DNA from: Candidatus Eisenbacteria bacterium
GTDB taxonomy: Bacteria > Eisenbacteria > RBG-16-71-46 > SZUA-252
DNA length: 48,052 nucleotides
Assembly: GCA_035712245.1 (NCBI GenBank)
Contig: DASTBC010000267.1
Coordinates: 1-48,052, forward strand
Direction of reading: 5' to 3'
The position numbers and the translations under genes were made by a program. Position 1 is the stretch's first letter. Each line of letters opens with the position of its first letter. The notes under the pieces are model-generated. The model had not been told where the DNA came from. It ran no database searches and saw only the letters and a program-made list of their open reading frames with translations. Shown piece by piece: positions 1 through 48,052 of this stretch.

Positions 1-1
1 G

Positions 2-43
2 TTGGAGGATCTGGTGGCGCGTGAGTGCGACGTGGCGTTGTAG
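2..43 (+). CDS. Possible 3' end of a gene entering from the left edge
   Basis: Reading from base 2 gives 13 codons (LEDLVARECDVAL) and a TAG at 41-43. The composition looks like a plausible amphipathic C-terminus, but the fragment is too short to assign to a family, and the other two + frames are also open for a few codons. It is recorded only because the window may cut a gene here. Confidence 0.2.
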   Translation: MEDLVARECDVAL

Positions 44-334
44 GCCATGGTGCTTCCGGACGCGGGCGGAGGCGCCGTCCTGAGAGAGGCTCGTACCGGC
101 GGAACGAGGGGAGACTTGATGGCGCGGTTCAATCTGTTACCGCTTCGGACTCACTTTTTCCTTGACGTGTTTCGCGTGGCAGACCGAATTCAACCATTGT
201 TCCTGCTGAGAACACCGCACTAGAGCTCCTCCGGAGCCGCCAGGCGCACGATCGCCGATCTGTTTTGATGAAGACACTCCTACTGCTCCATCATCGTCAC
301 GCCGGCCTGCGCGGGGTTCTCAAAACCCCCGTGA
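44..334. other. Gene-free stretch upstream of the HNH gene
   Basis: No open frame in this stretch has a convincing start, ribosome binding site and protein-like composition. A 58-codon + frame (47-223) is open but resembles nothing I know. A short GCTCC-TCC-GGAGC hairpin lies near 235-247. Base composition is less GC-rich in patches than in the neighbouring genes, as expected for intergenic DNA or a decayed gene. Confidence 0.4.
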
Positions 335-413
335 TATAAGAGAAGCACCCCGAACGGAACTCCTGGTCCGACGTCCAGGCAACGATGTCCCGCTCCCAGA
401 AGAGGGGTGCTCC
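335..413 (+). promoter_or_regulatory. Putative promoter and self-pairing leader of the HNH gene
   Basis: TATAAG at 335-340 resembles a -10 box; no good -35 is visible. An exact 8-bp inverted repeat pairs AGCACCCC (344-351) with GGGGTGCT (404-411), and a second hairpin CCTGG/CCAGG (362-366/375-379) sits in its loop. The right arm overlaps the likely Shine-Dalgarno sequence GAGGGG (402-407), six bases before the ATG at 414. A transcript starting about seven bases after the -10 would begin at the left arm. Folding would therefore hide the ribosome binding site. The promoter is inference; the repeats are seen directly. Confidence 0.45.
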
Positions 414-1730
414 ATGCGCGACTACTCGTTGACCCGTCTCCGTGACGATGTCCTCCTTCGTGACCTCGCCGCCTTGATCGTGGAGGAACGCACCGCCATC
501 GCTTCCGTGCTCGCCTACCTCGCGGAAGTCGACACGCGGACCCTCTACATCCCCCTCGGCTATTCCTCTCTCTACGCCTACTGCAGAGAAGAGCTTCGGC
601 TATCCGAGGACACGACCTGCAAGCGGATCCAGGCGGCCCGTGCGGCGCGGCGTTTTCCGATCCTCTTCACGGAACTCGCGGAGGGCCGCCTTCACGTGAC
701 GGCCGTATGCATGCTTGCCCCGCACCTAACTGATGAGAACGTCGAGGAGCTGGTGAGGGCGGCCACGCACCGGAGGAAGTCGGAGATCGAGGAGCTTCTG
801 GCGTGCTGCCTCCCGTCAGGAGCTCAGACGCTGCTCGCTCCCGAGGGCGAACCTGCTCCGGAGCAGGTGAATGTGGTCTCGGGCGGCTCGGGACCCTGCG
901 GGTTGGACCTGGCGGCGGAACCTGCTCCGGAGCAGGTGAACGCGAGCCATCAACCTGCTCCGGAGCAGGTTGACGGTTCCGGAACGGGCCCCCTTCTCTC
1001 CCAGGTCGAGTCGCTCGTGCCGCTCATGGTCCGTCCGGGTACGCGGGACCGGGCCCGGTATCTTCAGGCTCTCCTCAGCCATGCCATTCCTTCAGGAGAC
1101 ATCTCGCAGGTTCTGGACCGGGCCATGGATCTTCTGACCGAAGAGGTCGAGAAGCGACGGTTCGGGACCGGTGCCGGAGTTCGCCGCCGCCGGACAGGGA
1201 TTTGGAACCGTTACATTCCGGCACAAGTCCGCCATGCGGTCTGGAATCGAGATGGTGGTCGTTGCACGTTCGTCGGCTCGAACGGACACCGGTGTCACTC
1301 CGACAAGTTCCTCGAATTCGATCACGTGAACCCACGGAACCGAGAGGACACGGTGGAGGGGCTCAGGCTGCGGTGCCGGGTGCACAACCAGTACGAGGCG
1401 GAGCGAGTGTTCGGAACGGAGTTCATGAACCGAAAGCGTGAGGAGGCGCGGCTCGCGAAGGAGGCTGGGCTCGCACAGAAGGCGCAGGAGCGGGCGAAAG
1501 CGAAGGCGGAGATCGCGGCGGACGCTGAAGTGGAAGAGCAGATCCAGGACGTTCTCTCTGCCTTGCGTGGCCTGGGAATCAAGGGAGATCAGGCTCGGCG
1601 TGCGGCCGCGCGCGCCCGGACACTGGACAACGCGACACTTCCGGATCGGATCCGTGCGGCGCTTCAGTTCCACGGCGAGTGCATCAGCCGTAGCCCCAAA
1701 GCGGCGCGGCTGCTGTATGCCTCGGGATGA
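414..1730 (+). CDS. HNH endonuclease-like protein with PAPEQV repeats
   Basis: 438 aa. The N-terminal helical region (about 1-135) has the pattern of the HNH family whose members carry a GYxSLxxYCxxELxLSE segment (here GYSSLYAYCREELRLSE, 49-65). A linker (about 140-195) contains PAPEQV three times (147-152, 170-175, 181-186), each encoded by the same 18-bp palindrome. The HNH domain spans about 267-330: CTF (284-286), CHS (294-296), the catalytic-type EFDHVNP (301-307), and CRVHN (321-325). A basic coiled segment (338-375) leads to a short C-terminal helical region with ALRGLGIKGDQARRAA, resembling the RuvA C-terminal three-helix domain. Proteins of this architecture are often multicopy in some bacterial genomes; substrate and role are unknown. 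No methyltransferase or toxin partner lies next to it. GAGGGG precedes the ATG by six bases. Confidence 0.85.
   Translation: MRDYSLTRLRDDVLLRDLAALIVEERTAIASVLAYLAEVDTRTLYIPLGYSSLYAYCREELRLSEDTTCKRIQAARAARRFPILFTELAEGRLHVTAVCMLAPHLTDENVEELVRAATHRRKSEIEELLACCLPSGAQTLLAPEGEPAPEQVNVVSGGSGPCGLDLAAEPAPEQVNASHQPAPEQVDGSGTGPLLSQVESLVPLMVRPGTRDRARYLQALLSHAIPSGDISQVLDRAMDLLTEEVEKRRFGTGAGVRRRRTGIWNRYIPAQVRHAVWNRDGGRCTFVGSNGHRCHSDKFLEFDHVNPRNREDTVEGLRLRCRVHNQYEAERVFGTEFMNRKREEARLAKEAGLAQKAQERAKAKAEIAADAEVEEQIQDVLSALRGLGIKGDQARRAAARARTLDNATLPDRIRAALQFHGECISRSPKAARLLYASG
851..970. repeat. Three copies of an 18-bp perfect palindrome inside the HNH gene
   Basis: ACCTGCTCCGGAGCAGGT is its own reverse complement and occurs exactly at 851-868, 920-937 and 953-970. 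Spacers are 51 and 15 bases. Each copy is in the same reading phase and encodes PAPEQV plus flanking bases, so the palindromes act as in-frame protein inserts. Exact conservation at the nucleotide level, including third codon positions, while the spacers diverge argues for DNA- or RNA-level constraint or recent spread. Confidence 0.9.
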
Positions 1731-1875
1731 GTCGCGCCCGCGGGGGGCTCGCTCCGAAATGGTCATTGATCTCGCTTGGGCATGAATTCATTGTGTCTCT
1801 CAACGGGACTTCGCGCGCCACGTCCTCAGCCCGGCTCGCGGCACCGCATCGGACACACAAAGCAGTGGGAGCAAG

Positions 1876-2691
1876 ATGAGCACGCCAGAGATCCGGCAGC
1901 GGTTTCACGAGCTTCACCAAGCCGGGTGCTTCGTGATTCCGAACCCCTGGGACGCCGGGAGCGCGCGGGTGCTCGAGATGCTCGGGTTCCAGGCGCTCGC
2001 CACGACGAGCTCGGGGCACGCCTGGACCCTGGGGCGATCCGACAACCACGTCACGCTCGAAGAGACGCTCACGCATCTCCGTGCCGTCGCACACGCGGTG
2101 CGCATCCCGGTGAACGCGGACTTCGAAGGCGGATTCGCGATCCGGCCGGAGGACGTCGCGAAGAACGTGAGCGCGGCGACCACCACGGGCGTGGCGGGAC
2201 TCTCGATCGAGGACTCCACGGGAGACGCGTCGGACCCGCTCTTCGAGTTCACCCTGGCCGTCGAGCGCATTCGGGCGGCGCGTGCCGCGATCGATGCGAG
2301 CGGGACCAAAGCCCTTCTCACCGGCCGCTCGGAAGGGTTCATCGTGGGGCGGCCCGACATCGACGAGACGATCCGGCGTCTCACGGCCTACGCCGAAGCC
2401 GGGGCCGAATGTCTCTATGCGCCTGGGCTTCGCTCCAAGGAGGACATCGCGGCGGTCGTCCGCGCGGTGGCGCCGAAGCCTGTCAATCTGCTCGTGGGTA
2501 GCGACTTCATCTCACGGTCGGAGGCCGCGAGCCTGGGCGTGCGCCGGATCAGCGTGGGAGGCGCGCTCGCGCGGGCGGCGTGGGGAGGATTCCTGACGGC
2601 GGCCCGGGAGATCGCGGAGCGCGGCACGTTCTCGGGACTCGCGAAGGCGGCTCCCTTCTCCGAAGTGGACGGATTCTTCGAGGGTCGGTGA
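1876..2691 (+). CDS. PEP mutase / isocitrate lyase superfamily protein
   Basis: 271 aa, a single (beta/alpha)8-barrel of the PEPM/ICL superfamily. Visible motifs are NPWDAGSARVLE (23-34), the substrate-loop start SSGHAWTLG, the metal-binding region NADFEGGF (80-87) and SIEDSTG (110-116). The catalytic KKCGH loop of true isocitrate and methylisocitrate lyases and the EDK motif of PEP mutase are absent, so it belongs to the broad group of uncharacterised members with possible C-C or P-C lyase or oxaloacetate hydrolase-like activity. It is cytoplasmic. GGAG (1867-1870) precedes the ATG. Its stop overlaps the GTG of the next gene (GTGA, 2688-2691), implying translational coupling to a membrane glycosyltransferase-like protein; the biochemical link is unclear. 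The substrate is not predictable from sequence. Confidence 0.85.
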   Translation: MSTPEIRQRFHELHQAGCFVIPNPWDAGSARVLEMLGFQALATTSSGHAWTLGRSDNHVTLEETLTHLRAVAHAVRIPVNADFEGGFAIRPEDVAKNVSAATTTGVAGLSIEDSTGDASDPLFEFTLAVERIRAARAAIDASGTKALLTGRSEGFIVGRPDIDETIRRLTAYAEAGAECLYAPGLRSKEDIAAVVRAVAPKPVNLLVGSDFISRSEAASLGVRRISVGGALARAAWGGFLTAAREIAERGTFSGLAKAAPFSEVDGFFEGR

Positions 2692-4619
2692 ATCAGGCAA
2701 TCGAGCCGGGCGGGCGCTGGCAGCGGGTCCTTCTTGGACCGGTCGTGGTCGCGATCGTTCTCGCGCTCCCCACGTTCTCGTTCCCGTTTCTCTGGGATGA
2801 CTTCGATTTCCTCGGGAGAACCCAGGTCCTCGAGCTTCGCGAGCTGGCCCCGGATCCTCACACCCTCTACTACCGGCCCGTATCTCGCGAGATCTACTTC
2901 GGCCTCGTTCATCTTCTAGGAAGCCATCCCTCGGTCGCGCACATCCTGAACCTCGCGGGCGTCCTGGGAATCGTCTGCCTCCTCTTTGCCTGCACCCGCG
3001 AGCTCGCCGGGATGCGTGCGGCTGCCATGGCGGCACTCCTCTTCTCCGGATTGGGTGCTCTCCCCCTGCTCACCGGCTGGATCAGCACCATCCAGGATGT
3101 GCTGGCGATCCTGTTCACCATGGCCGCACTTCTTGCGGAGATTCGCGGGAGGAGAGCCTGGGCTCTGGGCTTGTGGCTCGTGGCCCTGCTCTCGAAGGAG
3201 ACCGCTCTCTCCATGGCACCGGCCCTCGTGGTTGCGGCGTGGATGCGCACTCCGCTCCGTTCGGAGCGGATCCGAGTTCTGGGCACGTACGCGCTGGCCA
3301 CCGCGGTCTGGCTCCTGATTCACCCGGCCACACGGCTACTCCTGTTCGGGGGCGGGAACGACGGAGCCTCGGGCACGATCGGAGTCTCGTCGGAGACCTT
3401 CTCGCGCTCCCTCATGCGGGGGACGCTCGCGACGTGGAACATCCCGCTCGGAAGTTCCACTCCAGGGCCGAGGACGCTCCTGTTCGCGGGCCTGACGGCG
3501 ATCGTTGTCTCCGTCATCTCGATTCTCCGGCTCCGGCGTGAAACGAAGCAGGAGGGTCCCAGGCTGGTGCGGCCTGCGATCTGGCTGAGCCTCTGGATGT
3601 GGCTGCCGCCACTCGTGATGGTGGCGGCCCTGGTCCCCGTGTGGTCGCACTACTATGCCTGCTTCCCCGCTCTTGGAGTCTGCATGGCCGGCGGAGTCTG
3701 TCTCGCACGAGCGCCTCGAACCGCGGCCGTGGTTCTCGTTGCTGCGTACATCACACTGGGAGTGTGGTCCCGAACCGTGGGGCTGGAGCCGGAGATCACG
3801 ACGGAGAGCAACCTGAGGCGCTCGGCAGCCTCCCTGCGAACCGTGGAGCTGAACTTCAAGAAACTGAGGCCCTCTTTTCCGCCCGGCTCCACCGTGTATG
3901 TATCCGCTCAACTCAGCGGACCAGCTGGGATGCATACGCTTCTGTACCGGTTCCAGCCGCTGCGTATCTGGTATCGGGAACCCTCGCTTTATGTGCTCGA
4001 CCCCAATCGGTATCGTCAGGAATCGAAAGCCGAGTACCTCTTCTGGCTCAACCGTCAGCTGGATGTGATCGAAATCGATCTTCGAACCTTCACCCCCAGG
4101 AGCAGCGGAGCCCTACCGGACCTCTTCGCCTATCAGAAGACCATGAGGACGTTCGCCTTGGGCCGGGCGGCCGGCGGTCGAGCCAACGAGGCGGTTCACA
4201 TCCTCATCGGGATGCAGGGTCGTCCGCCGATCGTCGAGGTCTATGACCGGAGAGCGGCCGCGGCCATCCTGATCGAGGCGGGAAGGCGATCCGAAGCGGA
4301 AGCGCTCGTGCGCGACCTGCCGAGTTTTTCCCGCGAGAATGCGTTGGAGGCGGCCTTCTCCATCCTACACGAGCCCGCACCGGGGCTCGATCTGGACGAT
4401 GCCGTCATGGAGGCCTTCGGCCTCTCACCTCGGGAGGTGGAGGCCAATCGTCTCCTCATGCGAGCGTTCGACCAGAACGGGTTTGCCGACTCGGCCATGC
4501 GGTTCGCGGAGAGGGTCGCGCGCCTGATACCGGAAGACCGGGAGGCGGAGGAGGTCCGGAGGAAGTGGAGTTCGAAGAGAGCGCTGCCGCAGATCACGGT
4601 TCCCATACCGCACAGCTAG
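2688..4619 (+). CDS. Polytopic GT-C-like membrane glycosyltransferase, uncharacterised
   Basis: 643 aa from the GTG at 2688, which overlaps the upstream stop; GAGGG lies just before it. The first membrane helix (about 14-34) is followed by FLWDDFDF (34-41). An acidic pair in the first extracytoplasmic loop is the hallmark of GT-C transferases such as PMT/ArnT-like enzymes. About nine to ten hydrophobic helices run to roughly residue 370, with SKET in the conserved loop before a helix. The C-terminal third is soluble, with paired-helix patterns (ANEAVHIL, RSEAEALV, FADSAMRFAERVARLIPED) like tetratricopeptide repeats. It probably transfers a lipid-linked sugar outside the membrane. Donor and acceptor are unknown. 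An in-frame ATG exists at 2580, but that would force a 112-base overlap with the upstream gene. Confidence 0.65.
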   Translation: MNQAIEPGGRWQRVLLGPVVVAIVLALPTFSFPFLWDDFDFLGRTQVLELRELAPDPHTLYYRPVSREIYFGLVHLLGSHPSVAHILNLAGVLGIVCLLFACTRELAGMRAAAMAALLFSGLGALPLLTGWISTIQDVLAILFTMAALLAEIRGRRAWALGLWLVALLSKETALSMAPALVVAAWMRTPLRSERIRVLGTYALATAVWLLIHPATRLLLFGGGNDGASGTIGVSSETFSRSLMRGTLATWNIPLGSSTPGPRTLLFAGLTAIVVSVISILRLRRETKQEGPRLVRPAIWLSLWMWLPPLVMVAALVPVWSHYYACFPALGVCMAGGVCLARAPRTAAVVLVAAYITLGVWSRTVGLEPEITTESNLRRSAASLRTVELNFKKLRPSFPPGSTVYVSAQLSGPAGMHTLLYRFQPLRIWYREPSLYVLDPNRYRQESKAEYLFWLNRQLDVIEIDLRTFTPRSSGALPDLFAYQKTMRTFALGRAAGGRANEAVHILIGMQGRPPIVEVYDRRAAAAILIEAGRRSEAEALVRDLPSFSRENALEAAFSILHEPAPGLDLDDAVMEAFGLSPREVEANRLLMRAFDQNGFADSAMRFAERVARLIPEDREAEEVRRKWSSKRALPQITVPIPHS

Positions 4620-4628
4620 ATCCGGACC

Positions 4629-4964
4629 CTAGTACCTCGGCACGGTCGGATCCACGAGCTCCGACCACGCCTCGATGCCGCCGGTGAGGCTTCGCACCTT
4701 GCGAAAGCCGTGCTCCCAGAGGACCAGGCATCCGTCGACGCTGCGATCGCCGTGATGGCAGTAGACGACGATCTCGCTCCGGGGATCCAGCTCGCTCACG
4801 CGATCGGTCAGCTCGTCCAGGGGAATGTGGATCGCGCCCTCCAGATGCGCCTTCTCCCATTCCCAGTCCTCACGGATGTCGAGGAGGATGGTGTTCTCGC
4901 CGGACTCGAGCATCTCGTTCACGAGCTCGGGGGAGATTTCGAACTCCAGGAAGTGGTCCCTCAT
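4629..4964 (-). CDS. Rhodanese-like domain protein
   Basis: 111 aa, one rhodanese domain. DIRED (29-33) and the HLEGAIHIPLDEL segment (40-52) are typical, and the active-site loop is C69-HHGDRS, followed by GGIEAW near the C-terminus. The cysteine that carries persulfide is present, so sulfurtransferase or persulfide-carrier activity is plausible. No signal peptide is visible, so it is probably cytoplasmic. It is the last gene of the ccm operon, 28 bases after ccmD. Placement suggests, but does not prove, a role in thiol or sulfur chemistry linked to cytochrome c assembly or to a sulfur pathway that uses c-type cytochromes. Confidence 0.88.
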   Translation of the reverse strand: MRDHFLEFEISPELVNEMLESGENTILLDIREDWEWEKAHLEGAIHIPLDELTDRVSELDPRSEIVVYCHHGDRSVDGCLVLWEHGFRKVRSLTGGIEAWSELVDPTVPRY

Positions 4965-4992
4965 CGGCTCATGGACGCACGGACACGCCGCG

Positions 4993-5100
4993 TCAGCGGC
5001 CGCGGCCCTCGGCCTCGCGCCGGACGCGCCGGACCAGGAACACGAGATAGAGCGCCCACAGGACGAGGCTCAGCACGTAGGCGATGATCGCGTAGGTCAT
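4993..5100 (-). CDS. ccmD: CcmD-like haem exporter subunit
   Basis: 35 aa: a single membrane helix (about 4-24) followed by the basic tail VRRVRREAEGRGR. Size, topology and position directly after ccmC fit CcmD, the small subunit that releases holo-CcmE from the CcmABC complex. Its ATG overlaps the ccmC stop as ATGA (5097-5100), which fixes the start. Sequence conservation in CcmD is low, so the call rests mainly on context. Confidence 0.8.
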   Translation of the reverse strand: MTYAIIAYVLSLVLWALYLVFLVRRVRREAEGRGR

Positions 5101-5852
5101 CGGGCCGCTCCCGGGGCGCCCGGGGCGCGCGAGCTTCGTCCCCTGCCTTCGGCAGCCGCTTCGGCCGGGCCAGCCTCCGCGCCGACGGCGCCCAGCTCCA
5201 TCTCGGCCGCGCGCCGCGCCCACTCCAGCCTCAGCCGGCGCTCCAGCACGGCGACGTAGAACACGGCCCAGGCGAGCATCGAGAAGAGGAGCGTCTGGCG
5301 CATCTCCCCCACCATCGTCACGTTCTGAGGGTGCATCGAGCCTCGCCAGAGGTTCACCGAGTAGACCGTGACGGGATACATCACGAAGAAGATGATTCCC
5401 AGAACGGCCGAGATGTTCCGCTTCGCGGTTCCGTGGAGCGACGCGCGGATCACCTGGTAGGCGGCGTACAGGATCCAGAGGATGAAGAACGTGGTGAGCC
5501 GCGGCTCCCAGGTCCACCACGTGTTCCACGCGGAGCGTGCCCACAGCGGTCCGGTCACCATGACCACGGTCGCGAACACGAGCCCCACCTCGGCCGAGGC
5601 CGCTCCGATCGCGTCCCAGAACCACCGGCGCGTCGTGAGGTACGCGATGCCGGCCGCGAAGGTGACGCCGAACGCGATCATGGTGGCGATGGCGCTCGGA
5701 ACGTGGACGTAGACGATCTTCTGGACCGGGCCCATCACCCGCTCCACGGGAACGCGCACCACCATCACGAGCGAGATCACGACCAGGACGATCGCCGCGG
5801 CCCAGACGAACCGCGCCGCCTTCCGCCACCGCTCGGGCACCGTTCTCGTCAC
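5097..5852 (-). CDS. ccmC: CcmC haem lyase/export permease
   Basis: 251 aa with six predicted membrane helices. The haem-handling tryptophan-rich loop reads WNTWWTWEPRLTT, the E-containing variant of the WWD motif WGTWWVWDxRLT. KIVYVHVPSA and SVNLWRGSMHPQ supply the external histidines expected to ligate haem. CcmC loads haem onto CcmE in the inner membrane. The tail after the last helix is Ala/Gly/Pro-rich. The GTG start (5850-5852) overlaps the ccmB stop (GTGA) and gives normal CcmC length; a longer upstream reading would add unrelated sequence overlapping ccmB. Confidence 0.95.
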   Translation of the reverse strand: MTRTVPERWRKAARFVWAAAIVLVVISLVMVVRVPVERVMGPVQKIVYVHVPSAIATMIAFGVTFAAGIAYLTTRRWFWDAIGAASAEVGLVFATVVMVTGPLWARSAWNTWWTWEPRLTTFFILWILYAAYQVIRASLHGTAKRNISAVLGIIFFVMYPVTVYSVNLWRGSMHPQNVTMVGEMRQTLLFSMLAWAVFYVAVLERRLRLEWARRAAEMELGAVGAEAGPAEAAAEGRGRSSRAPGAPGAAR

Positions 5853-6520
5853 TCGCCAGCCTCCTGTACGGGTTCGTAGAGCCAGGCCGCCACGCCCAGG
5901 CCCAGCACGTCCATCACCAGCATGACCTTGACCCAGTCGCCCACGCCGGCCGTCCCGGCATCTCCCCAGAGCGCGTGCGTGAGCTTGACCGCGCCGATCC
6001 AGAGGGGAATCAACGATGGAAACAGGAGTACCGAGAGGAGAAGCTCCCGAGCCTGGAGCCCCCGGGCCAGCGCGGCGAAGAGCGTTCCCCATGCACTATA
6101 GCCCAGGAGCGCGAGCGCGGCAACGCCGGCCACCCTCGGGAGCGCCGAGAGGCTCCCCACGTCGAAGAACACGGACGTCAAGGGGAGCACGAGGGCGAAC
6201 ACGGCCGAGAGCATCAGGAAGTTCGCCAGGGTCTTCCCCAGATAGATCGAATAGGGATCCGCTCCGCTCATGCGCAGCGCGTCGCCGCCTCCGGACTCCC
6301 CTTCCATCTCCAGGGACCTCGTGAGACCGAGCACGCCCGCGAAGAAGAGCGCCGCCCAGATCGTGGCCGCGGCCTCGCGCGGCGGATCCTGGAAGATCGG
6401 ACCGAACGCGACGCTCAGGATCAGGACCAGCGAGGCGCTGAAGAGGGCGAGCGTCGCGAGGAACCGGGCGTCCCGCGCGTAGAGCGTGAGGTCCTTGCGG
6501 GCCACCTCGAGGAGGATCAC
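5849..6520 (-). CDS. ccmB: CcmB haem exporter permease
   Basis: 223 aa, six hydrophobic helices, beginning with the soluble segment EVARKDLTLYARD typical of CcmB. Internal landmarks include TRSLEMEGESGGGDALRMS, where CcmB proteins carry the EREDG-like cytoplasmic loop, and LLSVLLFPSLIPLWIGAVK. It pairs with CcmA (ATPase) and CcmC. The start is GTG, with GGAG six bases upstream. The gene lies 31 bases after ccmA and overlaps ccmC. Confidence 0.95.
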   Translation of the reverse strand: MILLEVARKDLTLYARDARFLATLALFSASLVLILSVAFGPIFQDPPREAAATIWAALFFAGVLGLTRSLEMEGESGGGDALRMSGADPYSIYLGKTLANFLMLSAVFALVLPLTSVFFDVGSLSALPRVAGVAALALLGYSAWGTLFAALARGLQARELLLSVLLFPSLIPLWIGAVKLTHALWGDAGTAGVGDWVKVMLVMDVLGLGVAAWLYEPVQEAGE

Positions 6521-6551
6521 GCCGTCTCCACGACCGTTCGCATGAACGGGA

Positions 6552-7190
6552 TCACGCCGCCTCGATCCTTCCCTCGCGAAGCCGCACCACGCGCGTCACG
6601 ACCGGCTGCGCCCGCTCCTTCCCGTGCGCGATCACGAGCGCGCTCCGCCCGGAGGCGCGCGCTTCCCGCAGGACGCCGTTCACCGCGGCCACTCCTTCCT
6701 CGTCGAGCCCGGCATAGGGCTCGTCGAAGATCAGGATCCCGGGATCGTGGAGGAGCGCGCGGCAGAGCACGACGCGCTGCAGCATTCCGCGCGAGAAGTG
6801 GACGACCGGCCGGTGCATCGCCTCCCTGAGCCCGAACCGCGTCAGGAGGTCCACGGCGCGCAGCCCCGGGTCCGGAACGCCCGCGAGCCGTCCGAAGAAG
6901 ACGAGGTTCTCGACCGGGGTGAGCCCGCGGTAGAGGAGCGGCACGTGCGTCGTGAAGCCGATCCTCCGGCGCACGAGCGCCCGGCGGTCCGTGACCGGCT
7001 CGTCGTCGAGCGTGACCTCGCCGTCGTCCGGCGGGAGCAGGGTCGAGAGGATCCGCGCGAGCGTGGTCTTGCCCGATCCGTTCGCGCCGGAGAGGAGCAC
7101 GACTTCTCCGGGCTCGATCGAGAGCGACACGCCGGAGAGCACGGCGCGGTTCTCGAAGCGCTTCCGGATGTCCCGAGCGCGGAGGATCAC
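6552..7190 (-). CDS. ccmA: CcmA ABC-type ATPase of the haem exporter
   Basis: 212 aa. Walker A is GANGSGKT (35-42), the signature region is SRGMLQRV, Walker B is ILIFDEPYAGLD, and an H-loop HG follows near AHGKERAQP. This is the usual CcmA length. ATP hydrolysis by CcmA drives release of holo-CcmE from CcmCD. The GTG start at 7190 is 10 bases after the upstream stop. Confidence 0.95.
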   Translation of the reverse strand: MILRARDIRKRFENRAVLSGVSLSIEPGEVVLLSGANGSGKTTLARILSTLLPPDDGEVTLDDEPVTDRRALVRRRIGFTTHVPLLYRGLTPVENLVFFGRLAGVPDPGLRAVDLLTRFGLREAMHRPVVHFSRGMLQRVVLCRALLHDPGILIFDEPYAGLDEEGVAAVNGVLREARASGRSALVIAHGKERAQPVVTRVVRLREGRIEAA

Positions 7191-7200
7191 CGCGGGGGAT

Positions 7201-8523
7201 TCAGCGGGCTCGGGCCTGGGGCTGGCTGGAGAGGATGGTCTCGAGGCGGCGTTTCAGGTTGCCACGGATCAGGGCGTGGCTCTCCTTGGAGTACTCGCCC
7301 TGCTCCAGGCCGCGGTCGAGCGCGTCGATGAGGTAGAGGTACACGGTGGCGAGATCCTCGCCGCCGTCGCCCCGGGATCCCGACTGCGGCGCGAGCCGTG
7401 CCTGCGGCGACGCGTGGGCCCCGCCGGCCGGCGCGTGCACGCGAAGCGGCTCGGGATGCGCGGCGGTCTGGCCCCCCGGGCCGCCCGCCGCGTGGTCCGC
7501 GCTGCCCTTCGCGCCTGCTTCCTTCACCCGCCGCCCGCGCTTCGCGGCGACGATCAAGACCGCGACGATCACGAACGGCGCCGCGAGCCATGGATAGATC
7601 TTGGGATTCGACCAGAAGGACGCCCCGTGAACGCGCATCTCGATCTCGGCGCCGGTGGGAACCATCGAGGCCTCGTAGACCTCGAACTTCTTCCCTCCCT
7701 GCTCGCGCGGGCCCGTGTAGCGGAGCATTCCCGACTCGAGCTTGAGCGCGGGGTCGTTGAGCATCACCACGACCTTGTCGGTCGGGTAGTAGAGCCGGTG
7801 CGAGAGGTCCATCCGCCCCGAAAGAGGAACGTGGTACGAGAAGCTGAACGGCCGCGAGCCGGGCGGGATGGGACGGATCCCGGTGAGGTCGCGCCCCTGC
7901 ACGCGCACGGTCTGATCGTCGCCGCCGACCCCGGGCTCGAAGTTCTCGACCGAAGCGGGGAGGCCCAGGCGCACGCCGGCACTCTCGGCGTGGTTCAGTC
8001 CGGTGCCCAGGTAGGCCGTCTTCCCGTCGTTCTGGAAGATCAGGATCTCGGTGACATGGAGGTGGTCGGGATTTCGCTCCACCACGACGTGGTGATGCGT
8101 CACGCGGACCGTGCCCATCTCGCGCCCCACCTCGTAGATCACGAGGTCCTGGGTGAGCGTCTTCCCCGCCGCTTCGTGGGGGGTTCCGGGCGGGTGCACC
8201 TCGATCGGCCCCTCGGTGTAGTAGGCGCCCTTGTACTCCGTGGAGACGTAGTACGAGAGCCCCGGTTCCTCCCGCACGCCCTCGAAGCGGAACGCTCCCT
8301 TCGCGTCGGACGTGAGCGTGCTTCCCGGAAGCTCCTCCTCACCCTTCACGAGGTGGAGGGACACGGGAATACCCTTTGCCGGAGCGCGCTCCTCGCCGCG
8401 CAGCACGCGGCCCTGGATCGTCAGCGAGAGCGCGTCCGCCGGAGCCAGGATCGCCGGCGCCGCGAGCCACAGGGCGAGCGTGAGAAGACGGAGCACCGGG
8501 ACGGCCGCCGCGCGTCGCCTCAC
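7201..8523 (-). CDS. Exported carboxypeptidase-regulatory-like protein within the ccm operon
   Basis: 440 aa. It has an N-terminal signal peptide (about 1-31), then a beta-sandwich of the carboxypeptidase regulatory-like type (about 35-110: IQGRVLRGEE ... GAFRFEGV). A long beta-rich region follows, including VTHHHVVVER. One membrane helix (WLAAPFVIVAVLIVAA, around 330) leads to a Pro/Gly/His-rich linker and a C-terminal helix (VYLYLIDALDRGLEQ ... NLKRRLETILS). The bulk is predicted periplasmic with a cytoplasmic tail. The GTG start overlaps the upstream stop (GTGA, 8520-8523) and ccmA starts 10 bases downstream, so it belongs to the operon. The role is unknown; a scaffold or haem/apocytochrome chaperone is a guess from position. 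It is not one of the classical Ccm proteins. Confidence 0.75.
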   Translation of the reverse strand: MRRRAAAVPVLRLLTLALWLAAPAILAPADALSLTIQGRVLRGEERAPAKGIPVSLHLVKGEEELPGSTLTSDAKGAFRFEGVREEPGLSYYVSTEYKGAYYTEGPIEVHPPGTPHEAAGKTLTQDLVIYEVGREMGTVRVTHHHVVVERNPDHLHVTEILIFQNDGKTAYLGTGLNHAESAGVRLGLPASVENFEPGVGGDDQTVRVQGRDLTGIRPIPPGSRPFSFSYHVPLSGRMDLSHRLYYPTDKVVVMLNDPALKLESGMLRYTGPREQGGKKFEVYEASMVPTGAEIEMRVHGASFWSNPKIYPWLAAPFVIVAVLIVAAKRGRRVKEAGAKGSADHAAGGPGGQTAAHPEPLRVHAPAGGAHASPQARLAPQSGSRGDGGEDLATVYLYLIDALDRGLEQGEYSKESHALIRGNLKRRLETILSSQPQARAR

Positions 8524-8906
8524 GATCCCCTCACTCCGGCCTTGTCGCGGCGCGAGCGCTTGAACTCCTCGATCATGCGTTCCACGCGGTCTCCTCCCTC
8601 GACGACGACGGGCCTGCGGTGCGTTCTTGGAATCTCACGCTCCTCCTCCGCGATCACCTTCACCACCTCCGCCATGGCATCCTCGCGCATCCGCGCGTGG
8701 TCCTCGTCCGAGATCTTGCCGGAGTCGCGATCGAAGTCGATCTCGAGGAGGGCGCCGTAGAGCCGAGCCTTGCGCTCGTTGATGGACCGGCGGCGCGCCT
8801 CCATCTCGGGCTCCATCCACATGCGCTCGCCCCGGTAGCGAAGGAGCGGCGCGAGCACGAACGCGAGGACGGCCGCGACGAGGAGGATCTGGAGCGCGAG
8901 GGTCAT
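8520..8906 (-). CDS. Short CcmI/CycH N-domain-like protein
   Basis: 128 aa. One membrane helix (about 4-22) is followed by a charged helical region with RKARLYGALLEIDFDRDSGKIS, the pattern at the start of many CcmI-type proteins (ALxELEFDxxxGKLSxEDY). The TPR part of proteobacterial CcmI is missing, so it corresponds only to the N-terminal membrane and coiled-coil half. Its ATG overlaps the ccmH stop (ATGA, 8903-8906). It probably helps present apocytochrome or holds the maturase complex; no cysteine motif is visible. Confidence 0.7.
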   Translation of the reverse strand: MTLALQILLVAAVLAFVLAPLLRYRGERMWMEPEMEARRRSINERKARLYGALLEIDFDRDSGKISDEDHARMREDAMAEVVKVIAEEEREIPRTHRRPVVVEGGDRVERMIEEFKRSRRDKAGVRGS

Positions 8907-9463
8907 TCCTCGAGCCTCCGGAGCTCTTCCTCGGCGCGGGCCCGATACGCCGCGAGATCCTGCTCGGCCGCGGCCTGGCGCGTGCCCGGGACGGTGACCC
9001 CGCCGGTCCCGCCGGCTCCCGGCATCGAGCCCGCCCCCGCCAGCGCGAGATCGGAACGCCGGCGCACCCAGCGGCGCAGCACGAACGCCGCGATCACGAA
9101 TCCCACCAGGGTCGCGAGGAACGGAGCGACCCAGACGATCAGGTTGAAGCCCTCCGCCTTGGGTGCGCCCAGGATCACCTCGCCGTACTTGCTGACGAGC
9201 GACGCCGTGATCTGCTCTCCGTTCTTCCCCGCCTTGAGCTCGTCGGAGACGAACCCCTGCATCGTCTTCCCGGTCTCGCAGACGCATCCGCTCAGGATCT
9301 CGCCGCAGGAGCACGGGCAGATGAGCTGACTCGTGATCGCCTTCGCGGGGTCCTTCCGGCCCGCGGCGGATTCGACGGCCCAGGCAGTGCCGATCGCCGC
9401 GGCGGCGAGCGCGAGGGTGAGCGCGAGAACGGGCACGAGGAGAGGGAAGCCGGAGCGCGTCAT
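8903..9463 (-). CDS. ccmH: CcmH/CycL-like thiol protein with unusual cysteine set
   Basis: 186 aa. A signal anchor (about 8-30), then the conserved CcmH helical domain (about 40-105) and a second membrane helix (about 108-130), ending in a coiled tail. Normal CcmH has LRCxxC. Here the equivalent is LICPCSCGEILSGCVC with five cysteines (49, 51, 53, 60, 62) and no CxxC pair. Flanking features remain (FVSDELKAGKNGEQI, YGEVILGAP, equivalent to the YGDFVLxxP of CcmH), so the family call is firm. It should reduce or hold the apocytochrome CxxCH thiols. The start overlaps the ccmF stop as ATGA. Confidence 0.85.
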   Translation of the reverse strand: MTRSGFPLLVPVLALTLALAAAAIGTAWAVESAAGRKDPAKAITSQLICPCSCGEILSGCVCETGKTMQGFVSDELKAGKNGEQITASLVSKYGEVILGAPKAEGFNLIVWVAPFLATLVGFVIAAFVLRRWVRRRSDLALAGAGSMPGAGGTGGVTVPGTRQAAAEQDLAAYRARAEEELRRLEE

Positions 9464-11418
9464 GTGAGGAGCTTCTCCTCGCGCTTCAGGCGCATCCGGT
9501 CCCCGAGACAGACGATCGTGCCGAGCACCATGACCACCCCGCCGAGCCAGACCAGGCTCACGAGCGGATTGATGTAGGACTGGATGGAGGCCGAGCCGTC
9601 CTCGTTCACGCCGCCCAGGATCACGTAGAGATCCTCGGCCGGCGTCTGGAGGAGCGCCACCTCCGTCATGGGCTGCTCGCCCTTGAAGTACATCGCCTTC
9701 GCCGGGTACATCAGCGGCAGCCGCTTCCCGTCGCGCTCGACGTGGATCTCGGCGCGCGTCTGCATGGCATTCGCGACCTGCCTCTCCTGGACCCCGAGCA
9801 GGGTCAGGTTGTACGGACCGATCGCGAGCGACTGGCCCTTCTGGAGCGGCGCGTGCTCCTCCTTCTGGAAGACCGAGGACCCGAGCACGCCGACGAAGAT
9901 CAACACCACGCCCAGGTGCACGATGTAGCCGCCGTAGCGGCGCTTGTTCTTCTGCACGAGGTGGAGGAGCGCCGCGGGCGACGGCGGCTCGACGTCCTTC
10001 CGAGCCTTGATGCCGCGCGCGAACTCCATGACCACCGCTGCCGTCACGAACGCGGAGCCGAAGACACAGACGATGGGATAGATCCCCTGCACCCCGAACG
10101 GGATCGACACCAGGGTCGCGAGCACGCCCACGATCGTCGGAATCACGAAGTTCCGCTGGAGCACCGAGGCCGTGGCGCGCTTCCAGGAGAGGACCGGCCC
10201 GATCCCGGTCAGGAGCAGGAGCACGAGCGCGATCGGCACGTTCACGCGATTGAAGAACGGCGCGGACACCGAGATCTTCGCGCCGGTCACGGCCTCGCTG
10301 ACCACCGGGAACGTGGTGCCCAGGAAGGTCGCGAACGTGAGCGCGACGAAGAGCACGTTGTTGAAGAGGAACGAGCCCTCGCGTGAGACCACGGCGTCGA
10401 GCCGGTTCTCGGATTCGAGGAGCGCCTTCCGGTAGAGGATGAGCGCCGTCGCGATCGTGCTCGAGATCAGGATGAACCCCAGGAACCAGGGACCGATATT
10501 CGACTCGGCGAAGGAATGCACCGACGTGAGCACGCCCGAGCGCGTGAGGAAGGTCCCGAAGATCGAGAGCTCGAACGTGAGCACGATGAGCGCCACGTTC
10601 CATGTCTTCAGCATGCCGCGCCGCTGCTCGATCATCACCGAGTGGAGGAACGCCGTTCCCACGAGCCACGGCATGAGGGACGCGTTCTCGACCGGATCCC
10701 AGCCCCAGTAGCCTCCCCACCCCAGCTCCACGTACGCCCACCGGCCGCCCAGGAGGATCCCGAATCCCAAGAACATCCAGTTGAACAGGGTCCAGCGGCG
10801 CACCTCCTCGATCCACCGCGTGCCGGTGCGGTTCATGAGGAGCACGGCCATGCCGAACGCGAACGGAATGATGAAGCCGACGTACCCGATGTAGAGGATC
10901 GGGGGATGGATCATCATCCCCGGGTCCTGGAGCAGAGGATTCAGCCCGTTCCCGTCCGCCGGAGGTGTCGCGAGCACGCGGAAGGGGGAGCAGACGAACG
11001 CCAGGAGGCTCGTGAAGAAGACCATCACGGCGGAGACCACCATCGCGACGGCGTCGTAGAACGGATCGACACGCTTCCGGTAGCACCAGAGGAACGCGGC
11101 GCCGTAGGCGCTCAGGATCAGGAGCCAGAGGAGGAGCGATCCCTCCTGCCCGGCCCAGAGGGAGCTCACGGCGTAATGGGCCGGGAGATCGAGGCTCGTG
11201 TGCTCCGCCACGTACCGGAAGGAGAAATCCCGCTTCACGAGCACGCGGACCAGGAGCACCGTCGCGAGGAGCGTCAGGGCGCAGACGACCCACACGGCGC
11301 GGCGCCCGCTCCGGAGCGGACCGGCCATTCCCGAACGGAGCCCGACGGCGATCGAGACGACGCCGTAGCAGGAACAGAGGAACGCGAGGAAGAGGGTCAG
11401 CTTTCCGATCTCGCTCAC
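9460..11418 (-). CDS. ccmF: CcmF haem lyase
   Basis: 652 aa polytopic membrane protein. The WWD domain reads WGGYWGWDPVENASLMPWL. Conserved segments HYAVSSLWAGQEGSLLLW, LQDPGMMIHPPILYIGYVG and TFLTRSGVLTSVHSF carry the haem-ligand histidines of CcmF. It takes haem from CcmE and attaches it to CxxCH cysteines. The chosen GTG (11416-11418) overlaps the ccmE stop (GTGA); a longer ATG reading would add 15 residues that overlap ccmE. A large periplasmic domain (about residues 520-620) lies before the last helix, as usual. Confidence 0.97.
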   Translation of the reverse strand: MSEIGKLTLFLAFLCSCYGVVSIAVGLRSGMAGPLRSGRRAVWVVCALTLLATVLLVRVLVKRDFSFRYVAEHTSLDLPAHYAVSSLWAGQEGSLLLWLLILSAYGAAFLWCYRKRVDPFYDAVAMVVSAVMVFFTSLLAFVCSPFRVLATPPADGNGLNPLLQDPGMMIHPPILYIGYVGFIIPFAFGMAVLLMNRTGTRWIEEVRRWTLFNWMFLGFGILLGGRWAYVELGWGGYWGWDPVENASLMPWLVGTAFLHSVMIEQRRGMLKTWNVALIVLTFELSIFGTFLTRSGVLTSVHSFAESNIGPWFLGFILISSTIATALILYRKALLESENRLDAVVSREGSFLFNNVLFVALTFATFLGTTFPVVSEAVTGAKISVSAPFFNRVNVPIALVLLLLTGIGPVLSWKRATASVLQRNFVIPTIVGVLATLVSIPFGVQGIYPIVCVFGSAFVTAAVVMEFARGIKARKDVEPPSPAALLHLVQKNKRRYGGYIVHLGVVLIFVGVLGSSVFQKEEHAPLQKGQSLAIGPYNLTLLGVQERQVANAMQTRAEIHVERDGKRLPLMYPAKAMYFKGEQPMTEVALLQTPAEDLYVILGGVNEDGSASIQSYINPLVSLVWLGGVVMVLGTIVCLGDRMRLKREEKLLT

Positions 11419-11828
11419 GTCTTGTCCTCCCCGAGACCCTCGGCCTCGTACTTGGACGGGCACTTCGTCACGAGCTTCGACGCGTGGAGCGTCTTGTCGG
11501 AGTGGCGATAGGTCCCTTCCACGACCACCTCACGCCCGTCTCCGAAGGCGTCCGGCATGAGGCCGTCATAGACGACACCGATCGACTCCTTGCCGTCCGT
11601 CATGGCGAAGGTCAGTCGCGGGGCCTTCTGGTCGTACTGCACCGTCCCGGCCGCCACCTTGCCGTCCAGGCGGAAGCCGCCGGAGCTAGGCGCGGACCGG
11701 AGCTGCGCGAGCTCGGTGACGGAAAGGTACTGGAGACCGGTCTGCTTCACCCCCGAGAGGATCAGCCAGGCGACGGATCCGATCACCGCCAGGGTGATCA
11801 CGATGAGCCGGAGCGACGTCCGATTCAT
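11415..11828 (-). CDS. ccmE: CcmE haem chaperone, CxxxY type
   Basis: 137 aa: a signal anchor (about 5-25), then the OB-fold periplasmic domain (FRLDGKVAAGTVQYD ... LTFAMTDGKESIGVVYDGLMPDAFGDGREVVVEG, split here by an uncited stretch). The haem-attachment motif is C123-PSKY127, that is CxxxY in place of the usual HxxxY. The cysteine variant is known from some archaea and sulfate reducers. Of two close ATGs, the second (11826-11828) is preferred because AAGGA (11836-11840) lies seven bases from it but only one base from the first (11834). It is the first ccm gene of the operon, with a candidate promoter upstream. Confidence 0.95.
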   Translation of the reverse strand: MNRTSLRLIVITLAVIGSVAWLILSGVKQTGLQYLSVTELAQLRSAPSSGGFRLDGKVAAGTVQYDQKAPRLTFAMTDGKESIGVVYDGLMPDAFGDGREVVVEGTYRHSDKTLHASKLVTKCPSKYEAEGLGEDKT

Positions 11829-11878
11829 GGTCATATCCTTGATTCAGGTGGAGTTAGAGTTGCGTTCGTTTCTCGCTG

Positions 11879-11906
11879 ATTGTCGCAGAAGAGGGGCCGC
11901 AGTCAA
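11879..11906 (-). promoter_or_regulatory. Candidate sigma-70-like promoter for the ccm operon
   Basis: On the minus strand TTGACT (11901-11906) and GACAAT (11879-11884) are separated by 16 bases, a reasonable -35/-10 pair. Transcription would start near 11872, about 45 bases before the ccmE ATG. The 135-base gap between the rhomboid gene and ccmE is the largest in this run of minus-strand genes, which fits a promoter here. Confidence 0.45.
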
Positions 11907-11963
11907 GCCGAGACGGAGGGTCCGCCCACGCACCTACCGAGGTAGTACCCGCATCGGCGCGAA

Positions 11964-12635
11964 CTACGCCATCACCCGCCGGGGCCGGAAGAGCTTCACG
12001 AGAACGAGCCCCGCCACGAATCCGCCCACGTGGGCGCCCCAGGCCACGCCGCCCGACTGCCCCACGCCGAACGAGACGAGCCCGCTCAGGGCTTGGATGA
12101 CGACCCATATCACGAGGAGCACGACGGCGGGCAGCTCCATGAGCTGGATGAAGAATCCGAGGGGCACCAGCGTGACCACGCGGGCACGGGGGAAGAGGAC
12201 GGCGTAGCCCGCGAGCACCCCGGAGATCGCGCCGCTCGCGCCGACGGTCGGGATCGCGGACTCCGGCTGGAGCACGTAGTGCGTGATCCCGGCGGCCAGC
12301 CCCGTGAAGAGGTAGAACAGCAGGAATCCGACGGGCCCGAGCGCGTCCTCGACGTTGTCGCCGAAGATCCAGAGGTACCACATGTTCCCGATCAGATGGA
12401 GCCACCCGCCGTGCAGGAACATGGACGAGAAGAACGGCGTCACGAGATCGCTCAGGCGCTGCGTCTGGAGAGCGTAGGAGATCTTGGCGGGAATCAGGGC
12501 GTACGCGCTGAAGAGATCCCGCAGCTGATCCTGGGCCAGGACCTCGTACAGGAACGCGACCACGCACGCGACGATGATCGCGACGGTGACGGCGGGGAAG
12601 CTGCCGGATGGGTTCCGGTCCCGGAGCGGAATCAT
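11964..12635 (-). CDS. Rhomboid-family intramembrane serine protease
   Basis: 223 aa with six membrane helices. Catalytic serine lies in GASGA (S134), catalytic histidine in AHVGG (H202), and HLIGNM (80-85) supplies the oxyanion-hole His/Asn. FLHGGWLHLIGNMWYLWIFG and DNVED match the large subgroup of bacterial rhomboids with an extended first loop. It cleaves membrane helices within the inner membrane; the substrate is unknown. It lies 26 bases after the PAP2 gene and about 135 bases ahead of ccmE. Confidence 0.93.
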   Translation of the reverse strand: MIPLRDRNPSGSFPAVTVAIIVACVVAFLYEVLAQDQLRDLFSAYALIPAKISYALQTQRLSDLVTPFFSSMFLHGGWLHLIGNMWYLWIFGDNVEDALGPVGFLLFYLFTGLAAGITHYVLQPESAIPTVGASGAISGVLAGYAVLFPRARVVTLVPLGFFIQLMELPAVVLLVIWVVIQALSGLVSFGVGQSGGVAWGAHVGGFVAGLVLVKLFRPRRVMA

Positions 12636-12661
12636 GGGACCGGAGCCTTACTCGTCCGTGG

Positions 12662-13453
12662 TTACTTGTCGAGGGACGTGACGAGGAAGCCGAAGATCTG
12701 GCCGATGACGGCGCCGACGAGGACGTCCGAGAAGTGATGCCGGCCGCCCGCGATGCGCGAGGCGCCCACGAGCGTGGCGGCGCCGTAGCTCACGACGGCG
12801 GTGGCGCCGCCGTATTCCCTCGCGAGGACCGCGGCGGCGAGGAAGGAGTTCGCGGTGTGGCCCGACGGGAACGAGTAGTCGTCCGAGCCGTCCGGGCGGG
12901 TGCGCCCGGTGATGGACTTGAGCCCCTGCACGGTGGCGCTCGTGCCCAGGTATCCAAGACCCATGAGCCCCGCGGTCTCGACCTGCTCGTGATCGCCGGT
13001 GGCCAATCCCTGAGCCGCGAAGAGCGCGGTCCCTCCGAGCAGCGAGGCGGGGCTTCCGAGGTCGCGCCCGGCCCTCTCGAAGAAGGAGTTATCCCAGGTC
13101 CCGGGTTTGAAGGTGTCGTGGTCCAGCTTGCTCATGAAGCCTGCGGAAACCCCTCCGACCGCGCGCGGGGCGCGCAAGACGGTGCCGCTCTCCGGGAACG
13201 CGCCTGCGGGGCCGGCCACGTCCGCGGCGGCCGTGGGGGACGGCGGCGCCGTCAGGGCTGCGGCCGCGAGAGGAGCGGTTGGCGCCTCTGTCGCGGTTGC
13301 AGGCGGCGCGGAGGGCGCGGCGTCTTCGAGGGTGGCGAGGATCCCCATGGGCGCGAGCGGGTGCTCCGCCGATGCCGCGGAGGCGCGACTCGCGCCAAAG
13401 AAGCAGCAGAGGCAGACTCCCACCTTGGCGCACGCCAGCGTGAACGGCTTCAT
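12662..13453 (-). CDS. PAP2-family phosphatase, exported
   Basis: 263 aa from the ATG at 13453. A signal peptide with a Cys-rich core (about 1-26) is followed by an Ala/Pro/Thr-rich linker (about 45-95) and the PAP2 domain. The three catalytic motifs are complete: KSITGRTRP (179-187), PSGH (196-199) and SRIAGGRHHFSD (232-243, H239 and D243). These enzymes dephosphorylate lipid phosphates such as undecaprenyl pyrophosphate or phosphatidate at the outer face of the membrane. An upstream ATG at 13525 would add 24 residues before the signal peptide and is less likely. An exact GC hairpin (13481-13496) lies just upstream. Confidence 0.88.
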   Translation of the reverse strand: MKPFTLACAKVGVCLCCFFGASRASAASAEHPLAPMGILATLEDAAPSAPPATATEAPTAPLAAAALTAPPSPTAAADVAGPAGAFPESGTVLRAPRAVGGVSAGFMSKLDHDTFKPGTWDNSFFERAGRDLGSPASLLGGTALFAAQGLATGDHEQVETAGLMGLGYLGTSATVQGLKSITGRTRPDGSDDYSFPSGHTANSFLAAAVLAREYGGATAVVSYGAATLVGASRIAGGRHHFSDVLVGAVIGQIFGFLVTSLDK

Positions 13454-13480
13454 GGGATTCAGGATACCCCGGCGGGAGGT

Positions 13481-13496
13481 CCCCGCAGAAGCGGGG
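13481..13496. promoter_or_regulatory. Short perfect hairpin between divergent PAP2 and hydrolase genes
   Basis: CCCCGC and GCGGGG pair exactly around the loop AGAA. It sits 28 bases upstream of the chosen PAP2 start, within the 165-base gap shared with the divergent serine hydrolase gene. It could be a leader hairpin of the PAP2 transcript. No U-tract follows on either strand, so a classical terminator is not supported. Confidence 0.35.
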
Positions 13497-13618
13497 TTAT
13501 GGACAGCCGGCAGGCGCTGATCCATGGTCTCTATTAGAACCCTATCGGCAGCCGGAGGTTCTCACCGGATGCGATTCCCTCGGCCCCCGGTCTCCCGATA
13601 GCGTATCCTGCGCCCCCG

Positions 13619-14725
13619 ATGAGACTTCCACGCTCCCGGCCCCGGACGGGCGCCCCGCCCCGGTTTCGACGCCTCGTCTTGCCACTGGAAGTCGCTGTCA
13701 AATCATCGCTTATCCCTGGCGCGGTGATCTCCGTCGGGCGAGCCACCGGCCCCGTGTTCACGGCGTCCGTGGGACGGCGGGCCGTCCTTCCCCGGCGCGA
13801 GGCCATGACGACCGGGACCATCTTCGACCTCGCATCCCTCACGAAGCCCATGGCCACCGCCCCGCTCATCGTCGAGCGGGCCGTGCGCGGGGATCTCTCG
13901 ATGCTCGACCCGCTGGAGCGCCATCTTCCGGAGACCGCAGGACTTCCGGTCGGGTCGATCCCGCTCCACATGCTCCTCACGCACACGGCCGGGTTCGTCC
14001 CCGACAATCCGATCGAGGACTACTCGGGAAGCAAGACCGCCCTCCTCCACGCGATCGCGCGCGAGCCGCTCGAATCGGAGCCGGGGAGCCGCTTCATCTA
14101 CAGCGACGTCGGTTACGTGCTCCTCCAGCTCGTGATCGAGCGCCACGCGCGCCGGCGCCTCGACCGGGTCGCGGACGCGGAGCTCTTCCGGCCGCTCGGC
14201 TTCCGCCACACGAGATTCGGCATCCGGTCGGAGCATCTCTCGCGCACGGCGCCGACCGAGCGGGACCGCGGCCGTTTTCTCCGCGGTCGCGTGCACGACC
14301 CTCGGGCGAGGTCGCGCGCGCTCGGCGGCGTCGGCGGACACGCCGGGATGTTCGGCACCGCCGCCGAGGTCGGCCGCTACTGCGAGATGCTCCTGAGCGG
14401 CGGCATGGCGCGCGGACGCCGTGTGCTCTCGCCCGAGACCGTGCGCGCGATGACCACCGACCAGTGCGGCGGGAACCTCGGAGTCCGGAGGAGCTTCGGC
14501 TTCGACATCGAGAGCCCCTACTCCGCGCCGCGCGGGCTCCGGTTCTCCCGGAGCTCCTACGGTCACTCGGGGTGGACGGGGGTCTCCATGTGGATCGATC
14601 CCGAAGCCGGCGCGTACGTCGTGCTCCTCACGAACGCGATCCACCCGGACGGGCACAAGGATCTGAAGGCGCTCCGCGCGGAGGTCTCGACCCGGGCGGC
14701 GGAGGCGCTCGGAATCAAGGGATGA
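13619..14725 (+). CDS. Beta-lactamase-like serine hydrolase (class C fold)
   Basis: 368 aa. The three motifs of the serine beta-lactamase/DD-peptidase/esterase fold are visible: SLTK (S73, K76), YSD (161-163) in place of YxN, and HSG (316-318). GVGGHAGMFGTAAEVGRY is typical of family members that act as esterases or peptidases and not as true beta-lactamases. No clear signal peptide is present; the N-terminus is Arg-rich. Its 3' end overlaps the convergent histidine kinase gene by 11 bases. Substrate is unknown. The ATG at 13619 lacks a strong ribosome binding site. Confidence 0.88.
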   Translation: MRLPRSRPRTGAPPRFRRLVLPLEVAVKSSLIPGAVISVGRATGPVFTASVGRRAVLPRREAMTTGTIFDLASLTKPMATAPLIVERAVRGDLSMLDPLERHLPETAGLPVGSIPLHMLLTHTAGFVPDNPIEDYSGSKTALLHAIAREPLESEPGSRFIYSDVGYVLLQLVIERHARRRLDRVADAELFRPLGFRHTRFGIRSEHLSRTAPTERDRGRFLRGRVHDPRARSRALGGVGGHAGMFGTAAEVGRYCEMLLSGGMARGRRVLSPETVRAMTTDQCGGNLGVRRSFGFDIESPYSAPRGLRFSRSSYGHSGWTGVSMWIDPEAGAYVVLLTNAIHPDGHKDLKALRAEVSTRAAEALGIKG

Positions 14726-17369
14726 CGCCCGGGCCCGTGCGTTCGAGCACCTCCCGGAGCACGCGCAGGAGGCTCGTGGGCGTGTAGGGCTTCTGGACGA
14801 ACGTGACGTTCGGATCCGGAGGGACCTGGCCGAAGACCGACTCTTCCGTGAACCCCGACACGAAGACGACCTTCACGTCGGGAAAGATCTGGCGCACGCG
14901 CTCGGCGAGGGTGGCGCCGGACATCCGTGGCATCTTCACGTCGGTCAGCACGGCATGGAGCGGCCCCTCGTGCGTCTCGGCGATGGCGATCGCCTCGGCG
15001 CCGTTCTCCGCTTCCAGCACGTCGTATCCGTTCTCCTCGAGAGTCTGGCGCGCCATCGCGCGCAGCCCCACCTCGTCCTCGACGAGGAGCACCGTCTCGT
15101 GCGCCCGCGCGTGAAGCGGGGTCCTGTCCGCGCCGTTCGAACCCGAGACCGGGAGCTCCTCGGTCCGGATCGGCACGGCCGGCAGCTCGGTGCGCGGAAG
15201 GTAGACCCGGAAGGAGCTCCCCTGCCCCGGCTCGCTCGTGACCGTGATCGCTCCTCCGCTCTGCTTCACGATGCCGTACACCATCGAGAGTCCCAGTCCC
15301 GTTCCCTTCCCCATCTCCTTCGTCGTGAAGAAGGGCTCGAAGAGCCTGGCCCGCGTGGCCGCGTCCATGCCCATGCCGTTGTCCGTGACGGTGACCTCGG
15401 CGTACGCGCCCGGCGCGATGCCGGAGATGTCCTGCGCTGCGGCCTCGTCCACCTCGACGTTGCGGGTCTCGATCAGGATCTCGCCTCCCGCCGGCATGGC
15501 GTCGCGAGCATTCACGACCAGGTTCATGAGAACCTGCTCGACCTGGCCGAGGTCGGCCTTCACCGTGTGGAGCGAGGGATCGAGATCCATCTCCAGCGTC
15601 ACGAGGTCGCCCGTCAGCCTCTGGAGGAGCCCTTCCATCCCCCTCACCACGTCGTTCAGGTTGATCGGGATCGGACGCAGCATCTGCTTCCGTCCGAACG
15701 CGAGGAGCTGCGCCGTGAGCGCGCTGCCGCGCTGTCCGGCCCTCATGATCTCGTCCGCGTAGCTCCGGGCCAGATCCCCGCGCGTCAGCCGTCGCTGCAG
15801 GAGCTCGGCGTAGCCCAGGATCGTGGTGAGCAGGTTGTTGAAGTCGTGGGCCACGCCGCCCGCGAGCTGTCCGATCGCGCGCATCTTCTGGGACTGGACG
15901 ACTTCCTCTTCGAGTCGCTTTCGCTCGCTCACGTCCTCGACGACGCCCGTGAAGTACTCGGCTTCGCCGCGCTCGTCGGTGACCGGGGCGAGCGTGATCT
16001 GGCACCACACGCGGGACCCGTCCCCGCGCAGGAGCTCGCGCTCGACCTCGCAGATCCCCTCCTTCCACTCGCCGAGACCCTGGAGCACGTCGCCCTCGGG
16101 GCAGCCCTCCCGGTTCCTGAAGTCCTCCGGACGGACGAGATCCGTGATCGACATGAGGAGCAGCCGCTCGTGCGGGACGCCGAGGATCGCCCCGAGCTTC
16201 TGGTTGGCGCGAAGGATGCGGCCTTCCGCGCTGAAGTGGGCAATCCCGACCGCCGCCTGCTCGAAGGTCCCGCGGAAGCGCCGCTCGCTCTCGCGGAGCG
16301 AAGCCTCGGCGCGCATCCGCTCGCCGACCTCGGCCCGGAGACGGCTGACCGTGCGCGTGAGGCTCTCGGTCCGTTCCGCCACCTCCGCGGCCAGCCTGGC
16401 TTCCTGCTTCCTCAAGTCTTCGATCCGCCGCTCCCGCCTCCCGAGCGCCATCGAGAGGAAGAGCGCGACGAGGAGCGCCGCCGCGATCGCGATCGCATAG
16501 AGGAATGCCCCGATCGCATGGGTGGCGGCGAGGGACTGATCCAGGCCCCGCGCCGCGAGCACGCATCCGCCCAGCACCGGCGCCCTGGACTGCGCCACGA
16601 GGTACGTGCGGCCGTCCACCTCGATGCGGTGGATCACGGGCTTCGAAGCAGCCCGGTCGACGCAGCTGGTGACGGCTCCGAGCAGGGCGGGGCCGAGGTG
16701 ATCTCCGGTGACCGCCACCACCGACTGGAGGCGGTCCAGCACGAAGATCTCGCCGAATCCCGCTTCCGGGGAGTGCGCGATCTGCCGCTGGAGCGAGGAG
16801 ACGAGGACCTGCGCGACGAGGTAGCCACCCGTTCCCCCTCCGGGGAGCCGGATGGGTGTCGCGACCGCGATCGAGCGCTCCTGCTTCCCCGCCGCCCGGT
16901 TGTACGCGGTCGAGACATAGGTGCTCTCGCGGCTCGAGACTCCGCGAAACCAGTCGCGGTGCGCGAAGCTCTTCCCGATGACCGGCTGCTCGTAGGGATA
17001 GTCGGTCCACAGGATGCCGCTCGAGTCGGTGACGAAGGTGCGGTCCACACGCCCGTTCCCCTCGAGGAGCGAGCGCAAGATCTCGCGCGCCTTCCCCTCG
17101 TCCCGCGAGGCCGCGGCGGTGGCCAGGGCCGGGTTGCGGGAGTAGGCTTCGACGTACGAGGTGAGGCCCCGGAAGTACTCGTCCACCGCGGTGGAGCCGA
17201 GCTTGGCGACCGCGACCGCGCGCCGCCCCGCGCTCTCCTCGGCGCTCCGCACCGTGGAGCGCACGATGAGGTGCACGAGCCCGACCAGCGGGACAGCGGG
17301 GGCGAGGGCGAAGAGGAGGTAGCGCGCCAGGGATCGGGAGCGAGGTATGTGGATCAAGGGAATGGGCAC
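14715..17369 (-). CDS. Hybrid sensor histidine kinase with Cache, PAS and receiver domains
   Basis: 884 aa. Membrane helix (about 17-36), periplasmic Cache-type sensor (about 45-280: [23 protein letters not shown]), second helix (about 285-308), a coiled segment, a PAS domain (about 360-480, with [17 protein letters not shown]), then a HisKA dimerisation helix with H508 in GGVAHDFNN, and an HATPase domain with DNGMGMD and [10 protein letters not shown]-terminal receiver (about 760-878) has D810 in LTDVKMP and the KP of FVQKPYTP. The GGVAHDFNN class usually works with a receiver on the same chain, so signalling may be internal. No DNA-binding output lies next to it. The GTG start has GGGAGGGGG upstream. 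Confidence 0.93.
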
Positions 17370-17442
17370 GAACGTCCCCCTCCCCGTAAAGATCGTGGCA
17401 TGCGGACCCGATCCGGTGTAGGACGGCTAAGGAGTGGCCGAG

Positions 17443-17466
17443 CGCGCTCCCGGAACCGGGTGCGCG
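17443..17466. promoter_or_regulatory. 24-bp dyad in a divergent intergenic region
   Basis: CGCGCTCCCGG and CCGGGTGCGCG pair around a 2-base centre, with 10 of 11 positions complementary. It lies in the 200-base gap between the divergent histidine kinase (start 17369) and the exported unknown (start 17570). The position and symmetry suit an operator for a dimeric regulator; a hairpin with a 2-base loop is less likely. The remainder of the gap shows no gene. Confidence 0.35.
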
Positions 17467-17569
17467 ACCTCCCGCGTGGTTTTCTCAAGTCTAATCCGTT
17501 GCGACGCGCGCGAGAACCCTCCCTCTGGGAGCCGACGCCGCGGAGCCCCCGGAACGGGAAGGAGCCGAC

Positions 17570-18600
17570 GTGACGATTGGAGCCGAACGGCGCCGGGCCC
17601 GGACCCTGGCCCTGGGGTTCGTGGGCGCCATGCTGGTCTCGGCCGGAGGCGTGCGGGCCGCTCGCACGTCCACCACGCCCCCCCTGCCCGCGACGCCCAC
17701 GGCCGCCGCGACGGCGGCGCCGGAACGCGACCGGTTCGACGCGCACTGGCAGGACGGCAAGGCCGAGCTGAACGGCTATCGCTACTCCGTCACTCGCTAC
17801 GGGCAGCGGCGCGACGGGACGGCGGTCCTGATCTACGTCACGGAGCCCATGAGCGAGAGCCGGCGGGTGAAGGTGGACGACCCCAAGGAGAACCCGAAGG
17901 ACGTGTTCGAGGCGCTCAAGGTGAACTTCGTGCGCGAGTTCCGGACGGGGATCTACGATTACCACACCCTCGGGTCCGTGTTCACCCGCACGCGAGACTT
18001 CTCCCCCGCCAAGATCACCTTCAGCAGCGCCGAGTGGTGCGGCCATGTGTTCGAGGAGATGATCTTCCACCGGCACCACGTGGCCGACCGGTACCAGAGC
18101 TACTTCGAGGGTGAGTCGGACCTGAAGCGGCTCACGCTGCAGAAGGGCGCGCTCGCCGAGGAGGAGCTCCTGGTTCGGCTCCGAGGACTTCGCGGGGACT
18201 GGATCCGTCCCGGCGAGCGGAAGACGGTTCCCTTCCTCCCCTCGGCGTTCCACCGCAGGCTCACGCACCGGCCCCTCGTCTGGAGCGAGGCGAAGCTGGA
18301 CCGCGCGCGAAGCCTGGAGACGGTGCGCGTTCCCGCGGGACGCTTCGAGACGAGCGTGGTGACGGTGCGGACGGAGCAGCGCGTGGGCCGGTTCTGGATC
18401 GAGTCCGCCTATCCCCACCGGATCATCCGGTGGGAGTGGACCGGCTCGACTTCGGGCGGCGGGCGCCGGGACGAGGCGCTCGACCGCGGAGAGCTGACCG
18501 GCAGCTCGCGCCTCGCGTACTGGAAGCTGAACGGCCCGGAGGGCGAGCGGTACCGGCGGGAGCTGGGGCTCCCGCCGGCGTCCGCCCCCTCGTCGCAGGC

Positions 18601-18619
<19 letters not shown>
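17570..18619 (+). CDS. Exported protein of unknown function
   Basis: 349 aa, starting GTG with AGGAG seven bases upstream. A signal peptide (about 1-30) is followed by a Thr/Ala/Pro linker, then a soluble domain: [27 protein letters not shown], a segment with [16 protein letters not shown], and [12 protein letters not shown]. The C-terminal part ([17 protein letters not shown] ... [14 protein letters not shown]) resembles the beta-strand-rich DUF3108/LolA-like lipoprotein-carrier fold by pattern only. It is probably periplasmic. Its last 19 bases overlap the convergent aceA 3' end. No specific function is claimed. Confidence 0.75.
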
Positions 18620-20088
<1,469 letters not shown>

Positions 20089-20123
20089 GAGGGGACCTCC
20101 TTCGTGCCCGTCCATCCGTGGAG

Positions 20124-21731
20124 TCAGTGAGGCCTCGGCGGCTCGAGCCGCTCGTAGGCCGGTATCGTCAGGAACGCCTCCAATTCCGGAGACGTGGAGA
20201 GTCGTTCGAACAGCTCGCGCGCTTCGGGGAATCGCCCGCCCCGGAAGCGCTCGGGGCCGGTCTCCTTCTCGATTCTCGCCATCTCCTCGTCCGCGATCGC
20301 GCGCAGGAGCGCCGCGTCGACGACGCGCCCATCCTCGAGCGCCGCCCGATGGTGGATCCACTGCCACACCTGCGCGCGTGAGATCTCCGCGGTCGCGGCG
20401 TCCTCCATCAGGTTGTAGAGGGGGACGCATCCGAGGCCCCGGAGCCAGGCCTCGAGGTACTGGACGCCGACCCGGACGTTCTGGCGAAGCCCCTCTTCGG
20501 TTCGGGTGCCGCGCGGGACTTCGAGGAGCTCGTGGGCAGAGACGCGGACGTCCTCGCGCAGGCGGTCGAGCTGGTTGGGTCCCGACATCACCGCTTCGAA
20601 GACCTCTCGCGCGACGGGGACGAGCCCGGGGTGGGCCACCCAGGTCCCGTCGTGTCCGTCGGTCACCTCGCGGAGCTTGTCCGCGCGGACCTTCTCGAGC
20701 GCGATCCGGCTCGCATCGGCGTCGTTCCGGATCGGGATCTGCGCCGCCATCCCTCCCATCGCGTGCACGCCGCGGCGATGGCACGTGCGGATGGCGAGCT
20801 GCGTGTACGCGCGCAGGAAGGGCTGCTGCATCGTCACCTGCGAGCGGTCCGGCAGCACCGCCGCGGGATCGTCCCGGCGCGTCTTGATGAAGGAGAAGAT
20901 GTAGTCCCACCGGCCGCAGTTGAGCCCCGCCGAGTGCTCGCGCAGCTCGTACAGGATCTCGTCCATCTGGAAAGCGGCGGGGAGCGTCTCGATGAGCACG
21001 GTCGCGCGGATCGTGCCGCGCGGGATTCCGAGCGCCGCCTGCGCGGCGAGGAACACGTCGTTCCAGAGCCGGGCTTCGAGGTGGTGCTCGAGCTTGGGCA
21101 GATAGAAGTACGGCCCCGTGCCGCGCTCGAGGAGCGCGCGCGCGTTGTGGAAGAAGTAGAGCCCGAAGTCGAAGAGACACCCGGGCGCCAAGGCCCCATC
21201 CACCAGGAGATGGCGCTCGGGGAGGTGGAGCCCGCGGGGACGCACGAGGAGGGTCGCCGTGCGCTCGTTCAGGCGGTACTGCTTGCCCGTCGCGGGGTCC
21301 GTGTACTCGATCGTCCCGCGGATCGCGTCCCGGAGGTTCCTCTGCCCCTGGAGGTTGTTGTCCCACGTCGGAGCGTTCGAGTCCTCGAAGTCGGCCATGA
21401 AGCAGTTCGCGCCGGAGTTGAGCGCGTTGATGACCATCTTCCGGTCGACGGGGCCCGTGATCTCGACGGTGCGTGTGGTCAGGTCGGACGGGATCGACGG
21501 CCCCTTCCAGTCACCCTCCCGGATCGCGCGCGTCTCGACGAGGAAGTCGAGCGGCGTCCCGGCGTCGAGACGGTCCCGGCGCGCGGCGAGCAGCGACTCG
21601 ACCGTGGGCCGGAAGCGCCTCGTGAGATCGGCCACGAACGCGAGAGCGTCGTCCGTCAGGATCTCTTCGTAACCGGCACGAATCGTCCCTTCGATCTCGA
21701 TTCCCGTGCTGTTGTCCGCGCGCGTGACCAT
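20124..21731 (-). CDS. aceB: Malate synthase A
   Basis: 535 aa from the ATG at 21731. It condenses glyoxylate with acetyl-CoA to malate. Motifs of the A isoform are clear: [12 protein letters not shown] (112-123), RPRGLHL (164-170, with the catalytic Arg), the [16 protein letters not shown] stretch with the metal-binding Glu (about 248), [11 protein letters not shown] (273-283, metal-binding Asp), and [10 protein letters not shown]. Length is normal for the A form. An upstream in-frame ATG at 21800 would place the start inside the operator dyad region, so the internal ATG is preferred. It leads the aceBA operon and diverges from an ScfR/RamB-like regulator. Confidence 0.96.
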
Positions 21732-21740
21732 GACAAGAGT

Positions 21741-21846
21741 TTGACAGCATGGTTCAGGAAAATCCAGATAATTTATTGCTGTAACACAAATTACAGCCAT
21801 TTCACTAACTGTGTCCAGTTGCTGTAAATCAGTAAATCATGTAAAC
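21741..21846. promoter_or_regulatory. Operator/promoter region between aceBA and the ScfR-like regulator
   Basis: An exact 7-bp dyad, GCTGTAA (21778-21784) and TTACAGC (21791-21797), is separated by six bases. TTGCTGTAA occurs at 21776-21784 and again at 21819-21827/8, and a related TTGACAGC lies at 21741-21748. GTAAA recurs at 21832 and 21841. The segment is strikingly A/T-rich for this genome. These are plausible binding sites for the adjacent regulator controlling aceBA and itself. Binding is inference from the divergent arrangement and from RamB/PrpR precedents. Confidence 0.65.
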
Positions 21847-21853
21847 TCCCGGT

Positions 21854-23296
21854 ATGGGACGCGAGACCACGACGGGTCTTGGAAAGCGCGTGCGGGCCTT
21901 GCGCTTGCGGGAGGGGCTCACGCAATCGGCGATGGCGGCGCGGCTTGGGATCTCGCCTTCCTACCTGAACCTGATCGAGAGCGACCGCCGTCCCCTGAGC
22001 GCGAATCTTCTCCTGGCTCTTGCCCAGGCGTTCAGCCTGGACCTCCGATCCTTCGCGGGAAGCGTGGACACGAAGCTCGTGGCCGACCTCTCCGAGGTGT
22101 TCGGGGATCCGCTCTTCGAGGACCGGGCTCCGAGCCAGCGGGAGCTGGGCGAGTTCGTCGCTGGAAACCCCGAGGTCGCGCGGGCGGTGATCCACCTCCA
22201 TCACGCCTACACCGAAGCGCGGGCCTCGGCGGAGTCGATCGCCGCCGAGGTGGTGGACCGCCAGGACCTCTCCGGCGTGGACCGCGCCGGCCTCGCGGCC
22301 GAGGAGGTCTCGGACCTGATCCAGCGCCACGTCAACCACTTCCCCGAGCTGGAGGCGGAGGCCGAGCGCGTCGGCGCGGACGCGAAGCTGCACGAGCACG
22401 ACTTCTTCGAGGGAATGGCCCTGTACCTCGAGCGAAAGCACCGCGTCCGCGTGCGCGTCCTGCGCATGGCGGAGATGAAGGAGGCGGTGCGGCGCTTCGA
22501 CCCCGAGCGGCTGGAGCTCTGCCTCTCCGAGGTGCTGCGCCGGGGCTCGCGCAACTTCCAGCTCGCCCACCAGGTCGCGCTGCTGACCTGTCCCGACACC
22601 CTCGACCGGATCGCCTCGGACTCCACGCTCACCTCGGCCGAGTCGCGCGCGCTCTGCCGTGTGGCGCTGGCCAACTACTTCGCCGGCGCGCTCCTCATGC
22701 CGTACGAGGCCTTCTACCGAGCCGCCGAGGAGGAGCGATACGACACGGACTTGCTGGAGCATCGCTTCCGCGCCAACTTCGAGCAGATCTGCCACCGGCT
22801 CACGACCCTCAACCGAGCCGGCATGCGCGGAATCCCCTTCCACATGGTGCGCGTGGACATCGCCGGGAACATCTCGAAGAAGTTCAGCGCGACCGGGCTG
22901 CGTTTCCCCCGGTTCGGCGGGCTCTGCCCCCTCTGGAACGTCCACGCCGCGTTCCTCCAGCCGAATGTCATCCGCGCCCAGCTCGACCGTCTCCCGGACG
23001 GCACGATGTACTTCTCGATCGCCCGCACCATCCGGAAGCATCGCGGCGGATACCGCACGCCCGAGGTCATGTACTCCGTGGGACTGGGATGCGACGTGGA
23101 GTCGGCGCGGCGGATGGTCTACGCCGACGGCTTCGATCTCGCGAACCCCGCCGGCGCCGCGCCGGTGGGGATCACCTGCCGCCTGTGCGAGCGCCTCGAC
23201 TGCAGGGCCAGGGCGTTCCCCTCGATCTACCAGCCGCTGCGCGTGGACGAGAACGCGCGCGGCGTCTCCTTCTTCACGAGGCCGGGGAAGGAGTAG
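21854..23296 (+). CDS. ScfR/RamB/PrpR-type transcriptional regulator
   Basis: 480 aa. An XRE-type helix-turn-helix (about 9-63, LREGLTQSAMAARLGISPSYLNLIESD split across the motif) is followed by a long IrrE-like/DUF955 region with the family segment ALCRVALANYFAGALLMPYEAF (about 262-284), which lacks the HExxH zinc motif. A C-terminal DUF2083-like domain carries C442, C445 and C450 (CRLCERLDC), comparable to the cysteines that bind an Fe-S cluster in mycobacterial PrpR. Relatives RamB and PrpR control acetate, glyoxylate and propionate genes and sense short-chain acyl-CoA. It is transcribed divergently from aceBA, so control of the glyoxylate shunt is the natural reading. Confidence 0.9.
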   Translation: MGRETTTGLGKRVRALRLREGLTQSAMAARLGISPSYLNLIESDRRPLSANLLLALAQAFSLDLRSFAGSVDTKLVADLSEVFGDPLFEDRAPSQRELGEFVAGNPEVARAVIHLHHAYTEARASAESIAAEVVDRQDLSGVDRAGLAAEEVSDLIQRHVNHFPELEAEAERVGADAKLHEHDFFEGMALYLERKHRVRVRVLRMAEMKEAVRRFDPERLELCLSEVLRRGSRNFQLAHQVALLTCPDTLDRIASDSTLTSAESRALCRVALANYFAGALLMPYEAFYRAAEEERYDTDLLEHRFRANFEQICHRLTTLNRAGMRGIPFHMVRVDIAGNISKKFSATGLRFPRFGGLCPLWNVHAAFLQPNVIRAQLDRLPDGTMYFSIARTIRKHRGGYRTPEVMYSVGLGCDVESARRMVYADGFDLANPAGAAPVGITCRLCERLDCRARAFPSIYQPLRVDENARGVSFFTRPGKE

Positions 23297-23340
23297 GTCC
23301 TCCAGAGCAGGTTGGGAAAAGCCCTCTTCACGGGACCACT

Positions 23341-23383
23341 AGCCCGGGCCTCAACTTGCTGCACAGCAAGTAGGGTGCGGGCT
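23341..23383. terminator. Nested hairpin downstream of the regulator
   Basis: An exact CTTGCTG/CAGCAAG pair (23355-23361/23364-23370) is nested in outer arms AGCCCG/CGGGCT (23341-23346/23378-23383). It lies 44 bases after the regulator stop and 18 bases beyond the stop of a small minus-strand ORF, so it could end transcription from both sides. No U-tract is present, so Rho-independent termination is not assured. Confidence 0.45.
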
Positions 23384-23401
23384 GGAGCGGGTACGGCGGG
23401 A

Positions 23402-23530
23402 CTAGGCCTGGGTGACCTCGTAGATCAGGAGCTGCGCCACGGTCCAGAGCACGAGGGCGATCCCGGTGACCGGTAAGGTCATGGCCAGGACGAAGCGGAT
23501 CCCGATGCCGCGAATGCTGGGGTGGCGCAT
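23402..23530 (-). CDS. Small single-helix membrane protein, uncharacterised
   Basis: 42 aa: a short basic N-terminus (MRHPSIRGIGIR), one strong membrane helix (about 13-36) and a short polar tail ending EVTQA. The size and profile are those of a genuine small membrane protein, and the stop lies just before a hairpin. No strong ribosome binding site is visible, and no family is recognised. It could also be a remnant of a longer sensor protein's first helix. Confidence 0.4.
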   Translation of the reverse strand: MRHPSIRGIGIRFVLAMTLPVTGIALVLWTVAQLLIYEVTQA

Positions 23531-23677
23531 GGAACGTATATCGGCCGGGTTCACGAAGACTTGACATCAAGTCGGGCGCCCGGGGTCCCAAGTAGTGCTT
23601 GGGGGCCACCGCCCGCCGTGCCAGGATCAGGGGGTCCCCCGGAACACCTTCTTCGCCGGACTCCGGGCCGTGTTCAC

Positions 23678-24412
23678 GTGAGAACTCGTCGCTGGGCTCT
23701 ACTGTCCTGCGTAGGGCTCCTTGTGATGCTCCAGGGGGCCCTGGCCGATCCGGCACAGGAACGTCCTCCCTGTGCGAGCGACTCAGCCATCCCGTCGTCC
23801 ATGGTGCATCGTGCGGACAGCATCCTTGTCGGACTTGTGGGACGGGAGCACTTCGAGCGCCACCTCACCCTGGAACACTGCCACTGGCACGACCCCACCG
23901 CTTCGCACTGGCGCGCCACAGGCCTCTACTTCGAGGCCGTCCCCTACTGGGGAATCGTCTACCGATTCCGTGTGCCCGGGAAGCCCTTCATCGATCAGAT
24001 CGTGCAGGTGAACCTGACTCCTGGCGGACGGCTTCATCCGCTGCACGACCGCCTGGACATCGCAGCTTGCGCCGAGAATCCTCGCGAGTGCGAATTCCCG
24101 TTCGATGAGGCAGCCGCCGTCCATATTGCCCGAAACGGTGGCCTCGAGGAGGGGCTCAAGCCGTGGCGAACGGGGTTCACGTACAACCCCGAGTACGGAT
24201 TCATCTGGACCGTGGCCAACACGCTCGTGGTCAAGGAGGATGGATGCAGCTCGGAGGGAAGGACGTACCTCATTGACGCGAACAGCGGTGAAATCGTCGC
24301 CCGGCACATGTGGACGTCGATCTGCTGCTACGGGCTGAATTCGCTACCGGGCGGCTTGTCCCGTCCGGTCCACAACCACCTCGCCGTCCTTCATCACCCA
24401 CCGGACGCGTGA
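23678..24412 (+). CDS. Exported PepSY-like protein
   Basis: 244 aa from the GTG at 23678, chosen because it directly precedes a signal peptide (RTRRWALLSCVGLLVMLQGA, cleavage after ALA near residue 24). The mature part contains EHCHWHDPTASHW and paired strands such as FRVPGKPFIDQIVQVNLTPG. DEAAAVHIARNGG with the later TYLIDANSGEIVARHMW resembles the PepSY fold, where a helix is followed by strands ending in D-x-x-x-G-E. Role unknown; PepSY domains often accompany or inhibit proteases. The last 69 bases run antisense to the 3' end of the amidohydrolase gene, so the C-terminal 22 residues may be secondary read-through sequence. Confidence 0.65.
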   Translation: MRTRRWALLSCVGLLVMLQGALADPAQERPPCASDSAIPSSMVHRADSILVGLVGREHFERHLTLEHCHWHDPTASHWRATGLYFEAVPYWGIVYRFRVPGKPFIDQIVQVNLTPGGRLHPLHDRLDIAACAENPRECEFPFDEAAAVHIARNGGLEEGLKPWRTGFTYNPEYGFIWTVANTLVVKEDGCSSEGRTYLIDANSGEIVARHMWTSICCYGLNSLPGGLSRPVHNHLAVLHHPPDA

Positions 24413-25681
24413 TACCACCGCCTCGATATCGGTGAGCGGATCCCCCTCGACCGCCACGATGTCCGCGTAGTATCCGGGCGCGATCGCGCCCAGCTCTTTC
24501 TCCATCCCGAGCAGCGCCGCGCCGTTCACGGTCGCGGTCGCCAAGGCCTGCGCCGGGGTCATCCCGGCCTCGACGAACCACCGCAGCTCGCGCGTGTTCT
24601 CGCCGCACATCGTGAAGAGCGCGTCCGATCCCATGGCGATCTTCACCTTGGCCTTCACCGCGCGCCGCAGGGTTTCCAGATTCCGCCCGCGGTACGCGTT
24701 CAGCCCGGCCACGACCGACGCGTCGTATCCGAAGATCGAGGCGTTCTCGGCGTAGTACCGGTTGTGGTCGATCGTGGGCACGTAGAACGTGCCGCGCCGC
24801 GCCATCTCGCGCAGCGTCGCGTCATCCAAGTCGGTCGCGTGCTCCACGGACGTCGCTCCCGCGCGCACGGCATCGCGCGCGCCGTCGGGGCCGTACGAAT
24901 GGATCGCCACGCGCTTCCCTCTCGCGCGCGCCACGTCCACCGCGGCCTCCATCTCCTCGTACGTGAAGGTCTGCTCCCCGCTCACGTCCGCGGCGCTCCC
25001 GGTCGAGCCGAACATCTTGATCACGTCCGCTCCCGCGGCGATGTTCTGCCGCACGACTCGCAGCACGCCGTCCACCCCGTCCGCGCGCCCGCCCATGGGA
25101 AGCTCCTCCCCGGGCTTGAACGGCATGTACGTGGTGTGGAGCCCGTACCCGCAGACGAACATCCGCGGCCCGACGATCGAGCCTCGCGCGATGAGATCGC
25201 GAAGCGAGAGGTCCATGTAATCCCAGGAGCCCAGGTCCCGGACCGTCGTCACCCCGGCCCCGAGCGTCCGGCGCGCGTTCTCCTGAGCGAGAAAGACGGT
25301 CTCCGCGGTGCGGCGTGAGGTGAGCTGCTGCCATGGGTTCGATCCAGGCGTTCCGTCCCACGAGTACGTGAGGTGGGTATGCGCGTCGATCAGCCCTGGA
25401 ATCGCGGTGTAGCGCGAGAGGTCGAGAACCGCCGCGCCGTCCGGCACTGCCACGCGGGCGGCGGGACCGGCCGCACGGATCCGATCGCCCGCCACGACCA
25501 CGACGGCGTTCGGGACCACGCCGCCGCGGCCGTCCACGAGGCGGCCGAACCGAATGGCCGTGACCGGGGCGGAAGTCGAAGGAACGGTGGGCGAGGCGGG
25601 AGTCGCCGTGTCGGCGGCGGAATTCCCGGCGAGCGCCGCGAGCACCAGAGCCGCCGCGAGGAGGTGCCGGATCGAAACCAT
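24344..25681 (-). CDS. Exported metal-dependent amidohydrolase
   Basis: 445 aa. A signal peptide (about 1-23) is followed by the amidohydrolase fold. Metal-binding residues are all visible: H101 and H103 in DAHTHL, K222 in DVIKMFGS (carboxylated lysine), H261 in AIHSYG, H281 in VEHATD and D353 in GSDAL. The arrangement is that of the imidazolonepropionase-like/Xaa-Pro dipeptidase (Sgx9260-type) group, which hydrolyses acyl-amino acids or dipeptides. It is probably periplasmic. Substrate cannot be set from sequence. It ends convergent with, and overlapping, the PepSY-like gene. Confidence 0.92.
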   Translation of the reverse strand: MVSIRHLLAAALVLAALAGNSAADTATPASPTVPSTSAPVTAIRFGRLVDGRGGVVPNAVVVVAGDRIRAAGPAARVAVPDGAAVLDLSRYTAIPGLIDAHTHLTYSWDGTPGSNPWQQLTSRRTAETVFLAQENARRTLGAGVTTVRDLGSWDYMDLSLRDLIARGSIVGPRMFVCGYGLHTTYMPFKPGEELPMGGRADGVDGVLRVVRQNIAAGADVIKMFGSTGSAADVSGEQTFTYEEMEAAVDVARARGKRVAIHSYGPDGARDAVRAGATSVEHATDLDDATLREMARRGTFYVPTIDHNRYYAENASIFGYDASVVAGLNAYRGRNLETLRRAVKAKVKIAMGSDALFTMCGENTRELRWFVEAGMTPAQALATATVNGAALLGMEKELGAIAPGYYADIVAVEGDPLTDIEAVVSRVRWVMKDGEVVVDRTGQAAR

Positions 25682-25793
25682 CGCCGGAGGCTACCACGAA
25701 GCGAGGACCGCGCGCACTTCGGGCCCTCCCGTCGACGCCCTCGCACATCTTGCCCCTTGCGCCCCACCGCGGCACCGCCATACTCCCCCGCTG

Positions 25794-26558
25794 ATGGCCG
25801 CCATCGACGTGTGCGACCTCCGGAAGTCTTACGGCTCGAACGTCGCCGTGAACGGGATCTCGTTCGAGGTCCGCGAGGGCGAGTGCTTCGGGCTCCTCGG
25901 ACCGAACGGCGCCGGAAAGACGACCACCCTGCACCTGGTGGTCGGCGCGCTCCGTCCGGACTCCGGAGAGGTTCGGATTCACGGCGAATCCGATCCCACG
26001 CGGCCCTCGGTCCGCCTCCGGATCGGCGTCGCGCCCCAGTCGCTCGCGATCTACGGGGACCTCACCGGGCAGGAGAACCTCGAGTTCTTCGCGAAGCTCT
26101 ACGGGCTCCAAGGCGACCGGCTCCGCGAGCGCATCGAGATGGCGCTCGAGTTCGCGGGGCTCACCGCGCGGCGCAAGGATCGAGCCGCGACGTACTCGGG
26201 AGGCATGCAGCGCCGTCTCAATCTGGTGTGCGGGCTCATGCACGATCCTTCCGTCATCCTCCTGGACGAGCCCACCGTCGGCGTCGATCCCCAATCCCGG
26301 AATCTTCTCTTCGACAACATCGAGGCGCTGAGACGGCTCGGCCGCACGATCGTCTACACCACGCACTACATGGAGGAGGCGGAGCGGCTGTGCGACCGCG
26401 TCGCCATCGTGGACCACGGGAAGATTCTCGCGCTCGACACGGTCGAGAACCTCCGCCGGACGCATGGCGGGCCACCCGTCCGGCGCGTCATCGAAGAGAG
26501 CCCCCATCTCGAGGCCGTGTTTCTGAACCTGACGGGCCGGACCCTGCGCGACACATGA
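25794..26558 (+). CDS. ABC transporter ATPase (ABC-2 exporter)
   Basis: 254 aa. Walker A GPNGAGKT (36-43), signature YSGGMQRRL, Walker B VILLDEPTVGVD and an H-loop in TTHYMEEAE are complete and of the DrrA/CcmA-type exporter class. The ATG at 25794 gives the correct N-terminus (VCDLRKSYG); upstream frame is open but overlaps the divergent amidohydrolase gene. The stop overlaps an ATG (ATGA, 26555-26558) that opens only a 13-codon frame; the true permease start lies 35 bases further on. Confidence 0.94.
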   Translation: MAAIDVCDLRKSYGSNVAVNGISFEVREGECFGLLGPNGAGKTTTLHLVVGALRPDSGEVRIHGESDPTRPSVRLRIGVAPQSLAIYGDLTGQENLEFFAKLYGLQGDRLRERIEMALEFAGLTARRKDRAATYSGGMQRRLNLVCGLMHDPSVILLDEPTVGVDPQSRNLLFDNIEALRRLGRTIVYTTHYMEEAERLCDRVAIVDHGKILALDTVENLRRTHGGPPVRRVIEESPHLEAVFLNLTGRTLRDT

Positions 26559-26619
26559 GCCGGATCGCCGCCGTCCGGATCCCGCGCGACGCATGAGCTC
26601 GATCCTCGCCATCGCCCGG
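26546..26619 (+). repeat. Imperfect 38-bp tandem duplication at the ATPase/permease junction
   Basis: The segment starting GCGCGACACATGAG (26546) is repeated 38 bases later as GCGCGACGCATGAG (26584), with 24 of the first 30 positions matching. Both copies contain an ATG followed by similar codons (MSRIAAV and MSSILAI). The first copy meets a stop after 13 codons; the second begins the permease. Confidence 0.7.
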
Positions 26620-27876
26620 AAGGATCTCCGGCTCCTCTTCCGGGATCGCGCGGGGTTCTTCTGGGTGCTCGGCTGGCCCTTCCTGATGGCGCTCTTCTTC
26701 GGGTCCATCATCGGAGGGAGCGACGAGACCTCTCCGATGAAGGTCGCCCTCGTGGACGAGGACCGGACCGACTACTCGCGCGCGTTCGGGGCGGAGCTCC
26801 GGAAGTCCAGCGCGCTCGAGATCCTGGAGGCGCCGCGCGACTCCGCGACGACGCTCGTGCGGCGCGGCCGCCTCACCGGGTACATCGCGCTCCGGCCCGG
26901 CATGGGCGCCTCGCTCGGCTTCGGAGGAGACTCGGCGACGATCGAGCTGGGACTGGACCCGAGCCGGCGCGCGGAGGCCGGCTACCTGGAGGGGCTCGTG
27001 ACCCAGGCCCTCGTTCAATCCATGCAGGGCTCGTTCGGCCCGGATGGAACCGGAAGAGCCTCGCTCCGCGAGAGGATGGCGGCCGTCCAGACCGACACCA
27101 CGATCACCGTCGAGCGCCGTGACGACCTGACCTCGTTCTACACCAACCTCGACCGGTTCCTCGGCTCCCTCGACACCGTCACCACATCCGGGACCGGCTC
27201 CGCGACCGGCTCCGACGCGACCCGTGCCCTCGGCCCCAACCTCGAGATCACCGCCGTGACCGGTCAGGGAGACGGCCCGCGGAGCGCCTTCGAGGTGACC
27301 TTCCCCTCCGCGATGATGTGGGCCCTGATCGGCGTCTGCATGAGCTTCGCGATCTCGATCGTGCAAGAGCGCCTCACCGGAACGTACCTGCGTCTCCGCC
27401 TCGCGCCGATCTCGAAGGCGCAGATCCTCGCGGGGAAGGGGCTCGCCGCGTTCCTCGCCGCGCTCGGAGCGACCGTTCTCCTCCTCGCGTTCGGCTCTCT
27501 CGTCCTCGGCGTGAGGATCGCGAGCGTGCCGAAGCTCGCCGCGGCGGTGCTCGCGTGCGCCTTCTGCTTCGTCGGCCTCATGATGCTGATCTCGACGCTC
27601 GGGAGAACCCACCAGGCGGTCGCGGGGGCGGGCTGGGCGCTCCTCCTCGTCCAGTCGATGACGGGCGGCGGCATGATCCCGCTCATCGCCATGCCCCCCT
27701 GGATGCAGGCCGTGAGCCATTTCAGCCTCGTCAAGTGGGGAGTTCTCTCGGTGGAGGGCGCCATCTGGCGCGGATTCTCGTGGAATGAGATGCTAATTCC
27801 CGTGAGCATCCTCCTTGCCGTGGGGGGCATCGCCTTCCTGATCGGAGCGCGCGCGCTCCATCGCTCCGACACGTGA
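26593..27876 (+). CDS. ABC-2 type exporter permease
   Basis: 427 aa. One N-terminal membrane helix (about 20-40), a large extracytoplasmic region (about 45-235), then five membrane helices from about 238 to the C-terminus. This is the usual topology of ABC-2 permeases of the YhaP/YhfX or NatB kind. It pairs with the ATPase just upstream. A Thr/Ser/Gly-rich segment (about 195-215) lies at the end of the outer domain. Substrate unknown; such pairs export drugs, lipids or sodium. The stop overlaps the GTG of the next gene (GTGA, 27873-27876). Confidence 0.9.
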   Translation: MSSILAIARKDLRLLFRDRAGFFWVLGWPFLMALFFGSIIGGSDETSPMKVALVDEDRTDYSRAFGAELRKSSALEILEAPRDSATTLVRRGRLTGYIALRPGMGASLGFGGDSATIELGLDPSRRAEAGYLEGLVTQALVQSMQGSFGPDGTGRASLRERMAAVQTDTTITVERRDDLTSFYTNLDRFLGSLDTVTTSGTGSATGSDATRALGPNLEITAVTGQGDGPRSAFEVTFPSAMMWALIGVCMSFAISIVQERLTGTYLRLRLAPISKAQILAGKGLAAFLAALGATVLLLAFGSLVLGVRIASVPKLAAAVLACAFCFVGLMMLISTLGRTHQAVAGAGWALLLVQSMTGGGMIPLIAMPPWMQAVSHFSLVKWGVLSVEGAIWRGFSWNEMLIPVSILLAVGGIAFLIGARALHRSDT

Positions 27877-29048
27877 CGGCCCTCGGGCCCGAGCGGCCGC
27901 GCGGGTGGTCGCGCCCGTCGCCTCCCTCCGCGCGTCGCGTCCGCTCCCTCCTCCTCCTGCTCGCTCTGGGCCTTTGCGGTTGCGCCGCCAGCCGCTCCGG
28001 AAACGAAGCATCCGCGGGCATCGAGCTGATCCCGGTCGGCCGGTATGATTTCGAGGCGCAGCCGACGGGAGACCCCGCGCTCCTCGCCGAGGAGCTGAGC
28101 GGCATCGTCTGGATCGGAGGCGAGCAGTACCTGACCGTCGGCGACGACCACGCGAGCGTGCACCAGCTCACGATCCACCTCGATCCGGTGACGGGACGCG
28201 TGGTGGACGCCCAGTTCCGCACGCCGGTGCGGCTCGCCGATCCCTCCGGCACGGTCATCCCCGATTCCCTGGGCTCGGATCGGGAGGGCATCGCGTTCAT
28301 TCCCCAGACGCACGAGGTGTGGATCTCGAATGAGCACACCGAGGGGGACCAGAGCCGCTCCTCGCTCGCCCGGCACCGGCTCCGGGACGGTCGCATGCTC
28401 GAGCTCGTGCGGACCGACGGCACGAGCATGCTTCGGATCTTCTCGCGACAGCGGTTGAACGGCGGATTCGAGGCGCTCGCGCGAACCGCCGACGGCTCCA
28501 CGTACTGGGTCGCGAACGAGATGCCGCTCTCGATCGACGGTGAGCCGGCGACGGACAGCACGGGCGGGATCGTGCGCCTCCAGCGGCTCGACGGCCAGAT
28601 GCGGCCGCTCCGCCAGTACGCGTACGATCTCGATCCCTACCTCGCGAAGATCCAGTCTCCCCCCCAGCTCGCCGGGTTCGCGGTGAGCGGGCTCAGCGAG
28701 CTGCTGGTCCTGGAAGGCGAGAAGCTCCTCGGGCTGGAGCGCTCCTTCGCCGGGGACTCGACCGGGAACGCGAATCTGCGGGTGCGCCTCTACGAGATCG
28801 ATCTCAGGGGAGCGACGGACGTGGGCGTGCTCGGGTGGGCGGAAGGCCTGAAGGGACGGTCGTACCGGACGGTCACGAAGCGGCTCCTCTGGCAGGAGAA
28901 CTTCGGGCTCACGACGTCCAACTTCGAGGGGATGACGCTCGGCCCCACCCTCGAGAACGGAGACCGGTCTCTCATCCTGATCGCGGACAACAACGGCGGA
29001 AGGAGCGAAGCGCTCTACGTGCTCCGCGTGCGCGGGCTCCGATCCTGA
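27873..29048 (+). CDS. Lipoprotein with phytase-esterase-like domain
   Basis: 391 aa. An Arg-rich N-terminus leads to a hydrophobic core and a lipobox (LCGC, Cys near residue 37). The rest is a beta-propeller of the esterase-like activity of phytase family: ELSGIVWIGGEQYLTVGDD, SDREGIAFIPQTHEVWISNE, NGGFEALART and SNFEGMTLGP, all with the E-G/A repeat pattern of that family. It is probably anchored in a membrane facing the periplasm or outside. It could hydrolyse a phosphoester or ester; family members are poorly studied. The GTG start overlaps the permease stop, so the three genes form one operon. Confidence 0.85.
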   Translation: MTALGPERPRGWSRPSPPSARRVRSLLLLLALGLCGCAASRSGNEASAGIELIPVGRYDFEAQPTGDPALLAEELSGIVWIGGEQYLTVGDDHASVHQLTIHLDPVTGRVVDAQFRTPVRLADPSGTVIPDSLGSDREGIAFIPQTHEVWISNEHTEGDQSRSSLARHRLRDGRMLELVRTDGTSMLRIFSRQRLNGGFEALARTADGSTYWVANEMPLSIDGEPATDSTGGIVRLQRLDGQMRPLRQYAYDLDPYLAKIQSPPQLAGFAVSGLSELLVLEGEKLLGLERSFAGDSTGNANLRVRLYEIDLRGATDVGVLGWAEGLKGRSYRTVTKRLLWQENFGLTTSNFEGMTLGPTLENGDRSLILIADNNGGRSEALYVLRVRGLRS

Positions 29049-29066
29049 CCGAGCGCGTCAGCGCCG

Positions 29067-31844
29067 TCACCTTCCCGCGGCGATGAAGGCTCCCCAGGGA
29101 AACGGATCGATCGCCTGCCCCGCCGCGCGTTGCTGCTCCAGGACGCGCCGGCTCGCGTCGCGCGCGGCGGACGCGGTGTCGAGCCCCTTCACGAGCCGCG
29201 CTTCGTAGAAGCGTACCGTCCAGTCGCCTGCGTCGCGGTCCGTAACGGGCCAGAGGGTCAGCACGAGGCTCTGGGCGCCCGCGATCTCGAACGCGCGGCG
29301 AAGTCCGAAGACTCCCTCCCCGGCGCGCACGACGCCGACGCCGGTGTCACACCCGGAGAGCACCACCGACTCGAGACCGGCGAGGTCCATCCCGGAGATC
29401 TCGTCCGCGGTGAGGAGCCCGTCCTCGGTGGACATTCCCTCCGCGCTGTCCGCGGCGGCCCGGTTCGCGCCGGCGAGCACGAGCCCGGTGCTCAGGAGTG
29501 GGTTCTCCCCTTCGCAGGAGCCCTCGAAGAACCCGTGCGTGGCGAGATGGATGGCGCGCTTGCCCGGGGCGTGCTTCTGGACCGCGCCCTCCGTTGCCGC
29601 GGCGTCCCGAAACACGTGGGTGGCTCCCCCGTGGCGACGCTCCCATAGACGCGCGATCTCCTCCACCTCGCGCGCGCTCCCGGGGAGCGGCGGCCAGACG
29701 CCCGGAGCGGAAGCCGCCGCGCACGGGCCCGATCCCCGATAGACCGGGTCCGCGCCGTCGCGAGGTCCGGGATCCCGCTCCCTCTGCGGGTCGCGCTGCC
29801 GGACGGGATCGAGCGCCGACATCGAGCGGCGCGGAGCGTCGAAGTCCGGGTCGGCGACAGCCAGGAATCCGGTTCCGGGCGCCGCCGGTCGCGCCGGCCC
29901 GATCAGGTCGCGCTCGGAGGAGAGGATCTGGAACGTGGGACCCTCCTCGACGAGGTAGCGGCCGCCGTCCAGCGGCAGCGCCATGGGATTCACGAGGTGG
30001 AACGAGCCGTCGGGAACGAAGATCACGCGCTCCGCGCCGGCGAGGTGAGGCCGGACGGGATCCCAGAGCCTTTGCCGGAGGATGCTCCCGAGCCGCTCCG
30101 CCGACGGCGCAGCGCCATCGCTCGCGCCGCCCGTCTCACGCCCGCGAACCGTCATGGCCCGTCGCCACGTCGCCACGAGCGAGTCCAGCTCCTCCGCGTC
30201 CCCCAGCGGGACCACTCGCCCGTGGCTCGAGGCACCCGACGTGACGAACGCGGCGTAGGACCAGGTCCCCGGCGACGAGCGTCCGGGGGATCCATCGCCG
30301 GCGGCGGCCCCGGGGCCTGCCGTCGGCTGAGGCGAGGTGGCGGGGTCGAGATAGCGGACCAGACTCACGATTCCGCCTCCGGCGGGCAGGGCCTGGCGCA
30401 CGTCGGCGATCCCCGCTCCGTCGCGCTTGAGGTCCACTACCGCGTCCGGGCGCCGAGCCAGGAGCTTCCGTTCCAGGTCCTCTCTCGTTGCCTTCAGGCG
30501 CTCCAGCGTGGCGCGGTAGGCGCGCGGATCCATGCCGTCCGGTCCGCGAGCGGAGAGTCGCGCGATCCCCTGTCGCGCGCGCGCCGCGTCCGAGGCGAGC
30601 GCGAGGATCGCGCTGTCCGCGCGAAGTTGCGTCCATCGGTGCCGGGACGCCATCCCGTCGAGGACGAGCGCGCGCGACCGCGTGACCGCATCCCAGACGC
30701 GCTCGACGACCGTGGAGTCCCAGGTGCGGATGCTCGCCGCCACCGCGGCTCCGATCCCCGAGGCGAGCCGCGCCTCGTAACGGAGCGCCTGGCTCTCGGG
30801 CACGGAGCGCACGATGGAGCGCAGATGATCCCGTCGGATTCCCTCGGCCTCGAGCGCGGCATCCACGGCGTCGGCGCTGTGGCCGGTGCGGATCAGGGAG
30901 CCCGCATACGCGACGAGCGCCTCGGCCAGGAGCGGGTGCTCGCTTCCCAGGGCGCGGCGTCGAATCGCCACGGCCTCCCGGTCGTGAGCGCGCGCACGGT
31001 CCAGGTCTCCGTCGGCCCGCGCGAGCGCGGCGAGACCGGACACGGAGACCGCCACTCCGGGATGATCGGGGCTGGCCCCGTCATTCAGGATCGATCGTGC
31101 GCGAAGAAACGCCGCGCGCGCGGCGGCCGCGTCTCCCGCGCGAACCGCTTCGAGGGCGACATGCTGGAGGCACGACGCGACCCCGAGCGAGTCGCCCGAG
31201 GCCTCGCGGATCGCGAGCGCGCGGAGGTGGTGCGTTCTCGCTTCCTGGTGCTTCCCGGAGGCGGCGAGCGACGCTCCGAGCCGCTCGAGCGCGGCGGCCG
31301 TCGCCGGACCGGACGGGCTCGCCGGTTCCACGAGATCCAGCGCGCGCTCGTGGAGCCGGACGGCGGCCGGCGGATCTCCTTGCTCGAGCACGATCGAGCC
31401 CAGCAGGCCGAGCACGCCGGCGATCGCGGTGGAATCGTGCTCGCCGGCCCGCTCATGGAGGAGGAGCGCCGCCTCGAGCTCCGTCCTCGCGCGCTCGTAG
31501 TCCCCCGCCGTCCACGCGACGGCGCCGAGGCGCTCGTGTCTCGCGGCGAGCTCGGGGTGCTCGGGAGAGAGCGACGCGCGGGCGCGGGCGAGCTCCCGCT
31601 CGTAGAGAGCGAGCGCGCCGTCGGTGTCACCGTTCTCGAGAAGCGCTCGGGAGGCCGAATCCGCTGCCGAGAGCCAGCTTGCGAGGGCGGGGCTCTCCGG
31701 GATCGGCAGGCTGCTCCCGTGGGCCTCGCCGGAGCGCACCTCCGGCCCGGGGCCCTCCGCCGCGAAAGCGGAGGAGATTGGGACCAGGAGCAATCCCGCC
31801 ACGGCGGTCCACACGGGCGGGAGGAAACGGCAACGGCGATACAT
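29067..31844 (-). CDS. Exported TPR-CHAT protease-like protein
   Basis: 925 aa. A signal peptide (about 1-28) is followed by tandem tetratricopeptide repeats (about 60-390, with the pattern LYERELARARASLSPEHPE) and a linker. A CHAT domain covers about 600-925. The caspase-like pair is present: H770 in HLATHGFF and C832 in VLSGCDTG. The C-terminus ends PWGAFIAAGR, matching the FxWAxFxLxG end of CHAT domains. It should be a cysteine protease acting outside the cytoplasm; TPRs would bind partners. No gasdermin or CRISPR partner is nearby, so a defence role is not supported. GAGGGG precedes the ATG. Confidence 0.9.
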   Translation of the reverse strand: MYRRCRFLPPVWTAVAGLLLVPISSAFAAEGPGPEVRSGEAHGSSLPIPESPALASWLSAADSASRALLENGDTDGALALYERELARARASLSPEHPELAARHERLGAVAWTAGDYERARTELEAALLLHERAGEHDSTAIAGVLGLLGSIVLEQGDPPAAVRLHERALDLVEPASPSGPATAAALERLGASLAASGKHQEARTHHLRALAIREASGDSLGVASCLQHVALEAVRAGDAAAARAAFLRARSILNDGASPDHPGVAVSVSGLAALARADGDLDRARAHDREAVAIRRRALGSEHPLLAEALVAYAGSLIRTGHSADAVDAALEAEGIRRDHLRSIVRSVPESQALRYEARLASGIGAAVAASIRTWDSTVVERVWDAVTRSRALVLDGMASRHRWTQLRADSAILALASDAARARQGIARLSARGPDGMDPRAYRATLERLKATREDLERKLLARRPDAVVDLKRDGAGIADVRQALPAGGGIVSLVRYLDPATSPQPTAGPGAAAGDGSPGRSSPGTWSYAAFVTSGASSHGRVVPLGDAEELDSLVATWRRAMTVRGRETGGASDGAAPSAERLGSILRQRLWDPVRPHLAGAERVIFVPDGSFHLVNPMALPLDGGRYLVEEGPTFQILSSERDLIGPARPAAPGTGFLAVADPDFDAPRRSMSALDPVRQRDPQRERDPGPRDGADPVYRGSGPCAAASAPGVWPPLPGSAREVEEIARLWERRHGGATHVFRDAAATEGAVQKHAPGKRAIHLATHGFFEGSCEGENPLLSTGLVLAGANRAAADSAEGMSTEDGLLTADEISGMDLAGLESVVLSGCDTGVGVVRAGEGVFGLRRAFEIAGAQSLVLTLWPVTDRDAGDWTVRFYEARLVKGLDTASAARDASRRVLEQQRAAGQAIDPFPWGAFIAAGR

Positions 31845-31949
31845 CGAAACCCCTCGGCCCCGCCGGATCGCTTCCGGGCGGGAACCATCCCCACACCGGG
31901 AGTCTAGCACGGGGCGGCGCAGTGCCAGCCGGGGTCGCCCGGCCGCGGG

Positions 31950-32492
31950 CTAGGCCCGAAGCTCGTCGATTCGCGCGTTGTAGAGCGCGACCGCTTCGGC
32001 GACCACGCGCTCGGCGTCGGGCCGTCCCAGCATGCGCTCCACCGTGACCTCCTTCTTCTCGAGCACCTTGTAGTCGAGGAAGAAGCGGCGAAGCTCCGCG
32101 GTCCAGTGCTCCGGCAGCTCCGAGATCTCGCGCAGATGCGCGAACTGCGGATCGTCCACGTGCGCGGCGATGATCTTGTCGTCCTCCCCCTTCTCGTCCT
32201 TCATCTTCATGACGCCGATGGGGCGCGCCCGCGCGATGGAGAGCGGCGCGAGCGGCTGCTGGCTCAGCACGAGGATGTCGAGCGGGTCGCCATCGGGACA
32301 GTAGGTCTGCGGAATGAATCCGTAGTTCGCGGGGTAATGGACCGCCGAGTAGAGCACGCGGTCCGCGATCAGGAGTCCCGTCTTCTTGTGGAGCTCGTAC
32401 TTCACCTTCGATCCTTCGGGAATCTCGATGATCGCGTGCACGTGATCGCCGGCATCGGTTCGCCACGGGACGTCGTGCCAGGCGTTGCTCAT
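31950..32492 (-). CDS. ppa: Inorganic pyrophosphatase (family I)
   Basis: 180 aa. Family I soluble pyrophosphatase: EIPEGSKVKYELHKKTG, YPANYGFIPQTYCPDGDPLDILVL (given in parts), IGVMKMKDEKGEDDKIIA and a C-terminal LEKKEVTVERM. The metal-binding Asp cluster in DGDPLD is intact. It hydrolyses PPi to drive biosynthesis, in the cytoplasm. Its ATG overlaps the stop of the upstream hydrolase gene (ATGA, 32489-32492), an unusual partner for ppa. The 105 bases after the stop hold no gene. Confidence 0.97.
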   Translation of the reverse strand: MSNAWHDVPWRTDAGDHVHAIIEIPEGSKVKYELHKKTGLLIADRVLYSAVHYPANYGFIPQTYCPDGDPLDILVLSQQPLAPLSIARARPIGVMKMKDEKGEDDKIIAAHVDDPQFAHLREISELPEHWTAELRRFFLDYKVLEKKEVTVERMLGRPDAERVVAEAVALYNARIDELRA

Positions 32493-33751
32493 TGCGGCGC
32501 CAGCAGCTTCTGGAACCGCGGATCGTCCCGGATCGTCGCGAGATCGGGATCGCGGAGCACCGCGGCCCGGTCCTGCATGAACCCGGTCGCGAAGGCCCGC
32601 TCGAGGTCCTCGATCGCGCGCTCCCGCTCTCCCGCGAGCGCGCGCGAGCACGCCGCGTTGTAGTACGTGAGCGCGGGCATCCAGCCGCGCTGCCCCGCGG
32701 CCTCGTAGTGGAGCGCCGCGTCCTGGTAGCGCTTCAGCTGGTACGCGGCGTCCGCCGCGAGCTGGTGGGGATGGCCGTTCTCCGGCTCGCGCTGGATCCA
32801 TCCCTTCGTCGACGCGAGCGTCCCCTCCCAGTCCCTCGTGGCGTGCGCCCGCACGGCGCGAGCGTCATCCGAACGGGTGAGCCAGGCCTCCTGCATTTCC
32901 GCAGTGAGGTTGCGCCGAAGGAACTCGAGCGTCGTCCGGACCGCTTGCCGCGACGCCTCGGTGGAGTCGACGAGATCGAACGCGTGCCGCATGTTCGGGA
33001 GGTTCAGGACGGTGAGGTTCGCGTTCCGCGCCATCGCGCGCTGGATGTACTGGCTCAGGCTCGAGTTCGTGAACGGAGTGTCCAGTCCCGCGCGCGCGAC
33101 GAGCACCGGCAAGTCGGGGCGGACGTTCGTCGTGTCGACATTGCCGTAGTAGAAGACGCCCGCCTTCACCCACGTGTTCACGGGATCGAGCGCGTAGGCG
33201 GAGCCGGGACGCAGATTCGCCGAGCACGCCCAGATGCCGATCATGTCGCGATCGATCCCGAGTTTCGCGGCGTTCCCGCGGAGGTGCTCGACGAGCGCGA
33301 CGAGATCCTCTCGGACGTTCGCGGCGCGCGAGTCGTAGAGCACCGCGGCCATGCCCTCGACCGCCACGAGCCGCGCCCAGTCCTTGTAGATCCCCCACTC
33401 CTTGAGCGCCGGCGTCGAGCGGAACCAGCCCACTCCGTTCACGAAGACGACGACCGGGAGCCCGCGCGGGCCGCCCGACGCCGCGGCGCCGACCGCGGCG
33501 GCCGATGGCTTCGCCTTGCCGCCCGGCGGCGGCTTGTAGAGATCGAACGTGAGCTTCACGTCGGGAAGCGAGCGATAGACGAGCCCGGTGTCGGCACGGA
33601 CCTGATCCATCCCCGGGAGCGTCAGGACACAGGCGGTCTTCCGGAGGTCCTGGGGCGGCTGGGCGTGGGCGTACCTGGCGAACGGCGTGGCGAGCAGGCA
33701 GAGCAGGACCGGAGCCAGGGCGCGAAGGACCCGGGCGGGCGAGGCTGCCAT
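32489..33751 (-). CDS. Exported alpha/beta hydrolase with C-terminal TPR-like region
   Basis: 420 aa. A signal peptide (about 1-30), then an alpha/beta-hydrolase domain (about 60-280). LPVVVFVNGVGW is the oxyanion strand-loop, the nucleophile elbow reads GIWACSANLR (ACSAN in place of GxSxG), the acid may be in ARAGLDTPF and the histidine in MRHAFDLVD. From about 300, helical repeats (HQLAADAAYQLKRYQDAALHYEAAGQ) look like TPRs and end in a segment DPDLATIRDDPRFQKLL typical after TPRs. Probably a periplasmic esterase or peptidase of the dienelactone-hydrolase-like type. It overlaps ppa by four bases. Confidence 0.82.
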   Translation of the reverse strand: MAASPARVLRALAPVLLCLLATPFARYAHAQPPQDLRKTACVLTLPGMDQVRADTGLVYRSLPDVKLTFDLYKPPPGGKAKPSAAAVGAAASGGPRGLPVVVFVNGVGWFRSTPALKEWGIYKDWARLVAVEGMAAVLYDSRAANVREDLVALVEHLRGNAAKLGIDRDMIGIWACSANLRPGSAYALDPVNTWVKAGVFYYGNVDTTNVRPDLPVLVARAGLDTPFTNSSLSQYIQRAMARNANLTVLNLPNMRHAFDLVDSTEASRQAVRTTLEFLRRNLTAEMQEAWLTRSDDARAVRAHATRDWEGTLASTKGWIQREPENGHPHQLAADAAYQLKRYQDAALHYEAAGQRGWMPALTYYNAACSRALAGERERAIEDLERAFATGFMQDRAAVLRDPDLATIRDDPRFQKLLAPQ

Positions 33752-33816
33752 GGCGAACCTCCTGAACCGACGGGGTGGATCGGGGGGGACCCCGCATTCT
33801 AACCCGCCTGTGAGGA

Positions 33817-34500
33817 CTACGGAAGCACTTGCAGGAACGGCTGGATCGACGCGGGACGGCTCGGGGCATTCTGCTGGAAGAGGATCGCGTCGGGTCGAGC
33901 GGACTCGCCGTAGAAGCGCTTCAGAGCGTCGTTGTCGGGAGCGAGGCGCGAACCCTCGAGCGAGATCCCGGCGAAGAGGCCCTTGCTCTTCGCGTAGGAG
34001 TAGATCTCCGCGTTCAGCTTGATGTCCGTGGCGGCCTCCCCCGTCCTACCCACCGGCCCCGCGGCCACGCCCGCCTTCCCGCTCAGCGTGAACTTGCTCT
34101 CGACGAGCGATCGCGCGCCCTTCTCGTTCATGAAGAAGAGGACGACGTCCGCCTTCTCCACCCCGATCTGGAGCCCGAAGCTGCCGCCGGAGAGGGTGAG
34201 GAAGATCGGAGGGCTCCACGTCCCCGCCGCGTCGCGACAGGACAGGACACCCTTTCCGTGACGGCCTCCGAATCCGAGCGCGCCCTTCACCACGCCCGGA
34301 ACGACGGCGACGCACTTGCACTTCTCGAGGAGCTGCTTCGGAACTTCGGAGGCAGCGAGCTCCTGATACACGGCCTTCGCGTCGTCGAGCCGCCGTTCTT
34401 CCTTGGTGGGTTTCTTCCCGCTTTCCTGCGCGTGAGAGACGTTGGCCGCGAGCTGAAGGAGCGAGAGGAGAATCGCGAGACGGATGAGAATTCGGATCAT
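33817..34500 (-). CDS. SYLF-domain lipid-binding protein (Ysc84 type)
   Basis: 227 aa from the ATG at 34500, preceded by GGAGG nine bases upstream; an ATG four codons earlier lacks such a site. A signal peptide (about 1-24) is followed by a SYLF/DUF500 domain: CKCVAVVPGVVKGALGFGG, HGKGVLSCRD, SGGSFGLQIGVEKADVVLFFMN and AEIYSYAKSKGLFAGISLEG. In bacteria these exported proteins are poorly understood; the eukaryotic domain binds phosphoinositides and actin. It lies between the hydrolase and kinase genes, separated by 65 and 99 bases, so probably has its own promoter. Confidence 0.9.
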   Translation of the reverse strand: MIRILIRLAILLSLLQLAANVSHAQESGKKPTKEERRLDDAKAVYQELAASEVPKQLLEKCKCVAVVPGVVKGALGFGGRHGKGVLSCRDAAGTWSPPIFLTLSGGSFGLQIGVEKADVVLFFMNEKGARSLVESKFTLSGKAGVAAGPVGRTGEAATDIKLNAEIYSYAKSKGLFAGISLEGSRLAPDNDALKRFYGESARPDAILFQQNAPSRPASIQPFLQVLP

Positions 34501-34567
34501 GACACCCTCCATGGGTGTGGTTGGCGGGTTCGATGGAGATCGCCGGCAGCGGCGGGAGCCGCGCGCT

Positions 34568-34586
34568 CGCGGGCCGATCGCCCGCG
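34568..34586 (-). terminator. Hairpin after the kinase gene
   Basis: CGCGGGC and GCCCGCG (34568-34574/34580-34586) form an exact 7-bp stem with a 5-base loop, 13 bases past the kinase stop. There is no U-tract on the minus strand. It is a likely 3' end structure by position only. Confidence 0.45.
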
Positions 34587-34599
34587 GGCGGCCGGAGAT

Positions 34600-37494
34600 C
34601 TAGCGGACTCGGGTCTTCAGCTCCTCGTCGAAGTTCAGCACGACCTCGAAGCGGGTGATGTCGTCCTCCGCGTCGCCCTTCCGGATCGCGACCATGCCGC
34701 CTCCAGGCAGGGCATCGAACAGTGGGATGCCGCCTCCCTGAGGAACGATGCGGAGCTGGTCGAGGTCCCACGCCTCCACGGGCTGGGACACGGTGAGCCG
34801 TGGGGCTCGCTGGATCGCCGCGGACATCATCTTGTTCTGAGGACTGAGGTAGTAGAGACGCGAACCGTCGCGGCTCCAGACCGGGGACCCACCGCCGCCC
34901 GAAGAGACCGCGACCGATGGACCCACCGGACCGCCTCCCTCCCACGCGCAGACGAACACGTCGAAGGAGCCCATCTCGTCCGACATGTAGGCCATCGCCC
35001 GCCCGTCCGGGGAGAAGCGGCCCATTCCCTTGCGTCCGGGCCCCGGCAGGAGGTCACGCGGGTCCAACTCGTCCGCTCCGGACGCCGCCACCATGCCGAG
35101 ACCGGGCTTTCCCATCTTCACCGCCGTGACGAGGATCTGCGTGCCGTCGGGAAACCAGGACGTGGGGATGATCTGAGCCTCCCTGGAGCCCTTCGCGATC
35201 CGGCGTGGCGTGCCCGTCCCGTCGGCGTCCACGACGTACACGCCGTCCTCGTCGTTCCTCGCCGTTCGGATGTAGGCGATCTTCGAGCCGTCGGGAGACC
35301 ACGTGGGCATCGAACAATCGACACCTTCGATCGCGACGATGCGTCTGGAGTTCGGCCTGCCGCGCTCGGAAATCCAGATCTCGTAGATGGCGCCCGTGTT
35401 CGCGACCACGGAAGCGACCCGGTCGCCCGCGGGAGAGAGGCTGACGGACGCTTCGAAGGGCTGACGCTCTCCCGACCATTCGCTCACCTTCCCCTGCGGG
35501 TCGATGATCGTGAGGTGGCGATCCTTGGCGGCGTTGCCGCCAGGCGCGTGGAGCAGCGTGCCGCCGGGAGTGAGCTGGTAGCCCGCGTGTCCCCAGCTCG
35601 CGTTCATCCGGAGACCGTCCAGGAGGGCGACCGGAGAACCCTTCAGTTCGAGCTTCTTCGGGTCGAAGCGAGCCGCCAGGAGCGCGTCGCCCCGGGTGAA
35701 GAGGAGGTACCCGGGCTCGAGGTACTTGGCCGACCCCGCGTTGGCGGTGAGGATCTTCACCTCCCCGTTCTCGAGATCGACGGCGCCGATGCTCTGCTGG
35801 TACAGCCCCTTCTCGTAGTACGTCGCGGCGATCAGCGCGGCCCGGTCCCCGGGAAGCGAGTACGGCCCGCTGAATGCGAACGCGCCATCGAATCCAGCGA
35901 GAACGAACTTCTTCGGCTTCGAGACGGTGCCGTCCTCCAGCGAGACCTCCACGTACTCCCTCCCGTTGGCCGTCGCGAAGAGGAGCGTTCCAGACTCCCG
36001 ATACATTCCGTTGCCGCTCCAGTCGTCCTCGCGCTTCACCACGGGCGCGGGCGGCAGGCTCCGGTCGACCGGCATCTTGAAGATGCGGATCTCCGGGGAG
36101 CGCTCGGAGGGGCGCGCGGTGAACTGGATCCAGCGCGAGTCGGGGCTGACGTTGAACGCCTGGATGCGCTCGGTGCCTTTGACCGGCTCGAAGGCATTGC
36201 CGTCGACGGTCCGCATATAGAGACGGTTGTCGGTATCGCTCCCGCTCTTGGCGTCCTTTGGAGCCGCGATCGCGATGAAGTGACGCTCGTCCGGGGTCAT
36301 CCCCATGCCCAGGACGCGGAGATCCGCCGGGAAGGTCACGGAGAGGCGCTTCACGCCCCCGCCGTCGCCGTCCCCAAGGCGCCGTCCCAGGAACAGGCCC
36401 CCGACGAGGAGGCCCAGGATGAACGCGCCGAGCGGCAGGGCAACCGCGATCCGGCCGGCACGCCGGCGCGAACGCGCCCGGGCGGCCGCGTCGGCACCGG
36501 GGACGTCCGTCCCCGCCGCGCCGCGTCCCGTCTTCACTTCCTCCAGCGCGAGCCGCGCGTCGCCGATGTCGCGAAGGCGCCTTCTCGCGTCCTTCTCGAG
36601 ACAGCGGTGGAGGAGCTCCGTCACCCGAGGCGGCGTGTTCTTGGGAAGCGCGGTCCAGTCGACTTCCCTCTCGAGGATCTTCGCGATCGTGTCGGAGACG
36701 GTCTCTCCGTCGAACGCGAGCTTCCCCGTGAGGCACTCGTAGAGGACGCACCCGAAGGACCAGATGTCCGTGCGCCGGTCGACGGGCTTTCCGCGCGCCT
36801 GCTCCGGCGAGAGGTACCCCGCCGTTCCCAGGATCACCCCCGGCATCGTGGCCGCGCCGAACGTGGGCGAGTGGGCGAGCGTCGGCGAATGCGCCATCGT
36901 GGGCGACTGCGGGAACGGCGTCGGGGACGCCAGGGTGGGCGAGTTCGGAAGTCCGGGCGAGCTCGGGATCGCCGGCGAATCCAGGATTCCAGACTCGGGC
37001 GCCACCCGTCCCTTCGCGAGGCCGAAGTCCAGGACCTTGGCCGTGTCGCCTGGCGTGATCATCACGTTGCCCGGCTTGAGATCGCGATGCACGACACCGG
37101 CCTCGTGGGCCGCCTCGATCCCCGCGGCGATCTGGATGCAGAGGTCGATGGCCTCGCCGACGGGCAGCGGGCCGCGCCGGAGACGATCCGCGAGCGTCTC
37201 GCCCTGCACGTGCTCGAGCGCGAGATAACGCCGTCCCTCGCTCTCCTCGAGCCCGTAGATTCCGGCGATGTTCGGGTGATTGAGCGAGGCCAGCACCCGA
37301 GCCTCGCGCTCGAACCGCGCCATCCGCTCCGGGTCGGCCGCGACGTCGTCGGGCATCGCCTTGATCGCGACGGTGCGGTCGAGCCGCAGGTCTCGCGCTT
37401 CGTAGACGATGCCCATCCCGCCTCGGGCGATCTCGCGCTCGACGCGATAGGGGCCGATCGTGGTCGGCTTCGTGGCGGCGGGCTCCAAGCTCAT
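34600..37494 (-). CDS. Membrane Ser/Thr protein kinase with TolB-like propeller
   Basis: 964 aa. A Pkn-type kinase domain (about 16-320): glycine loop ARGGMGIVYEAR, Lys45 in VAIKAM, HRD (136-138), DFG (156-158), SPE (229-231) and DIWSFG. The activation segment carries an unusual insert, residues about 163-216, rich in SPT. A membrane helix (about 349-371) leads to a long external beta-propeller of WD40/TolB type (about 380-960, with NVSPDSRWIQFTA, TWSPDGSKIAYIR, PVWSRDGSRLYYLS). It is probably a receptor kinase that senses a ligand outside. The ATG at 37494 is preferred; upstream in-frame residues are Pro/Arg-rich and not kinase-like. It diverges from the arylsulfotransferase-like gene. Confidence 0.95.
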   Translation of the reverse strand: MSLEPAATKPTTIGPYRVEREIARGGMGIVYEARDLRLDRTVAIKAMPDDVAADPERMARFEREARVLASLNHPNIAGIYGLEESEGRRYLALEHVQGETLADRLRRGPLPVGEAIDLCIQIAAGIEAAHEAGVVHRDLKPGNVMITPGDTAKVLDFGLAKGRVAPESGILDSPAIPSSPGLPNSPTLASPTPFPQSPTMAHSPTLAHSPTFGAATMPGVILGTAGYLSPEQARGKPVDRRTDIWSFGCVLYECLTGKLAFDGETVSDTIAKILEREVDWTALPKNTPPRVTELLHRCLEKDARRRLRDIGDARLALEEVKTGRGAAGTDVPGADAAARARSRRRAGRIAVALPLGAFILGLLVGGLFLGRRLGDGDGGGVKRLSVTFPADLRVLGMGMTPDERHFIAIAAPKDAKSGSDTDNRLYMRTVDGNAFEPVKGTERIQAFNVSPDSRWIQFTARPSERSPEIRIFKMPVDRSLPPAPVVKREDDWSGNGMYRESGTLLFATANGREYVEVSLEDGTVSKPKKFVLAGFDGAFAFSGPYSLPGDRAALIAATYYEKGLYQQSIGAVDLENGEVKILTANAGSAKYLEPGYLLFTRGDALLAARFDPKKLELKGSPVALLDGLRMNASWGHAGYQLTPGGTLLHAPGGNAAKDRHLTIIDPQGKVSEWSGERQPFEASVSLSPAGDRVASVVANTGAIYEIWISERGRPNSRRIVAIEGVDCSMPTWSPDGSKIAYIRTARNDEDGVYVVDADGTGTPRRIAKGSREAQIIPTSWFPDGTQILVTAVKMGKPGLGMVAASGADELDPRDLLPGPGRKGMGRFSPDGRAMAYMSDEMGSFDVFVCAWEGGGPVGPSVAVSSGGGGSPVWSRDGSRLYYLSPQNKMMSAAIQRAPRLTVSQPVEAWDLDQLRIVPQGGGIPLFDALPGGGMVAIRKGDAEDDITRFEVVLNFDEELKTRVR
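36847..37008. repeat. Degenerate SPT-encoding repeats in the kinase activation loop
   Basis: This segment encodes residues 163-216. SPT occurs five times (185-187, 190-192, 197-199, 203-205, 209-211) and two further SP pairs precede. On the DNA, GTSGGCGA-like octamers recur at irregular 9-24 base steps (for example near 36863, 36891, 36900 and 36935). The pattern suggests growth by slippage, now diverged. Confidence 0.7.
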
Positions 37495-37605
37495 CAGGAG
37501 ATAGAGGATACCAGGGGGGTCCCGCGGCGGGGGAGATTCCTTCCGCCCGCCGAAGCCGCGAGGGGGTACCATCGAATCTGGTGGGGGTCACCAGTCGAGG
37601 CGTTG

Positions 37606-39354
37606 ATGAACATGGACGTTCGTGCCCTGCCTTGCTGGCACGCGCTCGCCGTGGCGTGCGTCGTGCTCTGCTCCGCCCCGTCGCCGACGGCGGCGGACCC
37701 CGTCCCGCCTGACTTCCCCCGGATCCAGACGACGCTCCCCGGCATACCCGCACCCGGGCGCATCTTCCTGGGCAGCTTCAGCCAGAGCGATCCCTCGGCA
37801 GCGTCCTATCTCATGATCCTCGAGAACGACGGCACTCCCGTGTTCCACCGGCGGCTTCCGTCGAGGGGCTTCGACTTCAAGCTCCAGCCCGATGGAAGGC
37901 TCACGTACTTCGATCCGACGTTCGACGGCTTCTACGCCCTGGACTCCACGTACACCGTCGTGGACTCGTTCCAGTGCGGGAACGGGCTCACGACCGACTT
38001 CCACGACCTCCTCGTGCTGCCGAACGGACACGCGCTCCTCATGTCCTACGAGACGAGGATCATGGACATGACCGCCTACGATCCGAAGGGATGGCCCAAC
38101 GCAGAGGTCGTGGGGCTCGTGATCCAGGAAATCGACCGCGCGAAGAACGTGGTCTTCGAGTGGAAATCCTGGGACCACTTCGACGTGACGGACGCGACCG
38201 GGATCTCCCTCGGCAACCGCCGCGTGGACTACGTGCACGGGAACTCGCTCGATCTCGACCGGGACGGGAACCTCCTTCTCTCCTCCCGGAGCCTGAACGA
38301 GGTGACCAAGATCAGCCGCGCCACGGGCGAGGTGCTCTGGCGGCTCGGAGGGAAGCGGAACCAGTTCCAGTTCAAGGAGGGAGCGACCCCGTTCTACCGG
38401 CAGCACTCCGCGCGGTCGGTGGGTGACGGACGCCTCCTCCTCTACGACAACGGGAACTTCCATTCACCGCCCTACTCGCGCGCGGTGGAGTACGAGATCG
38501 ACGAGGTCGAGATGGGCGTGAAGGAGGTGTGGGAGTACCGCCACGAGCCGGACGTGTTCGGCGCGTTCTCCGGCTCCGTCCAGCGGCTCCCGAACGGAAA
38601 CACCCTGGTCGGCTGGGGATCGACGACGCCCACGCTCACCGAGGTCGATCCCAAGGGAGACGTCGTGTACGAGCTCACGTTCGACCCGGGGATCTTCTCC
38701 TATCGGGCGTTCCGGTTCGACTGGCCCCCGATGGAGTTCGCGCACGCGACGCTGATCCCTTCGATGATCAACACATCGATCGTCACCGGACGGATCACGG
38801 GCGTCCTGGAGCCGGTCGGCTTCGACGCGAGCGCGATCGACGTGAGCACGGTGCGGCTCGCGGGGGTCGTGCCCGCGGAGGTCAAGGGGGCCACCCTCGG
38901 GGACGCGAACGGGAACGGGAAGCAGGACCTCACGGTTTCCTTCGCCCGCGAGCCGCTCCTGCCGGCGCTCACGCCGGCGACGGCGCAGCTCGAGATCGCG
39001 GGATCGTTGACGAGCGGAACGCGTTTCCACGGGTTCGCGCCCGTGCGCGTGATATCGCCGACCCGGGCGACACGCCCCGATCCCGAGCTCCAGGTGATCT
39101 CGGCGCCGGGGGTCCTGCCGGTCACGCTGGCCCTCGAGGCGGGGGCTCCCGGGCGCGCTCGCGCGGTCGCGGTGTACGACGTGAGCGGACGGCTCGTGCG
39201 GCGGTGGATTCCGGACGCGCGCGGCGGAACGGAGCGGTTCACGTGGGATGGACGGCGCGCGGACGGCACGCCCGCCGCATCGGGAATCTACTTCGCGCGC
39301 GTGGAGGGATCGAACGCGCCCGGCGCCGCCGGACGCATCGTGATCACGCGCTGA
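37606..39354 (+). CDS. Exported arylsulfotransferase-like protein with FlgD/T9SS-type tail
   Basis: 582 aa. GAGG lies five bases before the ATG at 37606. A signal peptide (about 1-29) is followed by an ASST-type propeller (about 40-390): HDLLVLPNGHALLMSYE, YVHGNSLDLDRDGNLLLSSR, LWRLGGKRNQF, RQHSARSVGDGRLLLYDNGN and SVQRLPNGNTLVGWG are characteristic, including the conserved HGNS histidine region. From about 410 a linker leads to a C-terminal FlgD-like Ig module (VAVYDVSGRLVRRW ... GTPAASGIYFARVE ... RIVITR). ASST enzymes transfer sulfate between phenols; here the tail points to secretion or surface attachment. The 111-base gap to the divergent kinase should hold both promoters. Confidence 0.88.
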   Translation: MNMDVRALPCWHALAVACVVLCSAPSPTAADPVPPDFPRIQTTLPGIPAPGRIFLGSFSQSDPSAASYLMILENDGTPVFHRRLPSRGFDFKLQPDGRLTYFDPTFDGFYALDSTYTVVDSFQCGNGLTTDFHDLLVLPNGHALLMSYETRIMDMTAYDPKGWPNAEVVGLVIQEIDRAKNVVFEWKSWDHFDVTDATGISLGNRRVDYVHGNSLDLDRDGNLLLSSRSLNEVTKISRATGEVLWRLGGKRNQFQFKEGATPFYRQHSARSVGDGRLLLYDNGNFHSPPYSRAVEYEIDEVEMGVKEVWEYRHEPDVFGAFSGSVQRLPNGNTLVGWGSTTPTLTEVDPKGDVVYELTFDPGIFSYRAFRFDWPPMEFAHATLIPSMINTSIVTGRITGVLEPVGFDASAIDVSTVRLAGVVPAEVKGATLGDANGNGKQDLTVSFAREPLLPALTPATAQLEIAGSLTSGTRFHGFAPVRVISPTRATRPDPELQVISAPGVLPVTLALEAGAPGRARAVAVYDVSGRLVRRWIPDARGGTERFTWDGRRADGTPAASGIYFARVEGSNAPGAAGRIVITR

Positions 39355-39357
39355 CGA

Positions 39358-40653
39358 TCAGGCGGCCCGGCCCGGCTCTTCGGGCTCGGGCTCGACGATG
39401 GGATCGGGGCCCGGCCCCGAGCCCGGGCCACGCCGGGGTGGCAACCCGCCCGGACTCATCAGCTCCTCGAGCGTGAAGCGGCACTCGACCGTCGCCTCGT
39501 GCCCCGGGCCCAGCGTCTGGGTGAGGATGACGAGCGCCTTCTTGCAGGTGGACCTCGCCTCGCTCAGACTTCCCGCCCGCGCCTCGAGCTCCGCGAGACG
39601 GAGCAGGTGGATCCCCATCTTCCGGTGTCCCGGGCCGAACACGCGCTCGTCGATCGCCATGGCGCGGCGCTGCGTCTCGATCGCCCGATCGATCTTCCCG
39701 GCGCGCTCCTCGCACGTGACGAGGTTCCGGAGCGTGAAGGCGAGCTCGGGATGGTGCGGACCGAGGACGCGCTCCCGGATGGCGAGCGCGCGCGCGTGCA
39801 GCGACTCCGCGGCGGAGAAGTTCCCTCGCTCCAGCTCGAGCGTCGCGAGCCGGTCGATGGGGCCGAGCGTGTACGGCGACCCGGTCCCGGACGCGCGCTC
39901 GTGATGCGACAGCACCACGCGCGCGATCTCGGTGGCGCGCGTGAACTTTCGAAGCCCCCAGCACGCTTCGCCGAGCCGCGAGAGGGTTTCCACGGCAACC
40001 GGGTCGTCCTTGCCGAGGAGCCTCTCCTGGATCTCGAGCGCCCTCACGTACCCGAGCTCGGCCAGATCCCACCGGCCGCGCGTCCCATGGAGATCCGCGA
40101 GCTCGACCATCTTCTCGGCGAGCATCACCTGGTTCGGCGGGTTCCGCGACTGCTGGATCTCGACCGCGCGGCGGAAGATCGGCTCGACCTGGTGCGTGAT
40201 GGCGTCCATTCGGGCCTCGCACGCCGCCTCGAGCGAGTCCAGGTCGGCGAGGACGTAGACGGCGTGGAGGTCGCCGAGCACGCTCAGCACCTCCACGCTC
40301 TCCGCGCCGCGCGCGCGCTCGCCGAGCGACACCGCCTCGAGCAGGAGCCGCTCCGCCTCCGCGTGCTTCCCCTGCGCCGCCACGGCGTTCGCGAGGTTCC
40401 GCAGCGAGAGCACGGTCTCCATCGGATCGTCACCCTCCCCCCGGCTCAGGAGGAGCGCGTGACGGTACGAGCGCTCGGCTTCCACGTACTGGAGGGCCTC
40501 GTACGCGACGTCTCCGGCTTCCGTCTCCTCCCCTCGGACGGTGTCGCGAGCGTCGGGCAGGTTCCGGTTCATGCGCGAGACGGCGAAGGTGAACGCCACG
40601 GTCAGAACCGCGAGCGGCAGCACGAAGACGAACAGGATCCGGCGAAACGCCAT
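39358..40653 (-). CDS. Membrane-anchored TPR protein
   Basis: 431 aa. One N-terminal membrane helix (about 4-24), then tandem tetratricopeptide repeats of the kinesin-light-chain type across the rest: AERSYRHALLLSR, AERLLLEAVSLGERARG, AELGYVRALEIQERLLGKDDP, AESLHARALAIRERVLGPHHPE and AIETQRRAMAIDERVFGPGH. The tail is Pro/Gly/Glu-rich. It probably scaffolds a complex at the outer face of the membrane. No catalytic domain is present, unlike the TPR-CHAT protein at 29067. The ATG at 40653 is chosen because it starts the membrane helix and has GGGGG upstream. Its stop is three bases from the convergent arylsulfotransferase-like gene. Confidence 0.85.
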   Translation of the reverse strand: MAFRRILFVFVLPLAVLTVAFTFAVSRMNRNLPDARDTVRGEETEAGDVAYEALQYVEAERSYRHALLLSRGEGDDPMETVLSLRNLANAVAAQGKHAEAERLLLEAVSLGERARGAESVEVLSVLGDLHAVYVLADLDSLEAACEARMDAITHQVEPIFRRAVEIQQSRNPPNQVMLAEKMVELADLHGTRGRWDLAELGYVRALEIQERLLGKDDPVAVETLSRLGEACWGLRKFTRATEIARVVLSHHERASGTGSPYTLGPIDRLATLELERGNFSAAESLHARALAIRERVLGPHHPELAFTLRNLVTCEERAGKIDRAIETQRRAMAIDERVFGPGHRKMGIHLLRLAELEARAGSLSEARSTCKKALVILTQTLGPGHEATVECRFTLEELMSPGGLPPRRGPGSGPGPDPIVEPEPEEPGRAA

Positions 40654-40805
40654 GAAACCCCCGATGCAGGAAGGACGGTGCGGGGACGCGCGACCCGGCG
40701 CGCGTGCGGCGAGGCGCGCGAGCCTCCGCGCGAGGCGAAGGGCCTGGCGTGACGCGAGCCGCAACCCGCAACCCATCTATCGGCACGCCGGGCCCGCGCC
40801 TGAAT

Positions 40806-40891
40806 GGGACTGTGTAGCTCGTGGAATGATAGTCGCTTCGGACTGACCGCCCGCCGGCCGCCCACGGTCGAGTCCCTGTCCCCGGGGACAG
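40806..40891. other. Structured intergenic segment between the TPR gene and pyrE
   Basis: Two strong self-complementary elements occur. GACTGTG (40808-40814) can pair with CACGGTC (40863-40869) in seven positions with one G-U, enclosing AGTC/GACT. CTGTCCCCGGGGACAG (40876-40891) is an exact 16-bp palindrome lying 37 bases after the pyrE stop. The palindrome may serve as the pyrE transcript end. The segment is near tRNA length and starts in a tRNA-like way, but does not fold as a tRNA (see rejected items). The rest of the 275-base gap (40654-40928) shows no gene. Confidence 0.35.
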
Positions 40892-40928
40892 TGCGGGGTC
40901 GAGACGAGGGCCCGTCTCACGGGCTACC

Positions 40929-41525
40929 TCAAGCGTTGGCTGTCCGGGCCTCCGCGGCGCGTCTCAGGTCCCGCAGCGTGCAGAGGGCCTCGAACGACAC
41001 CCCTTCCGCCTCGATCTTCGCGCGGCCATCCTGCTCCTCCCGATCGATGATCGCGATGGCGCGGGTGACCTCGAGCCCGAACTCGCGCGAACGCCGGATG
41101 GCGTCGATCGTGGATCCGCCGCTCGTCACGACGTCGTCCACGATGAGCGCGCGATCCCCCTTCTCCACGGCGCCTTCGACGAGCTTCTTCAGGCCGTGCT
41201 GCTTGGGCTCCTTTCGCACCACGAAGACGCGGACGAGGCTTCCATCCTTCCGGTACGCCGCGTCCGAGACGGCGATCGCGATCGGGAAGGCTCCGATCAG
41301 CAGCCCTCCGACCGCGTCCTCGCGCGCCGCGCCGCCTCTCGTGATCCGCTCGAGCATGAGCTCCCCGACCGCTTGCCGCGCTTCGGGATAGGAAAGCGCG
41401 ACCCTGCAGTCGACGTAGACGTCGCTCTTCGCCCCCGACGCGAGCGTGAAGATGGGCGTCGGGCTGTACTGGAAGGCCTTCGTATCGATCAGGATCCGGA
41501 TCAGCCGTTCCTTGTCGAAGCTCAT
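40929..41525 (-). CDS. pyrE: Orotate phosphoribosyltransferase
   Basis: 198 aa. It converts orotate and PRPP to OMP in pyrimidine synthesis. The PRPP-binding motif is ALIVDDVVTSGGST (126-139) with the paired Asp residues 130-131, and FTLASGAKSDVYVDCR (26-41) matches the N-terminal substrate segment of PyrE. RKEPKQHGLKK (104-114) is the flexible catalytic loop. The gene starts 10 bases after the upstream membrane-protein gene, with GAGG in that gap, so the two are co-transcribed. Confidence 0.95.
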   Translation of the reverse strand: MSFDKERLIRILIDTKAFQYSPTPIFTLASGAKSDVYVDCRVALSYPEARQAVGELMLERITRGGAAREDAVGGLLIGAFPIAIAVSDAAYRKDGSLVRVFVVRKEPKQHGLKKLVEGAVEKGDRALIVDDVVTSGGSTIDAIRRSREFGLEVTRAIAIIDREEQDGRAKIEAEGVSFEALCTLRDLRRAAEARTANA

Positions 41526-41535
41526 GTCTCGGACC

Positions 41536-42096
41536 TCAGGCGTCGGGCCACATCGCGCCGAACACGCCGCCCACGAGAAGCGCGTAGATCAAGCCGTCGA
41601 TCAGGTGCCGGATCGTGTTCCCCCAGGAACGGTGATACCAGATCGAGGTCTGGATCAAAGCCAGCGAGTACCCCAGGAACGCGGTCGTTCCGGTGAACCG
41701 GAACACCGTCATGTACTCCGTGCCCGGCCCGAACGCTCGGCCGGTGAGATAGGCGGCGAAGACCCCGACCAGCACGCAGTACAGGAACCACTGGGCGAGG
41801 CTCTTCCCCATACCCGCGTACGGTCCCATGACGGTCAGGAGCACGATCGGACCGCGCTTCATCTTCTCCTGGAACGCAGGATCCTTCATGCCCTGGTATC
41901 CCTCGGCGCACGGCGCCATGTAGTCGCCGGGGGCGAGCCCGATCCTCCGGAAGGCGTCCAGGAGTTCGTCCTCCTTCTCCACCTTCCTCCAGTCCTTCTT
42001 GTGGAACGGAAGCACCATGTGGACGATCGCGCTCACGATGAAGACGAGGACCGCGGAGACCAGAATCGGGACCCACAGCGACATGATCGGGACCAT
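41536..42096 (-). CDS. Four-helix membrane protein of unknown function
   Basis: 186 aa. A first membrane helix (about 8-28, with SAIVHMVLPFHKKDW after it) is followed by a soluble loop (about 32-80: DELLDAFRRIGLAPGDYMAPCAEGYQGMKD) and three more helices from about 98 to the end (QWFLYCVLVGVFAAYLTG, FRFTGTTAFLGYSLALIQ, HLIDGLIYALLVGGVFGAMW). SIWYHRSWGNTIRHLIDGL is a conserved-looking polar motif. I recognise no characterised family. It is the first gene of the pair with pyrE. Confidence 0.75.
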   Translation of the reverse strand: MVPIMSLWVPILVSAVLVFIVSAIVHMVLPFHKKDWRKVEKEDELLDAFRRIGLAPGDYMAPCAEGYQGMKDPAFQEKMKRGPIVLLTVMGPYAGMGKSLAQWFLYCVLVGVFAAYLTGRAFGPGTEYMTVFRFTGTTAFLGYSLALIQTSIWYHRSWGNTIRHLIDGLIYALLVGGVFGAMWPDA

Positions 42097-42163
42097 GCGC
42101 CCTCCCCTGGGGAATGAGTTCCGGTGACGGCGGGGAGTGTAGGGCGGGGCGGTACCGTCGTAA

Positions 42164-42282
42164 AGACGGAGAAAGGCGGCTCAGCGCTACCCGGTTCATG
42201 CGGGAGGGGGCGGGGGATGGCCGGCCGCCCCTTCCGCCTGCCCGCATGAGCCGCGCAGCGCTGAGCCGCCTTTCGTTCGTCT
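42164..42282. repeat. Long imperfect hairpin (MITE- or REP-like element)
   Basis: An exact 18-bp inverted repeat, GAAAGGCGGCTCAGCGCT (42171-42188) and its complement (42257-42274), encloses symmetrical 8-base unpaired stretches and a second exact 8-bp pair, CATGCGGG/CCCGCATG (42197-42204/42241-42248). The apex (42205-42240) is itself GC-rich and mostly self-complementary. Outer bases AGACGGA (42164-42170) and TTCGTCT (42276-42282) extend the stem. It fills the gap between the membrane-protein gene and the 3' end of the cytochrome gene. Confidence 0.8.
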
Positions 42283-42296
42283 CGCCGGCGTCACGA

Positions 42297-44036
42297 CTAC
42301 CGCAGGACCAGCTTCCGCTCCTCCTCGTAGCGCGACTTCGGAGACGAGATCCGCACGAAGTACACACCGGCCGCGGCGAGATTTCCCTGCGTGTCCCGGC
42401 CATCCCAGGTCGCGACGGCGGTCGCGCGGCTCGGTTCGTGCCGGAACCGGCCCAGATCGGCGACGAGTCGCCCGTGCACGTCGAACACCTTGGTCTCGAG
42501 GTCCGCGGGCGCCCCTCCGGCCGCGATCCCCTCGAGAACGACGCGGACCGCGACGCCACGGACGACCGGCGACGGGCGGACGCTGATTCGCCAGCTCTCC
42601 GTCTGAACGGCGCCGCCCGACCCCAGGTCTCCGGCGGCGTTCAGCTGGACGGCATGAGCCACCACGGGCTCCACCTTGCCTCCGAGCGAGTTCAGGAAGT
42701 GGACGAGGTCCGTCTTCTCGCCCTCGCTCAGGCCGAGCGCCATCACCTGCTCGTAGTGGTTCACCACGTCGAGCAGGGTGGCGAAGCGGCCGTCGTGGTA
42801 GAAGCCGCCCCTGGCGTGGCTCCAGAGCCCGCGAAGCGGAGCGGTGCGGTAGCGCCGATCGGGACTCCGGTCGGCCTGGAAGTTGTCGATCCCGATCTCT
42901 TCCCCGCGATGCATGTTCCATCCCGGCTCCGTGTAGAGCCCCTCCGTGTGGCAGGTCGCGCACCGCGCTTTGTCGCGGAAGAGCGCCTGGCCACGGGATG
43001 CCGCGACCTCGTCGAAGCTCCCTGGAGGGGGCGCCGGCGCCGGGATGGAGAGCTGATAGAAGTGAAGCCCCGGAAGCTTGGGCGTGATGAGGTCCGGCTC
43101 GGCCGTGACGTGCCCGAATCGGTTCTGCGCCGCGATCGGGAACTGCTCCGCGTTGTCGAGGCGCGGATCGAAGAAGGTGCCCTTGCCGTGCATCTCGAGG
43201 TTGGCGACGAACGCGTTCCAGTGCGGAACCGAGCCCCATCCGGTCCACGTGTGCAGGTTCACTCCGGCGAGGCCGAACGCGGGAGGAATGAGAGTCGCGG
43301 CCGTCTTGCCATCCGGACGGAAGGCCTTCCCGTCCAGCACCAGCTCCGCGTCGAACCGGCCCGGTCCCCAACTCTTGAGGGCGTGGCGCACCTCGTCCTG
43401 CGACACGCCGAGCAGGCTCGCGAAGGGTTCGAGATTCGGCGCGAGTGAGATGATCGTCCCGACATCGAGATCCCGGTTCGCCCACCCGTCGAGGCGGTTC
43501 CCGACACCCGGTGCGACCGAGTTGTCGACCATGGAGTGGCAGAGCGCGCACTGGATCCCGATCGACTGGAGTCCTCCGTCGCCGTCCGAGAACCCGGTGA
43601 TGCCCACGACCGCGTTGAGCCGGAGCAGCTCGAGCGTGACGTTGGGGTCGTCCAGGTCGACCTGTCCCGCTTCGAGCGCCTGGATCAGCGACATCGGCAG
43701 CGCTTCCGCGTCCACTTTGAGCCCGAGCTCGAGCGCCTCGCGCGGCGAGAGCCCGTCCCCCACTCCCCCGTGCGCCGAGCCCTCGACGGCTTCGTGGAGA
43801 CGCAGGGCGCCACCCCAGAATTCCTCGTTCCCGAACGTGTCGAAGCGAAACGTGTTCTTTCCTTCCTCGAACAGCTCCTGCGCATGCGTTCGAATCACTC
43901 GATCGAAGCTCGCCGGCCGGTGAGGGTTCGGAGGCTTGGGATGCTTCATGACGTCGGCCCGTGAGATCGATACGGCGAGGTACAGTCCGGCGGCGGATGC
44001 CGCCATGAAGCACACGGCCCTCATTCGGGGATGCAT
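42297..44036 (-). CDS. Dihaem cytochrome c peroxidase-like protein with FlgD/T9SS-type tail
   Basis: 579 aa. A signal peptide (about 1-27) precedes two c-type haem sites, CALCH (163-167) and CATCH (359-363), in a MauG/cytochrome c peroxidase-like arrangement. The region before the tail has the usual RTAPLRGLW, ARGGFYHDGRFATLLDVVNHY and LVHFLNSL motifs of that family. The C-terminus is a FlgD-like module (KVFDVHGRLVADL ... GVYFVRI ... ERKLVLR). Haem attachment would need the Ccm system encoded at 4993-11828. Electron donor and true substrate are unknown; peroxidase or MauG-like oxidation are both possible. Confidence 0.92.
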   Translation of the reverse strand: MHPRMRAVCFMAASAAGLYLAVSISRADVMKHPKPPNPHRPASFDRVIRTHAQELFEEGKNTFRFDTFGNEEFWGGALRLHEAVEGSAHGGVGDGLSPREALELGLKVDAEALPMSLIQALEAGQVDLDDPNVTLELLRLNAVVGITGFSDGDGGLQSIGIQCALCHSMVDNSVAPGVGNRLDGWANRDLDVGTIISLAPNLEPFASLLGVSQDEVRHALKSWGPGRFDAELVLDGKAFRPDGKTAATLIPPAFGLAGVNLHTWTGWGSVPHWNAFVANLEMHGKGTFFDPRLDNAEQFPIAAQNRFGHVTAEPDLITPKLPGLHFYQLSIPAPAPPPGSFDEVAASRGQALFRDKARCATCHTEGLYTEPGWNMHRGEEIGIDNFQADRSPDRRYRTAPLRGLWSHARGGFYHDGRFATLLDVVNHYEQVMALGLSEGEKTDLVHFLNSLGGKVEPVVAHAVQLNAAGDLGSGGAVQTESWRISVRPSPVVRGVAVRVVLEGIAAGGAPADLETKVFDVHGRLVADLGRFRHEPSRATAVATWDGRDTQGNLAAAGVYFVRISSPKSRYEEERKLVLR

Positions 44037-44260
44037 GGCCTGGTCTCCTCTCGTTGCCCCAGTTGTCGTGGAGTAGGACCAGGGATTCAGCGGAGGGTGG
44101 GACTTCGCGACACCGAATCCAACGCGTCGGTAGGATGCGGGAGCCCATCTGCTGGAGCCCTATGCTGATGGAAGGAGGAGCCGTGATGCAGGACCCGTGC
44201 CCAAAAAAAATTCCGAGCGGCGGCGGAGTCGCTCGAAAGGTAAGTACGTAGGCCTCAAAG

Positions 44261-44311
44261 GCGTGCCCGGGTCGTCCCTCCTCGGGCGGTCCCGTACCGG
44301 ACCGGGCACGC
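44261..44311. terminator. Terminator-like hairpin 3' of the small tail-bearing gene
   Basis: GCGTGCCCGG (44261-44270) and CCGGGCACGC (44302-44311) form an exact 10-bp stem; the loop is itself partly paired. On the minus strand it begins about 20 bases after the stop of the gene at 44332 and is followed by CTTTGAGG; on the plus strand it is followed by TTTG. A bidirectional terminator role is plausible. The adjoining bases 44037-44260 show no well-supported gene. Confidence 0.55.
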
Positions 44312-44331
44312 TTTGTAACTTCGTCAGCGAA

Positions 44332-44793
44332 TCAGCGCAGCAGGACCAACTTCTTCGTCTCGATCCGTCCGGACAGGTAGCGCCTGGTTTCCCAGTAGAC
44401 GCCCCTCGCGCGACGGTCGCTCATGCGCCTTCCGTGAACGTCGTAGTAGTGAACCTCGAGCACTGGATCCGCGACCTCGCTCTCGGTGCCCGTGATGGGG
44501 CCCAGGTACAGTGCGACCGAGGGACACGACTCGTTCCCCCACGAGTCCGTGACCGTGGCGTAGAACGACGCTCCCGTCGAGGGATCGACCCAGATGGTGT
44601 CCGCCCGTCCTTCCATTCCGACCACGCTCTTCGTCGTATGGAGGCGAAACGGACCGGACCCGACCTGTCGATACACCCGGACCTGGTCGATGTCCTGGGT
44701 CTGGGTCGAGCCGACGCACTGAGAGCCCGTGCCCGCGTTGAGCGTCGGGAGATTGAGAATCAGCGGAACAACCGCCGCGGCTATCAAATTCAT
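44332..44793 (-). CDS. Small exported protein consisting mostly of a sorting-type tail
   Basis: 153 aa. A short hydrophobic N-terminus (about 1-20) is followed by a fibronectin-like strand region (DQVRVYRQVGSGPFRLH, ASFYATVTDSWGNESCPS) and then a FlgD/T9SS-like end: VHYYDVHGRRMSDRRARG, VYWETRRYLSGR, TKKLVLLR. The tail resembles those of the proteins at 37606, 42297 and 47159. The N-terminus is short for a signal peptide and the protein may be the remnant of a larger one. Function unknown. Confidence 0.7.
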   Translation of the reverse strand: MNLIAAAVVPLILNLPTLNAGTGSQCVGSTQTQDIDQVRVYRQVGSGPFRLHTTKSVVGMEGRADTIWVDPSTGASFYATVTDSWGNESCPSVALYLGPITGTESEVADPVLEVHYYDVHGRRMSDRRARGVYWETRRYLSGRIETKKLVLLR

Positions 44794-44887
44794 CGTCCGG
44801 TCCCTGGCAAGATGTGGGAGGCGATTCTAACCCGTTCTTGGGACGCTTACAGCAAAGCATATGCCACCCCCTTCGAGGGAGGTCGTC

Positions 44888-45007
44888 ATGAATTCGAGGG
44901 ATCGAGCTCAGAGAATCGATTTCTCCTCAACGCGACGAGATCTCGACTCACGCCGGCGCGTTTCGTCGCGCGGTCGCGAGCTCCAGGACGACATCCACCA
45001 GGCGTGA
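44888..45007 (+). CDS. Candidate 39-residue ORF, antisense to a kinase 3' end
   Basis: GAGGGAGG (44875-44882) stands five bases before this ATG, one of the best ribosome binding sites in the window. The product is very polar and Arg-rich (MNSRDRAQRIDFSS start). Its last 60 bases lie antisense to the histidine kinase 3' end. No family is recognised, and the codons there are constrained by the kinase. It could be a chance match of the binding site. Confidence 0.22.
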   Translation: MNSRDRAQRIDFSSTRRDLDSRRRVSSRGRELQDDIHQA

Positions 45008-47101
45008 GGGATCCACGGGACGGGTGAGATGGATGTGAAATCCTGCTTCTCGCGTTCGCTTCTCGGTCTCGTGCGTGAACGCCGTGAGGGCGATCGCGGG
45101 CAGGTCCGGAGCGCGCTTGCGAACCTCGCGGATCACGTCGAATCCATCGCGCCCGGGCATCGCGATGTCGCAGACCAGCACGTCGAACGAGCCGCGCTCG
45201 AGCTCGCGCAGGGCGCCGCCGTATCCGTCCGTGAGCACGGCTTCCGCGCCGCGATCTCTCAGAATCGTCCCCGTGAGATCCCGCCCGTCCTGATCGTCGT
45301 CCACGACGAGAACCCGCACGCCGCTCAGATCCCGGTCGGACTCCCACGCACGCGCCTCCCCGTCGGGCCGCGGCGCGGCCGGCGCCGACGGCGCGGCCCC
45401 GCTCGGCTCGAGCGGGAGCGTCACGGTGAACGTGGAACCCTTTCCCTCGCCGGCGCTGGCCGCGGTGATGGATCCGCCGTGGAGCTGGGCGAGGCGGCGC
45501 GCGATCGAGAGGCCGAGGCCGAGCCCGCCGTGCCGGCGCGTGGAGGTCGCATCCGCCTGATGGAACTGCTCGAAGATCCGCTCGATCGAGTCCGGCGGGA
45601 TTCCGGCGCCGTCATCCGAGACGGCGACCATGGCGGATGGTCCGTCGATGCGAAGGACGACACGGGCGCTGCCTCCGCGTGGCGTGAACTTCACCGCGTT
45701 CGAGAGGAGATTCCAGAAGATCTGATGGAGTCGCTCCGGATCTCCATGGATCCGGCATCGCTCCGGAAGGTCGCGGTGCAGCGACACTCCCTTCGCCACG
45801 GCGGTGGGAGTGATCGCGGCGATCGCCGCCTCGATCATGGCGCAGAGATCGACATCCCGCGGCTCGAGCCGGATGTTCCCCGACACGATCCTCGACATGT
45901 CGAGGAGGTCGTCGATGAGGCGCGCCTGCAGCTTCGAGTTCCTCTCGATCGTCTCGAGGCCGCGTTGCATCTCGTCCTTGGTTCCCGCTCCCTCCGCGAG
46001 CACCCGGGCCCACCCGAGGATCGCGTGGAGCGGCGTGCGGAGCTCGTGGCTCAGCGTGGCCAGGAACTGATCCTTCATGCGGTTCGCGTGCTCGGCGCTC
46101 TCCCGTGACGCGCGCTCGCGCTCCAGCGCTTCGAGGAGCCTCGCCGTGAGCTCCCGCTCGGCGGACTCGGCGCGGGTTCGGGCCGCGGAGAGCTTCGAGA
46201 GCGCGGCCGCGTTCATCCAGATCAGCGTCGAGAAGACGATGATGAGTGTGAGGGTCATGAGGGTGCGCCCGAAGTAGGGATCGAAGTAGCCGTGCTGCTC
46301 CAGCAGCGTGCGAACCACACCCAGCACGATCGGGGTCAGGATCGACGCGGGGAGCAGACGGCGCACCACCATCCCCCCTTCGTCGTCCGCCGCGAGGAGC
46401 CGGGTCATCCCGACCGAGGGACGGGCGAAGAGGCTTCCCAGACTCAAGAGGGCCAGGCACGCGGCCGTCGGCAACGCGATGCCCGTGAAGCTCGCGATTC
46501 CGTACAGCTCACGAACTCCGTAGATGTATCCGAGGATCGGAATCGTGGCGATCACGAGCGCGAAGAGCGCGAACACCTGGAACGCGACCTGCCGGCGCCG
46601 CGGCCTCGCGTCCAGGAGGAGCAGCGAGAGTCCGATCAGAGGAAGGCTGAGCGCAGCCGGCGGTCCCATCCGGTTCGGGCTGGCGGTCGCGGCCTCGCCG
46701 GCGATCTCCCGGAAGAGCGCCTGGTCGATCCCGAGGTCCAGGCCGAAGAGGTGCTCCAGCAGCGTGGCCAATCCGATCGCGCCGGCGATCAGGGCCGAGG
46801 CGCGCCCCACCCACGTGGCGAGCCTGCCCCGTCGCTCGTCGGCGAGGAGGAAAAGCGCGAAGCCAAGGAGGAGGATCGAGATCGCGGTGTTCGCCTTGAT
46901 CGTGATGCCCAAGGAGTACGCGCCGCCCTTCAGCTCGTCGATCCCCAGGGACCAGCCCGCGAGGGCGACGGCGCCCTGGACGAAGACGATCGCTCCGAAG
47001 ATCCGGCTCGTCAGGACGAGGCGGGCGGCATGGAGCCCGGGGCGGAACAGGGTAGAGGCGCCGGCGCTCCGCCCGTCGGGAACGGGGGTTTTCGGTCTCA
47101 T
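44948..47101 (-). CDS. Hybrid sensor histidine kinase with seven-helix membrane input
   Basis: 717 aa from the ATG at 47101. The N-terminal half has about eight membrane helices (30-300) in a MASE-like integral sensor, followed by a coiled coil (305-345). HisKA with H352 in LSHELRTPLH and HATPase with FWNLLSNAVKF, DDGAGIP and GGLGLGLSI follow. A C-terminal receiver (about 595-710) has D645 in LVCDIAMPG, but the conserved Lys before Pro is Arg (LTRPVDP). It probably senses a membrane or intramembrane signal. No output regulator lies beside it. A TTG 13 codons upstream is a possible alternative start. Confidence 0.9.
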   Translation of the reverse strand: MRPKTPVPDGRSAGASTLFRPGLHAARLVLTSRIFGAIVFVQGAVALAGWSLGIDELKGGAYSLGITIKANTAISILLLGFALFLLADERRGRLATWVGRASALIAGAIGLATLLEHLFGLDLGIDQALFREIAGEAATASPNRMGPPAALSLPLIGLSLLLLDARPRRRQVAFQVFALFALVIATIPILGYIYGVRELYGIASFTGIALPTAACLALLSLGSLFARPSVGMTRLLAADDEGGMVVRRLLPASILTPIVLGVVRTLLEQHGYFDPYFGRTLMTLTLIIVFSTLIWMNAAALSKLSAARTRAESAERELTARLLEALERERASRESAEHANRMKDQFLATLSHELRTPLHAILGWARVLAEGAGTKDEMQRGLETIERNSKLQARLIDDLLDMSRIVSGNIRLEPRDVDLCAMIEAAIAAITPTAVAKGVSLHRDLPERCRIHGDPERLHQIFWNLLSNAVKFTPRGGSARVVLRIDGPSAMVAVSDDGAGIPPDSIERIFEQFHQADATSTRRHGGLGLGLSIARRLAQLHGGSITAASAGEGKGSTFTVTLPLEPSGAAPSAPAAPRPDGEARAWESDRDLSGVRVLVVDDDQDGRDLTGTILRDRGAEAVLTDGYGGALRELERGSFDVLVCDIAMPGRDGFDVIREVRKRAPDLPAIALTAFTHETEKRTREAGFHIHLTRPVDPSRLVDVVLELATARRNAPA

Positions 47102-47158
47102 GGCCGTCAAGGATAACGCGGAGAGGCTCCTCGAGGGCAACCCCCCGTGCCGGCGTGA

Positions 47159-48052
47159 CTAGCGGACGATCACGAGCCGGCGCGAGACCCTCTTTTGCCC
47201 CATCTCGAGGGAGTAGAAGTACACGCCTGCCGGGAGGACCTCGGTGGGAATCCGGCTCACGTAGGAGCCCGGGCCGAGCTCCTGGTCGACCGGAGCCGCC
47301 ACGAGCCGCCCGCTCACGTCGTAGACCCGGAGCGCGACACGCCCCGCCGCGGGGATCGAGAATCGCACCGTCGATGGACCGGGACCGCTGGGGTTGGGCG
47401 CGGTCCTTCCCAGGGCGAGGGCGAGGGGCGCACCGCCGGCCGGATCCAAGGCGACGGCCGAGGTCGCTCCGTACCAGCCGATGTCGGCGAACATCTCTCG
47501 CGTGAGGTCGACGCCGCCCGAGAGGGACGCGTTGATCGCGGGCTCCATGAGGAGGTCCGGCGTCGGACCGGTATCCCAGTGGGAGACCGAGGATCCGGAC
47601 TGGAAGGGGTTCGGCGTGTTCATCATGACCCGGCCGTTCCGCATGCCCGAGCGCACGGAGGGATCCACGAGGAGCGTCGCCTGGAGCCCCGCGAGATGAT
47701 CCTTCAGGAAGTCGCCGTCGGCCTGAGTGACCCGCACGGACGGAATCACGATGGCCGGGTCGTTGCCGCCCAGTCCGGCGGCCGGACATCCCGCGATGCT
47801 GTCCGCGACGATCATCCCCACCGCGCCCGCGTCCTGGACGTTCTTCGCCTTGACGGTGAAGAGACACCCGCCGCGGTCCACGAGCACGAGCTTTCCCGCG
47901 ACGCCGTTCACGACCGGCTCGCACGCGTTCGTCGTGACGCCCGTTCCGTCGTTCACCAGGACCACGTCGCCGGTGAGGCCGGTTTCGTCGAGCGCCGGCC
48001 CGAACGACGCCTGCCCCACCTCGTAGTCCCCGGCGGCCGGAGCGGGGGCGTT
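47159..48052 (-). CDS. 3' part of a PA-domain exported protein, probably a metalloprotease
   Basis: 297 codons before the stop; the frame is open through the right edge, so the start is outside the window. A protease-associated domain (about 10-125 of the visible part: GKLVLVDRGGCLFTVKAKN, DAGAVGMIVADS, IPSVRVTQADGDFLK) is followed by SHWDTGPTPDLLMEP and LTREMFADIGW. The latter pair is typical of the end of zinc-protease-like proteins where PA is inserted in the catalytic region. The C-terminus is a FlgD-like module (LRVYDVSGRLVAAP ... GVYFYSLEM ... SRRLVIVR). The HExxH motif, if any, lies upstream of the window. Confidence 0.85.
   Translation of the reverse strand, partial: NAPAPAAGDYEVGQASFGPALDETGLTGDVVLVNDGTGVTTNACEPVVNGVAGKLVLVDRGGCLFTVKAKNVQDAGAVGMIVADSIAGCPAAGLGGNDPAIVIPSVRVTQADGDFLKDHLAGLQATLLVDPSVRSGMRNGRVMMNTPNPFQSGSSVSHWDTGPTPDLLMEPAINASLSGGVDLTREMFADIGWYGATSAVALDPAGGAPLALALGRTAPNPSGPGPSTVRFSIPAAGRVALRVYDVSGRLVAAPVDQELGPGSYVSRIPTEVLPAGVYFYSLEMGQKRVSRRLVIVR

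Follow-up and report, generated by a model that had tools for sequence, protein, structure and literature searches.

GTAAA direct repeats in the predicted operator of a class 2 RamB-type ScfR regulator divergent from aceBA in Candidatus Eisenbacteria

The analysed window of 48,052 nucleotides is one whole contig of a 97%-complete Candidatus Eisenbacteria genome (assembly of 3.54 Mb in 312 contigs) and carries the glyoxylate-shunt genes aceB and aceA next to a divergently transcribed ScfR/RamB-type regulator gene (Table 1). The intergenic gap of 122 bp, from the aceB start at 21731 (-) to the ScfR ATG at 21854 (+), is A+T-rich (38% G+C) and lies, as the first-pass annotation had it, between aceBA and the ScfR-type gene. 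The genome contains one full ScfR match, and the closest named relative is a Candidatus Eisenbacteria MAG (84% identity in the regulator). The ScfR gene is divergent from and adjoins aceB at all loci used from Eisenbacteria (12/12) and Planctomycetota (10/10). Alphaproteobacteria have aceB at 4 of 30 loci, and a divergent isocitrate-lyase-like gene was found in the flank at 25 of the other 26, three of these 25 with an identity of about 29%. Locus L013, which is on the same contig as L022, and the duplicates or extra copies L044–L048, L001, L002, and L043 were left out of all counts. As a separate observation, the window aceA has an insert at 19474–19590 (-), codons 167–205, made of an 18-bp tandem repeat in 6.2 copies (HANGDG-type) and located between QIEHAE and a stretch of 16 protein letters; the isocitrate lyase of the congener L022 has an insert of similar composition, and those of L037, L058, L060, L061, and L066 have none.

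Table 1. Genes and sequence elements at the aceBA–ScfR locus, in window coordinates.
Feature	Coordinates	Strand	Remarks
aceA, isocitrate lyase, downstream of aceB	18601..20088	-	named after the first-pass annotation and homology to flanking genes at related loci
aceB, malate synthase A	20124..21731	-	833 bits (cut-off 594.5)
Column of the relatives' CAATAA element (TTATTG on the aceB strand)	21768..21773	-	ATAATT on the plus strand here; putative aceB -10 hexamer
Dyad GCTGTAA-N6-TTACAGC, GCTGTAACACAAATTACAGC	21778..21797	.	0 mismatches; lineage-specific, not conserved
Box 2, expected place, 32 bp upstream of box 1	21792..21813	+	degenerate or rebuilt here; no match of the held-out profile
Extra half-site TTGCTGTAA	21819..21827	+	overlaps the first unit of box 1
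Box 1, GTAAA-8-GTAAA-9-GTAAA, conserved core of the predicted operator	21822..21847	+	units at 21824, 21832, and 21841; adjoins the ScfR start codon
ScfR/RamB-type regulator gene	21854..23296	+	XRE helix-turn-helix, M78/IrrE-like domain, ScfR C-terminal domain with four conserved cysteines

The regulator belongs to the ScfR family according to its matches to PF09856 (208.7 bits, cut-off 24), PF06114 (83 bits), and PF01381 (45.3 bits), and scores 434.1 bits against the NCBIfam RamB equivalog model NF038139, below the cut-off of 700. Its sensor part is homologous to that of PrpR (E 2.6e-85). PrpR forms a tetramer that carries a [4Fe-4S] cluster together with CoA (PMC6765138). The cluster cysteines of PrpR align with Cys358, Cys442, Cys445, and Cys450 of the window protein and are kept in 54 of 54 proteins. 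The acyl-selecting Phe155 of PrpR aligns with Ala149, and since PrpR with Ala at this place loses its propionate response (PMC6765138), propionyl-CoA is an unlikely trigger here. The column holds Ala, Ser, or Pro in Eisenbacteria and is varied elsewhere, so that no ligand can be named from this position. Crotonyl-CoA carboxylase/reductase gave four weak partial matches in the window genome, none above the family cut-off; a signal from the ethylmalonyl-CoA pathway, as in Paracoccus, is therefore unlikely in this organism, and this pathway was rejected as the signal source.

Directly before the regulator gene, and within the region covered by the first-pass annotation, though unnamed there, the gap contains three perfect direct copies of GTAAA at steps of 8 and then 9 bp, the last of which ends 8 bp before the ScfR start codon (box 1). 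The exact triple occurred in none of 5000 shuffles of the gap, and even with three mismatches allowed the window has one match, with 0.00 expected. The gaps of relatives likewise carry GTAAA-like words at fixed steps beside the regulator start. When 81 combinations of spacings were scored on 26 aceB-linked gaps (12 from Eisenbacteria, 10 from Planctomycetota, and four from Alphaproteobacteria), the 8/9 spacing ranked first with 613.5 of a possible 702 and the runner-up reached 561.5, against best spacings of 473.5–494.5 in 20 shuffled sets; this margin is not to be read as a probability, since the gaps share ancestry and had already been inspected when the unit score was devised. At six of the 26 loci, whose scores fall short of 21 out of 27, no convincing triple is present with this spacing.

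Apart from the window, 37 loci qualified, and a sequence-only profile built from 27 of them matched the 48-kb window once, exactly over box 1 (E 1.3e-5), and this array was also its sole match at E ≤ 10 in the whole 3.5-Mb genome (E 9.9e-4). No wider regulon was seen in the window genome, where the triple pattern (up to three mismatches) and the profile (E ≤ 10) each gave one site, a search in which weak sites were possibly missed. Among 47 genomes of the phylum, the profile matched four at E ≤ 0.1, three of them represented in its training set, always at the ScfR–aceB locus; it matched none of eight further genomes with an ScfR gene and none of the 35 without an ScfR match. Loci with an anchor score below 22 (L041 and 8 of the 30 from Alphaproteobacteria) were excluded from matrix and profile training and from the register test described below. 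Matrices trained solely on Alphaproteobacteria gave a mean top score of 17.1 on the 12 Eisenbacteria loci (300 column-permuted matrices, ≤ 6.5) and of 12.3 on the 10 Planctomycetota loci (permuted, ≤ 1.7), and the reverse direction, onto Alphaproteobacteria, gave 17.6 (permuted, ≤ 9.6). The top match was at the expected place in 11 of 12 Eisenbacteria, 8 of 10 Planctomycetota, and 23 of 30 Alphaproteobacteria loci, the last with the Eisenbacteria-trained matrix and counted as upstream of the regulator; this placing is less telling than the scores because permuted matrices likewise favour these A+T-rich gaps (maxima of 11, 10, and 20; Eisenbacteria average, 6 of 12). At L067 and L070 a strong array (21.7, Eisenbacteria-trained matrix) lies about 450 bp upstream of the homology-inferred ScfR start, nearer to the isocitrate lyase gene.

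The low G+C content of the gap, together with the finding that permuted matrices pick out such gaps as well, would suit a reading in which the repeats serve another factor or are mere A+T-rich promoter sequence unconnected with ScfR. We consider this most improbable. The repeat phase is common to three phyla and the register to two, the four genomes of the phylum with a profile match are all among the 12 with an ScfR match, and the array unit equals that of proven RamB boxes. The gap is very probably the operator of the divergent ScfR/RamB-type regulator, as already put forward in the first-pass annotation, and the conserved array places this predicted operator more exactly than before.

The element on which the first-pass annotation had based the operator was a different one, the dyad GCTGTAA-N6-TTACAGC with TTGCTGTAA as an added half-site. 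Both are present in the gap without mismatch (Table 1), and three copies of one 7-mer within 122 bp are unusual (79 of 5000 shuffles). For so A+T-rich a gap, the dyad as such does not clearly exceed chance: 7-bp arms around a spacer of 0–12 were found in 500 of 5000 dinucleotide shuffles, and the whole window has 149 dyads of this make, 14 with a spacer of 6. The exact copy is the only one in the window genome, and with up to three mismatches the pattern occurs five times on the forward and six times on the reverse strand (control, 34 and 26). None of ten relatives, two of them from the same genus, keeps the dyad upstream of aceB; in the ten aligned Eisenbacteria gaps only 1–3 of the 7 arm positions are complementary, and the two same-genus gaps have 11/20 and 9/20 letters in common with it when aligned on the conserved array. 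Absence of the dyad from the aceB upstream region of relatives had been named in the first-pass annotation as grounds against it; we reject it as the main recognition element, and it is probably incidental. It is accordingly very unlikely that GCTGTAA-N6-TTACAGC is a species-specific recognition sequence for an ScfR dimer, supplemented by the third TTGCTGTAA as a half-site, even though TGTAA has letters in common with the array unit; an equally good dyad arises in 10% of shuffles, and the ScfR sites that have been described are box pairs (TTTGCAAA-N-TTTGCgAA for PrpR, two near-identical boxes in Paracoccus). The half-site itself is real as a sequence and overlaps the first unit of the direct-repeat array.

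Upstream of box 1, many relatives have a second array. With box 1 taken as anchor, the highest triple score in ten Eisenbacteria loci, the window excluded, falls 32 bp upstream (17.95, against 12.58 with sd 0.89 at random offsets), and that in 22 Alphaproteobacteria loci falls at the same offset (17.68; random, 12.27 with sd 0.69); none of 20,000 random-offset draws reached the score in either group. This array, 32 bp nearer to the shunt gene, is a group trend of Eisenbacteria and Alphaproteobacteria, and no peak at -32 was seen in Planctomycetota (six qualifying loci), in aceB-linked Alphaproteobacteria (three qualifying loci), or in a set of more distant relatives. With the window included, -40 scores as high as -32 in Eisenbacteria (17.41 and 17.27), because units at -32 and -24 count for both. 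The Eisenbacteria consensus of the second-array stretch is GTTAagaTGA-AAC, and a CAATAA element, TTATTG when read on the aceB strand, follows farther upstream at -56 to -51 relative to box 1.

If CAATAA is the -10 element of aceB, the distance from the aceB start site to the centre of the array would be about 41 bp for box 2 and 73 bp for box 1, both upstream. Centres near -41 and -73 are usual positions for an activator. A sigma-70 promoter and terminator scan of the gap gave no match, and it is therefore from conservation that this candidate -10 assignment is drawn.

None of the three gaps of the genus, that of the window and those of its two congeners, has a recognisable forward box 2. Besides the window, 15 Eisenbacteria and Planctomycetota loci qualified for a profile of both boxes; built from 14 of these, without L053, it matched box 1 alone in the window. 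At the place of box 2, these three gaps have TGTAA words that run in the opposite direction, of which the window dyad looks like one form. This may be read as a rebuilt box, the genus having replaced the forward box by TGTAA repeats on the aceB strand, with the dyad as a mutated form and the regulator binding at both places. The ungapped alignment of the three gaps points this way (reverse complement GTAATTTATTGTAA in L022, similar in L014), but the alignment comprises three sequences and the letters concerned are possibly part of the aceB promoter; we regard such a replacement as possible but doubtful. It would add to, and does not exclude, the reading of the gap as a direct-repeat ScfR operator.

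The closest known counterpart of this operator is that of RamB from Paracoccus denitrificans, a regulator of the same ScfR family that is likewise divergent from malate synthase. This RamB binds a pair of almost identical boxes on either side of an 18-bp spacer; activation of the malate synthase operon on acetate requires both of them, and a class 2 RamB motif was derived from 67 genomes (PMC10370305). On the RamB strand of the published probe, box 1 (GTAAGGTTTGTCAC) lies directly before the RamB start, as in the window, and box 2 (GTCAGTATTGTCAT) 32 bp upstream, a distance that recurs at the loci of most of the window protein's relatives. Among unit pairs with a 9-bp step, the two that score best on the probe coincide with the two proven boxes, 32 bp apart, and both are absent from the mutant probe, to which RamB no longer bound (PMC10370305). 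Our triple matrices also match best on the RamB strand, where the site comprises the spacer before box 1 and the first half of that box; shuffles did as well in 1, 5, and 8 of 1000 cases for three matrices, and in 104 of 1000 for the Eisenbacteria-only matrix, a weak fit. The Paracoccus boxes consist of 9-bp-stepped GTAAG/GTCA-type units, and box 1 of the window has the same unit, strand, and 9-bp step. The window differs in having three clean GTAAA units in box 1 and no recognisable box 2, and its genome in lacking a crotonyl-CoA carboxylase/reductase match above the family cut-off. Of the features that mark class 2 RamB, the locus has the clustering with the glyoxylate-cycle operon (divergent aceB, then aceA) and, judged by its letters, a putative box of the proven type beside the regulator start (21824–21845); the second, near-identical box after an 18-bp spacer (32-bp step) was not recognised in the window and is a group trend in other Eisenbacteria. 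The suggestion that the gap might hold a recognition sequence distinct from those known in the family is thus not clearly borne out, as the array has the unit, strand, place, and repeat phase of the class 2 boxes.

The gap letters differ from the sites of the better-known family members, in line with the first-pass annotation, which had set the arms and spacing of the dyad apart from the RamB consensus. The PrpR site of Mycobacterium tuberculosis consists of TTTGCAAA, one base, and TTTGCgAA (PMC3420887, PMC6765138). Its letters allow a reading as GCAAA units with a 9-bp step, whereas the window units are GTAAA; the window protein shares with PrpR the homologous sensor part and all four Fe-S cysteines. 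No match to TTTGCAAA with up to one mismatch was found in the window, and a site of this type was discarded as the window operator. Class 1 RamB of Corynebacterium glutamicum, which like the window regulator is connected with acetate and glyoxylate genes, has the consensus A(A/G)AACTTTGCAAA (PMC4448153); this 13-bp sequence is likewise open to a reading as two units with a 9-bp step, and has no match in the gap with up to three mismatches. Both letter types of ScfR sites seem to be present in one operator in six Alphaproteobacteria (L071, L072, L074, L076, L077, and L081), where the stretch 15–32 bp upstream of box 1 has GCAAA units and box 1 itself GTAAA units. In sphingomonads and other carriers of more distant ScfR genes (L024–L036), GCAAA/GTAAA words 8 or 9 bp apart precede the start codon, and most of these genes adjoin a distant isocitrate-lyase-like gene (about 26–31% identity).

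Based on these comparisons, we interpret the gap with good confidence as the operator of a class 2 RamB-type ScfR regulator that is predicted to sense an acyl-CoA and to control aceBA and itself. As operator and promoter region of a divergent glyoxylate-shunt module, it would be bound by the ScfR protein at the 8/9-stepped GTAAA repeats beside the protein's own start codon and, in most relatives, also at the second array about three helical turns nearer to the shunt gene. As in PrpR and Paracoccus RamB, the sensor part most likely binds an acyl-CoA and carries a [4Fe-4S] cluster, and the acyl-CoA supply would set aceBA expression, with the regulator controlling its own gene too. By analogy with the proposal for Paracoccus, the regulator is expected to activate aceBA and to act on its own gene as well; it may instead be a repressor, as is M. 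tuberculosis RamB. An operator of this kind is already known, and its placing here appears well supported by the sequence comparisons; our literature searches brought up no description of an ScfR-family operator for Eisenbacteria or Planctomycetota.

Since this operator type occurs here in a genome in which a key ethylmalonyl-CoA pathway enzyme was not detected, its regulator probably has a ligand other than the one proposed for Paracoccus. From the 8/9 repeat phase one obtains a sharp, testable picture of the way in which an ScfR tetramer could occupy DNA, and the phase makes shunt operators of uncultured bacteria findable by sequence. Somewhat short of probable, but worth stating, is a single ScfR operator rule across phyla, i.e. 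G(T/C)NAA direct repeats stepped by 8/9 in two arrays exactly 32 bp apart with centres near -41 and -73 relative to the target promoter, of which the class 1 RamB, class 2 RamB, and PrpR sites would be variants, and with regulator, operator, and shunt genes travelling as a module. The repeat phasing is perhaps a family-wide rule.
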